Shown here: positions 1 through 48,992 of the stretch, one piece after another | How positions within the stretch are numbered: the first letter of the stretch is position 1 | Layout: each line of letters starts with the position of its first letter | From: Phycisphaerae bacterium | GTDB taxonomy: Bacteria > Planctomycetota > Phycisphaerae > UBA1845 > PWPN01 | Assembly (NCBI GenBank): GCA_016928855.1 | Contig: JAFGKA010000191.1 | Span: 1-48,992, forward strand | DNA length: 48,992 nucleotides | Reading direction: 5' to 3' | Program-made: the position numbers and the translations under genes | Notes under the pieces: model-generated | Told to the model about the DNA's origin: nothing | The model's database searches: none | The model's input: the letters and a program-made list of their open reading frames with translations, nothing else

Positions 1-1137
1 CAGGGCCAGATCGTGGGGATCACCGGCTCGGTCGGCAAGAGCACGACGACGGCGATGATCGGCGAGATCCTTACTGCCGCGCTGGCCGGGCGCCGCGATG
101 CGCCGCGCGTCTGGGTCGGCGGCAACATCGGCCGGAGTCTGCTGGATGAGCTGCCGAACATTCGCCGCTGCGATGTGGTCGTGCTGGAGCTGTCGAGCTT
201 TCAGTTGGAGGACCTCGCGTCGGTGCGGCTGGGGCCTTCGCACGCGGTGCTGACAAACCTGCGGCCGAATCATCTCGACCGGCATGGCACGATGGACGCC
301 TATGCCGACGCCAAGATGAACCTTGTACGGTTTCTGCGGCGGCACGGCTCGATCGCGTACAATGGCGACGATCCCGAACTGCGGCGGTGGCTCAACGTTG
401 TACGGCCGGAGGATCCGGACGGCGGCTACAAGCGACCGGTGAGCTTCTCCGATCCGCACGCGTGGGTGCACGTCGAAGACGGCGCGATCGTGGCCTATGA
501 GGAATCGGCGGGGCCGACGCGGCGGGCGACGCCGCAGGCTCCGATCGGGCGTTTCGAGCCGGTCATTCGTCTGGACGCCATGGGCGTGCCCGGGCGGCAC
601 AACGTCTATAATGCGATGCTGGCGGTTAATGTCGGGCTGCTTTTCGATGCGAGCTACGACGCGATGGCCGCGGCGCTGCAGGGCTTCCGCGGCCTGCCGC
701 ATCGGCTGGAGTTCGTGACTGAGATCGACGGGGTGCGCTATTTTAACGATTCGAAGTGCACGACGCCGGATGCGGCGATAACCGCGGTTGAGGCGTTCGA
801 TGGCCCCGTCGTTGTGATTGCCGGCGGATACGACAAGGGCTCGTCGTTTGACGGGTTGGGTGCGGTGCTCGCGCGGCGGGCGCGCGGCGTGATCTGTCTC
901 GGGGCGACGCAGAAAGCGATCGCAGCGGCCGTGGCAGCCGGCGCAAATGGCGGGGCAGGCGCAGAGGTGCGGTGCGTGGCCGATCTGCACGAGGCTTGTG
1001 TCGCGGCGCGCGAACTGGCCCGGCCGGGGGATGTCGTTCTCCTCTCGCCGGCGTGTGCGAGCTGGGACATGTTCACCAACTATGAAGCGCGCGGCGATCA
1101 GTTCAAGCAGACGGTGCTTTCCTGGCAGTCGCGGTAG
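1..1137 (+). CDS. murD: UDP-N-acetylmuramoylalanine--D-glutamate ligase, 5'-truncated by the window edge
   Basis: Cytoplasmic Mur ligase that adds D-glutamate to UDP-MurNAc-L-Ala in peptidoglycan synthesis. The frame is open from base 1 (QGQIVGITGSVGKSTT), so the N-terminal Rossmann domain lies outside the window; the GTG at 13 is internal. Visible are the ATP-binding loop GSVGKSTT, the central-domain motif LSSFQLE, the segment TNLRPNHLDRHGT, and the C-terminal ligase domain with FNDSKCTTPDA, IAGGYDKG and LLSPACASWDMF. These are standard MurD signatures. About 378 residues are visible of a usual 450-500. The 144 bases before the next gene contain an imperfect inverted repeat ending at the CCAGCGGCTAC near 1210. 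The neighbours are export genes, not other mur or division genes, which is unlike the classical dcw order. The call is secure; only the start is unknown. Confidence 0.95.
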   Translation, partial: QGQIVGITGSVGKSTTTAMIGEILTAALAGRRDAPRVWVGGNIGRSLLDELPNIRRCDVVVLELSSFQLEDLASVRLGPSHAVLTNLRPNHLDRHGTMDAYADAKMNLVRFLRRHGSIAYNGDDPELRRWLNVVRPEDPDGGYKRPVSFSDPHAWVHVEDGAIVAYEESAGPTRRATPQAPIGRFEPVIRLDAMGVPGRHNVYNAMLAVNVGLLFDASYDAMAAALQGFRGLPHRLEFVTEIDGVRYFNDSKCTTPDAAITAVEAFDGPVVVIAGGYDKGSSFDGLGAVLARRARGVICLGATQKAIAAAVAAGANGGAGAEVRCVADLHEACVAARELARPGDVVLLSPACASWDMFTNYEARGDQFKQTVLSWQSR

Positions 1138-1281
1138 CCTTTCAGCGATAATTCCCCGGGGACCGTACAGTGCGGTAGCGGGATCCGCCGCCGCTGGACA
1201 TGGGCGCGCCAGCGGCTACCCTTTAGTCCACTGTGTCGGGGCTGCTGACCCGACCTACGCGTTTGGAGCCCGAAGGACACC

Positions 1282-2148
1282 TTGTCGGACGAGATTTTCA
1301 GAACCGCTCAGGGCCCGCGATTATCGAGCCTGCTCGACCCGGTGGCGATGGTGCGCAACCTCTGGGCCCGCCGGGACCTGACGGCGCAGTTCGCGCGACG
1401 TGACTTGGCCGGCAAGTACCGCGCCTCCTATTTCGGCATGCTGTGGACCGTCTTCTCGCCGCTGCTGCTGCTGATCGTGTATACGTTCATCTTCTCGGTC
1501 GTGCTTCGGATGAAGTTCGGCCAGACGACCTCGGGCGGTCACGGCGACTTCGCGATCAAGATGTTCATCGGGCTGCTGATCTTCAACGTCTTCTCCGAGG
1601 TGGTCAACCGGGCCGCCACGCTGGTCGTCTCGCACCCGAACTACGTCAAGAAGGTCGTGTTCCCGCTCGAGATCCTCGTGCCGGCGGTGCTCTTGAGCAG
1701 CTTGGTGACGATGGCCGTCGGGCTCGGCGTCTGGCTGGTCGGCTGCCTGATCCTGATCGGGCCGCCGACGGCGACGGGGCTTCTGCTGCCGGTGGTGCTG
1801 CTGCCGATCTGCCTTCTGACACTCGGGCTCGGCTGGCTGCTGGCGGCGCTCGGCGCGTTCATTCGCGACATCAGCCAGATCGTCGGGGTCATCACGCAGG
1901 TGCTGTTCCTTTGCACGCCGATCTTTTATCCGCTTGATATTCTCGACCGCGCGCCGGCGTTCATCCGCACGATGATCGTGCTGAATCCGCTGACGCAGGT
2001 CGTGGTCAACGCGCGGACGGTCCTGCTGGATGGGGCGATGCCGAACTGGACATGGTGGGGCGGGTCGATGGTTGGTGGCATAGTCGTGGCGCTTTTCGGG
2101 CATGCATTTTTCATGAAAAGCAGGCGGGCTTTCGGCGATGTGCTCTGA
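1282..2148 (+). CDS. wzm: ABC-2 type polysaccharide export permease (Wzm/TagG-like)
   Basis: Inner-membrane permease of a polysaccharide (O-antigen, teichoic-acid-like) ABC exporter. The 288-residue product begins with a cytosolic helix (LTAQFARRDLAGKYR) typical of this family just before the first membrane span, then shows about six hydrophobic segments (LLLLIVYTFIFSVVL, FIGLLIFNVFSEVV, LVPAVLLSSLVTMAVG and others). The start is TTG with AAGGA just upstream; an internal ATG at 1348 would cut into the conserved cytosolic segment. The stop overlaps the following ATPase gene by 11 bases, so the pair is translationally coupled. Partner ATPase and glycosyltransferases lie immediately downstream. 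Substrate specificity cannot be read from the permease. Confidence 0.93.
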   Translation: MSDEIFRTAQGPRLSSLLDPVAMVRNLWARRDLTAQFARRDLAGKYRASYFGMLWTVFSPLLLLIVYTFIFSVVLRMKFGQTTSGGHGDFAIKMFIGLLIFNVFSEVVNRAATLVVSHPNYVKKVVFPLEILVPAVLLSSLVTMAVGLGVWLVGCLILIGPPTATGLLLPVVLLPICLLTLGLGWLLAALGAFIRDISQIVGVITQVLFLCTPIFYPLDILDRAPAFIRTMIVLNPLTQVVVNARTVLLDGAMPNWTWWGGSMVGGIVVALFGHAFFMKSRRAFGDVL

Positions 2149-3541
2149 GACCGCAACAGCTTCGGACCGCCCGGCCGACCCGGTGATCTCCGTGCGCGCG
2201 CTCAGCAAGGCGTACCGGATGTATGAGCGGCCGACGGACCGCCTCCGGCAGGCGTTCGCGTGGGGGCGTCATCGCTACTATCACGAGTTCTGGGCCCTGC
2301 GCGACGTGCATTTCGACGTCTACCCCGGCGAGATGGTCGGCATCGTCGGCCGCAATGGTAGCGGCAAGAGCACGCTGCTGCAGATCATCGCCGGCACGCT
2401 CGCGCCGACGGCCGGCAGCGTCCGCGTGCAGGATCGTGTCTCGGCCCTGCTCGAACTCGGCTCGGGCTTCGATCCGGACTTTACCGGGCGCGAGAACGTG
2501 TTCTTCTCCGGCGCGATCAGCGGTTTGAGCCGGCAGGCCATCGAGCAGAAGTACGATGCGATTACCGCCTTCGCCGATATCGGCGAGTTTATCGAGCAGC
2601 CGCTGCGCACGTATTCGACCGGCATGGCGGTGCGGCTGGCGTTCGCGGTGCAGCTCTTCGCAGCCGAGCGCGTGCTGATCGTCGATGAAGCCTTGGCCGT
2701 CGGCGACGAAGGCTTCCAGCGCAAGTGCATCGCCGCGCTAGAGCGCTTCCAGGCCGACGGCGGCACGATCCTGCTGGTTACGCACGACACGCAGACGGTC
2801 GTCAAGATGTGCGACCGCGCCGTCCTGCTCGACCGGGGCGAAGTGCTGGCGGCCGGCTCGAGCAAGCGCGTGATCGACATCTACCAGAAGCTGCTCTACA
2901 GCTCGTGCGAGGATTGCGATCGGCTGCGGGCCGCACTGCGAGCGCCGGGCGCCCGAATCGAGACGATCACCCTGGCGATGGACAGGGAACCGACGCCCGC
3001 GCCGGAACCGACCATCCCCGCGTCGGAAACAGCCGCGTTCCACGACACCGAGATGGTCCGTACGGCCGAGACGACCTATGGCGGCACCGATGCGGAGATC
3101 GTCGATGTCGGTATGTTCGACGCCACGGGTCAGCCGGCCAACGTGCTGGTCACCGGCCAGCCATGCGAGCTGCGCTACCGCGTCCGCTTTCATGTCGCCG
3201 CCGTTGGTGTGCGGTTCGGCATGATGCTCAAGACGAAGGAGGGTGTCGACGTTGCCGGCGTGTCGAACGCGCACGTCGGGCGCCGCATCGACCGCGTCGA
3301 AGCCGGCCAGGTCGTCGCCGTCCGCTTTCGGTTCACGATGAACCTTGCGCCGGGAACGTATTTCCTGAACACCGGCGTCGGCTGCCTGCACAACGGCGAC
3401 GAAATCTACCTGCACCGGCGTGTGGATGTCGCCGCAATTCGCGTGATTCCCTGCGACGATCGCGAGATCTACGGGTTGGCGTTTGTGGCGCCGGAGGTAT
3501 CCTGGGCGGTAGTATCGGAGGAAGCGTCGTCCAATGCCTGA
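2138..3541 (+). CDS. wzt: ABC exporter ATPase with C-terminal glycan-binding domain (Wzt-like)
   Basis: Nucleotide-binding subunit that powers the Wzm permease. The ATPase domain spans roughly residues 15-245: Walker A GRNGSGKST at 71, signature YSTGMAVRLAF near 159, Walker B VLIVDEALAVGD with D183-E184, and the H-loop in LLVTHDTQ. A Pro/Glu-rich linker leads to an immunoglobulin-like C-terminal domain (about 300-450: TAETTYGGTDAEIVDVG to the end) matching the Wzt C-terminal domain that, in characterised O-antigen systems, recognises a terminal modification of the finished glycan. Its presence suggests capped-chain export rather than Wzx/Wzy polymerisation. The ATG lies inside the permease gene (11-base overlap), and the stop overlaps the next gene by 8 bases. 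Confidence 0.93.
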   Translation: MCSETATASDRPADPVISVRALSKAYRMYERPTDRLRQAFAWGRHRYYHEFWALRDVHFDVYPGEMVGIVGRNGSGKSTLLQIIAGTLAPTAGSVRVQDRVSALLELGSGFDPDFTGRENVFFSGAISGLSRQAIEQKYDAITAFADIGEFIEQPLRTYSTGMAVRLAFAVQLFAAERVLIVDEALAVGDEGFQRKCIAALERFQADGGTILLVTHDTQTVVKMCDRAVLLDRGEVLAAGSSKRVIDIYQKLLYSSCEDCDRLRAALRAPGARIETITLAMDREPTPAPEPTIPASETAAFHDTEMVRTAETTYGGTDAEIVDVGMFDATGQPANVLVTGQPCELRYRVRFHVAAVGVRFGMMLKTKEGVDVAGVSNAHVGRRIDRVEAGQVVAVRFRFTMNLAPGTYFLNTGVGCLHNGDEIYLHRRVDVAAIRVIPCDDREIYGLAFVAPEVSWAVVSEEASSNA

Positions 3542-4853
3542 ACGCGTCGTATTGCTGGCGGTCGATGGGCTCGACTGGCACCGCGTGCGCGAAGGCGTTG
3601 CCGCGGGGCGGCTGCCGCATCTTGCGGCCATGCTTGAAGCTGGCGCACATGCCGAAGTCAGCGTCCGTGCGTGCGTGCCGGGCCTCGCCGGTGCCGAAAG
3701 CGGGCTGAACAGCCCGACGCTCTGGACGACCGTTGCGACCGGCCAGTACTACTTCCGGCACGGCGTCTACGATTTCTCGAACGCGATGGAATCGGTGGAG
3801 AACCCGCCCCTGTTCGAAAGCCGTCACGTTCGCGTGCCGCGGCTCTGGGACATCCTGACGCAGCATGACATCGCCAGCCTCGTCGTTGGCTACTATGTGA
3901 CGCATCCGGCCTACCTGATCCGCGGGCTAATGATCAGCGATATGTTCGGTGAGATCGAGAGCGACCGGACGGTCTGTCCGCCGGCGCAGTGCGACGTCCT
4001 GGCCCGCACGCTCGGCGCGGCCAGCTACGCCGACTACGTGCGTACGATCGGCATGATCGGCAGCGAGGCCGGCGTGCGCGAGGCCCGCGGCGAGGCCGGC
4101 GAGCGTCTCCGAGCCGTTGCCGGTGAAGCGCTCGCGCGGTTCACCGACCTGACGGATGGCGAGATCGAATTGCTGCTGAACACGCCGGACAACGCGCGAC
4201 TGCGCCGGATGGTCGAGTATCGGTTGCTTTATCCCTACGTCCGCGATGACCGGTTGCACCGGCTCTTCCTCGACCGGCTCAGTCACAAAACATGGCGGTT
4301 CGCCACGGTGTACTATCGGTTGATCGACTTTGTGGGGCACGGCTTCTGGACGCAGGGCCACACGTTGCCCGAGACGTTTGAGAGGACCTACGGTTCCATC
4401 GTCGACCGGGCCTATGTCTGGATCGATGAATGCGTCGGGCAGATTCACGACGTGCTTGGCCCCGGCGATCGGCTGGTCGTACTGTCCGACCACGGTTTTT
4501 GTGCCACGCCGCAGACCGCGAGTATTGATGACTGCGATGCGGTCTGGGAACTGACCTACGGCCAGCACGCCGAGCCCGCCGTGCTCATCGCTGCCGGCGG
4601 CCCGAAGACCGGCCGGATCGACGGCGTGACGCTGCTGGATATTGCGCCGACCATTATCGACTTTTTGGGTCTACCGCAGGCGAGGGCGTTCGATGGCGGC
4701 CCCGTGCCCGGCCTGTTAAGCTCGGACGTGCCCCGCGCCCTGTCGCCGGTGGAGGCGTATCCGTATACGCCGCCCAGTGGCGCTGCCGGGCTTTCGGAAG
4801 ATGAGCAGGACGCGGTCCTGAAACGGCTGGCCGCGCTGGGATATGTGGAATAA
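3534..4853 (+). CDS. Alkaline-phosphatase-superfamily (type I phosphodiesterase/NPP-like) protein
   Basis: Predicted metal-dependent phospho-transfer or hydrolysis enzyme. In 439 residues it shows the superfamily order: VVLLAVDGLDW (metal Asp11), NSPTLWTTVATG at 59-70 carrying the likely nucleophile Thr62, DFVGHGFW (Asp/His metal pair), VLSDHGF (Asp-His pair) and a final His in YGQHAEPAVLIAAGGP. There is no signal peptide or membrane segment, so it appears cytoplasmic or needs a partner. GGAGGAAG at 3518-3525 is an ideally spaced ribosome site and the ATG overlaps wzt by 8 bases, so it is part of the export operon. In this setting it may add or remove a phosphate-linked group on the glycan. 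That is inference; a generic nucleotide pyrophosphatase is the alternative. Confidence 0.8.
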   Translation: MPERVVLLAVDGLDWHRVREGVAAGRLPHLAAMLEAGAHAEVSVRACVPGLAGAESGLNSPTLWTTVATGQYYFRHGVYDFSNAMESVENPPLFESRHVRVPRLWDILTQHDIASLVVGYYVTHPAYLIRGLMISDMFGEIESDRTVCPPAQCDVLARTLGAASYADYVRTIGMIGSEAGVREARGEAGERLRAVAGEALARFTDLTDGEIELLLNTPDNARLRRMVEYRLLYPYVRDDRLHRLFLDRLSHKTWRFATVYYRLIDFVGHGFWTQGHTLPETFERTYGSIVDRAYVWIDECVGQIHDVLGPGDRLVVLSDHGFCATPQTASIDDCDAVWELTYGQHAEPAVLIAAGGPKTGRIDGVTLLDIAPTIIDFLGLPQARAFDGGPVPGLLSSDVPRALSPVEAYPYTPPSGAAGLSEDEQDAVLKRLAALGYVE

Positions 4854-5409
4854 CGAAACGATGCCGGCGAACGACGAAACATGTGTGCCGACGTTCGGTT
4901 CGCCCTTCCGGGCCGGCCGTGAGGATCCGGCGTATCAGGCGGATCGGCTCGGCGCGTTGTATGCGTTCACGAGCCGCCTGCTCGAGACCTATGCCCGTCA
5001 GCTTCAGGCCGAACAGCGGCGCGGTCGCAAGCTGTGGGACGCGAAGAAATGGCACGAACAACAGACTGCCCGCCTGGAGGAGGCGCTGCGCGAAGCCGTC
5101 AACGCGATCGAAGAGCGCCCCAAGGAGATCGAAGAGCATGAGCGCGCGCAGGCGGAGTGGATCGCCAAGCTGGAAGAGGCTAAAGCGTACTGGATCCAGC
5201 GGGCGGAAGACCTTGAGCAGAAGCTCGCTACTGAAACCACGCGAACCGAACGGCTGATGCGGCTTGTTCTCCGGATCCGCGCGACGCGCTGGTGGCGGAT
5301 CGGCGCGCGGTTCGGCATGTTCGACGCCGTGCGGGATGAAGTGGAACAACTCGGCGCAGCCGCGACCGAGATCGATGATCGCAACGCAGGGAGCAATCCG
5401 CCGGCATGA
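4843..5409 (+). CDS. Coiled-coil protein of the glycan export operon
   Basis: A 188-residue protein of unassigned function. Residues from about 40 to 145 are rich in Glu, Lys, Arg, Gln and Ala with heptad-like spacing (QLQAEQRRGRKLWDAKK, LEEALREAVNAIEERPKEIE), predicting one long coiled coil. The C-terminal part has an aromatic and basic patch (RIRATRWWRIGARFGMF) resembling the short C-terminal motifs on many glycosyltransferases of such operons. The start overlaps the preceding stop by 11 bases; an ATG at 4861 is an alternative that would give a 7-base gap. Its last codons form an ATGA overlap with the glycosyltransferase gene. A chain-length ruler or scaffold, as WbdD-type coiled coils are in ABC-dependent O-antigen systems, is an attractive guess but unproven. 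Confidence 0.7.
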   Translation: MWNNETMPANDETCVPTFGSPFRAGREDPAYQADRLGALYAFTSRLLETYARQLQAEQRRGRKLWDAKKWHEQQTARLEEALREAVNAIEERPKEIEEHERAQAEWIAKLEEAKAYWIQRAEDLEQKLATETTRTERLMRLVLRIRATRWWRIGARFGMFDAVRDEVEQLGAAATEIDDRNAGSNPPA

Positions 5410-7868
5410 TCGACGCACGAGACCCCGATTTTTCGAACAGGCCCACGGCCCCCCAACGACCGACACCAAGGTATCGCCTGGAGGCGGTCGAGGGCGATCC
5501 GCCGGTGTCGATCATTACGCCGTGTTATAACGTCGGCCCATGGCTGGACGAAACGGCCCAAGCGGTTGCGCGCCAGTCGTTTCAGCACTTCGAGTGGTTG
5601 CTCGTGGATGACGGCAGCACAAACGCGACCGATGTCGCCACGCTGCGCCGGCTTGCCGAACGCGATCCGCGCATCCGCGTCATCACGCAGGCCAACGTCG
5701 GGCCCTCGGCGGCACGCAATCGCGGTGCCCGCGAGGCCCGCGGCCGCTATCTCTTCTGGCTCGACAGTGACGACCTGATCGAGCCAACCTACATCGAGAA
5801 AGCCTTCTGGTGCCTCGAATCGCATCCGCAGTTCGCGTTCTGCAACAGTTGGACGATCGGCTTTGAGGCCCAGCAGTACCTCTGGCCGCGCGGTTTCGAG
5901 CGGGGCCGTGCGTGCCTGCATGAAAACCAGGCCGACCACACGTCGATGGTTCGCCGCGATGCGCACCGCGCGATCGGAGGCTACGACGAGTCGATCCGGA
6001 TCGGCCACGAAGACTGGGACTACTGGCTTACCATGGCCGCGCACGGCTATTGGGGCTGGACGATTCCCGAGTTCCTGATCTGGTATCGTCGCCGCGAGGA
6101 CTCACGCATCACGCAGACCGAGGGTGACGCGGCGCGCAAAGCGGCCTTCGAAGCGTTTCTGCGCAAGAAGCATGCGGCGCTGTACGAGAACGAAGACGGC
6201 TTTCCGCATCCGCCGGATCCGGATGATCTCGCGCCGGCGGCCGTGACGCTCGATATCCCCGTCGCGAACCCGCTGGTCCACTCCGACGGCGAGTGTCGGC
6301 TCCTGCTGCTCGTGCCGTGGCTCAATGTCGGCGGCGCGGATCGGTTCAACCTGGATCTCGTTGCGCAGCTTCGCCGTCGCGATTGGGAGATCACGATCGC
6401 CACGACGCTGCCGAGCGATCATCCGTGGCAGTCGGAATTCACGCGCCACACGCCGGACGTGTTCTGCCTCGACAAGTTTCTGAAGCTGGCGGACTACCCA
6501 CGGTTCCTGCTGTATCTGCTACGGTCGCGCGGGATCACGCATGTGCTGATGAGCAACTGCCAGCTCGGTTACGAACTGCTGCCGCTGTTGCGCGCTCATT
6601 ACCCGCCGGCCGCCGTGCTGGATAGTTGTCACTCCATCACGCCGGCATGGAAGAACGGCGGCTATCCCGCCATGGCCGTGCGCTGGAGCGAGAGCCTCGA
6701 CCTGCATACCGTCTCGCATGGCTATCTGCGCCGATGGCTCATCGAGCAGGGCGTACCCGCCGAAAAGGTCGAAACGTTCCACACAAACCTCGATCCGGCA
6801 ACGTGGAATCCCGCGGCGGTCAATGCTGAGCCCTGGCGCCGCAAGCTGCTTGGCGATGCCGCGCCGGTCGGCCGCATGCTTATCCTCTTCGCGGGGCGCT
6901 TCGTTGAGGACAAACGCCCCGAGTTCTTGCTGGACATTCTGCGTCACCTGCGCGATGAAGGCGTCGATTTCGTCGCCGCACTGGTCGGCGACGGCAAGCT
7001 CCGCCCGTGCGTCGAGGCACTGATCGACAAGCACCGTCTGCGCCGGCACATTCGCGTGCTCGGAACGCTGGCGACGGATGACGTCCGGTCGCTGATTGCC
7101 GCGGCTGATGTCTTCCTCTTGCCGTCGCAGGTCGAGGGCATTGCGGTCGTGCTGTTCGAGGCGATGGCCATGGAGACGGTTCCGGTCTCGGCGGATGTCG
7201 GTGGGCAGTCCGAATTGGTCACGCCTGACGTCGGATATCTGATTCCGCACGCCGAACGGAATGTCGAGCTTCGCGCTTATGTCGATGTGCTGCGCCGGCT
7301 CGCCGAAGAGCCGGACCGTCGGCGTGCGCTGGCCGTGGCCGCGCGCCGCCGCATTGTCGAGCAGTTCAATCTCGATCGGATGGGCGATGCGTTGCACGGT
7401 ATGCTCAAACGTGCGGCCGAAAACCACGCCGCGAGCCCATGCCCGACGATGTCGCCGGCCATGGCCGCGGAATGTGCTGCGACGAGCATCGACCGGTTCC
7501 GGCTGGAACGGCTGGCGGACTACCTCTGGCACCGACTGAATCAGCAGGAGTCCGGCGGACCCGAGTCGGCCGCGCCGGCCACCAGCGAGATTTCGCTCGC
7601 GCGGGCCGAACTGAACTTTATCGAGAACTCCGGTTCGTGGCGAGCCGTTCAACGACTCAAACGCACGTGGCTCTATCGGGCGTTCGCCCGCCTGGCCTAC
7701 GGCCCGGCCTGGGACCGCGCCAACGACTGTGCCGATCCGCGCGATCGCCTGGCCGCGATCAAACGGTCACGCATCTACCGGCTGCGCCAAGCCGCTCGAC
7801 AAACGGCGCTCTATCGGGCCTATGCCCGTCGAAGGTATGGTCCCGACTTTTCGGGTCCGTGGAAGTAG
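5406..7868 (+). CDS. Bifunctional glycosyltransferase, GT2 fused to GT4, with repeated C-terminal tail
   Basis: Predicted cytoplasmic enzyme building the exported glycan; 820 residues. The N-terminal GT-A domain (about 35-290) has SIITPCYNVGPWLDE, LLVDDGSTN and the metal motif WLDSDD, all GT2 features. The GT-B domain (about 300-680) has LLLLVPWLNVGGADRFNLDL, ILFAGRFVEDKRPEFLLD and the E-x7-E type segment EGIAVVLFEAMAMETVPV, as in GT4. After about residue 735 come two related short repeats, WLYRAFARLAYGPAWDRA and ALYRAYARRRYGPDFSG, each following a SWRAVQRLKR or SRIYRLRQ element. Start and preceding stop share ATGA. Two transfer activities in one chain suggest synthesis of a disaccharide repeat; sugars and linkages are unknown. 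Confidence 0.9.
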   Translation: MIDARDPDFSNRPTAPQRPTPRYRLEAVEGDPPVSIITPCYNVGPWLDETAQAVARQSFQHFEWLLVDDGSTNATDVATLRRLAERDPRIRVITQANVGPSAARNRGAREARGRYLFWLDSDDLIEPTYIEKAFWCLESHPQFAFCNSWTIGFEAQQYLWPRGFERGRACLHENQADHTSMVRRDAHRAIGGYDESIRIGHEDWDYWLTMAAHGYWGWTIPEFLIWYRRREDSRITQTEGDAARKAAFEAFLRKKHAALYENEDGFPHPPDPDDLAPAAVTLDIPVANPLVHSDGECRLLLLVPWLNVGGADRFNLDLVAQLRRRDWEITIATTLPSDHPWQSEFTRHTPDVFCLDKFLKLADYPRFLLYLLRSRGITHVLMSNCQLGYELLPLLRAHYPPAAVLDSCHSITPAWKNGGYPAMAVRWSESLDLHTVSHGYLRRWLIEQGVPAEKVETFHTNLDPATWNPAAVNAEPWRRKLLGDAAPVGRMLILFAGRFVEDKRPEFLLDILRHLRDEGVDFVAALVGDGKLRPCVEALIDKHRLRRHIRVLGTLATDDVRSLIAAADVFLLPSQVEGIAVVLFEAMAMETVPVSADVGGQSELVTPDVGYLIPHAERNVELRAYVDVLRRLAEEPDRRRALAVAARRRIVEQFNLDRMGDALHGMLKRAAENHAASPCPTMSPAMAAECAATSIDRFRLERLADYLWHRLNQQESGGPESAAPATSEISLARAELNFIENSGSWRAVQRLKRTWLYRAFARLAYGPAWDRANDCADPRDRLAAIKRSRIYRLRQAARQTALYRAYARRRYGPDFSGPWK

Positions 7869-7924
7869 CGCAAGCAGCCTGGAGAGCCCAACGGACAACA
7901 CGATTGGCGGATGAATCGCTTACT

Positions 7925-9784
7925 ATGCCGGAGCACAACGGAATGCGTGACTCTGCTGCAGGCTTGACAGAGAACGACCTCCTCCAGCCTGGCGCGCCGG
8001 CATCGCCCCCGACAAGCGGCACCCGATTCCAGCGATGGTCTGCGGCCTGTTTCCCATTGCTGCTTTGGTTCCTCGCCGCGTACTTCTTCTGGGGACGTCT
8101 GGGCAAATGGCTCGACGACTACTGGCTTTCCGTGCGCGATCCAGTCACCGGTGCCTACGAATTCCCTGTCTGGTCGTGGACGCAGTGGCCCTTCTTCTAC
8201 CGCCCCTTTCACCTGACCTTCGTGCAATCCGCACAAACGCTGCTGTGGAACCATGATGGACTTCTTCATCTTCTCAGCGCCCTTGTTCACGGTGCCGCAA
8301 CACTGCTGCTGTGGCGAGTACTGAGAGACGTAACCCGGACGGCGCACGCAGCCGCCGCCGGAGCGATGCTGTTCCTCACCTTTCCGCTGAGCTACGAAAA
8401 TATCCTCTGGCCGGCAGCGATTTCCACCGGCATCGCAACGGCGACATTCCTGGCGATGTTGCTGGCATATCTCCGCATGATTCGCGATGGCTGGACGCGG
8501 CGTGATGTTATTCTTATGACACTTCTCGCGTTCACGATCCCGTGCTGGAATGAGCAACCGGCCACAGGTATTGCGGCGCTTCCGCTGCTGTATTGGTCTA
8601 TGTACAAGAGCCGCCTTCCCTGGAAGCAACATCTCGCACAGGCCTTCATTCCGGCTCTGGCGTGCAGTCTCGCCTGCCTGATCTACCTGCTCCTTGTCCA
8701 CGCGACGGTGCCGCCCACGATCCGCGGAGGAAGCGGATCCCTCGCATCCGTCAGCAGACTCGGCAGTCGATTCGCCGCGGTATCGCATGAGGTGCACCTC
8801 AAACTGTTCGGTGCGTGGATCGCGCACATCGTCCGAGGCGGTCTTGCCCAAGGCCTGCAGGTGATGACCTTGCCACGATCGCTGCCGTGGTTGTGTGCGC
8901 TGTCGATCGCCGGCATTGCATGGTGGAGGCACTGGTGCGCACGACCGCTTGCGCCCCGCCCACACGGCTGCCCCCGCGGCCGGCGCCAGTGGGCGACTAC
9001 CGTCCTGTTCGGCCTCGCCCTGTTCGCGCTCGGCTGGATGCCCCTGGTCATGATTCGGGGACAGATTGTCGAACCTCGCATGTGCTACTACCCAACGGTG
9101 GGCCTTGTGTTCGCCGGAGCTGCTGTGCTGGATTGGCTTGGCGCCACACTCGCTGCCTCCCGTATCACCGCGTTCCTGTTCAAGCGCGGGGTAGCGGTGG
9201 CCGTGCTTGGCACATCGCTGGTCGGTGCCGTGACGCTTGTAGGAACACAGAAGCGTCTCCGCGAACAGTATGATCTGGACCAAAGCACCATGAGAGAACT
9301 CACACAGTTGGTACCGACACCACCTCCGGGCACCGTGTTCATGCCGCTCCGTGTCGAGCCGACCGCCAACACGGGTTTCTCGTACTTCGATCGGTTCGCA
9401 CATTGCGCTCTTGCGCAGCCCTGGTCGGCCAGGGCAATCGTACGGCAGACCTACCGCCGAAATGACCTCTTCAGCACGCCGTGTTCGTGGTGGGGGCCGC
9501 CACCGTTGCGGGATGCCGATGCATCCGGCGTACGCTGCGATGTCGTCTTCAGGCCGCGGCGAGAAGCGCACCACGGCACCAACGAACGCATCCTGTGGTC
9601 GCAGACAATTCCTTTTGTGCTCGAAGCCGGCGGACACGTGCGTCTGATAAGCACCGTTACGTTGACACCTTCGGACGAAGACGCTGTAAACGTTGACTTT
9701 CCCTACGTGCGCACATTGCTCGACGCACACGGATTGCCCGAACAGACCTGCACTCTGCAAGGAAGAGGCACGCAATCACCATGA
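7925..9784 (+). CDS. Polytopic membrane protein, GT-C glycosyltransferase-like
   Basis: Predicted inner-membrane protein of 619 residues with roughly ten hydrophobic spans (such as FPLLLWFLAAYFFW, AAAAGAMLFLTFPLSY, AFIPALACSLACLIYLLLVH, VLFGLALFALGWMPLVMI) and a C-terminal soluble portion of about 190 residues. The first loop after span 1 carries DDYW, like the acidic loop motif of GT-C enzymes that use lipid-linked sugars. No closer family is recognised. The frame is open from 7439, but that stretch overlaps the previous glycosyltransferase and reads as low-complexity shadow. ATG 7925 is the first start beyond that gene; its ribosome site is weak and 7943 is an alternative. The stop overlaps the next start as ATGA. 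Probable role: periplasmic decoration of the exported glycan (inference). Confidence 0.75.
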   Translation: MPEHNGMRDSAAGLTENDLLQPGAPASPPTSGTRFQRWSAACFPLLLWFLAAYFFWGRLGKWLDDYWLSVRDPVTGAYEFPVWSWTQWPFFYRPFHLTFVQSAQTLLWNHDGLLHLLSALVHGAATLLLWRVLRDVTRTAHAAAAGAMLFLTFPLSYENILWPAAISTGIATATFLAMLLAYLRMIRDGWTRRDVILMTLLAFTIPCWNEQPATGIAALPLLYWSMYKSRLPWKQHLAQAFIPALACSLACLIYLLLVHATVPPTIRGGSGSLASVSRLGSRFAAVSHEVHLKLFGAWIAHIVRGGLAQGLQVMTLPRSLPWLCALSIAGIAWWRHWCARPLAPRPHGCPRGRRQWATTVLFGLALFALGWMPLVMIRGQIVEPRMCYYPTVGLVFAGAAVLDWLGATLAASRITAFLFKRGVAVAVLGTSLVGAVTLVGTQKRLREQYDLDQSTMRELTQLVPTPPPGTVFMPLRVEPTANTGFSYFDRFAHCALAQPWSARAIVRQTYRRNDLFSTPCSWWGPPPLRDADASGVRCDVVFRPRREAHHGTNERILWSQTIPFVLEAGGHVRLISTVTLTPSDEDAVNVDFPYVRTLLDAHGLPEQTCTLQGRGTQSP

Positions 9785-11286
9785 AACGAAACGCAGACCA
9801 CACCCGGTTCAACGCATCGTCAGTCCCTGTGGTAACACTCGCCATCGTCAGCTTGTGGCTGGCAGCCGGCTGCACGAGCGGCCCGGATTTCTCGAAGCCG
9901 ATGGACATCCGTCATGCCGACGCGGAAACGATCGTGACATTCGACATGGACGGCGACGGCTGCGCCGATTACTGGCAGTACCAGGAGTCGAATGGCCGCA
10001 AGCGGGCGCTGGCCTATACGATCCCGCTGGTCGGAACGACCGGCGAGCGGATCGAACTGGACGACGTCGATCCGGCGAGCTGCCCGCATTTCCTGATCGC
10101 GCTGGACGGCGTGCCGTTTGACGTGGTTGATCGCCTGTATCGCGAAGGCCGGTTTCGCCTGTTCTATCCGCCGCGCCGCCTGATCTGCTGTTTTCCGAGC
10201 ATGACGGATCTGGCGCTGGCGCAACTGTTTCACGCTGGGCCCTGCCTGGCGTATGAAACCTTGTATTACGATCGGGCCGCCGGCCGGATGAGTGACGGCA
10301 ACTCGGTCTATCTCAATGCGCTGAACTCGCCCTGGTTGCCGAAGGTGGATTACCGGTGTTCGTACTGGTGGGACGCGAAGGCGTATCTCGACCCCAAGGC
10401 CGTCTTCAATCACGAACTCCGCGGCATCACCAAGACCTTTGAGGCCGTCGAGGCGGGCGAGGCGGCCGGCTACTCGGTCGGCACGGCCGGCCTTGGGACG
10501 CGCGGGGGGCGTGACGCGATCCGTGAGTACCTCATCGAGATTGACCAACTCTGCGAGCAAATCGTCTGGCAGCGCCGCGGCCGCGTGAAGCTCACGCTCG
10601 TCGCCGATCACGGCCACAATCTGACGGAGTGCAAACGCGTTTCGCTGAAGGCCCCGCTGACGAACGCCGGCTACCGGGTGACGAAGTCACTGCGCGAGCC
10701 GCGCGATGTGGTCGTCGTTGAGTATGGACTGGTCACGTATGCCGCGTTGTATACCGACGACGCAACCGGTGTGGCTGCTTGTCTGTTGGGCCTGCCGGAG
10801 GTCGAGCTGGCCTTCTACCGAGCTGACGACAGCGTCGTCGTTCGCGATGCCGGCGGTGAAGCCGGGATCACCAAGCGGGACGGCGGCTATACCTATGACG
10901 TGCGGAGCGGCGATCCGTTGCAGTTGGCGCCCATCATCGCGGGCTTGCAGAAGAATCACAAAGTCACCGCGGACGGAACGATCGACGATACGGCGATGTT
11001 TGCCGCCACCGCCGAACATGTCTATCCCGATCCGCTGGCCCGCATCTGGGGCGCGTTTCACGACGTGGCCACGATGCCGCCGGACGTCGTCGTGACGCTG
11101 CGCGACGGCGCGTGCCACGGCTCGAAGTTCTTCCACGTCATGATCGGCACGGTCAAGAGCACGCACGGCTCATTGAACCGGATCAACTCGACCACCATCG
11201 CCATGACGATGCTCGGCGAGCTTCCAGAGGTGATGCGATCGACTGACGTGAAATCGGCACTGGATCGCTTGCGCGGTAGCCGGTGA
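9781..11286 (+). CDS. Lipoprotein, probable alkaline-phosphatase-superfamily enzyme
   Basis: Exported lipoprotein of 501 residues. The signal peptide ends in a clear lipobox, LAAGC with Cys31. The mature part contains ALDGVPFDVVDRL (possible metal Asp), FPSMTDLAL with a Ser/Thr in the usual nucleophile area, and LVADHGHNL, an Asp-His pair typical of the superfamily. The last 60 residues include DGACHGSKFFHVMIGTVKS with further histidines. These motifs are only partly canonical, so family membership is probable rather than certain. The start shares ATGA with the membrane protein upstream, and it is the last gene before the terminator at 11443. Together with the cytoplasmic phosphatase-like protein at 3534 it brackets the operon, suggesting a phosphorylated glycan modification acted on outside the cytoplasm. 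Confidence 0.72.
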   Translation: MKRNADHTRFNASSVPVVTLAIVSLWLAAGCTSGPDFSKPMDIRHADAETIVTFDMDGDGCADYWQYQESNGRKRALAYTIPLVGTTGERIELDDVDPASCPHFLIALDGVPFDVVDRLYREGRFRLFYPPRRLICCFPSMTDLALAQLFHAGPCLAYETLYYDRAAGRMSDGNSVYLNALNSPWLPKVDYRCSYWWDAKAYLDPKAVFNHELRGITKTFEAVEAGEAAGYSVGTAGLGTRGGRDAIREYLIEIDQLCEQIVWQRRGRVKLTLVADHGHNLTECKRVSLKAPLTNAGYRVTKSLREPRDVVVVEYGLVTYAALYTDDATGVAACLLGLPEVELAFYRADDSVVVRDAGGEAGITKRDGGYTYDVRSGDPLQLAPIIAGLQKNHKVTADGTIDDTAMFAATAEHVYPDPLARIWGAFHDVATMPPDVVVTLRDGACHGSKFFHVMIGTVKSTHGSLNRINSTTIAMTMLGELPEVMRSTDVKSALDRLRGSR

Positions 11287-11442
11287 TTGCCGCGCCGCGG
11301 GATTGCTGGACACGGCCAGCTTCGTTCCGTGGATTGGCAGGGCGGCCGGGTCGGGTCTTGACTTGGCCACGGTGGCCGCGACAATGGGGCAAGCAGACGA
11401 GGCAGGGTCACTGAGGGTGGCTGATGCGTTGCCTGCCGGCAG

Positions 11443-11483
11443 GCCGCACGGGTGCTGGACGGACGCACTTGGGCGGCTTTTTT
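11443..11483 (+). terminator. Intrinsic terminator after the glycan export operon
   Basis: GCCGC (11443-11447) pairs with GCGGC (11473-11477), and GTGC (11452-11455) pairs with GCAC (11465-11468). The intervening ACGG/TTGG strands can form one C-G pair, two G-U wobbles and one mismatch. The stem is followed immediately by six T (11478-11483). It lies 157 bases after the lipoprotein stop and 86 bases before the chorismate synthase start. It is preceded by the perfect palindrome GCCTGCCGGCAGGC at 11431-11444. Confidence 0.65.
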
Positions 11484-11568
11484 GTGGCAGAACCGTAGCC
11501 GCGCTGGCGCGTCGAGGCGCGGAGGGCGTCGCGGCCCCGGCGCCGATGGCGAACCGGAGGATCAAGAC

Positions 11569-12909
11569 ATGATCGGTTGTCATTTAGGTCGCATATTCCA
11601 GGTTTCAGTGGCTGGCGGCTCATACCAGGATGGCCTGACGGCCGTGGTCCAGGGCGTGCCCCCGGGGATGCTGCTGACGGAGCAGGAGATCTACGGCGAT
11701 CTCCTGCTGCGCAAGCCCGGCGCCGACGAGCTGTCGTCGCCGCGGAAGGAGCCGGATCTGCCGGTCATCTACACGGGCCTGAACGCCGCCGACACGATCG
11801 AGGGCGCGGGCAACCGAAACCATACGAACGGGACGCCGCTGACGATCCTGATTCCGAATCTGGATCGTCACTTCATCCACATCAAGCAATACCAGGATAC
11901 GAACCGGACGCCGCGGCCCGGGCATGCGTCGTATGCGTCGTTCGTGAAATACGGCCCCGACGACGACTCGATCGGCGCCGGCATCTTCAGCGGGCGCTAT
12001 ACGTCCACCATCGTCGCGGCCGGCTACGTCGCGAAGAAGATCCTGGCCCTGTGCGGCATTCGGGTGTACTCGTTCATCAAGGAGCTTGCCGGCGTGCGGA
12101 GCGACGACGTCGCGCACGAGAAGGCGCTCGACTATACGAACCGCTACAAGCAGATGCGCCACGATCTCGATCCGTTCTATCAGCGGGTCTACGTCCAGAA
12201 CCGCATCACGCCGGAGATGCGATTCCTGGAGAAGGCCCGGATTCTGGCCGAGATTGAAGGCGAGATTGACGACATTCGCGCGATGGCCCCGCGCATGACA
12301 CACGACGAGATCGGGAAGCGATACGGCGTGCACGCCGTCGTCAACTGCCCGGATGTCAAAGCGGCGGACGCGATGGTGGACGCGGCCAACGCGGTCACAC
12401 GGACCGGCGACTCGACGGGCGGCATCGTCGAGGTCGTGGCCCTGGGCGCGCCGACCGGGCTGGGCGAGCCGGTGTTCTCGAAACTCGACGCCGAGCTGGG
12501 CCGGATGATGGGCATCGGCGCGGTCAAGGCCGTCGAGGTCGGCGCGGGCTTCGCGGTGAAGGACATGACGGGCATTCAGTCGAATGACGCCATGCATGCC
12601 GAGGGCGGCAAAGTGGTCTTTGATTCGAATCAGGCCGGGGGCATCACCGGCGGGCTCTCGACGGGCCAGCCGATTATCGTGCGCCTGGCCGTCAAGCCAA
12701 CGCCGACGATCGACAAGCCGCAGCACACAATCGACAAGTATACACTGGAGAACAAGCAGCTTGCGGCAATCACACGGCGCGACGCGACGATCGTTGGTCG
12801 GATCTGGCCGGTCGCCGAGAACTTCACGGCCCTGGTGCTGCTCGACAACCTGATCGCGCACTACGGCTACCAGACGCTCCGGGCACAGGTGGAAAAGGCC
12901 GTGAAGTAG
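11569..12909 (+). CDS. aroC: Chorismate synthase homologue, strongly divergent
   Basis: Chorismate synthase makes chorismate from EPSP using reduced FMN. The 446-residue product aligns along its length with AroC: GVPPGM, RKPG, SPRKEPD, RPGHA at 116-120, GAPTGLGEPVFSKLDAELG, AVKAVEVGAGF, NQAGGITGGLSTGQPI and KPTPTI are all family hallmarks. However, the N-terminal GESHG motif, whose His is catalytic in studied enzymes, reads GGSYQDG (16-22). The GGGRSSARET loop reads GAGIFSGRYTS, the Arg of RRPGxxR is Glu, and RHDP reads RRDA. It is also longer than the usual 350-400. It may be a divergent lineage-specific enzyme or a paralogue with another role. GGAGG at 11556-11560 fixes the ATG; the longer frame from 11452 starts inside the terminator. 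No other aromatic genes are adjacent. Confidence 0.85.
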   Translation: MIGCHLGRIFQVSVAGGSYQDGLTAVVQGVPPGMLLTEQEIYGDLLLRKPGADELSSPRKEPDLPVIYTGLNAADTIEGAGNRNHTNGTPLTILIPNLDRHFIHIKQYQDTNRTPRPGHASYASFVKYGPDDDSIGAGIFSGRYTSTIVAAGYVAKKILALCGIRVYSFIKELAGVRSDDVAHEKALDYTNRYKQMRHDLDPFYQRVYVQNRITPEMRFLEKARILAEIEGEIDDIRAMAPRMTHDEIGKRYGVHAVVNCPDVKAADAMVDAANAVTRTGDSTGGIVEVVALGAPTGLGEPVFSKLDAELGRMMGIGAVKAVEVGAGFAVKDMTGIQSNDAMHAEGGKVVFDSNQAGGITGGLSTGQPIIVRLAVKPTPTIDKPQHTIDKYTLENKQLAAITRRDATIVGRIWPVAENFTALVLLDNLIAHYGYQTLRAQVEKAVK

Positions 12910-13026
12910 CTCGGCGTCGCCTCGAAGCGGCCCGTCGTGCGCGCCGATGCCTCACGTCGTGGAACAAATGCGGCGTGATGGCGCAGGCGGGCGTGTCGTG
13001 CTTTGTGGTCGGGTGGAATCTGCGTC

Positions 13027-14109
13027 ATGCCGGACTTCTCACAAGGTGACGCTCCGAACCCGGACCGTCCCCATCGGCGGCGGCCGCGCTACCGCGGCAC
13101 ACACCCGCGCCACTTTGACGAGCGATACAAGGAACACCAGGCGGAGACCTATCCCGAGATCGTCGACGCCGTTCGTGCCCGTGGAGCGACGTTGGCCGGG
13201 ACGCATGTGCCCGTGCTGCTCGCCGAGGTGATGGCTGCGCTGGCGCCGGCCGAGGGAGATCGCATCGCCGACGCCACGCTCGGCTACGGCGGGCACGCGG
13301 CCGAGTTCCTGAAGCATATCGGTCCGACGGGTTGGCTGTTCGGCTTCGACGTCGATGCCGCGCAGCTCGGTCGCACGCAGCAACGGCTCGCCGCCTCCTT
13401 TGCCAATATCAGTGTGCATCGCAGTCACTTCGCCGGCATCGGCAAGATTCTCGCGGCGAACAGCCTCGACGGTTACGACATCGTTCTGGCCGATCTCGGC
13501 GTCTCCAGTATGCAGGTCGATGATCCCACGCGCGGGTTCAGCTACAAGCACGACGGCCTGCTCGATATGCGCATGGATATGCGGCGATCCAGGACCGCCG
13601 CGGATTGGCTTGCGCTCCTGAGCGCTGAGGAACTCGCCAAGGCGTTGGCCGAGTTGGCGGACGAGCCCGATCATGCGCGCATCGCAGAGGCCATCGTCGC
13701 CCGGCGCGACCGGCGACCGATCCGCCGGACATCGGAGCTGGTCGAGTTGATTTTCAGGGCGAAAGGCCTGACGAGGCGGATGTGGCGCGAACAGACGGGG
13801 CGGGATCCGCACGCCCTGCATCCGGCGGCGAAGACATTTCAGGTGCTGCGCATCCTCGTCAACGACGAACTCGAAAGCCTCAAAGGGTTGCTGCGTATCG
13901 CGCCGACCTGCCTGCGGGCCGGCGGCCGCATCGGCATCATCAGCTTCCACAGTGGTGAGGATCGGCTGGTCGAACGGGCTTTTCGTGACGGCGTGGAACA
14001 GGGCCTTTACGCCGCGTGCAGCGACGAGCCGATCACGCCCGGACCGCGCGAACGCTTCGACAATCCGCGGAGCCGTTCCGCGCGATTCCGCTGGGCGCGC
14101 CGAAGCTGA
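13027..14109 (+). CDS. rsmH: 16S rRNA (cytosine(1402)-N(4))-methyltransferase
   Basis: SAM-dependent methyltransferase that modifies C1402 in the ribosomal P-site. The 360 residues show HVPVLLAEVMAAL, the SAM loop DATLGYGGHAAEFL, DIVLADLGVSSMQVDDPTRGFSY, LDMRMD, KTFQVLRILVNDELESL and the C-terminal IISFHSGEDRLVERAF, all diagnostic. A basic, Pro/Arg-rich extension of about 55 residues precedes the usual N-terminus, with RYRGTHPRHFDERYKEHQAETYPEI. The ATG at 13027 follows GGTGGA; a TTG at 13003 is in frame but less likely. It stands alone here with no mraZ, ftsL or ftsI beside it, as in lineages with dispersed division clusters. It converges on the dehydrogenase gene with a 42-base gap. Confidence 0.95.
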   Translation: MPDFSQGDAPNPDRPHRRRPRYRGTHPRHFDERYKEHQAETYPEIVDAVRARGATLAGTHVPVLLAEVMAALAPAEGDRIADATLGYGGHAAEFLKHIGPTGWLFGFDVDAAQLGRTQQRLAASFANISVHRSHFAGIGKILAANSLDGYDIVLADLGVSSMQVDDPTRGFSYKHDGLLDMRMDMRRSRTAADWLALLSAEELAKALAELADEPDHARIAEAIVARRDRRPIRRTSELVELIFRAKGLTRRMWREQTGRDPHALHPAAKTFQVLRILVNDELESLKGLLRIAPTCLRAGGRIGIISFHSGEDRLVERAFRDGVEQGLYAACSDEPITPGPRERFDNPRSRSARFRWARRS

Positions 14110-14151
14110 GATGCGATTCGGGGTTGGCGGGCTCGCGTCGCGGCTTCCGTG

Positions 14152-15318
14152 TTACAACCGTTCAGTGACGAGCGCCGCGATTTCGTCGCGACTCAGCGCG
14201 ATTGGATTGTTCTTGTTGCCCGCGCGGGCGGCGATGATTTCGACGTCGGATGGACCGATGCCGCACGGGCCGAGCCGGGGGATCCGCAGCTCGTCCGTCC
14301 AGCGGCTCAGCGTTTCGATCAACGTGTCGCAGGCGGCGTTGACGTCGGTTGTCCTGCCGTAGAACAGTCGCCCGACTGCGGCGTACTTTGCGAGCGAGTC
14401 GCCGCCCGTCTTTCGGAGCTTCTCGATGCTCATCCGTGTCGCCGACGCGATCAGCGTTCCACAGGCGACGCCGTGCGGCACGTCAAAGAAGCCGCCGATC
14501 ACTCCGGCGATACCGTGCACTACGCCGAGGCCGGCGTTCGCCAGCGTGATGCCCGATAGCAGTGCCGCATAAGCCATCGCCGAGCGCACGTTCACGTCCG
14601 CCGCGCCCGTGGTGCAGGCCGCGACGAGCGCATCGCAGGCCAGCTCCAGGCCGCTGTACGCCAGCGCATCGGTTATCGGTGAGGCCTTCGTCGATACGTA
14701 GGACTCGAGCAGTTGTGTGAACGCGTCCATCCCGCACGCCGCGGTTACGCCCGGCGGACAGGACAGCGACAGTGCCGGATCGACCAGGGCGACATCCGGC
14801 ACGAAGTTCGGATGCCGCAGCGAAGCCTTGAATCCATCCGGACCGACCTCACTAATAACGGCGTTCATCGTTGCCTCGCTGCCGGTGCCCGCGGTTGTCG
14901 GCACGGCGACGAATGGCACCTTGCGCCCGTCAGGCGTGCGCGTTCCGACGATTTCGAGGTAGTCCCGAATCGGCTCGCCCGTCGGCAGCATTGCGGAAAC
15001 CGCCTTGCCGGCATCGAGCACGCTGCCGCCGCCGATCGCGACGATGACGTCCACGCCCGCGTGGCGCGACTCGGCGACGATGCCGTCGATCCGGTCGGGT
15101 GACGGTTCGCCCCGCACGCTGTGGCAGTGACTCCGCACGGCGTGCTGCCGCAACGAAGCCAGCGTCTCATCCAGTCGGCCCGAGGCCTTCAGCGAACACC
15201 CGCCGGTCAGCACGGCCGCGCGATAGCCGAACGCCGCCACAAGTTCACCCAGTCGTGCGAACTGGTCCGCGCCGAAGACGATCCGCGGCGTCTTCGCGAA
15301 TGAGAAGCGTTCGATCAC
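14152..15318 (-). CDS. Iron-containing (type III) alcohol dehydrogenase
   Basis: NAD(P)-linked alcohol/aldehyde oxidoreductase of 388 residues. The N-terminal dinucleotide domain has RIVFGADQFARLGEL, VDVIVAIGGGSVLDAGKAVS (GGGS signature) and AVPTTAGTGSEAT. The C-terminal metal domain has GMDAFTQLLESYVS, then VVHGIAGVIGGFFDVPHGVACG, which supplies the two His ligands. The start is GTG at 15318, sharing GTGA with the stop of the upstream ABM gene, so the two are coupled; the longer frame to 15405 lies inside that gene. The substrate cannot be told from sequence; short-chain aldehydes from deoxysugar breakdown, such as lactaldehyde, would fit the glycan-degrading context (inference). Confidence 0.92.
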   Translation of the reverse strand: MIERFSFAKTPRIVFGADQFARLGELVAAFGYRAAVLTGGCSLKASGRLDETLASLRQHAVRSHCHSVRGEPSPDRIDGIVAESRHAGVDVIVAIGGGSVLDAGKAVSAMLPTGEPIRDYLEIVGTRTPDGRKVPFVAVPTTAGTGSEATMNAVISEVGPDGFKASLRHPNFVPDVALVDPALSLSCPPGVTAACGMDAFTQLLESYVSTKASPITDALAYSGLELACDALVAACTTGAADVNVRSAMAYAALLSGITLANAGLGVVHGIAGVIGGFFDVPHGVACGTLIASATRMSIEKLRKTGGDSLAKYAAVGRLFYGRTTDVNAACDTLIETLSRWTDELRIPRLGPCGIGPSDVEIIAARAGNKNNPIALSRDEIAALVTERL

Positions 15319-15623
15319 GACTGCCCTTTCACGATGGGGTGCAGCGCGATGTGCCTGACGCCCTCGCGCGGTTGGGCCATCCAGTCGGCCACCGTCTCGC
15401 GCCACACGAGGTAGTGCGGCGTCTGCTTGTGGGCTGCCGCCGCTTCATCCGAGTCATACACCTCGTAGAGCATGAACACGCATGGATCGTCCGCCCGCTG
15501 GAGCACGTCGAACCGCAGATTGCCCGGCTCGGCGACCGCGCCGTTACGGTTGGCGATCGAAGCCTGGATGAACTCATCGACGTGTTCGCTCTTCACTCGG
15601 ACGTGGACACAGGTCACGTTCAT
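15315..15623 (-). CDS. ABM-domain protein (LsrG/YgiN-like, putative quinol monooxygenase or isomerase)
   Basis: A 102-residue dimeric ferredoxin-like-fold protein. Visible motifs are MNVTCVHVRVKSEHVDEFI at the N-terminus, NLRFDVLQRADDPCVFMLYEVY in the middle and HKQTPHYLVWRETV near the end, the classic pattern of the antibiotic biosynthesis monooxygenase family and its LsrG branch. The frame stays open upstream to 15800, but the extra 59 residues are compositionally unlike the family and no ribosome site supports them; ATG 15623 fits the family start. It overlaps the alcohol dehydrogenase by four bases (GTGA), so the two probably act on the same small aldehyde or diketone. The exact reaction is unknown. 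Confidence 0.85.
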   Translation of the reverse strand: MNVTCVHVRVKSEHVDEFIQASIANRNGAVAEPGNLRFDVLQRADDPCVFMLYEVYDSDEAAAAHKQTPHYLVWRETVADWMAQPREGVRHIALHPIVKGQS

Positions 15624-15849
15624 GGTCACGCTCGCTTTCTGGCAGGGACACAGTTGAGGTTCAAGGCCACGATCCTCATTGTAGCCGTAATGGGGCAATA
15701 CTGCCTGGTCCAGTGTTGCGGCGGCGACATACAACTCCGGCCTGCAGCGCACGACGTCCGGGGAGCCCGTCAAGATGGACAGGGGCATAGAGACAGGCAA
15801 TACAATGCCTGTGGCTACCGGGATACCAACATCACGGGCGCCGCCTTCC

Positions 15850-15931
15850 GCCCCGAAGGGGCGACGGTATGTAGCCAGGGGCGTAAGCCCCTGGGAATAG
15901 TGCCATAACGAAGGACAAGCCCCAGCGGGGC
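15850..15931 (+). repeat. REP-like palindromic element, copy 1
   Basis: Three hairpins in order: GCCCC-GAA-GGGGC (15850-15862), CCAGGGGC-GTAA-GCCCCTGG (15875-15894, a perfect 8-base stem) and GCCCC-AGC-GGGGC (15919-15931). The same three-part arrangement recurs inverted at 15996-16077 and again at 44114-44195, so this is a defined interspersed element of about 80 bases. Confidence 0.75.
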
Positions 15932-15995
15932 GGCAGAATTCCGCGGACGTCTGACGATATCATTCCAGATGGACTACTTGTCAAGAGTCTCTGTC

Positions 15996-16077
15996 GCCTC
16001 TGCGGGGCTGACTGGTATGGACGGTACGTGTCCCAGGGGCTTACGCCCCTGGCTAAACACCTGTGCCCCTGCGGGGC
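15996..16077 (-). repeat. REP-like palindromic element, copy 2 (inverted relative to copy 1)
   Basis: On the + strand: GCCTC-TGC-GGGGC (15996-16008), CCAGGGGC-TTAC-GCCCCTGG (16033-16052) and GCCCC-TGC-GGGGC (16065-16077). Its reverse complement matches copy 1 in order and loop sequence (GTAA), including the flanking TAGCCAGGGG. The inverted pair resembles a bacterial interspersed mosaic element. Confidence 0.75.
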
Positions 16078-16223
16078 CGCTCATGTTTATCGCCCCACGA
16101 TGGCAGGCGGGTACCTTTCTCGTGTGAATTCTCCGCAGGCTGACTGCTCGGCATCTCGCGCACTTCCGGGTGCGGTCCGATGAACCGGGTCGGCGCAGAC
16201 AAGAACGAGGTGCCCCCGTCAAC

Positions 16224-17585
16224 TCAGATGTGTCTTGGCGCCACAGCCTGCCAGAGGAGGTAAACCGGAATGCCAGTGACGATCGTGCCGAGGCTGATCC
16301 ACGACCAGCGCGGCTGGCTCTGGAACGCGAAGACGATCATCCAGAGCGTGCACGCCAGGAACAGCAGCGGCACGAGCGGATAGCCGGGCGCGCGGAACGG
16401 GCGCGGCATTTCCGGGCGCCGCAGGCGCAGCACGAAGATTGCCAGGACGACGAAGAACGATGAGATTGACAAGCCGATCCCCGCGTACGTCAGGATGTTG
16501 TGAAACGTCCCGGAGACCAGCAGGACAAGAGCGCACGCCGATTGCACGAAAATCGCGACGGTGGGCGTGCCGGTCTTCGGATTCAGCCGCCCGGCCGCGC
16601 GGGGAAAGAGACCGTCGCGGGCCATGGCAAAGTAGACACGCGGTCCGGTGAAGATGAACGCCGAGAGTGTGGCCAGCAGGCCGGCGCCGATGGCCGCCGA
16701 CAGGGGTGCGGCGACCCAGGGGCCGAAAAGCTTCTCCGCCGCCAGCGCCGCGATCGGCTCGACCTGCCCATACGACATCGCCGCCACAGCCTCGGTCGAG
16801 AGCGCGTAGACGTAGACCGCGTTGAGCAGTAGATACAGCACAACCACAGCGCCACAACCGAACACCAGGGCGCGTGGAAGGATGCGCGTTGCGCTCTTGA
16901 CCTCGCCGCCGAGATACGTCGCGGCGTTCCACCCGCTGTACGAGAACATGATATAGACCAGCGAGATCCCCAATACTTGCCACGGCACGTCCGCCGCGGG
17001 CAGATCGGGCGTGAGGTGCTCGAAGCGGCCCCGCCGCAGCGCGAGCCCGCCGACCACAATCGCCAGCAGCACGACAAGCTTGAGAATCGTGGTGATGCTC
17101 TGCACGCGCGACGCCGGCGCCTGGCCGCGCGTGTGGATGTACGTCAGCAGGAGAATGAACGTTGCGGCGAGCCCGCGCGTCAGCAGGGTTACGACGTCCG
17201 TTCCCGCATCAACCCACGGCTCGATCAGGTAGCGGGCCGCGCCGTGCGCGACAATCGCGATCGGCGCGGCGAAGCCGATGAAGAACGAGACCCAGCCGTA
17301 GAGAAACGCCCACGGCCGCCCGTAGGCTTCCCGCATGAAGACATATTCGCCGCCGGCCTCCGGCATCGCCGCGGCAAGCTCGGCCACGCTCAGCGCCCCA
17401 CACAGCGCGAGCAGTCCGCCGACAAGCCAGAGCAGCAACATCAGCGTGTGGCTGCCGGTATCTTTGATGACGTAACCCGACGTCGTGAGGATGCCCACGC
17501 CGACCATGCTGGCGATGACCACGTAGGTCGTCGTCGAAAGGCCGTACGCACGCGAGAGATCGTCACGGGCCGTATCCATGGGCAT
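16224..17585 (-). CDS. APC-superfamily amino acid permease
   Basis: Inner-membrane secondary transporter of 453 residues with twelve predicted spans. The N-terminal segment ASMVGVGILTTSGY is the conserved unwound first helix of APC transporters, followed by AELAAAMPEAGGEYVFMREA in span 2 and FSYSGWNAATYLGGEV in the sixth-helix region. These identify the amino acid/polyamine/organocation family; the substrate is not predictable. ATG 17585 is the longest start and another ATG lies two codons later (17579). It is transcribed alone, divergently from the amidohydrolase at 17842. The 256-base divergent gap presumably holds both promoters, though none is clear. Confidence 0.92.
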   Translation of the reverse strand: MPMDTARDDLSRAYGLSTTTYVVIASMVGVGILTTSGYVIKDTGSHTLMLLLWLVGGLLALCGALSVAELAAAMPEAGGEYVFMREAYGRPWAFLYGWVSFFIGFAAPIAIVAHGAARYLIEPWVDAGTDVVTLLTRGLAATFILLLTYIHTRGQAPASRVQSITTILKLVVLLAIVVGGLALRRGRFEHLTPDLPAADVPWQVLGISLVYIMFSYSGWNAATYLGGEVKSATRILPRALVFGCGAVVVLYLLLNAVYVYALSTEAVAAMSYGQVEPIAALAAEKLFGPWVAAPLSAAIGAGLLATLSAFIFTGPRVYFAMARDGLFPRAAGRLNPKTGTPTVAIFVQSACALVLLVSGTFHNILTYAGIGLSISSFFVVLAIFVLRLRRPEMPRPFRAPGYPLVPLLFLACTLWMIVFAFQSQPRWSWISLGTIVTGIPVYLLWQAVAPRHI

Positions 17586-17841
17586 CTACCATCCGGAGCC
17601 ACCGCGGCCTCGACCGTGGCGGGGGTACTCGACATCATATGCCTTGGATCGGCTGTCCGCACAAGCCCCGGCCCGACCCGCCGATTGGCTCCAGCGAAAC
17701 CGAGCCACCATGTGGAAATCCTGATCGTGCGGGCGAGATGGCGCCGTTTGCCGGCTCGTGATGCCGGACCGATACTTGCGGTGGCACGGAGCCGCGGATC
17801 GCCAAGGCATTCAGCGGGCCCTGTGCGAGGAGGTGAGTGCA

Positions 17842-19230
17842 GTGATCAATAAAAAGCACTTTGGCATGCATGGGCTGTTGGCCGTGGTGATCTGCGTTGC
17901 GGCTGTGCGCACGGCTTCCGCCCTTCCAGACGGCGACAATTGTATCGGCAACGGCGCCTTCGAGGGACCTCTCGTCAATGGATTGCCGGCGGGTTGGGTT
18001 GCCAAGGCGGCGCGCCCCTCCCTGTCCCCCGTGATCCGCGTTGTGGACAAACAAGGCCAGCGCTATCTGCACATGGCCGGCGGCGGCAATCCTGACGCCG
18101 TCGGAGGCGTGTCGACCCAGGCCGGCCTCGTCCGTGGCAAGACGTACTGGTTCCGTGTGCGGTTTCAGAAGAGCGCATGCCTGAATCCCATTCAGCACCT
18201 TCTATTTGAGGTTACGGCCCAGGGGAGTTCTCAACAGATCGTCGAGTTCCATCGCCTGGCGGAAGGTTGGGTGGAGGGCGAAGCAAGGGTCTCCTTTCCA
18301 GGCGGAGGGCCGGTGCAGGCAGAGGTGCGAGCCGTCTACCGCCTTTGCGCTGACGGCGAGGTATGGATCGAGACCATCTCGCTCGTCGAAACGGATCCTG
18401 TTCCGCCGCGCTGGGTCAGGATCGCCTGCACGGGGGGGCCGGACACCCTCGAGAAGTACGGACTGCCCGCGTTTCGCGACGCACTGGATAGCGTTGGGCG
18501 AGTCAAGGTCGATCTCGTTCTTCTTCCGGAATACTTCAGCGGTGAGTATGTTCAGGAGACTCTCTCCGGCCCGTCCGCGACGTTGATGTCCGAGAAGGCC
18601 AGACAGTACCGGATGTACGTTGCGGGCACCATCGGCCTGTACGACGAAGCCTCCGATCGTCTCTTCAATACGGCGCTGCTTTTTGACCGCACAGGCAAAC
18701 AGGTTGGACGATACGACAAGATTCATCTCTATGGCCCGGAACTCCTCTCAGACGGCGTGACGCCCGGCGACGACGTCCCCGTTTTCGAAACGGATTTCGG
18801 GAAGCTGGGCTTCATGACGTGCTACGATAGCTGGTTCACGGATGTGGCCGAACTGGTCGCGCTGCGGGGCGCCGACATCCTCTTGTTCCCGAGCCTGAAC
18901 TATGACCGGGCGTTGATGCACGCACGCTCGTTGGACAACGGCATCCATATCGTGGCCAGCTCTCGCGCGGGTGGCGGTGGCGTGTGGGACGCCGCCGGCA
19001 GAGACGTGCTCCGTGCCTCCACGGATACACGCGATGGTTCCACCTTTCGCGATGTGGTGAAGACCCAGGTGGACGGCCTGGATATTTGGATGGTCACGCT
19101 CGACCTCAATACTCCGCTCATTGGCGGCCGCCGTTCTCCCACGATACGCACCAAGCGACATCTGGCCAACCAGCGGAACTGGCTCGAAGACCAGATCCGC
19201 CAGGAGAAGGACCGTTGGTGGGTAGACTAG
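17842..19230 (+). CDS. Secreted carbon-nitrogen hydrolase with N-terminal carbohydrate-binding-like domain
   Basis: Nitrilase-superfamily amidohydrolase, 462 residues. A signal peptide (about 1-25: GLLAVVICVAAVRTASA) is followed by a beta-rich domain (about 28-195; NCIGNGAFEGPLVNGLPAGW, YWFRVRFQKS) resembling family 4/9-type carbohydrate-binding modules. The nitrilase fold starts near 200 with the full catalytic triad: Glu230 in LLPEYFSGEY, Lys293 in YDKIHLYGPE and Cys327 in FMTCYDSWF. Start GTG 17842 is set by the strong GAGGAGGTGA at 17827-17836; the open frame from 17758 is an extension without support. An exported nitrilase with a glycan-binding module could deacylate or deamidate an extracellular substrate, for instance N-acyl groups on polysaccharide. 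This is inference. Confidence 0.87.
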   Translation: MINKKHFGMHGLLAVVICVAAVRTASALPDGDNCIGNGAFEGPLVNGLPAGWVAKAARPSLSPVIRVVDKQGQRYLHMAGGGNPDAVGGVSTQAGLVRGKTYWFRVRFQKSACLNPIQHLLFEVTAQGSSQQIVEFHRLAEGWVEGEARVSFPGGGPVQAEVRAVYRLCADGEVWIETISLVETDPVPPRWVRIACTGGPDTLEKYGLPAFRDALDSVGRVKVDLVLLPEYFSGEYVQETLSGPSATLMSEKARQYRMYVAGTIGLYDEASDRLFNTALLFDRTGKQVGRYDKIHLYGPELLSDGVTPGDDVPVFETDFGKLGFMTCYDSWFTDVAELVALRGADILLFPSLNYDRALMHARSLDNGIHIVASSRAGGGGVWDAAGRDVLRASTDTRDGSTFRDVVKTQVDGLDIWMVTLDLNTPLIGGRRSPTIRTKRHLANQRNWLEDQIRQEKDRWWVD

Positions 19231-19327
19231 TCGCAACTTACCCCCAATGACATGACGTAACCGATTGAAACAGCAAGGGTCGAGGGTGGTTTGGGCTTTC
19301 ATGTGAAGCCATGTACGGAGGCAGGCC

Positions 19328-19822
19328 GTGTATCTCGAGATCCATGTCGATCGCCGGCGCAGGAATCCCTACGTCTACGGACTGTTTCGCGAAACCTTCC
19401 GCGACAACGGGAAGGTGCGGCACCGCACCCGTGGCCGGGTAACCGGCCTGTCGCACCGGCAACTGCAAGCGATGCGGGATTTCGTGCAGCAGGGGTGCCC
19501 GGAGGACTCAGGGCATCGTTACGAGATCAAGGACTCTCGCGAGTTCGGTGCCGTGTGTGCCGTCCTTCACATGGCCGAGGCCCTGGGTGTGGATCGGCTG
19601 CTGTATTCCCGGCGGAAGCCTTGGGTCCGTCATGCGTTGGTACCGTTGTTCGAGCAGGATGGCGAAGGCGCTGCCCGGCGCTGGACGTTCGCGGGTGTGT
19701 TGGAACGACTGAAAGGCCTCCGCCAGGAAACGCTCGTTTTCGATCAGACCGAGGTTACGCTCAAGACCAGGCCCGATGATGAACAGCAGAGAATCCTCGA
19801 TTTGCTCGGCGTCCGCCTCTGA
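19328..19822 (+). pseudogene. Internally deleted IS1634/IS4-like transposase remnant
   Basis: A 164-codon frame that joins the two ends of a much longer transposase. The first ~100 residues (MYLEIHVDRRRRNPYVYG, LHMAEALGVDRLLYSRR) match the N-terminal region of IS1634-type proteins. After RKPWVRHALV near 19640 the sequence jumps to what looks like the C-terminal end (WTFAGVLERLKGL, then DDEQQRILDLLGVRL). The central DDE catalytic core, normally a few hundred residues, is missing, yet the join is in frame. It begins with GTG. Terminal inverted repeats and a target duplication were not found in the 97 bases before or the 267 bases after it, so the edges of the insertion are undefined. It cannot be active on its own. 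Confidence 0.65.
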
Positions 19823-20089
19823 ACATCCAGCGAACCGCCTCCAAACGGCGCCGTAGCCACACCGTTGGAATCGATATCCCCACACTCCCTGCCCCCCAAA
19901 GGCTTATCCCGTTCTTGCGAGGGGTACGTTGCGGAAAGAGCACTGCTCGAGAGCACTGGCATACGGACGGCTGGCGAGAGACCGAACGAAGAACGCGGGC
20001 ACACCCTTTCCCGACGTCACGTCGAGACCCACCACCCGATGCACGCACTCGTGCGTGTTGTTCGACCAGCCCTGCGGCTCGGCCTACGG

Positions 20090-23000
20090 CTACTCGGCGT
20101 CTTGCCCGTAGATTCGCTTGAGGCGCTTGGTGACCAGGCTGTCGTACCAGCGGCCGAGCCGGTCGGGGTTGCGCTTGCAGCGGAGAATGCCGTAGCTCGT
20201 CTCTTCCTGCACCTGCTTGCTTAACGCGATCACCTCGCTGCGAATCCGGGCCTGTGTGGCCTTGTCGAGCTGGTCGAAGTGCGTGAAGACGTAGTCGATC
20301 AGAGCACGCACACGCAGCGTCTTCCATCGCCAGCCGCCGGCGGCCCACGGCGGCAACTGCTTCTCGATCGCGTTCATCGACTCGTACAGTTTCGCGGCGA
20401 CGGGCCGGAGGTCTTTGCAGGTCTGGTGCGTGGCTTGCACGAGCGGGCTGCAGTCCATGCCCTTGCCCGCGGCGCCCCAGATCGTGCGCACATGGGTGTA
20501 AATCGGGGTCGTGCTGTCGATGGTTTCGATCAATTCGACGATGTCGTCCGTATCACGTCCGAAATGGAACCGGCAATACTCGCGGATGACGTTTCGGGTA
20601 CTGGCCCGATGATCCCAGAGCCAGGCGCTGTAGAGCGAGCGGGTCAGGTCTTCGTGCAGGCCTTCCGAGTAGGGAACGGCGCCGGCGTAATTGGGCTCGT
20701 TCGCGATTTGACGGTCGCGCTGGAGGGAACGCTCGAGCGTCTCCGACGAGAGCAGCGGCATCGCGCCGTACGTCCCCCAGAAGGGCCACATCGCGATGTC
20801 GTAAAAGGTGTAGGCTTCGAGACCCTCGGGCAGGCGCTGCAGATCGGCCGGCTCGGCGGCCGGATTCAGCCCGAAGTAGACGTAACCGACCGTGCTCGTA
20901 CCGGCCTTCTCGAGATAGTCGAGCGCGATCTGTTTGCCGGACTCGGTCAGGAAATAGAAGTTGATGCCCATCTTCGCCTTCGGGTGGTACTTGCAGAGCA
21001 GCCGACCGTATTCATCCATCAGCTTCACGTACGTGGCCGCATACGGCTGGCACGACGGACAGACGCACCCGCCGGAATCGGTCGTATGGGCGACCATGAA
21101 GTCCACGCGCGGCAGACGCTTGAAGAGCTCCTCACGGATCTCGAACAGCCGCTTGCGCGAAGCCGGATCGGTGGGGCAGACGAAGTGCTTGTCCGGGCAG
21201 TACATACCGCTCAGCGACGAGTCCGAGCCTTCGACGTTCGGCTTGAGGTGCAGGCCTGCTGTGTCGTCAGAGAACACGTTGTTGACGAACATCTTGACGC
21301 CGATGCGCAAGTCGTAATCGTCAATCACGTCGGGGACATCGACGACGTTGCGCTTCATGTGCTGTTCAAACGCCGCCGGATCGACGAACACCTCGGCCTT
21401 CCAGTTGTGGAAATCGATCGGGGCGTAGCCGACCGTGTTGACGCCCCAGAGCGTTACGTCCTCGAGATACGTGCGGAACTGCGGCATGCTCATCTTTTCG
21501 TAGCCGACGTCCGGCCCGTGATTCGCGAACCAGAAGCCCCTCAATGAGGAGTCAGCGGCGTCGGCCATGCCCATCATGGGCAGCGTCACGTCGCGACCGG
21601 CGAAGGTCAGATTGCGAAGCAGCGTGCCCACCGCATAGATCGTGCTGCGGGGGTTCGTGCCGCCAACGTACACGTAGCGCTTGCCCTCGACGAGGACCGT
21701 CCGCAGGACGATGCCGTCCTGGCCCTGCTGCCTGGCCGCACGGACCGCGTCCGGCACGTCCACGCCGAAGGGCACCGGCTCGTCGATGCGCGTCAGGTAG
21801 ATCGCGAGTTCCGGCGACGACGCCGTTGGCGCCTCGACGACGGGCAGCATGGTCCCTACCCGCTCCTGAAGATCGCGGTTGAGGATGTCGGCCGCCCGCT
21901 GGGTGACCGGATCCGGCGATGTGCCGACGACAACACAGGCGGCCGGGTCGCCATCACGCACGAGCCAGTGCTTGATATGGGCGGTGTACTTGGCTTCCCG
22001 GATCGGCTTGCGACGCCGCGGTGTCGTGGTCATCGGCCAGTCAGGCGAATCGGTGCGTGCGGTCTTGAGCAACTTCTCCGCCTTGGTCAGTTCCTCGGGG
22101 TGTTTGGCAGCAACGTCGTGCTGCTCGCCGGGGTCGGTCTGGAGGTTGTAGAGCTCGACCGGCTTGTCGATCCCGTTGCGGACAGCCTTCCAGTCGCCGA
22201 AACGCACCGCCTGCCCGACGGGCCCCTCGTGCAGCTCCCAGTAAAAGTACGGGCGCTGTGGCATCGGCCTGCCGAACAGGGCGGGAACAAACGAGATGCC
22301 GTCGATCTTCAGATCGGCCGGAACTTTGGCGTCAGCCAGCTCAAGTGCCGTCGGGAGAAAATCCCAGAAAGCCCAGGGCTGATCGCTGACGGTGTCGGGC
22401 TGGATCCTACCCGGCCAGCGGGCGATCGCCGGCACGCGGAGACTGCCTTCGTACATCCCGCGCTTTGCGCCGCGCCACGGTCCATTGCTGTCGAAGAACT
22501 CGGTCCGATGCTCACCGTTGTCCTCGGCCGGCCCGTTGTCGCTCGTGAACAGAACGATCGTTCGTTCGTCGAGCTTCAGCTCTTTCAGCAGATCGAACAG
22601 CCGCCCCATGTCGGCATCGAGGCGGGTGATCATGCCGGCAAGGTCCTTCTCCGTGTCCGGCCAGGGCTTGTCCTTGTACGGCCCCCAATCCGGGACGGTG
22701 CGCGGCCCGTGCGGAATCGTCAGCGGCAGATACAGGAAGAACGGCTGCGAGCCCTGTTTGCGCAGCCAGGCGAAGGCGTCTTCCATCAGCACATCATGCG
22801 AGTATTGGCCGCGTTGGCCGTTGGCGTTACCGGGCAGGAGAACGTGTTCATCATTGCGCCAGAGGTAAGTGGTGTAGTAGTTGTGTGCATGACGCTGGCA
22901 GTTGTAGCCGAAGAAGTAGTCGAAGCCCATATCCATCGGCTCTGAGCCTGAGCCAGGAAAGCCCAGGCCCCACTTGCCGATGCACGCCGTGCGATAGCCG

Positions 23001-23377
23001 GCCTGTTGAAGCAGACGGGCGACGGTAACCGTGTCCTTCGGCATCGGCATCTGGCCTTCAGGGGTGATCTCCTGATTCGCGCGGACCACGGTGTGGCCGA
23101 CGTGCAGGCCGGTCATCAGCGAGCAGCGCGTTGGTGCACAGACGGAGGTACCGGCATAGGCCGACGTGAAGCGGACGCCCTCGCTGGCCATGCGGTCAAG
23201 GCACGGCGTCTGGATCATCTTCTGGCCGTAGCAACCGAGATCGCCCCAGCCCATATCGTCGAGGAAGACGAGAATGATGTTCGGCCGGCCGGGTGGCGTG
23301 TCGCCGGCCGGTGCGGCCATTGCGCTAACCGTGAAGAGTCCACACCAAGCCAGGATTAGTAGCGGGATGCGCTGCAT
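20090..23377 (-). CDS. Secreted sulfatase fused to a DUF4838-like glycoside hydrolase region
   Basis: A 1095-residue exported protein. After a signal peptide (MQRIPLLILAWCGLFTVSAMA) comes a complete type I sulfatase (about 31-450) with NIILVFLDDMGWGDLG (metal Asp40-Asp41), the formylglycine site CAPTR at Cys80 followed by LMTG, GKWGLG and LFTSDNGPAEDNGEH. From about 480 a second module begins: AADILNRDLQERVG and YVYVGGTNPRSTIYAVGTLL resemble the GH67/GH20-type N-terminal domain. It is followed from about 620 by a barrel-like region containing AHTTDSGGCVCPSCQPY, similar to DUF4838 hexosaminidase-like proteins. The ATG at 23377 has GGAGG six bases upstream. Both activities in one chain suggest desulfation coupled to glycosidic cleavage. 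The glycosidase family is tentative; catalytic acids were not identified. Confidence 0.85.
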   Translation of the reverse strand: MQRIPLLILAWCGLFTVSAMAAPAGDTPPGRPNIILVFLDDMGWGDLGCYGQKMIQTPCLDRMASEGVRFTSAYAGTSVCAPTRCSLMTGLHVGHTVVRANQEITPEGQMPMPKDTVTVARLLQQAGYRTACIGKWGLGFPGSGSEPMDMGFDYFFGYNCQRHAHNYYTTYLWRNDEHVLLPGNANGQRGQYSHDVLMEDAFAWLRKQGSQPFFLYLPLTIPHGPRTVPDWGPYKDKPWPDTEKDLAGMITRLDADMGRLFDLLKELKLDERTIVLFTSDNGPAEDNGEHRTEFFDSNGPWRGAKRGMYEGSLRVPAIARWPGRIQPDTVSDQPWAFWDFLPTALELADAKVPADLKIDGISFVPALFGRPMPQRPYFYWELHEGPVGQAVRFGDWKAVRNGIDKPVELYNLQTDPGEQHDVAAKHPEELTKAEKLLKTARTDSPDWPMTTTPRRRKPIREAKYTAHIKHWLVRDGDPAACVVVGTSPDPVTQRAADILNRDLQERVGTMLPVVEAPTASSPELAIYLTRIDEPVPFGVDVPDAVRAARQQGQDGIVLRTVLVEGKRYVYVGGTNPRSTIYAVGTLLRNLTFAGRDVTLPMMGMADAADSSLRGFWFANHGPDVGYEKMSMPQFRTYLEDVTLWGVNTVGYAPIDFHNWKAEVFVDPAAFEQHMKRNVVDVPDVIDDYDLRIGVKMFVNNVFSDDTAGLHLKPNVEGSDSSLSGMYCPDKHFVCPTDPASRKRLFEIREELFKRLPRVDFMVAHTTDSGGCVCPSCQPYAATYVKLMDEYGRLLCKYHPKAKMGINFYFLTESGKQIALDYLEKAGTSTVGYVYFGLNPAAEPADLQRLPEGLEAYTFYDIAMWPFWGTYGAMPLLSSETLERSLQRDRQIANEPNYAGAVPYSEGLHEDLTRSLYSAWLWDHRASTRNVIREYCRFHFGRDTDDIVELIETIDSTTPIYTHVRTIWGAAGKGMDCSPLVQATHQTCKDLRPVAAKLYESMNAIEKQLPPWAAGGWRWKTLRVRALIDYVFTHFDQLDKATQARIRSEVIALSKQVQEETSYGILRCKRNPDRLGRWYDSLVTKRLKRIYGQDAE

Positions 23378-23651
23378 TGGAAGCCTCCGAATTGCGTTGA
23401 CGGTTCTGCGGTCCAAATGCCAGGGCGAGTCGAGCAAAGCACATCGCCCGGCATCGGTCACGGCAGGATACCCGGTCTGAAATGTGCTGGCCAGTCGGCT
23501 TGTGTGTCGTCCCCTCGGAGCGATTGGCAGAAGACAGACGATCAACGGACTGTACGGGTCAGATGGGTGTTACGGACAGGTAGGGATGCAGCCGATCTGT
23601 CGGTTCTGCTGGCCCGACGTACGAGTCTATGAATCCAACGCTGTCCGCAAC

Positions 23652-24239
23652 TCAGCGTGGCGCGGTTGTCGGCGATGATTGCGATAGGCCTCCCCGCGAC
23701 GTGGTTGCGATGTCAAGTTCGCCGATCGACGCCAACTTGCCTTCGCCGGCAACGGCCTCCAGGCGGACGTATTGTGCCTTGCGAGGCGGCCAAGAAGCGA
23801 GTTTCGTCGACGTCGTCGCCGGCCACGTTCCGCTGGCGACCTTATCGAACGCCCAGCCATCGTCGCTGAGGTACACGTTGTAGCGTGTGATCATGCCTTT
23901 CGGCGTATCGAGACGTGGCTGACACGCCAGTCCGCAGATTTCCACCGCGCTGCCCAGATCCAGCGTGACGGACTGCGGCAGCGAGGCCCGCGGCTCGAAT
24001 TCCGAATGCCAGATCGTCTCCGGCCGGTCGTCGATCGTGTTGGCGGCTGCGTACACGTAGCCGTGGTGGTTGCGGGCGTGTTCACTGGTGGCGGTAATGC
24101 GCATCCGGCCGTGCGGGATGCATGTCGGCCACTCGCCGGTCCGCGCGACGCTCACGTTGTCGAGCTGGGCTCTCCGGCGCATCGCTGGAGACGTTGCTGT
24201 ATAGCGCAAACCGCGCCACGCTTCCGGCGTGCAGCGCAA
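23652..24239 (-). pseudogene. Orphan F5/8 type C (discoidin) domain fragment
   Basis: The frame encodes a recognisable discoidin-like carbohydrate-binding domain: AAANTIDDRPETIWHSEF, QSVTLDLGSAVEICGLACQP, YNVYLSDDGWAFDKVASG and KAQYVRLEAVAGEGKLASIGELDI. In front are about 35 residues (LRYTATSPAM, QLDNVSVARTG) that look like the end of another beta-sandwich domain. The frame opens just after a TGA at 24243-24245, with a TTG as first start, no signal peptide and no ribosome site. An internal ATG at 24104 also lacks one. This is best read as the 3' end of a broken larger secreted protein. It could instead be a degraded extension of the sulfatase-glycosidase locus downstream of it on the same strand. 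Confidence 0.55.
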
Positions 24240-24278
24240 TCGTCAACAACGCACCCCGTCGATAATCAGTGCGCCCCG

Positions 24279-24929
24279 CTATGAACCTCTTCGACGAAGC
24301 ATCAGTGACAAGCCTCCCGTGCCCAGCAGCAGCAGGCTGGACGGCTCCGGGGTGATGTGTCCGGTCATCTTGTCCGAGAGTTCGCCGTTCGGGCCCACGG
24401 ATTGGAATCGGGCGACGGCGTAGAAGGGCGACATCGTGACAAACTCCGCTTCGAGATCGGCAGCCGTCAGGCCGGTATTACCGAGGTTGAGTTGAACCGT
24501 ATGCGACTGGCCGGCCATCGGCGCGCCTCGTGGACTGCCACCCTCGAAACTCCCGTCGCTGCTGAGCATCAGATCATATCCCTGCGGCGCATTGAGCCAG
24601 CCGGGAGCGACGGAAACGTCATACGTCAGGGTGTCGAAGAAACTGCCGGCCCCGCCGGGTGCGAAACTGACAGAATCCCATCCGGGCAGTTCCAGCCCGA
24701 CCGCGGTCAGTGACGAACCGATCGACACTGGCGTGGTATTGATGACTGTGAGATGCATCCAGTCCTCAAGGCCCTGTTCGATAAACGAGATTTCGACCTG
24801 GCCTGTTGCGCCGGTGTGCTCTGTGGATAGCGAGCCGGGCACGCTGAAGTGAATCGTGATCGGTGCGGCCGTCGCCGTGCCGGCCAGACCGGAAATCAAC
24901 AGAGCAAGCGCGCGGCAGGTGTTGGTCAT
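24279..24929 (-). CDS. PEP-CTERM sorting domain protein
   Basis: Exported protein of 216 residues. It has a signal peptide (ALALLISGLAGTATAA), a beta-rich middle section of unrecognised family (ITIHFSVPGSLSTEH to VARFQSVGPNGE) and a C-terminal PEP-CTERM signal: TPEPSSLLLLGTGGLSLML followed by RRRGS. Such tails are recognised by an exosortase and replaced by a surface anchor during export. GGAGGAGAGAG directly precedes the ATG. It reads toward the discoidin fragment with a 39-base gap. Its function is unknown; the fold is probably a small ligand-binding or matrix protein. Confidence 0.87.
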   Translation of the reverse strand: MTNTCRALALLISGLAGTATAAPITIHFSVPGSLSTEHTGATGQVEISFIEQGLEDWMHLTVINTTPVSIGSSLTAVGLELPGWDSVSFAPGGAGSFFDTLTYDVSVAPGWLNAPQGYDLMLSSDGSFEGGSPRGAPMAGQSHTVQLNLGNTGLTAADLEAEFVTMSPFYAVARFQSVGPNGELSDKMTGHITPEPSSLLLLGTGGLSLMLRRRGS

Positions 24930-25626
24930 CTCTCTCCTCCGTTCGGGAACACCGTTGCGACAGGCTCACCTCGCACGGGATTCCGCAGTCCTTGAAGTTG
25001 TAGGCTGGCACGGCGGCGGATATCAACTCAAAAAGCGGATGAAATGTGCGCCCCGCAAAATACCTCACGGCCCCCGACGGCCGGAATTCCCGCGCAAGTC
25101 GCCGAATAGCAAGCCTTTATGCAGTGCGTGGCGCGCTTAGCCCCCGAACGTGTCGCAGACGTGTTATCGCCCCCAGCCGCCGCGAGCAAGAAGATTGGCA
25201 ACGCGGCGCGAATGGGGAGCGGCAGCCATGCAGGGGCCACCTCGGCGAACCGCCTGGTTACGGCGGCAGCAACAGCGCCTCTTCGTTTGTTCCGGCAAGA
25301 GGCGCTTGCGATGTATGCTCGCGTGCTACAGCGGCGCAGCGGCAGCTTTGGGGTTTTGGGGTCAGAGCGCATTTAGCCGTTTGTGACATGGCGAGCCGGG
25401 TGCGTAGCCGTTCGTCGTTGGCTGGCACGCGAGCCAGAAGCCATTGTTGTGGATCGTCGGGGACGGCCGCCTGCACATGACGACGTCGGCCGTAACGGTT
25501 TGCCGTCTTGAGGCCGGAAGCGTGACGTGTCGGGAATTAGTGCGGCCCTCTCACCCGCGGCCGAACACGTGGAAATCGCTGGCCGCCGCCGGTATCCTGT
25601 GCGGCTCAAAGAGGAGGCTGTACGGT
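24930..25626. other. Gene-free divergent region
   Basis: About 700 bases between the PEP-CTERM gene (minus) and the esterase (plus). Open frames here have no family resemblance and poor composition. The only structures seen are the hairpin at 25274-25306 and the 11-mer GGGGTCAGAGC at 25358-25368, which recurs at 26654-26664 just after the esterase. No clear promoter was recognised. Confidence 0.5.
25274..25306. repeat. Perfect 10-base inverted repeat with 13-base loop
   Basis: AGCGCCTCTT (25274-25283) is followed by a 13-base loop and AAGAGGCGCT (25297-25306). No T-tract follows, so it is not an obvious terminator. It may be a structured RNA, a protein-binding site or the end of a lost mobile element. 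Confidence 0.5.
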
Positions 25627-26628
25627 ATGCACCATTCGCGAACACAATTGGCGATCTGTTCCATGACCGTGAAACGAGCGGCGTGCGCCACAGCCACCTC
25701 CCTCGTTCTGCTGACGCTTTCCGTCGCGCACGCGGCGCCGACGAGCCGGCCGACCCTGCCGCCGGCGCCGGAGGGTGTGCGGATCGAGCAGGATGTGGCG
25801 TATCTCGAACCCAGGCGGGCCGAGCGGCTGGACCTGTATCTGCCGGCCGAACGCCCCGCGGATCGGCGCTGTCCCGGCGTCGTGATGATTCACGGCGGCG
25901 GCTGGGTCGGCGGCGACAAGGCGCGGGAGCGCGAGTTCAACATCTGCACGACACTGGCCAGGGCCGGCTACGTCTGCGTCAGCGTCAACTACATGATGGA
26001 GGAAGGCAAGCGCTGGCCGACGAACGTGAAGGACTGCAAGAACGCGGTTCGGTTCCTGCGAGCGAACGCGAAGAAGTACGCCGTCGACCCCGAGCATATC
26101 GGCGTGATCGGCGGCTCGGCCGGCGGGCATCTGGCGCTGATGGTCGCGTATACGACCGGTATACCGGAACTCTCGCCCGAGCAGCCATATCCGGGCGTGT
26201 CGGACAAGGTCGATGCGGTCGTCGACTTCTACGGCATCACGAATCTGCTCACGCGGCACCAGGTCAAAGCGGACGGCACGCCGATCCCCGACTCGACGAA
26301 GAACGCTGCCCTGCTGACCGTCTCACGCGACGAAGAGCCCGCAACGTGGCGCCTCGCTTCGCCGGTGTATCACGTGTCGGCAAAGAGCCCACCGACGCTG
26401 ATCGCGCACGGCCTGCAGGATACGACGGTGGACCGCGACCAGGCGACCGAGCTGGCTGCCAAACTCAAGACCGCCGGCGTCGAACACGAACTCATCCTCC
26501 TGCCCGGCATCGGCCACACCTTCGACCTCGACCAATGGAAACGCGAGCCCCTGCCCGTCAACATCCGCGCGGCCGTAATCGCCTTCTTCGACAAGCATCT
26601 CAAGGGCAGCAGCGCCAGCAAGAAATGA
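25627..26628 (+). CDS. Secreted alpha/beta-hydrolase esterase (BD-FAE/carbohydrate-esterase-like)
   Basis: Predicted periplasmic or secreted esterase, 333 residues. A signal peptide (ATSLVLLTLSVAHAAP, ending about residue 37) precedes the hydrolase domain, which begins VAYLEPRRAERLDLYLP. The oxyanion motif is HGGGW at 89-93, the nucleophile elbow is GGSAGG with Ser164, the acid is probably in HGLQDTTVD, and the base His is in GIGHTF. This layout is typical of the hormone-sensitive-lipase-like and feruloyl/acetyl-xylan esterase branch common in polysaccharide-degrading bacteria. ATG 25627 follows GAGGAGG (25611-25617); the frame from 25444 is unsupported. ATG 25663 is an alternative start nearer the hydrophobic core. 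Likely role: removing acyl groups from glycans (inference). Confidence 0.88.
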   Translation: MHHSRTQLAICSMTVKRAACATATSLVLLTLSVAHAAPTSRPTLPPAPEGVRIEQDVAYLEPRRAERLDLYLPAERPADRRCPGVVMIHGGGWVGGDKAREREFNICTTLARAGYVCVSVNYMMEEGKRWPTNVKDCKNAVRFLRANAKKYAVDPEHIGVIGGSAGGHLALMVAYTTGIPELSPEQPYPGVSDKVDAVVDFYGITNLLTRHQVKADGTPIPDSTKNAALLTVSRDEEPATWRLASPVYHVSAKSPPTLIAHGLQDTTVDRDQATELAAKLKTAGVEHELILLPGIGHTFDLDQWKREPLPVNIRAAVIAFFDKHLKGSSASKK

Positions 26629-27132
26629 TTGCCCCACGAACCGCAGAGACCGTGGGGTCAGAGCTTGAATAGTCATTACGGACAGCTTCGCAGGTCGGGT
26701 CCGCCGCCCCGACGGATCAGCGATGCCACAAAGAGGGACCATCGGCGCAACGCGGGCAGAAGACCTGATCCGCAGTTGGGTAGGGTCTGCCTTGGCGGAC
26801 CACGCGCCGTTGTGAGGTCGGTGGCCGTGATGGAATGGTCCGCGGGCGCGGACGCCGGCCTGTCCGGAACGGCCGACAGTCCCCGTCGCGGGAAGGGCAT
26901 AAAGTCCTTTCCACGGCCGGCAAGCCCGAAGCCCGGAAGATCAATAGGCCGTTCCAAAAAACCGCCCGCGCTGAAACCTTCAAGACCGAGTACATCGCGT
27001 TTATGGCTTCGGCCAAGCCTCGCGCGGATCGCCCGGCCGGGCGGACATGGCCGATTCAGCCCGCGCGTACGCGGAAAGGCAGGGGCAACCGCCTGCGCTG
27101 CCGAGCTATGCCACGCGACGCCATGCGACCGC
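26629..27132. other. Gene-free region between the esterase and the FGE-fold cluster
   Basis: About 500 bases with no supported gene. It holds a second copy of GGGGTCAGAGC (26654-26664) and an imperfect palindrome GGTCTGCC-TT-GGCGGACC (26784-26801). The long open frames crossing it on both strands are compositionally shadow-like. The promoter of the next gene starts at 27133. Confidence 0.5.
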
Positions 27133-27162
27133 TTGCAATGTCTCCCCGGTTCCGGCCATAAT
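27133..27162 (+). promoter_or_regulatory. Probable sigma70-type promoter of the first FGE-fold gene
   Basis: TTGCAA (27133-27138), an 18-base spacer, then CATAAT (27157-27162), 34 bases before the start codon. The same two hexamers with the same spacing precede the paralogue at 28615. The bases from 27157 to 27175 are repeated there with one difference, supporting functional conservation. Confidence 0.6.
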
Positions 27163-27196
27163 GACGGCATCACCTTTCGCGGTGGGAAAGGAACGG

Positions 27197-28414
27197 ATGA
27201 TGCGACGGTTCAGCAGCCTCCCCGAGATTCTCGTGGCCGGCCTGATTGTCGGCTTGGCGGCGATCCCCATTCCTGCACTGTGGTCGTCCGACTTCGACAG
27301 CGACAGCGACGTGGACCTGACAGACTTCAGCGGTTTCACCGCGTGTTTCAACGGCCCCAATCGGGCGCCAGCGGCCTTTTGCGCCGTCGACGCAGACCTG
27401 GACGACGACACCGACGTGGATCTAGCCGACTTCGGCGTCTTCGCCGCGTGTTTCAATGGGCCGAACCGGCCACCGGCGTGCACAACTGATCCCCCTCCGC
27501 CGGGCATGGTCCTGATCCTCGCCGGCGAGTTTCAGATGGGAGACACGTTCAACGATGGACCAACAGACGGACGGGAATTGCCTGTGCATGCTGTCTACGT
27601 CGATGGGTTCTACATCGATCAGTACGAGGTGACCAACCAGCAATACGCCGACGCACTGAACTGGGCTAACGGGCAGGGCGGGCACATCACGGTGGCTGGC
27701 GGCGTGGTCTACAAATACAGCGGAACAACCTATCCGTACTGCGAGACGACCACGACTACCTCCAATAGCCGCATCACGTGGAACGGCAGCGCGTTCGGCG
27801 TCACCGCCGGCAAAGAAAACCACCCGATGGTCAACGTGAGCTGGTACGGGGCGGTGGCCTACGCCAACTGGCGCAGCGGGATGCAGGACAAGCCGTTGTG
27901 TTACAGTCTGTCCACGTGGGAATGCAACTGGAACGATGGCTATCGCTTGCCGACGGAGGCGGAATGGGAGAAAGCCGCCCGTGGTGGAGTAGCTGGGCAA
28001 CGGTTCCCGTGGGGCAACACCGTCAACCACGATCACACGAACTACTGGGCATGCGGTAGCTGCTACTCGTACGACACGAGCCCGTACTCCGACTATACGT
28101 TTCACCCGGATTTTGATGACGGTGGAACACCCCACACCGGCCCAGTGGGCTATTTCGCGCCGAATGGGCACGGGCTGTACGACATGGCAGGTAATCTGCA
28201 CGAGTGGTGCAACGATCGGTGGGGCAGTTTCTATTACAGCAGCAGCCCCTATGACAACCCGCGCGGACCAACCAGCGGCCCTGAGCGTGTTATTCGCGGC
28301 GGGAATTGGGCCTCCGGCGCTGACGAGTGCCGAAGCGCGTTTCGTCGGAGTGGCTTACCGACTGCCACCGGCGAGTACAGCCGAGGTTTCCGTTGTGCGG
28401 CGGGGAGTCCGTAG
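27197..28414 (+). CDS. Secreted FGE-fold (SUMF1/PvdO-like) protein with dockerin-like EF-hand pair
   Basis: Exported protein of 405 residues. A signal peptide (about 1-30: ILVAGLIVGLAAIPIPA) leads directly into two calcium-loop repeats, DFDSDSDVDLTDFSGF and DADLDDDTDVDLADFGVF, each ending FNGPN, like a type I dockerin. From about 105 there is an FGE-sulfatase domain: GMVLILAGEFQMGDTF, YEVTNQQYADALNW, HPMVNVSWYGAVAYANW, YRLPTEAEWEKAARGG, GLYDMAGNLHEWCND and RVIRGGNW. The paired cysteines of active formylglycine-generating enzyme are not in place (one Cys in WASGADECR), so an oxidase role is doubtful; a binding role in a C-type-lectin-like fold is equally likely. AAAGGAA (27187-27193) serves ATG 27197 or 27200. 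It is a tandem paralogue of the next gene. Confidence 0.85.
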   Translation: MMRRFSSLPEILVAGLIVGLAAIPIPALWSSDFDSDSDVDLTDFSGFTACFNGPNRAPAAFCAVDADLDDDTDVDLADFGVFAACFNGPNRPPACTTDPPPPGMVLILAGEFQMGDTFNDGPTDGRELPVHAVYVDGFYIDQYEVTNQQYADALNWANGQGGHITVAGGVVYKYSGTTYPYCETTTTTSNSRITWNGSAFGVTAGKENHPMVNVSWYGAVAYANWRSGMQDKPLCYSLSTWECNWNDGYRLPTEAEWEKAARGGVAGQRFPWGNTVNHDHTNYWACGSCYSYDTSPYSDYTFHPDFDDGGTPHTGPVGYFAPNGHGLYDMAGNLHEWCNDRWGSFYYSSSPYDNPRGPTSGPERVIRGGNWASGADECRSAFRRSGLPTATGEYSRGFRCAAGSP

Positions 28415-28489
28415 GGCGTTGGTTCGCAGATAGCGAACAACAAGGCGCGGGCAGACGTCCGCACCGTGCAGAGGGAACACAGGGAGATG

Positions 28490-28521
28490 AGAGAGACGCT
28501 TTCGGGCGTGCTCTCTTTTTT
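28490..28521 (+). terminator. Intrinsic terminator after the first FGE-fold gene
   Basis: AGAGAGACGC (28490-28499), loop TTTCGG, then GCGT-G-CTCTCT (28506-28516) with one bulged G, followed by T5 (28517-28521). It lies 75 bases after the stop codon and just before the next promoter. A near-identical copy follows the second paralogue at 29999. Confidence 0.75.
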
Positions 28522-28547
28522 GTGCGCGCAGGACGCCACGCGGCCCC

Positions 28548-28577
28548 TTGCAACCGACCGCGGCTATCGAACATAAT
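28548..28577 (+). promoter_or_regulatory. Probable sigma70-type promoter of the second FGE-fold gene
   Basis: TTGCAA (28548-28553), 18 bases, CATAAT (28572-28577), then the shared leader ending GGCATCACCT at 28590. It sits between the terminator of the first paralogue and the start at 28615, so the paralogues appear to be separate transcription units with duplicated control elements. Confidence 0.62.
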
Positions 28578-28614
28578 AACGGCATCACCTCATCTGGAAG
28601 GAAAGGGACGTGTC

Positions 28615-29850
28615 ATGCAACGGTTCACCTCGCGTCTTGGGCCTCCTGCGATCGTGCTGATTCTCGGCGCTGCAGCGGCGCCTCTCTCGGCATGGTGGCC
28701 AGCGGACTTTGACGCCGACAGCGACGTCGATCTGACGGACTTCAGCCTGTTCCAGAACTGCTTCAACGGGCCGAATAGGCCTGCACCATGGCCATGGTGT
28801 AACGACGCAGACCTGGACGACGACACCGACGTGGATCTGTCGGACTTCAGCATCTTCGCCGCGTGTTTCAACGGACCGAACCGCCCGCCGGCATGCGAGC
28901 CGGAACCCGCTCCCGCCAACATGGTGCTCATTCCGGCCGGTGAGTTCCAGATGGGCGATACGTTCAACGAAGGAAACGGTGACGAACTGCCCGTGCACGC
29001 GGTCTACGTGGACGCGTTCTACATGGACAAGTACGAGGTCAGTAACCAGCAGTACGCCGACGCGCTGAACTGGGCTTACGGCCAAGGCGGGCACATCGCG
29101 GTCACCAGCGGCGGGGTGTATCAGGCCGGCACCGGCACGAGCTATCCGTACTGCGACACCACGACGAGCAACTCGTACAGCCGGATCACGTGGGACGGCG
29201 GTACGTTCGGTGTGACCACCGGCAAAGAAGACCACCCGATGGTCATGGTGAGCTGGTATGGGTCGGTGGCCTACGCCAACTGGCGCAGTGCGATGGAGGG
29301 TAAGGCCCTGTGCTACAACCTCGCCACGTGGGAATGCAATTTCAGCGCCAGTGGCTACCGTCTGCCAACCGAAGCGGAATGGGAAAAGGCGGCTCGCGGC
29401 GGTGTGGCGGGCCACCGCTTCCCCTGGTCGGACAGCGACACGATCCAGCACGCCCGGGCGAACTATTACAGCTATTGGCCTGGTGGTGTCCTCTACTATC
29501 CGTACGACACGAATCCGACGAGCGGCTTTCACCCGACGTTCGCGGTGGGCGACAAGCCGTACACCAGCCCCGTGGGTTATTTCGCACCGAACGGCTACGG
29601 CCTGTACGACATGGCGGGCAACGTCTGGGAGTGGTGCAACGACTGGTACAGCAGCACGTACTACAGTACGACACCCTACCCTCATGTGAACCCGCGCGGG
29701 CCGACCAGCGGCATGTATCGGGTTCTTCGCAGCGGCGGTTGGTGCGGCACTGCGTACCACTGCCGGGTGGCGAACCGCATCAGCTACTACTCCTGGCCCG
29801 ACTCCCGGGACTACGGCAACGGGTTCCGGCTGGTCCTGGTCTCGCCTTGA
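28615..29850 (+). CDS. Secreted FGE-fold protein with dockerin-like EF-hand pair (tandem paralogue)
   Basis: Exported protein of 411 residues, closely similar to the previous gene. The signal peptide (PPAIVLILGAAAAPLSA) is followed by two calcium-loop repeats, DFDADSDVDLTDFSLF and DADLDDDTDVDLSDFSIF, then an FGE-sulfatase domain with NMVLIPAGEFQMGDTF, YEVSNQQYADALNW, YRLPTEAEWEKAARGG and GLYDMAGNVWEWCNDW. Similarity to its neighbour drops in the last ~45 residues: after RVLR this protein has SGGWCGTAYHCRVANR and a Tyr/Trp/Ser-rich stretch ending GNGFRLVLVSP. It has two Cys here, but spaced C-x5-C rather than in the usual FGE arrangement. AAGGAAAGGGA (28598-28608) precedes the ATG. It is probably a surface ligand-binding or partner-modifying protein; catalysis is unproven. 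Confidence 0.85.
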   Translation: MQRFTSRLGPPAIVLILGAAAAPLSAWWPADFDADSDVDLTDFSLFQNCFNGPNRPAPWPWCNDADLDDDTDVDLSDFSIFAACFNGPNRPPACEPEPAPANMVLIPAGEFQMGDTFNEGNGDELPVHAVYVDAFYMDKYEVSNQQYADALNWAYGQGGHIAVTSGGVYQAGTGTSYPYCDTTTSNSYSRITWDGGTFGVTTGKEDHPMVMVSWYGSVAYANWRSAMEGKALCYNLATWECNFSASGYRLPTEAEWEKAARGGVAGHRFPWSDSDTIQHARANYYSYWPGGVLYYPYDTNPTSGFHPTFAVGDKPYTSPVGYFAPNGYGLYDMAGNVWEWCNDWYSSTYYSTTPYPHVNPRGPTSGMYRVLRSGGWCGTAYHCRVANRISYYSWPDSRDYGNGFRLVLVSP

Positions 29851-29998
29851 AGGCAGGGGGCAATGGGAAGCCAGTGGGCAGTGGCAGACAAGACAGCAGA
29901 CAGGAGACAGAATGCGGGAGACGGGCGGCGCCGGGTAAATAGCGGGTGAGGCGGCGGGCGTGGGTAGGCGCGCCGCATGATGATAGTCCGGGGAGATG

Positions 29999-30028
29999 AG
30001 AGAGACGCTTTCGGGCGTGCTCTCTTTT
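29999..30028 (+). terminator. Intrinsic terminator after the second FGE-fold gene
   Basis: AGAGAGACGC (29999-30008), loop TTTCGG, GCGT-G-CTCTCT (30015-30025), then TTT. It is a copy of the hairpin at 28490, including the preceding GGGAGATG, 149 bases after the stop codon. The stretch from 29851 to here is purine-rich, GGCAGT-type low-complexity sequence without a gene. Confidence 0.7.
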
Positions 30029-30082
30029 GTTGTGCGCGTAGGGATGTGGTCTTCGGCTGGCAGACTCGTGGAGGATGCGGAA

Positions 30083-31072
30083 ATGTACAGGTGCATATGT
30101 GCAATAACAGCCGTGATTGTGCTATCGGTTGGCCCCGCACTCGCGGTGAACATCGAGACGGTTCCCGTGGGCAATGCAGGCAATGCCGGCGAGTGGTCAG
30201 GCGAAAGCTACGGCGGCTATGGTCCAGACCGCGTCTGCGGCGCCGTGGACTACACATACAACATCGGCAAGTACCAGGTGACGGCCAGGCAGTACACGGA
30301 GTTTCTCAACAAGGTAGCTGGTGTTGACGCGTACAACCTGTACCACCCGTATATGTGGTCATGGTCCACCGGCTGCAAGATCGAGCGCTTTGCCGGGACC
30401 GGGACACCGGCGGACCCGTATCAGTATCGCGTGGACTCAGAGTGGGCAGACCGCCCGGTAAACTATGTTAACTGGGGCGATGCGGCGAGGTTCGCCAACT
30501 GGCTGACGAACAGCCAACCGACTGGAACGTTGACGGGTGATCCCGCCCAAGATGCGTGGCTCACCGAGGACGGCTCATACTCCCTCGATGGGGCGACCAC
30601 GAACGCCGAGCTATTGGCTGTCACGCGCGAGCCAGACGCAAGATGGGTGATTCCGTCCGAGGACGAATGGTACAAGGCGGCGTATCACAAGAATGACGGC
30701 GTGACGGGTGACTACTGGGACTACCCGACAAGTAGCGACACGGTCAATACGTCCATGGCCAATTACGGTGGGTCCGTTGCCTACACCACCGCTGTGGGAT
30801 CGTACGCGTACTCCAGCCCCTACGGTACGTACGACCAAGGCGGGAATCTACAAGAGTGGAATGAAGCCATCGTTCTTGATTCGCAATGCATCTTGCGTGG
30901 CGGGGCGTTCAACAGCAGTGACAGTCTTCTGCATGCGGCCTATCGCCATCGCACCACCCCGACGAACAAGAACGACAACATCGGTTTCCGCGTCGTCCAG
31001 GTCCCCGAGCCCGCAACGATCGTGATGTTGGCCTTGGCGGGCCTGGGAATCTGTCGTCGGAGACGCACGTAG
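30083..31072 (+). CDS. FGE-fold protein with PEP-CTERM anchor
   Basis: Exported protein of 329 residues. It has a signal peptide (ICAITAVIVLSVGPALA), an FGE-sulfatase domain (about 25-300: YNIGKYQVTARQYTEFLN, RPVNYVNWGDAARFANW, WVIPSEDEWYKAAYH, YDQGGNLQEWNE, ILRGGAF, NIGFRVV) and a C-terminal PEP-CTERM signal VPEPATIVMLALAGLGICRRRR. It lacks the EF-hand pair of the two upstream proteins and is only distantly related to them. Proteins of this exact layout are frequent in planctomycetes and usually lack the FGE copper-site cysteines, as here. GGAGG at 30070-30074 fixes the ATG; the frame from 29996 reads through the terminator and is rejected. Confidence 0.87.
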   Translation: MYRCICAITAVIVLSVGPALAVNIETVPVGNAGNAGEWSGESYGGYGPDRVCGAVDYTYNIGKYQVTARQYTEFLNKVAGVDAYNLYHPYMWSWSTGCKIERFAGTGTPADPYQYRVDSEWADRPVNYVNWGDAARFANWLTNSQPTGTLTGDPAQDAWLTEDGSYSLDGATTNAELLAVTREPDARWVIPSEDEWYKAAYHKNDGVTGDYWDYPTSSDTVNTSMANYGGSVAYTTAVGSYAYSSPYGTYDQGGNLQEWNEAIVLDSQCILRGGAFNSSDSLLHAAYRHRTTPTNKNDNIGFRVVQVPEPATIVMLALAGLGICRRRRT

Positions 31073-31306
31073 GGAATCGCGGCCGACCGTGCGTTGACTG
31101 CACGGCCTGGGCATGGGGGCCTGCAATCTCTCAGGGGTTCGCGATCTGAACCAACCGCCCAGCCGCGTGTATCCTCGCGCAAGTTGTCGCAGACGGAAAT
31201 GCGCCCCATGCCGTCCGGCACTCACGTCCTTTCTGCGGTCCTACCCTCGTCCTCGGCCTTGCGATACTATCTTCTGGCAGATCAACCCATTCTGAGGAGT
31301 GATACC

Positions 31307-32035
31307 ATGCCGGACGACAGCAACAGCAACCGTTATGCAGGGATGTATCAGTTGTTCATGTTGGGACTCTGCGTCTACGTGCTACTCGCGCTGGCCGCTG
31401 ATACGTTCTTCAGGCTCGATGAGTCCACGAGTGAGATTTTGGAGTATGCCGACACCGGCATCTGCATCATCTTCCTCGCAGACTTCTTCGTAAGGCTGAT
31501 TCTCGCGAAGAGGAAACTCGCATACCTGAAATGGGGCTGGATTGATTTCCTCTCAAGTATCCCCATGGTTAACTTCCTGCGCTGGGGTCGGTTCGCGCGC
31601 GTTATCCGTATCCTGCGAGTCCTGCGCGGAGTCCGGTCTATGAAGATGTTGGCGGCCTTCATCCTCAATCGCAGGGCAGAGGGCGCATTTGCCGCGGCAT
31701 CACTCGTTTCCATTATCCTCTTGGTCTTCGGCAGTATCGCGATACTTCAATGCGAGACGGCAGAAGGCAGCAACATTCATACTGCGAGGGATGCGCTCTG
31801 GTGGTCGTTTGTGACGATTACGACGGTTGGGTATGGGGACAGGTATCCGGTGACTTGGGAAGGGCAAGTCGTCGCGGCGATACTGATGACGGCAGGGGTG
31901 GGATTGTTCGGGACGTTTACCGGTTTCATTGCATCATGGTTCCTCGCACCCGGCGAAAAGGAACAAGAAGACGAGTTGGAAGCAGTGCGAAAGGAATTGA
32001 CGGAGATAAAGGCAATTCTCGCGCAGAGAGCGTGA
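31307..32035 (+). CDS. Voltage-gated-type potassium channel subunit
   Basis: Inner-membrane K+ channel of 242 residues. Four voltage-sensor helices are visible: LFMLGLCVYVLLALAADTFF, GICIIFLADFFVRLIL (with acidic residues), the short span around WIDFLSSIPMV, and an S4 with regularly spaced arginines (RFARVIRILRVLRGVRSMK). The pore follows with helix WWSFVTIT, selectivity filter TTVGYGD and the inner helix ILMTAGVGLFGTFTGFIASW. A charged C-terminal coiled coil (EKEQEDELEAVRKELTEIKA) probably mediates tetramerisation. GAGGAG at 31294-31299 sets the ATG. The stop directly abuts the stop of the convergent nuclease gene. Codon choice looks less GC-biased than in most of the window, consistent with acquisition. 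Confidence 0.92.
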   Translation: MPDDSNSNRYAGMYQLFMLGLCVYVLLALAADTFFRLDESTSEILEYADTGICIIFLADFFVRLILAKRKLAYLKWGWIDFLSSIPMVNFLRWGRFARVIRILRVLRGVRSMKMLAAFILNRRAEGAFAAASLVSIILLVFGSIAILQCETAEGSNIHTARDALWWSFVTITTVGYGDRYPVTWEGQVVAAILMTAGVGLFGTFTGFIASWFLAPGEKEQEDELEAVRKELTEIKAILAQRA

Positions 32036-32830
32036 TTACTCTTGGTCCGCAACAGGTGGCGCAGAAGGCGCGGCAGTATCGCCGGAGGACTCCGACCGAG
32101 ACCGCATCCTCCGCGTCTTACTGCGTTTGATCCGTTTCGCAGCGTCCTTTATTTCGTCACTATCGAGAATGCTGCGCTTGATTACCTCACTAACTAACTC
32201 ATCCTTCACGTCATCAGTAGTGATCTTCATGCCGGGCGCTACACGGCGCAACTCTCGGCGCAAGACTGCCAGCACACCATCGGAGAGAATAATCGCCGCG
32301 AGGTGATACGCGTTCAGGACCCGCCGTTGCTCGTGGTATTCACCAATCGCGTCCTTAGTGATGCCCTCCCGACTAAGCATGTAAATCATCTCGTTTAGAT
32401 CGTCACCACCCGCGAGGAAATCTATCGTGAAGACATGATCGTATCTGACAGGTTGTTCGAAGATCATTCGGTATGCTTGCCATTCCGCGCCATTACTCAA
32501 GACCACCCACTCGATACCCTCTTTGGCGGCATAGTCCGTTGCCTGTCGAAGATGGTTTTCCTTCAAGTCTTTGGCGATTGCTTTGACTTCCATGAGGAAG
32601 CGCACCTTGCCACCGATCCTTACCGCGAGATCGCAGTACGTCCCTCGGATGCAATACTCTCCGGTTATCTCGGAATACTTGTCATACCCGAAGATGTCCG
32701 CGAGCATGTCCGTTATGATCGTAACGGTATCTTGCTCGCTCCGATCTGCCTTACGCGCATCCTGCAAGACCGCCCGATACTTCCGCAGGGATGCCTTTAT
32801 CCGCGTTTGAACTTTCTTGGGAATTGCCAC
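32036..32830 (-). CDS. PD-(D/E)xK nuclease-like protein (type I restriction HsdR N-terminal-like)
   Basis: A 264-residue protein with an HSDR_N-like endonuclease core. Helical Glu32 in RSEQDTVTIITDML, then YSEITGEYCIRGTYCDLAV with Asp67 and VRFLMEVKAI with Glu81-x-Lys83 give the E...D...ExK pattern, followed by LRQATDYAAKEGIEWVVLSNG as in HsdR N-termini. No helicase or specificity domain follows. The C-terminal third is helical with a basic stretch (AAKRIKRSKTRRMRSR) and a Ser/Pro/Ala tail. Start GTG 32830 is supported by AGGAGGA (32838-32844). Such short standalone proteins are widely annotated as type I restriction-like proteins, but function is unproven; a defence nuclease or DNA-repair role is possible. 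No methylase is in the window. Confidence 0.8.
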   Translation of the reverse strand: MAIPKKVQTRIKASLRKYRAVLQDARKADRSEQDTVTIITDMLADIFGYDKYSEITGEYCIRGTYCDLAVRIGGKVRFLMEVKAIAKDLKENHLRQATDYAAKEGIEWVVLSNGAEWQAYRMIFEQPVRYDHVFTIDFLAGGDDLNEMIYMLSREGITKDAIGEYHEQRRVLNAYHLAAIILSDGVLAVLRRELRRVAPGMKITTDDVKDELVSEVIKRSILDSDEIKDAAKRIKRSKTRRMRSRSESSGDTAAPSAPPVADQE

Positions 32831-33221
32831 GGTCGCGTCCTCCTGATGGAATGATGACACGTTCGCTTCAGGGCCCCCAAGTATCGCGACCGGACGCAGT
32901 TTGTCCAGGTCGCCCCTGCCGTCTCTGCCGTCCACCCCTACCCGACGGTAGCGGTGGGAAGTGTCGCTTTTCAGCTCCACGCTTCCGATGGCACCAGTCT
33001 AGCCGATCCGGGTGCCCCACGAAAGGCAGGCCCCGCCGGCAACGGGCCCCCTTGGTGGCGCCGCCGATTCTCTGCCCCAGAGGCTAACGGTTTTTTCGCC
33101 ATCGTGGTACGATTCGGCCAGGGTAGTCGGGTAGCACCCGGCGAACGGCCCGAGCGGTGGTGTTGGACTTCACCGTCCCCGGCACGCCGCTCGGACCGGC
33201 CCGCGAACAAGGACGGTGACC
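32831..33221. other. Gene-free divergent region
   Basis: About 390 bases between the nuclease gene (minus) and the hypothetical gene (plus). No family-like frame is present on either strand. It must contain the promoters of both genes, but no convincing -35/-10 pair was recognised. Confidence 0.45.
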
Positions 33222-33977
33222 ATGTCAGATGACCCACACCCTGATCCGCTGAAGATCGACGTCAACGGCGATCCCAATATGAGCATCACACCGCGTGATG
33301 TCTTCTATTGTGGAGATCAACTGGACGAATACTCGCATGGCTGCCCCGGTTTCGATGAGATTGCGCCAATACAAGACTCCCGGCACCAGGCGATAATCGC
33401 TTCGCGTGCGTTTCGTTGGCACGCCGCCCAACTGGGCGTAGCCGAGTTCCGGGAGCAATGTCACCAAGAGCACCTCATTGACACTGCGAAGAAATCCTGT
33501 CCGAGTGAGTATCTTTCGTGGCGTCATTCTGACAGCGCGGCGCCCTGGTGTGATGACGAGTTGATCGAACTCATCGCATGTCGCGAGAGCTTGGCGGAAG
33601 ACTTGGCGAGGATCGGCGCCCTCTTGGTTCGGCTTGCAGGCGGTCTGAAGGTGGAGGTGCCCGCCTTGTGCGAGTACGTGGCGCTTCCGAACGCCGTAGA
33701 TCCGTCGGGCGCGCGTCAGGAGCTTATCAGACTTGAAGCGGTGGCGCGGGCTGCTCTGACGGACGACCGGGCAACGGGAAGCACAGCAGCGGCGCGATCG
33801 GGCCCGAAGCGGCGCGGCCGCAAGCCCCGCACTAACCCGGAAGCGGATAGGCGAATTGCCGAAGCGTGGGGCACTGGAGAGTATCACAAGCACGAAGATC
33901 TGGCACAGACGCTCATAATGGGCGTCAATGACGTTAAGAAGGCGTTAGATCGGCACCGCAAACGCCACCGCAAATAA
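33222..33977 (+). CDS. Hypothetical protein with basic, HTH-like C-terminus
   Basis: A 251-residue protein of no recognised family. The N-terminal part is acidic and mixed (DDPHPDPLKIDVNGDPNMS), the middle is helical with several Cys/His residues (EFREQCHQEHLIDTAKKSC) and a leucine-rich helix (LAEDLARIGALLVRLAGGLK). A linker of Arg/Gly/Lys/Pro (GPKRRGRKPRTNP, an AT-hook-like RGRKP) leads to ADRRIAEAWGTGEYHKHEDLAQTLIMGVNDVKKALDRHRKR, which looks like a winged or resolvase-type helix-turn-helix. A DNA-binding role is therefore plausible. AAGGA at 33209-33213 supports ATG 33222; a GTG two codons upstream is less likely. It belongs to the accessory segment. Confidence 0.7.
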   Translation: MSDDPHPDPLKIDVNGDPNMSITPRDVFYCGDQLDEYSHGCPGFDEIAPIQDSRHQAIIASRAFRWHAAQLGVAEFREQCHQEHLIDTAKKSCPSEYLSWRHSDSAAPWCDDELIELIACRESLAEDLARIGALLVRLAGGLKVEVPALCEYVALPNAVDPSGARQELIRLEAVARAALTDDRATGSTAAARSGPKRRGRKPRTNPEADRRIAEAWGTGEYHKHEDLAQTLIMGVNDVKKALDRHRKRHRK

Positions 33978-34002
33978 CACGCGGAATACCTGTCAAACTC
34001 TC

Positions 34003-34108
34003 GAATTATTCCAGCGCTAATCTTCACCCCCCATCCACGGCCGTCAAACGCGGTTTTGGGGTGTCATGCGCTGAATTGTGCGCCGGAATAATTGCCTAGA
34101 ATTATTCC
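34003..34108. promoter_or_regulatory. Operator-like inverted and repeated AATTATTCC sites
   Basis: GGAATAATT (34085-34093), a 6-base spacer and AATTATTCC (34100-34108) form a perfect 9-base inverted repeat. The same half site (GAATTATTCC) occurs alone at 34003-34012. They are strikingly AT-rich in GC-rich DNA and lie 77 to 180 bases before two small HTH genes, so they are probably binding sites for one of those proteins or for a recombination directionality factor. Confidence 0.6.
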
Positions 34109-34184
34109 GTTCCATTCCGTCGCGTACGTTGTCGGTAACCGTGGCGCGGTGTCGCGGCGAAACACTGACAAGCGAGGGAACGAG

Positions 34185-34415
34185 ATGGAAACGAGACGAA
34201 CGGAAGCGACGGCAGAACTGATCGACGTGAACGCGGTGGCGGCGATGCTCGGTTGCAGCGCCCGCCACATCTGGCGGCTCGCCGAAGCCGGGCCGGATGG
34301 GTATAGCCGGATGCCCCCGCCGGTATCGCTTGGCGTGCTCAAACGGTGGCGGCGAACGGAACTGCTGGAGTGGCTCGCCCAACGCTGTCTGCCGGTGCGG
34401 AGGGCGGCGAAATGA
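34185..34415 (+). CDS. Small AlpA/excisionase-like helix-turn-helix protein
   Basis: A 76-residue DNA-binding protein. ELIDVNAVAAMLGCSARHIWRLAEAG is a MerR-like helix-turn-helix of the type in AlpA and excisionase proteins, followed by a short wing (YSRMPPPVSLGVLKRWRRTELLEWL). Such proteins act as prophage or island regulators or as recombination directionality factors. ATG 34185 gives the family length; the frame from 34092 would begin inside the operator palindrome. Its stop overlaps the next start as ATGA. The AATTATTCC sites lie directly upstream. Confidence 0.78.
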   Translation: METRRTEATAELIDVNAVAAMLGCSARHIWRLAEAGPDGYSRMPPPVSLGVLKRWRRTELLEWLAQRCLPVRRAAK

Positions 34416-34633
34416 AACCCACCGACCTGCAAACGAAGCCCAACGACCCGCCCCGACTGGCCCTGTCGCCGCGCGAGGCGGCCAAGGCGCTTTCGATCTC
34501 GGAGCGCACGCTGTGGACGATGACCAAATCGGGCCGGGTTCCGCACACCCGGATCGGCGCGCGGGTAGTCTATCCGGTTGACGCCCTGCGGCGGTGGCTC
34601 GACGAACAAGCCGCGAAGGGGGGCGCGGGATGA
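34412..34633 (+). CDS. Helix-turn-helix (excisionase-family) DNA-binding protein
   Basis: A 73-residue protein with the pattern LALSPREAAKALSISERTLWTMTKSGRVPHTRIGARVVYPVDALRRWL, in which SPREAAKALSISERTLW is the helix-turn-helix and the RIGARVVYPVDAL segment the wing of the excisionase/HTH_17 family. It is coupled to the previous HTH gene and to the following frame by ATGA overlaps. Two different small HTH proteins in tandem are typical of integrated elements. No integrase is present in the window. Confidence 0.82.
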   Translation: MKPTDLQTKPNDPPRLALSPREAAKALSISERTLWTMTKSGRVPHTRIGARVVYPVDALRRWLDEQAAKGGAG

Positions 34634-34949
34634 CCAGCGACAAGAGAACGACCCGGCGGGGGCAACCACCGGGCCGGAACGAAGAATCTGCGACTACCCC
34701 AATTCCAGCCGATCCCGGCGTCGACGGCAGCGGCGATGCACCGCAAGGGACAAGCCCCCCCTAGAGAAGGATGACTTGCCATCTTGGCACAACTGGAGTA
34801 GTGACACCGAAAACGCGGATTCTGAGGCTCGTGGCGCCCAGTCGTGCCAAGATGCGCAACTTGGCACGACTGAGCCTGATGATGGCTTGGACGACATGGA
34901 CCGGGCGGTGCTGGCGGCGCAGGCGCGCCGCGAGAATCAGCCCGGGTAA
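34630..34949 (+). pseudogene. Small accessory gene interrupted by a frameshift in a C7 tract
   Basis: The ATG at 34630 overlaps the preceding stop (ATGA) and encodes 44 residues (MTSDKRTTRRGQPPGRNEES to GDAPQGTSPP) before TAG at 34762. Adding one base to the run of seven C at 34755-34761 would continue the frame into EKDDLPSWHNWSSDTENADS and on to DMDRAVLAAQARRENQPG, ending at 34949, about 105 residues in total. The downstream frame has no start of its own. Either the tract has been miscounted or the gene is really shifted or slippage-prone. No family is recognised; the product would be acidic and disordered. Confidence 0.5.
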
Positions 34950-34950
34950 C

Positions 34951-34979
34951 TTGACAAAGCGCCTACAATGGCGTATATT
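34951..34979 (+). promoter_or_regulatory. Near-consensus sigma70 promoter of the toxin-antitoxin pair
   Basis: TTGACA (34951-34956), a 17-base spacer and TATATT (34974-34979). The expected transcription start, about 34986, lies only some six bases before the ATG at 34992, so the transcript would be nearly leaderless and the GAGG at 34981-34984 would not be included. Confidence 0.7.
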
Positions 34980-34991
34980 TGAGGATGAACG

Positions 34992-35285
34992 ATGACTGCG
35001 GCATCGCGCAAAGCGTTGAAGGCTGTCCGCCGGTGTGTGAAGGCCGGGCGTTTTCGTTTGGCGCTGCACTTCACCGAGCGGATGGACGAACGGGGGCTGT
35101 TCTGGCCCGACGTGCTCGCGATTCTGGACGCCCCGGCCGACGTTCGCGACGGCGGGCCCGAGCAGTGGGGGCGCCCGAAGTGGATCATCACGGGGCAGGC
35201 AGCCGATGGCGATGCCCTGGAACTGGTGTGCGTGCTGGACACCGACGAACGCGGGAAGCTGACCGTGTTCGTCACGATGTATTGA
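34992..35285 (+). CDS. DUF4258 protein, probable toxin
   Basis: A 97-residue protein with a basic N-terminus (TAASRKALKAVRRCVKAG) and the core LALHFTERMDERGLFWPDVLAILDAP, KWIITGQAADGDALELVCVL, LTVFVTMY. This matches the DUF4258 family, small RNase-fold proteins (related in fold to MqsR and BrnT toxins) usually paired with an antitoxin. It is followed after 8 bases by an XRE-type gene, the reverse order typical of HigBA and MqsRA pairs. GAGG seven bases upstream could act as a ribosome site if transcription starts further upstream; otherwise see the promoter at 34951. RNase activity is inference from the family. Confidence 0.75.
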   Translation: MTAASRKALKAVRRCVKAGRFRLALHFTERMDERGLFWPDVLAILDAPADVRDGGPEQWGRPKWIITGQAADGDALELVCVLDTDERGKLTVFVTMY

Positions 35286-35293
35286 GGTGAGGT

Positions 35294-35722
35294 ATGGCAG
35301 CGACGGTGAAGAAGCGAACGCGACGCGGCCGCAAGCCTGCGGCGGCGCTGTCGCGCCCGGACTTCCCGTACACGATGCGGCTGCCCGATGGCCGGACGGT
35401 ATGCATCGAAGTGCCCGGCCGGTGGGTGACCGCCGACCGCGACGGCACGCCCGCGTTTGAGCCCGACGGCGTGGCGTTTCTGGACCGCGTGCGGGCGCTG
35501 TTCCTGTCGGCACTGGATCGGCCGCCGAGTCCCGGCTACATCACGCGCCTGCGCGAAGGGCTGGCTCTGACGCAACGGGCGTTCGGCGAGCGCGTCGGCG
35601 TGGACAAGATGACCGTATCGCGATGGGAGCGCGGAGCGATGCGCCCGAGCGACGAAGCTTTGCGGGCGATCGAGAAGCTGCGCAAGGGTGCGGTTCGAAG
35701 GGGCGTGGCGATTTCCGTTTGA
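35294..35722 (+). CDS. XRE-family helix-turn-helix protein, probable antitoxin
   Basis: A 142-residue protein. It has a basic N-terminal tail (VKKRTRRGRKPAAAL), a small beta-rich region (YTMRLPDGRTVCIEVPGRWVTADRDG) and a C-terminal HTH: GYITRLREGLALTQRAFGERVGVDKMTVSRWERGAMRPSDEAL, the canonical Cro/CI type. The arrangement with a C-terminal HTH following a small toxin-binding domain resembles MqsA- and HigA-like antitoxins. GAGGTGA just after the toxin stop provides translation. It likely represses the promoter at 34951, as antitoxins of this type usually do. It is the last gene before tRNA-Arg, 69 bases away. Confidence 0.8.
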   Translation: MAATVKKRTRRGRKPAAALSRPDFPYTMRLPDGRTVCIEVPGRWVTADRDGTPAFEPDGVAFLDRVRALFLSALDRPPSPGYITRLREGLALTQRAFGERVGVDKMTVSRWERGAMRPSDEALRAIEKLRKGAVRRGVAISV

Positions 35723-35791
35723 ACTGGATCTCCTGCCCGATCTGACCCCGAACGAGCACCAGCACGCGGCGGACACGGCAAAGAACGAAAC

Positions 35792-35865
35792 CGCGCCCGG
35801 CAGGACTCGAACCTGCGACTTCCGGTTTAGGAAACCGGCGCTCTATCCTACTGAGCTACGGGCGC
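35792..35865 (-). tRNA. tRNA-Arg (CCU anticodon)
   Basis: Read on the minus strand, the 74 bases fold as a full cloverleaf. The acceptor is GCGCCCG/CGGGCGC, the D-arm has TAGCTCAGTAGGATAGAGC, the anticodon stem CCGGT/ACCGG carries loop TTCCTAA (anticodon CCT, at 35829-35831), and the T-arm is GCAGG-TTCGAGT-CCTGC. The CCA end is not encoded. Its 3' end points toward the toxin-antitoxin and excisionase-like genes, the usual orientation for an integration site, but no duplicated 3' end was found elsewhere in the window. Confidence 0.95.
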
Positions 35866-36200
35866 ACAATGAGCGTTGGCTGCGCATACCGTACCGCAAA
35901 GGCCCGATCGGTTCAATCGGGCACGAAATAGCCAGAAGCCAGAAGGCAGAAGCAGAGGGAGAAGAAGAAGGCAGAAGGCAGGAGCACAGGAAGACACTGG
36001 TGGACGAGCCGCCAGTGGCACCCGTGCGGAGACGAAGGACGCCGGGATTTGAGGCGTGCGGGCGGTTTGATGGGAGCGTCTTGTACGGCATTCCATCGTC
36101 GAGACCGCCCGACTCATTGAAGATTGCTGATTTGCGATTGCTGATTGGAAATCACAGATCAACAATCCACAATCTGCAATATGGGATGTGCCCCCCGGGC
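35866..36200. other. Gene-free low-complexity region
   Basis: About 335 bases between tRNA-Arg and the DUF4091 gene. It includes a purine-rich stretch of AGAAGGCAG-type units near 35935-36000, the 13-mer CCAGTGGCACCCG at 36012-36024 that also follows the palindromes near 41651 and 47567 (with small changes), and two copies of GATTGCTGATT (36122-36132 and 36136-36146). No gene is supported. Confidence 0.5.
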
Positions 36201-39074
36201 TCACCTCGGCAGGTGCAGGTTGCCGAGCGTTGCCGGGCTGTAGACGTTCCAGCGGGCGGCGGACCAGGTGGAGTACTCACCGAGGCCGTGGTGCAGCCGC
36301 GCGAAGTTGATGCCCCACCAGCGATGTTGTTTGACGTCGCGGCCGAACGAGGAGAAGGCCAGCCGAACCTCGACAAACCAGCGGTCGCTTTGCGGATCGG
36401 CGTCGATGCCCACCGCCACCTCCGCCGGCCAGCGCTCGTACGGCCCGATCGGCGGATCGCACGCGATGCCGCGCCCGGTCACGATCGCGCCGTTGGCCTT
36501 GACCACGACGTGATACAGATCACCCGGCCCCGTCGCCGCCGCGCCCGGATCGAGCACGATCTCGACTAAGTCCTCGCCGACCGGCGTCATGCCCTCGTAG
36601 CGCACGAAGTTCGTCTGCGTCACCGCCCGCGAGCCGGCGCCGTGCGCCGCAGCGTTGAACGCAAGGTACAGCGCTTCATCATCGCAGGCGACAAATGCCA
36701 GCGTCGCCGCCAACGGCCGGTCCGGCTCATCCGTGCCACGCTTTGGCACATCCTGCGCGCCGACCAGCACAAAATCGCCCGCCACGTTGTCGAAACCGGG
36801 CAGCCAGTCGTCCAGCCTGCCGTCGATCGTCAACGGCCGCGCGACCCGCTGGGCCGTCAGCACCGCGACCCGCGCCGGCACGTCGATCTGCAGGTTCGGC
36901 GGATCCGACAGCGTGATCGGCAGCGGCATGACGCCGGTACTGCTCGGAATATCAAGATAGCCTTGTGCGAGGCGCATCGTCAGCATCCGCCGCGCCAATT
37001 GCCCCGGCGGTACCTCGAACCGCGGTGCCTTGTCGGCCAGCTCCCACCCGGCCGGCAGTGGCGAGCATTCCACCACGGCCCGGGCCGCATGCGAGGTCTG
37101 ATTCAACATCGCCACGTTCGCCTCGACCCGTACAGTCTCGGCGGCCCCCGGCTCTGGCCGGATACGCACGCCGTCAACCCAGCCGCGCACAAGCCGCGTG
37201 CCAAGCAGGAACCGCTGCCACTCCAGGCGTCGGCGGAACTGCTCAAAGCCCTCGGCGGACTCACCCGCCGCGACCCGCAGCAGCTCGGCTGCCAGGAGTT
37301 CACGCCCCAGCCGCCACATCGCCGGATCCTGGACCCACCCGTAGGCACGCCCGTCGAGGTGATGCTCACCGAACGCCGCCGTGCCGCCGAAGGCAAACAG
37401 CGCCTCGGCCACGAGATCGGCTACCGCCGGCCGGTCCTGCTGGCGAAGGAGCCAGAGATACTCGGCGTCCTGCAGGCCCCGCCGCAGGTGCTTCAGCCGC
37501 ACCGACGGAACCGGAGCATCGAGGCCGAACGCCTCGCCGGGGTAGATCAGCCACCGGCTCGTCGCAGTCGCTTGGTCGGCGATGGAATCGCCCGCGGCTT
37601 CGGCGGGCCAGTCGGCGGCGCCGGTCAGCCAGGTAGCGGCCACATCCCAGCGGGCGGCCTGCCAGCCAATACTGCGAACGTCGATCGGCGGCGATACCAG
37701 TGCTGTCGAGCCGCTGTAGGGCGGCTGATCCGGTTGCCACCAGACCTGTGCCGACGCCTGCCGTAATGCTGGAATTGTGGCGGCATCGACAAACCGGGCC
37801 GGCGGGCACCAGCTCCCAGGTAGAGGCCGTGGATCGACAAACGGGTGACCGAACCAGCCAAACGGCTCCATCGACTGCGGCGGCAGGCCGCACCAGAGCC
37901 GTGGCGCCATCGGATCAACGGCCCGAAACAGCTCGGCGACCGCTCGGAATGCCGCATGTTCGTCGCCGCGCTGGGCCTGCGACGCGAACAGCGGCACAAA
38001 CGACCGGTCCAGCCAGCCTTGCTGCCGAAAGTGGGCTACGCAGGCGGCGGTCGTCGCCCTGACGGCTTCGGCGTACCGGTCCGAGCCTACGCCACCGTAG
38101 GCCAACGGTGTGGGATAGCGGTCGTCCACCGGCAGCGTCCAGACCGGCAACGCCACCCGATCGTCGAACGTGCTGCCATCGAGATAGCCCGCCACAGCGG
38201 CATCGTAGTCCGCCCAGTCCAGTTCGCCCTCGGCCGAGCCGAGCCGACGGTTGGGCCGCAGATCGGTCAGGATTCCGTGGCATCGATGCGCGTGAAGCAG
38301 CCGAAATGTCGCATCCAGCACGCCCAACGCCGCCGGGCGCAGGGGATCGTCCGCCGCGAGCCGATGGGGACGGTAGGGCTCGCCATCCCGCTTCAGGTGA
38401 TGCGCGACGAGCGTGGACCATTCCAGTGGCGCCAGCGCGACCATGTGCGGTGCGGCCGGCAGCGCGAACGGCCAGACCTCGATCGCGATCGTAACTTCTT
38501 CTGCCGCAGTGGATTCGGTCTCGGCGCGCAGCCGGCCGGTGTACGTGCCGGCGGCCGTACCGGGCCGAACATACCAGTCTACCCAGAATGCCGTGTTTCG
38601 CACCGGATGCAGTTCAGCCGGTAACGCCGTGCTGCCTGCGACAATGGGCACGAGCACATCCGGGTATTCACGCACCTCGCGCCGGTTGGGCGTGCGCTGA
38701 AGGTACCAGGCTGGATAGGCGTCGATACGCACCGGCAGCGCGCGGTACAGCGTTGCGTCGTCGGCCGGGATTGTGCCCGCTGGGCCGGTCAGGTCGGTAA
38801 CCGTAAGCTGGACAACGCGGTCGGAGGCGGCTCCACGCAGGACAACCTGAAACGCCACGGTTTCGTTCACCGCGGCGCGCAGGGAAACGGTCGATCGCGA
38901 TGCGCTATAGACGTCGTTTTCCGGTTGGACAAGCGTATCCGGGAAGATAGGCAACTCTGGTTCGGCAATGGAAATCTCCAACGTGCCCGGTTGCGACCAT
39001 TCACAGCCCGCGAGTATCAGGAGAAATCCACTCAGCAGTATTGTAAAGGCTGAACAATTCCGTCCGAAAACCAT
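36201..39074 (-). CDS. Lipoprotein with DUF4091 glycosidase-like domain and C-terminal CBM9-like domain
   Basis: Exported lipoprotein of 957 residues; the signal peptide ends in LILAGC (Cys24). The N-terminal beta-sandwich (about 40-210: VYSASRSTVSLRAAVNETVAFQVVL, GRLRAETESTAAEEVTIAIEVW) and following barrel match the DUF4091/GH123-like arrangement, with its characteristic ending HLRRGLQDAEYLWLLRQ near 540-560. The last ~200 residues (RPLTIDGRLDDWLPGF, ALYLAFNAAAHG, WFVEVRLAFSSFG, WGINFARLHHGLGEYSTW) form a family-9-type carbohydrate-binding domain. GH123 members cleave N-acetylgalactosaminides, but DUF4091 proteins as a group are largely uncharacterised. ATG 39074 has only a weak ribosome site. 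It is transcribed alone and is probably part of extracellular glycan binding or breakdown. Confidence 0.82.
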   Translation of the reverse strand: MVFGRNCSAFTILLSGFLLILAGCEWSQPGTLEISIAEPELPIFPDTLVQPENDVYSASRSTVSLRAAVNETVAFQVVLRGAASDRVVQLTVTDLTGPAGTIPADDATLYRALPVRIDAYPAWYLQRTPNRREVREYPDVLVPIVAGSTALPAELHPVRNTAFWVDWYVRPGTAAGTYTGRLRAETESTAAEEVTIAIEVWPFALPAAPHMVALAPLEWSTLVAHHLKRDGEPYRPHRLAADDPLRPAALGVLDATFRLLHAHRCHGILTDLRPNRRLGSAEGELDWADYDAAVAGYLDGSTFDDRVALPVWTLPVDDRYPTPLAYGGVGSDRYAEAVRATTAACVAHFRQQGWLDRSFVPLFASQAQRGDEHAAFRAVAELFRAVDPMAPRLWCGLPPQSMEPFGWFGHPFVDPRPLPGSWCPPARFVDAATIPALRQASAQVWWQPDQPPYSGSTALVSPPIDVRSIGWQAARWDVAATWLTGAADWPAEAAGDSIADQATATSRWLIYPGEAFGLDAPVPSVRLKHLRRGLQDAEYLWLLRQQDRPAVADLVAEALFAFGGTAAFGEHHLDGRAYGWVQDPAMWRLGRELLAAELLRVAAGESAEGFEQFRRRLEWQRFLLGTRLVRGWVDGVRIRPEPGAAETVRVEANVAMLNQTSHAARAVVECSPLPAGWELADKAPRFEVPPGQLARRMLTMRLAQGYLDIPSSTGVMPLPITLSDPPNLQIDVPARVAVLTAQRVARPLTIDGRLDDWLPGFDNVAGDFVLVGAQDVPKRGTDEPDRPLAATLAFVACDDEALYLAFNAAAHGAGSRAVTQTNFVRYEGMTPVGEDLVEIVLDPGAAATGPGDLYHVVVKANGAIVTGRGIACDPPIGPYERWPAEVAVGIDADPQSDRWFVEVRLAFSSFGRDVKQHRWWGINFARLHHGLGEYSTWSAARWNVYSPATLGNLHLPR

Positions 39075-39509
39075 AGGATTCTCTTATCAGGGAAGGACTT
39101 ACGGAAACGGCAGGTTTTCGCCCCGTTGTGGAGTGGAATCTGCCGAAATCGATTCAGGTCGCCGCGCCGTTCTGCCGACAACATTCGCGGCAAGACTATA
39201 CGAGTTTCTCCCGTTCTCGGCCAGCGTGCCGAGCGGCACTTGCGGGGGGGAGACGAACAACGTCGCGTGGCCGGAGGAGTGCGTTGTGTTGGAGGCTGCC
39301 ACGCGTCGGACACGTCCTGCGAAAGATTACTGGTGGCGGCGCCGGTGCCTGAGGTCGAAAAGCGCGTCGCATCGCCCCAGATTTTCGATTTTTTTGAACT
39401 CTTCGGTGGCCGGGTTTGCACCCGCGCCTAGAATGAGTGCGGAAAGGGCCGAGGGTAACCGTACGAGGTCTGCGTGCAGGATGTCTCGTGTCACGCAGGA
39501 GGCTGGCCA
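39075..39509. other. Gene-free divergent region
   Basis: About 435 bases between the DUF4091 lipoprotein (minus) and the CBM48 gene (plus). Several short frames overlap here but none shows family features or a ribosome site. It should hold both promoters; none was recognised with confidence. Confidence 0.45.
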
Positions 39510-39809
39510 ATGACGATTACGCATGATGACGGGTCGGTGGAATTCCGGTTTTATCGTCCGGGTGCCCAGAGTGTAACGCTTGCCGGTGATTTCAACGGCT
39601 GGCAACATGCGTGTTTCCCCATGAAACGCTGCTCGGACGGCTGGTGGTCGTATCGGTTCCAGTTGGGTGCGGGCACGTATCAATTCAAGTATTGTGCGGA
39701 TGGCGAGTGGTATCTCGACTACGCCGCGTTCGGGCTCGAACGCAGTCCGTACGGCTGGAACTCAGTCGTATGCATCGAGCCGCCCAAGCACGCCATTCAA
39801 GCCGCGTAA
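39510..39809 (+). CDS. Standalone glycogen-binding (CBM48/AMPK-beta-like) domain protein
   Basis: A 99-residue cytoplasmic protein that is a single E-set carbohydrate-binding domain: VEFRFYRPGAQSVTLAGDFNGW, WWSYRFQLGAGTYQFKYCADGEWYLD. The GDFNGW and the aromatic residues W/Y/W are the glycogen-contacting positions in AMPK-beta and CBM48 domains. AGGAGG at 39497-39502 supports the ATG at 39510 rather than the upstream start at 39474. No catalytic domain is attached and no glycogen enzyme is adjacent. It may act as a regulatory glycogen or alpha-glucan adaptor for an enzyme encoded elsewhere. Confidence 0.85.
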   Translation: MTITHDDGSVEFRFYRPGAQSVTLAGDFNGWQHACFPMKRCSDGWWSYRFQLGAGTYQFKYCADGEWYLDYAAFGLERSPYGWNSVVCIEPPKHAIQAA

Positions 39810-39828
39810 TGTGATACCGGGTTGGTTA

Positions 39829-39869
39829 ATGCGGCCGGTTTCCGGCCGCATGGGGTATGTTCCCCATGC
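39829..39869. terminator. Two overlapping hairpins between convergent genes
   Basis: ATGCGGCCGG-TTT-CCGGCCGCAT (39829-39851) is a perfect 10-base stem. GCATGGGG-TATGTT-CCCCATGC (39848-39869) is a perfect 8-base stem that shares GCAT with the first, so the two are mutually exclusive at their junction. They lie between converging stops at 39809 and 39914. No T-tract follows; a bidirectional termination or repeat role is inferred. Confidence 0.5.
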
Positions 39870-39913
39870 GCAACGAAACGAGCGGTCAAGGCCGCCTGTT
39901 GCGGTGAGCGTGT

Positions 39914-41689
39914 TCACTCGATGCGTTGGACCTCGACGAACCACGGGCCGGCCTTCTTGCCACGCGCTTCAACCCAGGCTTCGAGTTTCTGGTCGCCCGC
40001 AGTGAGTCGTACAGTCTTGAATCGGCACGCGGCGGCACCACCATCGACGGGTTGTTCGAGCAATTGGCCAGCCACGCGGACGAAGGCGGCCGTGGCTCCG
40101 TGCGTTGTGGGGAATTGTAGCGTGATGTCGTAAACTCCTTCCGCGGCGACTCGCACCGCCCAGTGACCCAGATCATCGTCGGACCAGCCCTCAGCGGCGC
40201 GCCAGTCCTGGCGCGAGAGCCGGACGGGGTTCTCATGCTCCGTTCCGATGACGATGCGTGACGGGGCGTAGCCGCGCGTGCTACTGACGTCCTTCAGCCA
40301 TGCCTCGTAATCCGCCCGCATGCGAGCGACGATGTCGGAATGGGCAGCGGCAATGTCGGTTTTCTCGGCGGGGTCGGCGATGAGGTCATAGAGTTCGGCG
40401 CCGTTGACGAGTTTATAACGGCCGGCGCGAACGGCGCAGTTGCGAAACGGCACGGGCTCATCGCCGCGATGCCACTGGACGAACAGCAAGCGGTCGGGCC
40501 ACAGCATGTCCGGATTATCCATGAGCGGGAGCAGGTTGACGCCGTCGAGTTGGACATCGGGCGGCTCGACGCCGCACGCCGCCAGCACGGTTGGGAACAC
40601 GTCGATGTGCGCGGCAATCGGCTCGATCGTCCGGCCGGAGCGCAGCCGTGCCGGCCATCGCATGAAGCATGGCACGTGAATGCCGCCTTCGTAGACGTCG
40701 CACTTGTCGCCGCGCATGCCGCCGTTGTAGCGCTTGCCGGAAGGACCGTTGTCGGTGAGGAAGATCACGAGCGTGTTGTGCGCGAGGTCGAGCGTATCCA
40801 ACGTCGCCAGGAGGCGGCCGACGTTGTCGTCGATGTTGGTAACCATGCCGTAGACGCGGGCGGTCACGTCATCCAGCCCCTTGGCCCGGTACGGGTCGGC
40901 GTAGGCATCGGCGATCTGCAGCGGGCTGTGCGGCGCGTTCGTCGGCAGATAGATGAAGAAGGGGCGGTCGCGATTCTGCTCGACGAAACGGATCGCCGCG
41001 TCCGTGAAGATATCCGTGCAATAGCCTTCGGTTTTGACCTCCCGGCCGTTGTGATACAGGAGCGGATCGAAGTAGCCGTTGTCCGGCGGGCCCGAGGGCT
41101 GTGCGAGGCCGCCGCCGAGATGAATGAGCGATTCGTCAAAGCCCTGGTCGATCGGCCGCATCGGGTAGTTGTCGCCGAGGTGCCATTTGCCAAAGATGCC
41201 GGTGCGGTAGCCGTGCGCGGAAAGAGCCTCTGCCAGCGTCACCTCGTCGGGGTGCATCATCGAGCGGCCCATGAATGTATCGACAACGCCGGTACGGTAG
41301 TTGTAGCGGCCGGTCATCAGGCTGGCGCGCGTCGGTGAGCAGACGGGGCAGACATAGAAATGGTTGAACTGCACGCCGGCAGCGCTGAGTCGATCAAGGT
41401 TCGGCGTACGGATCTTGTCGTTGCCGTTGCAGCCGAGATCACCCCAGCCCTGATCATCCGTTATGATCAGGATGACGTTCGGGCGCGTCTGTTGTGGGGT
41501 GGCGGCGCGTTGCCCGCTCTGGCAGGCGGCCACGGAGAGCAGCGAGGAAGTCAGCAACGCGAGCATTGTCTTCGGCAGACGAGCGGTGGTTGAGGTATGG
41601 CGCGTACGTTGCATGTCGAAGCACTGGCGGGTCCCAACGTGACGTCGGGACCAGTGGCACCCGATCCGTTTCGGTTTGACGTGCGTCAT
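39914..41689 (-). CDS. Sulfatase (arylsulfatase A-like), lipoprotein
   Basis: Exported type I sulfatase of 591 residues. The export signal (MLALLTSSLLSVAAC) ends at lipobox Cys56. The sulfatase domain has NVILIITDDQGWGDLGC (metal Asp78-Asp79), formylglycine motif CSPTR at Cys117 with SLMTG, GKWHLGDNYP, and VIFLTDNGPSGKRYNGGMRG. The C-terminal 90 residues (GHWAVRVAAEGVYDITLQFP, VRLTAGDQKLEAWVEARG) form a beta-sandwich found on many planctomycete sulfatases. Start choice matters: AAAGGAG lies 7 bases before ATG 41689, while ATG 41614 has no ribosome site. Starting at 41689 places an interspersed palindrome inside the coding region, encoding about 10 residues before the signal peptide. It lies 23 bases downstream of the rhamnosidase gene, as an operon. 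Confidence 0.9.
   Translation of the reverse strand: MTHVKPKRIGCHWSRRHVGTRQCFDMQRTRHTSTTARLPKTMLALLTSSLLSVAACQSGQRAATPQQTRPNVILIITDDQGWGDLGCNGNDKIRTPNLDRLSAAGVQFNHFYVCPVCSPTRASLMTGRYNYRTGVVDTFMGRSMMHPDEVTLAEALSAHGYRTGIFGKWHLGDNYPMRPIDQGFDESLIHLGGGLAQPSGPPDNGYFDPLLYHNGREVKTEGYCTDIFTDAAIRFVEQNRDRPFFIYLPTNAPHSPLQIADAYADPYRAKGLDDVTARVYGMVTNIDDNVGRLLATLDTLDLAHNTLVIFLTDNGPSGKRYNGGMRGDKCDVYEGGIHVPCFMRWPARLRSGRTIEPIAAHIDVFPTVLAACGVEPPDVQLDGVNLLPLMDNPDMLWPDRLLFVQWHRGDEPVPFRNCAVRAGRYKLVNGAELYDLIADPAEKTDIAAAHSDIVARMRADYEAWLKDVSSTRGYAPSRIVIGTEHENPVRLSRQDWRAAEGWSDDDLGHWAVRVAAEGVYDITLQFPTTHGATAAFVRVAGQLLEQPVDGGAAACRFKTVRLTAGDQKLEAWVEARGKKAGPWFVEVQRIE
41630..41652. repeat. GGTCCC-type palindromic repeat within the sulfatase 5' region
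   Basis: An inverted repeat GGTCCCAAC...GTCGGGACC (one mismatch) is followed by CAGTGGCACCCG. The same block, GGTCCCGAC-GGAT-GTCGGGACC plus GGTGGCACCCG, occurs at 47547 just after hisC. It lies inside the frame of the sulfatase if translation starts at 41689. Confidence 0.65.
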
Positions 41690-41712
41690 GGGAAAGCTCC
41701 TTTGTGGCATAT

Positions 41713-44058
41713 TTACCGTGGCAATACGATTTCGTAACGATCCGACACCGTCTCGACGGGGCCGTCGGCACTGTCGCGGTGCAGCACGATTGGCGCGTCC
41801 GTCTGCAATGCATAGTGGATGCCGTCGGGCTGCCGGGTCCATTTGACTCGGATCAGCCCCTGCGGCTCGGGCAACGGAATCGCGCCTTCGGCGCCGGGCA
41901 GTGAGCCGCCAATCAGCTTGAGCACGTAGTGTTTGACGCCGAGATCGAAGCGGGCGTGCAATCCCAGGACGTAGCGAGACAGTTGCCACGTCGGACAGCC
42001 GGCCCATTGATGGCAATGCGTCCATCGGGTGTCGAACACCTCGACCCACGTCGTTCGCCCCTCACCGAGGGCCCAGCCCCAGCACTTGCGGTATTGGTCC
42101 AGAACGAAGTCCATTTCGCCGTGCGCGATCAGGGCCGGGAACGCGTAGTGGGCGAAGTACGGCGTGATCAGTTGTCGGTTATCCGCGGACGGCGATGAGA
42201 GCCGCGGCGCTTCGGGATTGTTCGGGAAACAGTTGAGGATGTGTTGCTTGATGTACGCCAGGCAGGGCGGCGCCTCGGACGCCTCGACCACGCCCAGCCG
42301 CAGCGCCAGCACAGCGGTATGGTAGCCGACCGCCGGCCAGCCGGCCTTGTCATCGGCCAAGTGTGCCGCGAGCCAGCGGCGTATCAGCGCGGTCAATCGC
42401 TGTTCGAGCGGCTTGAATCGCGCCGCGTCATCGGGGCAGTCAAGCACGTCGCACCATTGCATGAACGCACGCAGCGCGGCGACGAAATGAAGATTGTACG
42501 CGATATCGACGGGGCCCGGATTGCGCACGTAGCCCCAGTCCACGAAAACCCAGCCAGCCCCATCCGTCAGGCCGTCGTCGGTGATGAACTTTTCGAACGC
42601 GGCGAGGTTGCGCCGGGCGTAGGGCAGCAACTCGGCGAGCAGCGCGCGATCGCCGGTCAGCTCGTAGTAGTGCATGCACGCGCCGAACCATTGCGCCGCA
42701 TACGTCGCGAGATACGCCGCCCCACCGGGGCAAAGTCCGGCGACGAGCCCATCCTCCCGGGCGCAACGGGCGCTCTGGACGAGTCCGCGCCGGAACAGCC
42801 GCAGGTCGGCGTACGCAACCGAGCCAATGTCCATGCCGGCGGACACCACGTCGCCGGTCCACTGGCCGCGCTCGCGTGTCGGGTTATCAACAAGCGCATC
42901 CTCGGCACAGGCGCGGTACGTCTCGACGCCGGTCATCCAGATCTGCTCGAGCAGCGGATCGCCGCAGGTGAACGAGCCCTCGGGCACATCATGGTAGCAT
43001 CGCTCGACGTACGTCTCGTTGACGAAGCGAATTCTGCTCGGGTCGGCGAGTACATGCACTTCCAGGAACCGGCCGCCCTTGGGCGTGAGCGGGAAGAACT
43101 CCTGCACGCCCCCGCGGGCAACGTAATGATCGAGATTGCACGAGGGCCCGGTTGAGAGCGTGATGTACGGCGCGACGCGGCCATGTTCCATCGCCTCGGC
43201 GTAGGCAAACTCGATCACCGCGCCGGCCGGCAGATCGAGCACGAATCGTGGCCGGCCCAATCGCACACGGCCAAGGTCGTAGCGACGCCAGCGGCCTTGC
43301 GCGGGCACATCGTCGCACGTGAGATTCCGCAGGAAGAACCGCGCCGGCACGTCGTCGAACTCGTAACCGAAGTGCTCGGCCAGGCGCCCTTCGGCGATCG
43401 GTTTCAGCGCGTGCACGAAGTGTTTCACCGGTGCGATTGTGGCTGCTGTTCGTTCGCCGATACCCGGCGTGACGTCAACAGGCTCGGTCCAGGCGCTGTC
43501 ATCGAAGTCAGATGCCTGCCAGTGCACCGGGTTCTGTCGTGTGTCGCACCACTCGATCCAGCCGAGTTGCGGGTTGATCCGCCGGACCTGCGGCCGATAG
43601 CCGCCCAGCGGTGCGCACTTCCACCGAATCGCGATGATGTTGCCATTGGCGTACGCATGGCAGTACAGAAACGGGCGCATATCCATGAGCATACGCGTGG
43701 TGGCGCCGATGTGATGTACCTGGACGGCCAGCACGTGCCTACCCGCCGGCAGGGTCACGCCGAAGCGCTGGTACTCCGGATGCAGCGCGTCGAAGCGGGC
43801 CGGGCCTTCGGTCAGGTATTTGCCATCGAGCCAGACGACGAACCAGCTCGAGCCGAGGGTGCGCAGCTCCACCTCGGTCGCCGCGGGCAGCGTGAATCGG
43901 CCGCGGAAGGCCGCGTAGGTGTCGGGCTTCGGCACGCCGGCATCGACCCACATCATCGAGTTACCCGGTTGGGCGGAGGGCGCATCCTGCGCCAGCACGG
44001 CGCCAGACAGCACGATCGAGAGCAGGGCAACGCTTCGCTTCACCAACGCCTTGATCAC
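41713..44058 (-). CDS. Alpha-L-rhamnosidase-like glycoside hydrolase (GH78)
   Basis: Exported enzyme of 781 residues. A signal peptide (ALVKRSVALLSIVLSGAVLA) precedes N-terminal beta domains (FRGRFTLPAATEVELRTLGSSW, AGRHVLAVQVHHIG) and an (alpha/alpha)6 barrel from about 370. The catalytic-site block DNPTRERGQWTGD (general acid probably Glu396) corresponds to the DCPQRDERLGWTGD-type motif of GH78 rhamnosidases; WVFVDWGYV and WVEVFDTRWTHCHQW follow. The predicted function is release of terminal rhamnose from polysaccharide. Start GTG 44058 lies 8 bases after AGGAGG; the longer frame to 44382 reads through palindromic repeats and is rejected. It is the first gene of an operon with the sulfatase, pointing to a sulfated rhamnose-containing glycan. 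Confidence 0.87.
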   Translation of the reverse strand: MIKALVKRSVALLSIVLSGAVLAQDAPSAQPGNSMMWVDAGVPKPDTYAAFRGRFTLPAATEVELRTLGSSWFVVWLDGKYLTEGPARFDALHPEYQRFGVTLPAGRHVLAVQVHHIGATTRMLMDMRPFLYCHAYANGNIIAIRWKCAPLGGYRPQVRRINPQLGWIEWCDTRQNPVHWQASDFDDSAWTEPVDVTPGIGERTAATIAPVKHFVHALKPIAEGRLAEHFGYEFDDVPARFFLRNLTCDDVPAQGRWRRYDLGRVRLGRPRFVLDLPAGAVIEFAYAEAMEHGRVAPYITLSTGPSCNLDHYVARGGVQEFFPLTPKGGRFLEVHVLADPSRIRFVNETYVERCYHDVPEGSFTCGDPLLEQIWMTGVETYRACAEDALVDNPTRERGQWTGDVVSAGMDIGSVAYADLRLFRRGLVQSARCAREDGLVAGLCPGGAAYLATYAAQWFGACMHYYELTGDRALLAELLPYARRNLAAFEKFITDDGLTDGAGWVFVDWGYVRNPGPVDIAYNLHFVAALRAFMQWCDVLDCPDDAARFKPLEQRLTALIRRWLAAHLADDKAGWPAVGYHTAVLALRLGVVEASEAPPCLAYIKQHILNCFPNNPEAPRLSSPSADNRQLITPYFAHYAFPALIAHGEMDFVLDQYRKCWGWALGEGRTTWVEVFDTRWTHCHQWAGCPTWQLSRYVLGLHARFDLGVKHYVLKLIGGSLPGAEGAIPLPEPQGLIRVKWTRQPDGIHYALQTDAPIVLHRDSADGPVETVSDRYEIVLPR

Positions 44059-44113
44059 GATCACGACCTCCTCTGATTGCATCCGGAGCGAGTGCGTGCG
44101 TCTCTGTTCTGTC

Positions 44114-44259
44114 GCCCCTTCGGGGCTGATTGGTACGCCCCGCCGTTGTACCAGGGGCTTACGTCCCTGGCTACACACCGGCGCCCCTTCGGGGCTGATT
44201 CGCACGGGCGACACAGGTTTCTTCGCATGCCTCGCTGCGTACCTGCGCCCCTTCGGGGC
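44114..44259 (+). repeat. REP-like palindromic element, copy 3
   Basis: GCCCC-TTC-GGGGC (44114-44126), CCAGGGGC-TTAC-GTCCCTGG (44151-44170, one mismatch) and GCCCC-TTC-GGGGC (44183-44195) repeat the arrangement at 15996-16077 in the same orientation. An extra GCCCC-TTC-GGGGC follows at 44247-44259. The element fills the 302-base divergent gap between the rhamnosidase and FG-GAP genes; nothing else is seen there. Confidence 0.75.
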
Positions 44260-44360
44260 AAGAAGGAACTCGCCGATTCTGTCGCACGCATCGGCGCCGA
44301 GCCTTGACTTCGGCGAGCGTCTCCAGTCTGATGCGGGCTCGCGAAGGTAAGGAGAATACC

Positions 44361-45509
44361 ATGCCGGCACGCTGGGGAACAATCGTAGGAGTCGCGCTCG
44401 TGGGTCTCGGCTGCGCCAGGCCGGGCGATATTGCCTTTACCATGCATGTGATCAATGCGGAGTCGCGGTTCGAGGGTGCGGCGGCCGTGGATGTGAACAA
44501 CGATGGGCGCTTGGACATTCACTGCGGCGGATTCTGGTACGAGGGGCCGAGTTGGACGAAGCACTTCGTGCGCGACGTTCAGGAGATCAGCAACTATTAC
44601 CTGGACTTCTGCAGTCTGCCCGTGGATGTGGACGGCGACGGATGGATGGACACGGTCACGTGCACCTGGCATGACAAGAGTCTTTATTGGGTACGCAATC
44701 CGGGCCCGGCCGGTGGACCGTTCGAGACGATCAAGATCGATGAGCCCGGCAACATGGAGACTGCGATTCTCGAGGATTTCGACGGCGATGGCCGGCCCGA
44801 CGTGCTGCCGAACGTGGTTCACGGCACACCGGCGTGGTACAGCTTCCACCGTGACACGACGGGAACCCACGGCGTGCGATGGGACAGGCATCTGCTGCCC
44901 GCCGGTCTGGAGGGCGAGGGCGTCGGTGCGGGCGACATCAACGGTGACGGGCGCTGCGATGTCGTCGGCTGCAAGGGCTGGGCCGAGGCCGGCGCGAATC
45001 CGAGCGACGTCGATGCGTGGCTCTGGCACGCGGAGTTCGACCTCATTGGCCCGAGCATCCCGATCCTCGTCCATGACGTGGACAGCGACGGCGACATGGA
45101 CCTGATCTGGGGCATCGGCCACAACTACGGACTGTACTGGCTGGAGCAGGGGCGCAATGCCGTCGGTGTGCGCGTATGGAGCCGACACGAGATCGACGTG
45201 ACATGGTCGCAGGCCCATGTCGTGCTGCTCGGCGACCTCAACGGCGACGGCCGCAAGGAGCTGGTTACCGGCAAGCGGTATTACGCCCACAATGGCGGCG
45301 ATCCCGGCGCCAATGAGCCGCGCTGCCTGTATGCGTACACGTTCGATTCCACATCACGCGCGTGGAACCGCCACACGATCCAGGAAGGCGGCCCGGCCGG
45401 TATCGGCCTGTCGGCCGAGCTGGTCGATATCGACGGCGACGGCGACCTCGATTTCATCGCGCCGGGCAAGAGCGGCTTGTATCTGTTTGAAAATCATCTG
45501 CGCCCGTAA
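44361..45509 (+). CDS. FG-GAP/VCBS repeat lipoprotein
   Basis: Exported lipoprotein of 382 residues, lipobox LVGLGC with Cys18. The mature protein is a beta-propeller built of calcium-binding repeats, of which seven D-x-(N/D)-x-D-G motifs are visible: DVNNDGRLD, DVDGDGWMD, DFDGDGRPD, DINGDGRCD, DVDSDGDMD, DLNGDGRKE, DIDGDGDLD. Each is followed by a blade with Trp/Tyr residues (WYEGPSW, WVRNPG, YWLEQG). Such seven-bladed propellers are common planctomycete surface proteins and may be binding proteins or polysaccharide lyases. No catalytic motif is identifiable. AAGGAG at 44349-44354 supports ATG 44361. It is divergent from the rhamnosidase operon. Confidence 0.85.
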   Translation: MPARWGTIVGVALVGLGCARPGDIAFTMHVINAESRFEGAAAVDVNNDGRLDIHCGGFWYEGPSWTKHFVRDVQEISNYYLDFCSLPVDVDGDGWMDTVTCTWHDKSLYWVRNPGPAGGPFETIKIDEPGNMETAILEDFDGDGRPDVLPNVVHGTPAWYSFHRDTTGTHGVRWDRHLLPAGLEGEGVGAGDINGDGRCDVVGCKGWAEAGANPSDVDAWLWHAEFDLIGPSIPILVHDVDSDGDMDLIWGIGHNYGLYWLEQGRNAVGVRVWSRHEIDVTWSQAHVVLLGDLNGDGRKELVTGKRYYAHNGGDPGANEPRCLYAYTFDSTSRAWNRHTIQEGGPAGIGLSAELVDIDGDGDLDFIAPGKSGLYLFENHLRP

Positions 45510-45599
45510 GGCCGCACCGAAGCTGGCTGTATCCAAGGGCGGCCCGGGGCTCTATAATCCTCGCATTGACCCCAGGCACAGACAGGAGACCACAGAGCG

Positions 45600-46490
45600 A
45601 TGGGGGCGCAGATCCTTGACGGAACCGTATTGGCGGAACAGGCGCGGGCGCAGGTGCGCGCCCAGGTGGCCGAGTTGCGCCGGGCGGGCGCTTCGGTCAA
45701 ACTCGCGTCGTTGATTGTCGGCTCGCCCCCGCCGGGCATGCTGTATGCCGGCTCGCAGCGGAAGACGTGCGAGCAGGTGGGCATCGAGTACGACCTGCGC
45801 CAGTTGCCGGACGACGCGGATGCCCGGGCGATCATCGCGGAAATCACGCGGCTCAATCACGACCCATCCGTGACGGGCATTCTGCTGCTGATGCCGATGC
45901 CGGACGGTGTGGACCCGACGTTGATGCAATACCACATCGACCCCTACAAGGATGTCGAGGGCGTCAACCCGTCGAACATCGGTTTCTGCTTCTACGGCGA
46001 GCCGATCATCGCACCGTGTGCCGCGCTTGCGGCGGTCGAGCTGGTGCGGGCCAGCGGGCGCGAGCTGCGCGGTTCCGAGGCGGTCGTGGTCGGTCAGGGA
46101 GCGATCGTCGGCCGCCCGATCACGACGTTTCTGCTGCACGAGATGGCGACGGTGACGGGCTGCCATATCGCCACACGCGACCTGATCGCGCACACGCGGC
46201 GGGCGGATATTCTCGTCGTTGCCGTCGGCAAGCCGAACCTGATTCGGGCCAAGCACGTCAAGCCCGGCGCGGTCGTGATCGACGTCGGCGTCAACCGGAT
46301 CACCAGCACCGGCGGCGACGGCAAGACAAAGACGGTGACCGTTGGCGACGTGGCGTTTGATGAAGTCAAGGAAGTAGCTGGCGCGATTACACCGGTGCCC
46401 GGCGGCGTCGGGCCGGTGACGGTCGCGATGCTGCTTCGCAACACGGTCGAAGCGGCCCGCAAACAGATGGAAGGCCGCAAACACGGATAA
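45600..46490 (+). CDS. folD: Methylenetetrahydrofolate dehydrogenase/cyclohydrolase homologue with altered catalytic residues
   Basis: FolD interconverts 5,10-methylene-, 5,10-methenyl- and 10-formyl-tetrahydrofolate in the cytoplasm. The 296 residues align over the whole family: ILLLMPMPDGVDP, YKDVEGVNPSNIG (Asp118), VVGQGAIVGRPITTFLLHEMATV, ADILVVAVGKPNLI, GAVVIDVGVNRI and AITPVPGGVGPVTVAMLL. Two active-site positions differ. In the YxxxK motif (YVASKRK in E. coli) the sequence is YAGSQRK, so the catalytic Lys is Gln53. In ILVQLPLP the Gln is Leu97. In studied enzymes the Lys is needed for cyclohydrolase activity, so this protein may be dehydrogenase-only or use another mechanism. It lies 8 bases before hisC, suggesting one transcription unit. 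Confidence 0.9.
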   Translation: MGAQILDGTVLAEQARAQVRAQVAELRRAGASVKLASLIVGSPPPGMLYAGSQRKTCEQVGIEYDLRQLPDDADARAIIAEITRLNHDPSVTGILLLMPMPDGVDPTLMQYHIDPYKDVEGVNPSNIGFCFYGEPIIAPCAALAAVELVRASGRELRGSEAVVVGQGAIVGRPITTFLLHEMATVTGCHIATRDLIAHTRRADILVVAVGKPNLIRAKHVKPGAVVIDVGVNRITSTGGDGKTKTVTVGDVAFDEVKEVAGAITPVPGGVGPVTVAMLLRNTVEAARKQMEGRKHG

Positions 46491-46498
46491 GTGCAACG

Positions 46499-47545
46499 AT
46501 GGCGTTCTTTCGACCCAATATCGAAGCGATGGATGGGTATGTGCCCGGCGAGCAGCCGACCGACCCGAACGTCGTGAAGCTCAATACGAACGAGAATCCG
46601 TATCCGCCGTCGCCGCGCGTGCTCGAGGCGATTGCGGCGGTGACGCCCGAGCAGTTGCGGCGTTATCCTGATCCGCTCGGCAACGCGTTTCGCGATGCGG
46701 CGGCAAGCGTCCACGGTGTGACGCGGGACATGGTCCTTTGCGGCAACGGGATGGATGACATCCTGAACATCACCGTGCGGGCACTGAGCGGGCCCGAGGC
46801 CAAGCTGGTGTATCCGGTGCCGACGTACACACTGTACGCCGTGCTGGCGAACATCCAGGCGTCGATGGTCAAAGAGGTCCCGTTTGGCCCGAACTTTGAG
46901 TTGCCGACCGATGCGCTCGTGGCCGAGCATGGACGAGTGACGTACCTGGCCAACCCGAATGCGCCGTCGGGCACGACGGTCTCGATCGACGCGGTGGCAG
47001 ACCTGGCCCGACAGCTTAACGGCGTGCTGTGCGTGGACGAGGCGTATGTCGATTTCGCCGACTCCAACTGCATGCGGCTCGCGAGCGAGTTCGAGAACGT
47101 GCTCGTGATGCGGACGCTGTCGAAGGGCTATTCGCTGGCCGGGTTGCGGTTCGGCTATGCGGTCGGGCACCCGAACCTGATCGCCGGGCTGATGAAGGTC
47201 AAGGACAGCTACAACGTCGATGCCGTCTCGATCGCGGCGGCGGCGGCGGCCCTGCGGGATCAGGACTACGCGCGACAGTGCTGGGCGAAGGTCCGCGACG
47301 AGCGCGAGCGGCTCCGTGCGGCGCTGGCCGGGCTGGACATGCCGGCGTTGCCGTCGCAGTCGAACTTCCTGCTGGCCCGGCCGGCGTGGCGACCGGCTCG
47401 CGAGGTCTACGAATTGCTCAAGGCCCGGAGAATCCTGGTCCGATATTTCGACTATCCCCGCGTGTCCGACCGGCTGCGGATCACTGTGGGTACGCGCGAG
47501 CAGAACGACAAACTCCTGGCCGCGCTCCGCGAGTTGCGGGGCTAG
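46499..47545 (+). CDS. hisC: Histidinol-phosphate aminotransferase
   Basis: PLP-dependent class II aminotransferase, 348 residues, that converts imidazole-acetol phosphate to histidinol phosphate in histidine synthesis. Visible motifs are KLNTNENPYPPSPRV, RRYPDPLGNAFRDAAA, CGNGMDDILN, YLANPNAPSGT, VDEAYVDFAD, the PLP-lysine block TLSKGYSLAGLRFGYAVG and RVSDRLRITVGTREQN. The length is standard. It begins 8 bases after the folD stop. A perfect GGTCCCGAC palindrome lies directly behind its stop codon, and hisB follows 141 bases later, so the cluster is a partial his operon; the aminotransferase could also serve aromatic amino acids, as in some bacteria. Confidence 0.94.
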   Translation: MAFFRPNIEAMDGYVPGEQPTDPNVVKLNTNENPYPPSPRVLEAIAAVTPEQLRRYPDPLGNAFRDAAASVHGVTRDMVLCGNGMDDILNITVRALSGPEAKLVYPVPTYTLYAVLANIQASMVKEVPFGPNFELPTDALVAEHGRVTYLANPNAPSGTTVSIDAVADLARQLNGVLCVDEAYVDFADSNCMRLASEFENVLVMRTLSKGYSLAGLRFGYAVGHPNLIAGLMKVKDSYNVDAVSIAAAAAALRDQDYARQCWAKVRDERERLRAALAGLDMPALPSQSNFLLARPAWRPAREVYELLKARRILVRYFDYPRVSDRLRITVGTREQNDKLLAALRELRG

Positions 47546-47546
47546 G

Positions 47547-47568
47547 GGTCCCGACGGATGTCGGGACC
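47547..47568. repeat. GGTCCC-type palindromic repeat behind hisC
   Basis: GGTCCCGAC (47547-47555), GGAT, GTCGGGACC (47560-47568): a perfect 9-base inverted repeat one base after the hisC stop, followed by GGTGGCACCCG. No T-tract follows. The related copy at 41630 shows that it is interspersed. Confidence 0.68.
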
Positions 47569-47686
47569 GGTGGCACCCGCCGCGATCTAAGCACACGGGC
47601 AAACCCTTCGGGCCTGCCCATGCCACCCGGGCGGATCGGCGAACGTCAACAACCGAACGCGGCACCAGGCCGTCTGGCAGGCATTC

Positions 47687-48277
47687 ATGGCACAGCGCAA
47701 GGCACAGATCAAACGCAAGACCAAGGAGACCGACATCCAGGTTTCGTTGAATCTCGACGGGGCTGGCAAGGTCTCGGTTTCGACCGGCGTGGGGTTCTTC
47801 GACCACATGCTCGATCACATCGGTCGGCATGGTTTGTTCGACCTGACCATCAGCGCCGCGGGTGATCTGCATGTCGATGCGCACCACACCGTCGAGGATG
47901 TCGCGATCTGTCTGGGCCAGGCGTTGCGCGAGGCGCTCGGCGACAAGCGCGGCATTCGCCGCTTCGGCTTTTTCATCGTGCCGATGGATGAGTCGCTGGC
48001 ACAGGTCACGGTCGATCTGTCAGGCCGTGCGGCGTTCGTTTATCGCGTCAAGTATCGGGCGGGCAAGGTCGGCGACTTCGACGTCGAACTCGTCCAGGAG
48101 TTCCTCGGTGCGCTTGCCCAGAACGCGCAGATGAACCTGCACGTGGCCGTCCCCTACGGTACGAACAACCACCACATCGCCGAGGCGATCTTCAAAGCTC
48201 TCGGCAAGGCCCTCCGTCAGGCCGTCGAGCCCGACCCCCGCGAGAAGGCCGTGCCCTCGACCAAGGGCAGTCTTTGA
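47687..48277 (+). CDS. hisB: Imidazoleglycerol-phosphate dehydratase
   Basis: Manganese enzyme of histidine synthesis that dehydrates imidazole-glycerol phosphate; 196 residues, the usual monofunctional length. Diagnostic motifs are GVGFFDHMLDHIGRHGLFDL, DAHHTVEDVAICLGQALREALGDKRGI, FIVPMDESLAQVTVDLSGR and NNHHIAEAIFKALGKALRQ; the HH pairs are the metal ligands. The start follows a poorly matched ribosome site, but the family N-terminus (RKTKETDIQVSLNLDG) fits. No phosphatase domain is fused. It is likely co-transcribed with folD and hisC despite the palindrome between hisC and hisB. Confidence 0.95.
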   Translation: MAQRKAQIKRKTKETDIQVSLNLDGAGKVSVSTGVGFFDHMLDHIGRHGLFDLTISAAGDLHVDAHHTVEDVAICLGQALREALGDKRGIRRFGFFIVPMDESLAQVTVDLSGRAAFVYRVKYRAGKVGDFDVELVQEFLGALAQNAQMNLHVAVPYGTNNHHIAEAIFKALGKALRQAVEPDPREKAVPSTKGSL

Positions 48278-48341
48278 TTCAGGGTTCTCCTGCCATTACT
48301 ATGACCTCCGCGATCCAGGCGGTTGTGGGGAGGCTTGCGCG

Positions 48342-48375
48342 ATGGACAGGAATGGACACGATGGACGGTATGGAC
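48342..48375 (+). repeat. ATGGAC direct-repeat array at the start codon
   Basis: ATGGAC occurs at 48342, 48352, 48361 and 48370 (spacing 10, 9, 9). The first copy is the start codon; the other three are in the +1 frame. The block GATGGACGGTATGGAC (48360-48375) recurs with one change at 48777-48792. Confidence 0.75.
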
Positions 48376-48992
48376 GCGATCCGGCGGAACCGCTGATTCC
48401 GGCACACGGTGGATACCGGCGTCTCAAGAGCTTTCAGGTCGCACAGTTGGCTTACGATGTGACGGTCCGGTTCTGCGACCGCTACGTCAACAAGCGCAGC
48501 CGAACGCATGACCAGATGGTGCAGGCGGCGCGTTCGGGCGTGCAGAACATCGCCGAAGGCAGCCAGGCGAGCGGCACATCGAAGAAGATGGAACTCAAGC
48601 TGACGAATGTGGCCCGTGCCAGCCTCGAAGAGCTGCGGCTGGACTACGAGGACTTTTTGCGCCAGCGGGGCTTGCGCCTGTGGGACAAGACTGATTCCCG
48701 CCGTCGGGAGCTGGTCGAGCGGCGCTGCCAGACGGCGGACGAAGTGGCGCAGTGGGTTAAAGAAGTTGCTTTGAGGGATGGACGATATGGACAGAATGGA
48801 CAGGCATCGCCACCGCGCCGGTCCAGATCGTCCATAGAGTCCATGACGTCCATCTACGCCGAGACCGCGGCCAACGCCGCCCTCGTCCTGATCGGCGTGG
48901 CGACGGCGATGCTCGACCGCCAGATCGCCGCCCAGGCGAACGCCTTCGAGAACGAAGGCGGATTCACCGAGCGGCTCTACCGAACACGCCAA
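48342..48992 (+). CDS. Four-helix-bundle protein (S23/IVP-like) with suffix domain, truncated by the window edge
   Basis: The frame is open to the last base, with 217 residues visible. After a short tail (MDRNGHDGRYGRDPAE) comes a four-helix bundle related to 23S rRNA intervening-sequence (IVP) proteins: YRRLKSFQVAQLAYDVTVRF, QMVQAARSGVQNIAEGSQAS, KKMELKLTNVARASLEELRL, ETADEVAQWVKE-type C-terminal helix. A Gly/Ser/Arg-rich linker follows, encoded by nonamer repeats. Then comes SIYAETAANAALVLIGVATAMLDRQI with FENEGGFTERLYRTR, matching the suffix domain seen on a family of such proteins. GGGGAGG at 48327-48333 is an ideal ribosome site for ATG 48342. Function is unknown in general; IVP proteins form pentameric helical bundles. 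Confidence 0.85.
   Translation, partial: MDRNGHDGRYGRDPAEPLIPAHGGYRRLKSFQVAQLAYDVTVRFCDRYVNKRSRTHDQMVQAARSGVQNIAEGSQASGTSKKMELKLTNVARASLEELRLDYEDFLRQRGLRLWDKTDSRRRELVERRCQTADEVAQWVKEVALRDGRYGQNGQASPPRRSRSSIESMTSIYAETAANAALVLIGVATAMLDRQIAAQANAFENEGGFTERLYRTRQ
48778..48853. repeat. Inverted nonamer arrays in the linker of the four-helix-bundle gene
   Basis: ATGGAC at 48778, 48787 and 48796 (period 9), then the complementary GTCCAG at 48821 and GTCCAT at 48830, 48839 and 48848 (period 9). The two arms can pair to form a long cruciform or RNA hairpin around about 48811. The period is a multiple of three, so gain or loss of units keeps the frame open. Confidence 0.75.

Follow-up and report, generated by a model that had tools for sequence, protein, structure and literature searches.

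Chorismate synthase (AroC) catalyses the final step of the pathway shared by the aromatic amino acids. The roles of several of its residues have been described in ordinary enzymes: the histidine of the RPGHA motif (His106 or His110) donates a proton to flavin N1 and its loss costs about 20-fold, while an aspartate (Asp339 or Asp367) primes flavin N5 through water, its loss costing 300–600-fold (PMC3509576; for the aspartate also PMC2386126). A further histidine, that of GESHG (His17), lies near the phosphate of EPSP and probably gives the departing group its proton (PMC7144000, PMC2386126); this histidine and the aspartate were stated to occur across all known species (PMC2386126). Arginines were also considered as alternative acids (PMC12697075), and the roles of the EPSP-binding arginines were analysed in the fungal enzyme (PMC11633415). 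Nothing relevant was found in the literature on chorismate synthase in Planctomycetes/Phycisphaerae.

The gene, its family and its predicted fold

The window, i.e. the whole stretch of 48 992 nucleotides of a Phycisphaerae contig that was analysed, contains a gene whose product belongs to the chorismate synthase family and departs from it at several near-invariant motifs. The two features that define the gene are:

11569..12909, + strand: divergent chorismate synthase (AroC) gene, 446 amino acids (PF01264, TIGR00033, AlphaFold2 model)
11556..11560, + strand: GGAGG, likely ribosome-binding site for ATG 11569 (direct reading of the sequence)

The reading frame is intact from ATG 11569 to 12909. 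A longer alternative begins with a GTG at 11452; the ATG start is supported by the relatives, which begin M-x-G-C-[HD]. The protein scores 302 bits against Pfam PF01264 (cut-off 27) and 300 bits against the TIGR00033 aroC equivalog model (cut-off 212), so that automatic annotation probably labels it chorismate synthase without remark; it falls 14 bits short of the NF003793 cut-off (307 versus 321 bits). An AlphaFold2 (AF2) model based on a 63-sequence alignment, which replaced a poor earlier one from 25 rows (pLDDT 70), has a mean pLDDT of 91 and a pTM of 0.92. When the PDB was searched with this model using Foldseek, the 28 matches at E ≤ 0.001 were chorismate synthases without exception, and comparison with 1QXO, a complex with FMN and EPSP, gave a TM score of 0.81 (by target length) and 3.5 Å. 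A pseudogene was ruled out by the intact frame and by the conservation of active-site residues across 91 sequences.

Our preferred reading, at a probability of roughly 0.87, is that the product is a true chorismate synthase, dependent on FMN and belonging to a separate subfamily whose phosphate pocket has been remodelled.

In the same window, positions 9781–11286 encode a putative lipoprotein of 501 amino acids without a Pfam match; its VADHGH motif recalls, by eye, phosphodiesterase/phosphatase-fold enzymes.

Motifs changed and motifs kept

Relatives of the divergent protein were confirmed at 186 loci in genome contigs, of which 80 were kept; 91 aligned subfamily sequences were then compared with 31 canonical ones (from E. 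coli, several phyla and Planctomycetota). The features of the window gene that this comparison brings out are:

11614..11631, + strand: GGSYQD replacing GESHG, with Tyr19 where canonical enzymes have the phosphate-side catalytic His (alignment)
11710..11712, + strand: EPSP-binding Arg48, kept (R in 91/91); the invariant Arg preceding it is Leu47
11863..11883, + strand: DRHFIHI, residues 99–105, with subfamily-invariant His101 and His104 (alignment)
11914..11931, + strand: RPGHAS; retains Arg116 (EPSP) and His119, the proton donor to flavin N1, and has Ser121 for Asp (alignment; role of His, PMC3509576)
11974..12006, + strand: GAGIFSGRYTS replacing GGGRxSARETA; Ser141 and Arg143 kept, Arg changed to Ile139 and Glu to Tyr144 (alignment)
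12091..12333, + strand: helical insertion, about residues 175–255, mostly absent from canonical AroC (alignment gaps, AF2 helices)
12775..12786, + strand: RRDA; Arg403 and catalytic Asp405 kept (R 91/91, D 91/91; role of Asp, PMC3509576, PMC2386126)

The first-pass annotation, made on the window sequence alone, had reported that GESHG is replaced by GGSYQDG with loss of the histidine, and this was confirmed: residue 19 is Tyr in 91/91 subfamily members and His in all 31 canonical sequences (H19Y), the lost histidine being the phosphate-side one. Beside it, the subfamily has Gly17 for Glu and Gln20 for Gly. The reported replacement of GGGRSSARET by GAGIFSGRYTS also proved to be a property of the whole subfamily, in which GGGRxSARETxxR has become GAGIFSGRYTxxI, with Ile, Phe, Tyr and Ile for Arg, Ala/Ser, Glu and Arg fixed or nearly so. 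The position of Leu47 is occupied by L in 81/81 sequences of the group about 80% identical to the window protein and by L or I in the group of about 60% identity, and Cys323 (E. coli numbering), which follows RHDP, is Thr. Since the motif changes are fixed, or almost fixed, across the 91 relatives, they are not due to chance. Within the insertion, 30–31 of the 31 canonical sequences have gaps at most of the positions that are invariant in the subfamily.

Two further changes on the same list turned out to carry less weight than was claimed. RRPGxxR does contain a Glu, but ordinary enzymes vary at this position (it is Ser in the canonical AroC of the window genome). RRDA does stand in place of RHDP, but retains Arg and the catalytic Asp; the middle residue of the motif varies in canonical AroC (Ser in 18/31, His in 11/31), and most of the subfamily has RRDP, Ala at the end being the less common state.

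The residues kept in 91/91 sequences each are Arg48, Arg116, His119, Arg143, Arg403, Asp405, Ser18 and Ser141. Among them, as mapped by alignment, are the counterparts of the EPSP-binding arginines of the fungal enzyme (R46, R103, R129 and R362, corresponding to Arg48, 116, 143 and 403). RPGHA, listed from the outset as retained, does keep its His, with Ser for the Asp that follows. Of the catalytically assigned residues that could be mapped, the phosphate-side His is the sole loss. With the RPGHA His and the catalytic Asp kept, the active site appears to be remodelled on its phosphate side, not dismantled. The columns of His101 and His104 are invariant within the subfamily, His being almost absent from them in canonical AroC, and on this sequence pattern the two residues may be candidates for a replacement proton donor.

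Distribution, copy number and genomic context

The divergent proteins are highly conserved and monophyletic: they form one clade (SH-aLRT 100) on a stem of 1.96 changes per column, a length compatible with a change of function. Two subclades can be distinguished, one made up of the type with about 60% identity found in the window's own family, the other of the type with about 80% identity, found in Phycisphaerae, Sedimentisphaerales and contigs that binning assigned to Lentisphaerota, Fibrobacterota, Omnitrophota and other groups. Some of these phylum labels may be binning errors; in the tree, two Lentisphaerae and three Fibrobacterota sequences cluster by label. In genome G016, the one AroC match that was seen (L014:886–2241) branches next to the divergent clade (SH-aLRT 94), its placement being unsure because of its long branch. 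It is a possible evolutionary intermediate, and its sequence suggests that the His to Tyr change came early; when relatives of this protein were sought within its family, they were found in its own genome only.

In 45 of the 50 genomes reached via its loci (four chromosome-level), the divergent AroC is accompanied by no other PF01264 protein, and the sole-copy genomes include CP070715, CP070728, CP070806 and CP070675. It also stands alone in 23 of the 27 quality-rated genomes of the class (at least 90% complete, at most 5% contaminated). Missing sequence does not explain the absence of a canonical copy, since, among 195 genomes of the phylum with a completeness of at least 90%, just 6 are without any PF01264 protein; a rough Fisher test on sole-copy status, in which genome relatedness is ignored, gave P of about 7e-22. 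Prephenate dehydratase is present in 27/27 sole-copy genomes and a Chorismate_bind protein in 26/27, the exception being a 1.9-Mb bin. To our knowledge, there is no other candidate for the step from EPSP to chorismate. Being the sole copy in many Planctomycetota and some other bacteria, the divergent enzyme very probably works.

The neighbourhood of the gene points to the same pathway. In 59 loci an aroA gene lies close to the divergent aroC, and in 39 of the 83 loci with enough flank it is at most 400 nt upstream on the same strand; the representative of these neighbouring PF00275 proteins that was tested scores above the TIGR01356 AroA cut-off, and in one locus (L142, genome G006) aroK, aroA and the divergent aroC stand in a row. 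Each sole-copy genome checked has two PF00275 proteins and no more, which we read as an AroA and a MurA, so that the aroA adjoining the divergent aroC is the pathway enzyme. A second AroA/AroC branch leading to another product was rejected, the checked sole-copy genomes having only these two proteins.

These data bear on a different reading, in which the protein is a neofunctionalised paralogue that binds EPSP or a related enolpyruvyl compound, carries out a different elimination and yields a product other than chorismate. In favour of such a paralogue are the concerted replacement of about ten residues that are invariant elsewhere, the long stem branch and the fact that the window genome and its family possess a canonical AroC as well. 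However, most carriers are without canonical AroC and yet consume chorismate, the PF00275 count in the genomes checked leaves no second enolpyruvyl branch visible, and the catalytic Asp, His and Arg residues are kept; we regard a new reaction as improbable. The first-pass annotation had reasoned that, were this the only AroC, its mechanism must be rearranged and that otherwise it would be a paralogue with a new reaction. The first part fits the subfamily, sole in most carriers, but not the window genome itself, which has a canonical AroC; the second is unsupported, the subfamily being the sole AroC in most carriers, where it occurs beside AroA and with chorismate users present.

Several loci show additional features. 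In L094:2995–4599, L107:3254–4861 and L108:3195–4817, a canonical AroC of 534–540 amino acids with a shikimate kinase domain in front is encoded directly upstream of the divergent aroC (PF01202 and PF01264 were shown for L108). Homologues of GTP-dependent PEP carboxykinase occur near the divergent aroC in six loci, including L037:2994–4976, for which the family was shown and where the gene is immediately upstream; it possibly supplies PEP for AroA. In G009, a gene of the histidine phosphatase superfamily (L135:4390–5034) lies downstream of aroA in a region with both canonical and divergent aroC.

Such side-by-side arrangements are relevant to the idea that the divergent protein is catalytically inactive and either joins canonical AroC in mixed tetramers or regulates it. 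Chorismate synthase is indeed a tetramer (PMC3509576), and canonical aroC adjoins the divergent gene in L094, L107, L108 and G009, but most carriers have no canonical partner, and this idea appears very improbable.

A genome search for a canonical aroC located one in the window genome, on contig C599 (477 bits) next to aroK (shikimate kinase), which makes the divergent protein a second copy there. Most members of the window family likewise have an ordinary AroC together with a divergent copy of about 60% identity. With canonical AroC also present, there is thus no demonstrable need for the divergent copy in the window genome or in the majority of its family. In such two-copy genomes it could serve as a redundant or conditional isoenzyme, for example under other redox or temperature conditions, a role compatible with the preferred reading and to which we give an even chance. 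Both copies are intact, the window copy groups outside its own family, as expected of transfer, and no aroA lies beside it; on the other hand, no sequence feature points to a particular condition.

The window protein is 80–82% identical to sequences outside its family versus about 60% to family members, and in the tree it groups inside the 80% type, apart from its own family's copies. These identities, together with an assembly contamination of 4.4%, could indicate that the contig derives from another organism and was mis-binned. However, the closest relative of the adjoining rsmH-like gene is that of family member G002 (73% identity) and the next closest is from another family member, so the contig fits the family and only the aroC gene looks foreign. 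We consider mis-binning unlikely, and the divergent aroC was probably acquired laterally, as judged from these comparisons. A viral or plasmid origin was rejected: viral contigs contained no relative of the divergent AroC, and the plasmid matches were all <60% identical, the annotated ones being ordinary chorismate synthases.

The rsmH-like gene itself (13003–14109) specifies a further methyltransferase of the RsmH/MraW type, extended at its N terminus; its product is 42% identical to the other RsmH of the genome (C53:6502–7410), and both kinds are also found in several family and order members.

Proposed reaction and comparison with known chorismate synthases

From the homology, fold, kept residues, sole-copy status and pathway context of the relatives, we infer an active enzyme that takes EPSP as its substrate and has replaced one proton donor. 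EPSP would be supplied by AroA, and its 3-phosphate and C6 hydrogen would be removed by the usual 1,4-elimination assisted by reduced flavin. His119 of RPGHA would protonate flavin N1, Asp405 would prime flavin N5 via water, and Arg48, Arg116, Arg143 and Arg403 would hold EPSP. Tyr19 would replace the His of phosphate departure, with co-ordinated changes among its sequence neighbours (Gly17, Gln20, Leu47, Ser121, Ile139, Tyr144 and Ile148), so that the phosphate side is rebuilt and neighbouring charges are removed. The proton may be donated, oriented or relayed by Tyr19, or by His101/His104 of the subfamily-invariant NLDRHxxH loop; alternatively, phosphate might depart without a dedicated acid. 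Whether the subfamily forms a mechanistically distinct class, in which Tyr or the relocated His101/104 handles the leaving phosphate in a rebuilt, less basic pocket and the general-acid His is not essential, seems to us evenly balanced.

A lineage with Tyr in its sole enzyme is a natural experiment on a very odd flavin reaction and makes the general-acid question directly testable. Filters based on signature residues could miscall such organisms as aromatic auxotrophs, and the divergent enzyme may not respond to inhibitors modelled on the basic pocket of ordinary enzymes.

With ordinary AroC (EC 4.2.3.5; PF01264, TIGR00033; e.g. S. pneumoniae 1QXO), the divergent protein shares the whole-chain fold, the RPGHA His, the catalytic Asp, the set of EPSP-binding arginines, the glycine-rich GGITGG region and the pathway neighbours aroA and aroK. 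It differs by Tyr for the phosphate-side His, by E17G, G20Q, D108S, E130Y and C323T (E. coli numbering) among other changes, and by the helical insertion at about residues 175–255; identity to 1QXO in the structural alignment is about 26%. The canonical AroC of the window genome (C599, L001) and the AroK–AroC fusions (L094, L107, L108), whose genes stand side by side with divergent ones, belong to the same family and keep the GESHG His; unlike the divergent copy, the former also keeps GGGRASARET and RHDP. The AroC of G016 (L014) resembles the divergent clade in its Tyr at the His position (GESYGGG), its RRD C-terminal motif and its Thr for Cys, whereas Glu17, Gly20 and, within GRASGRET, the Arg and Glu are unchanged, and its motifs are mostly ordinary. 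In view of these comparisons, the divergent subfamily is best read as a natural exception to the ‘invariant’ GESHG histidine.
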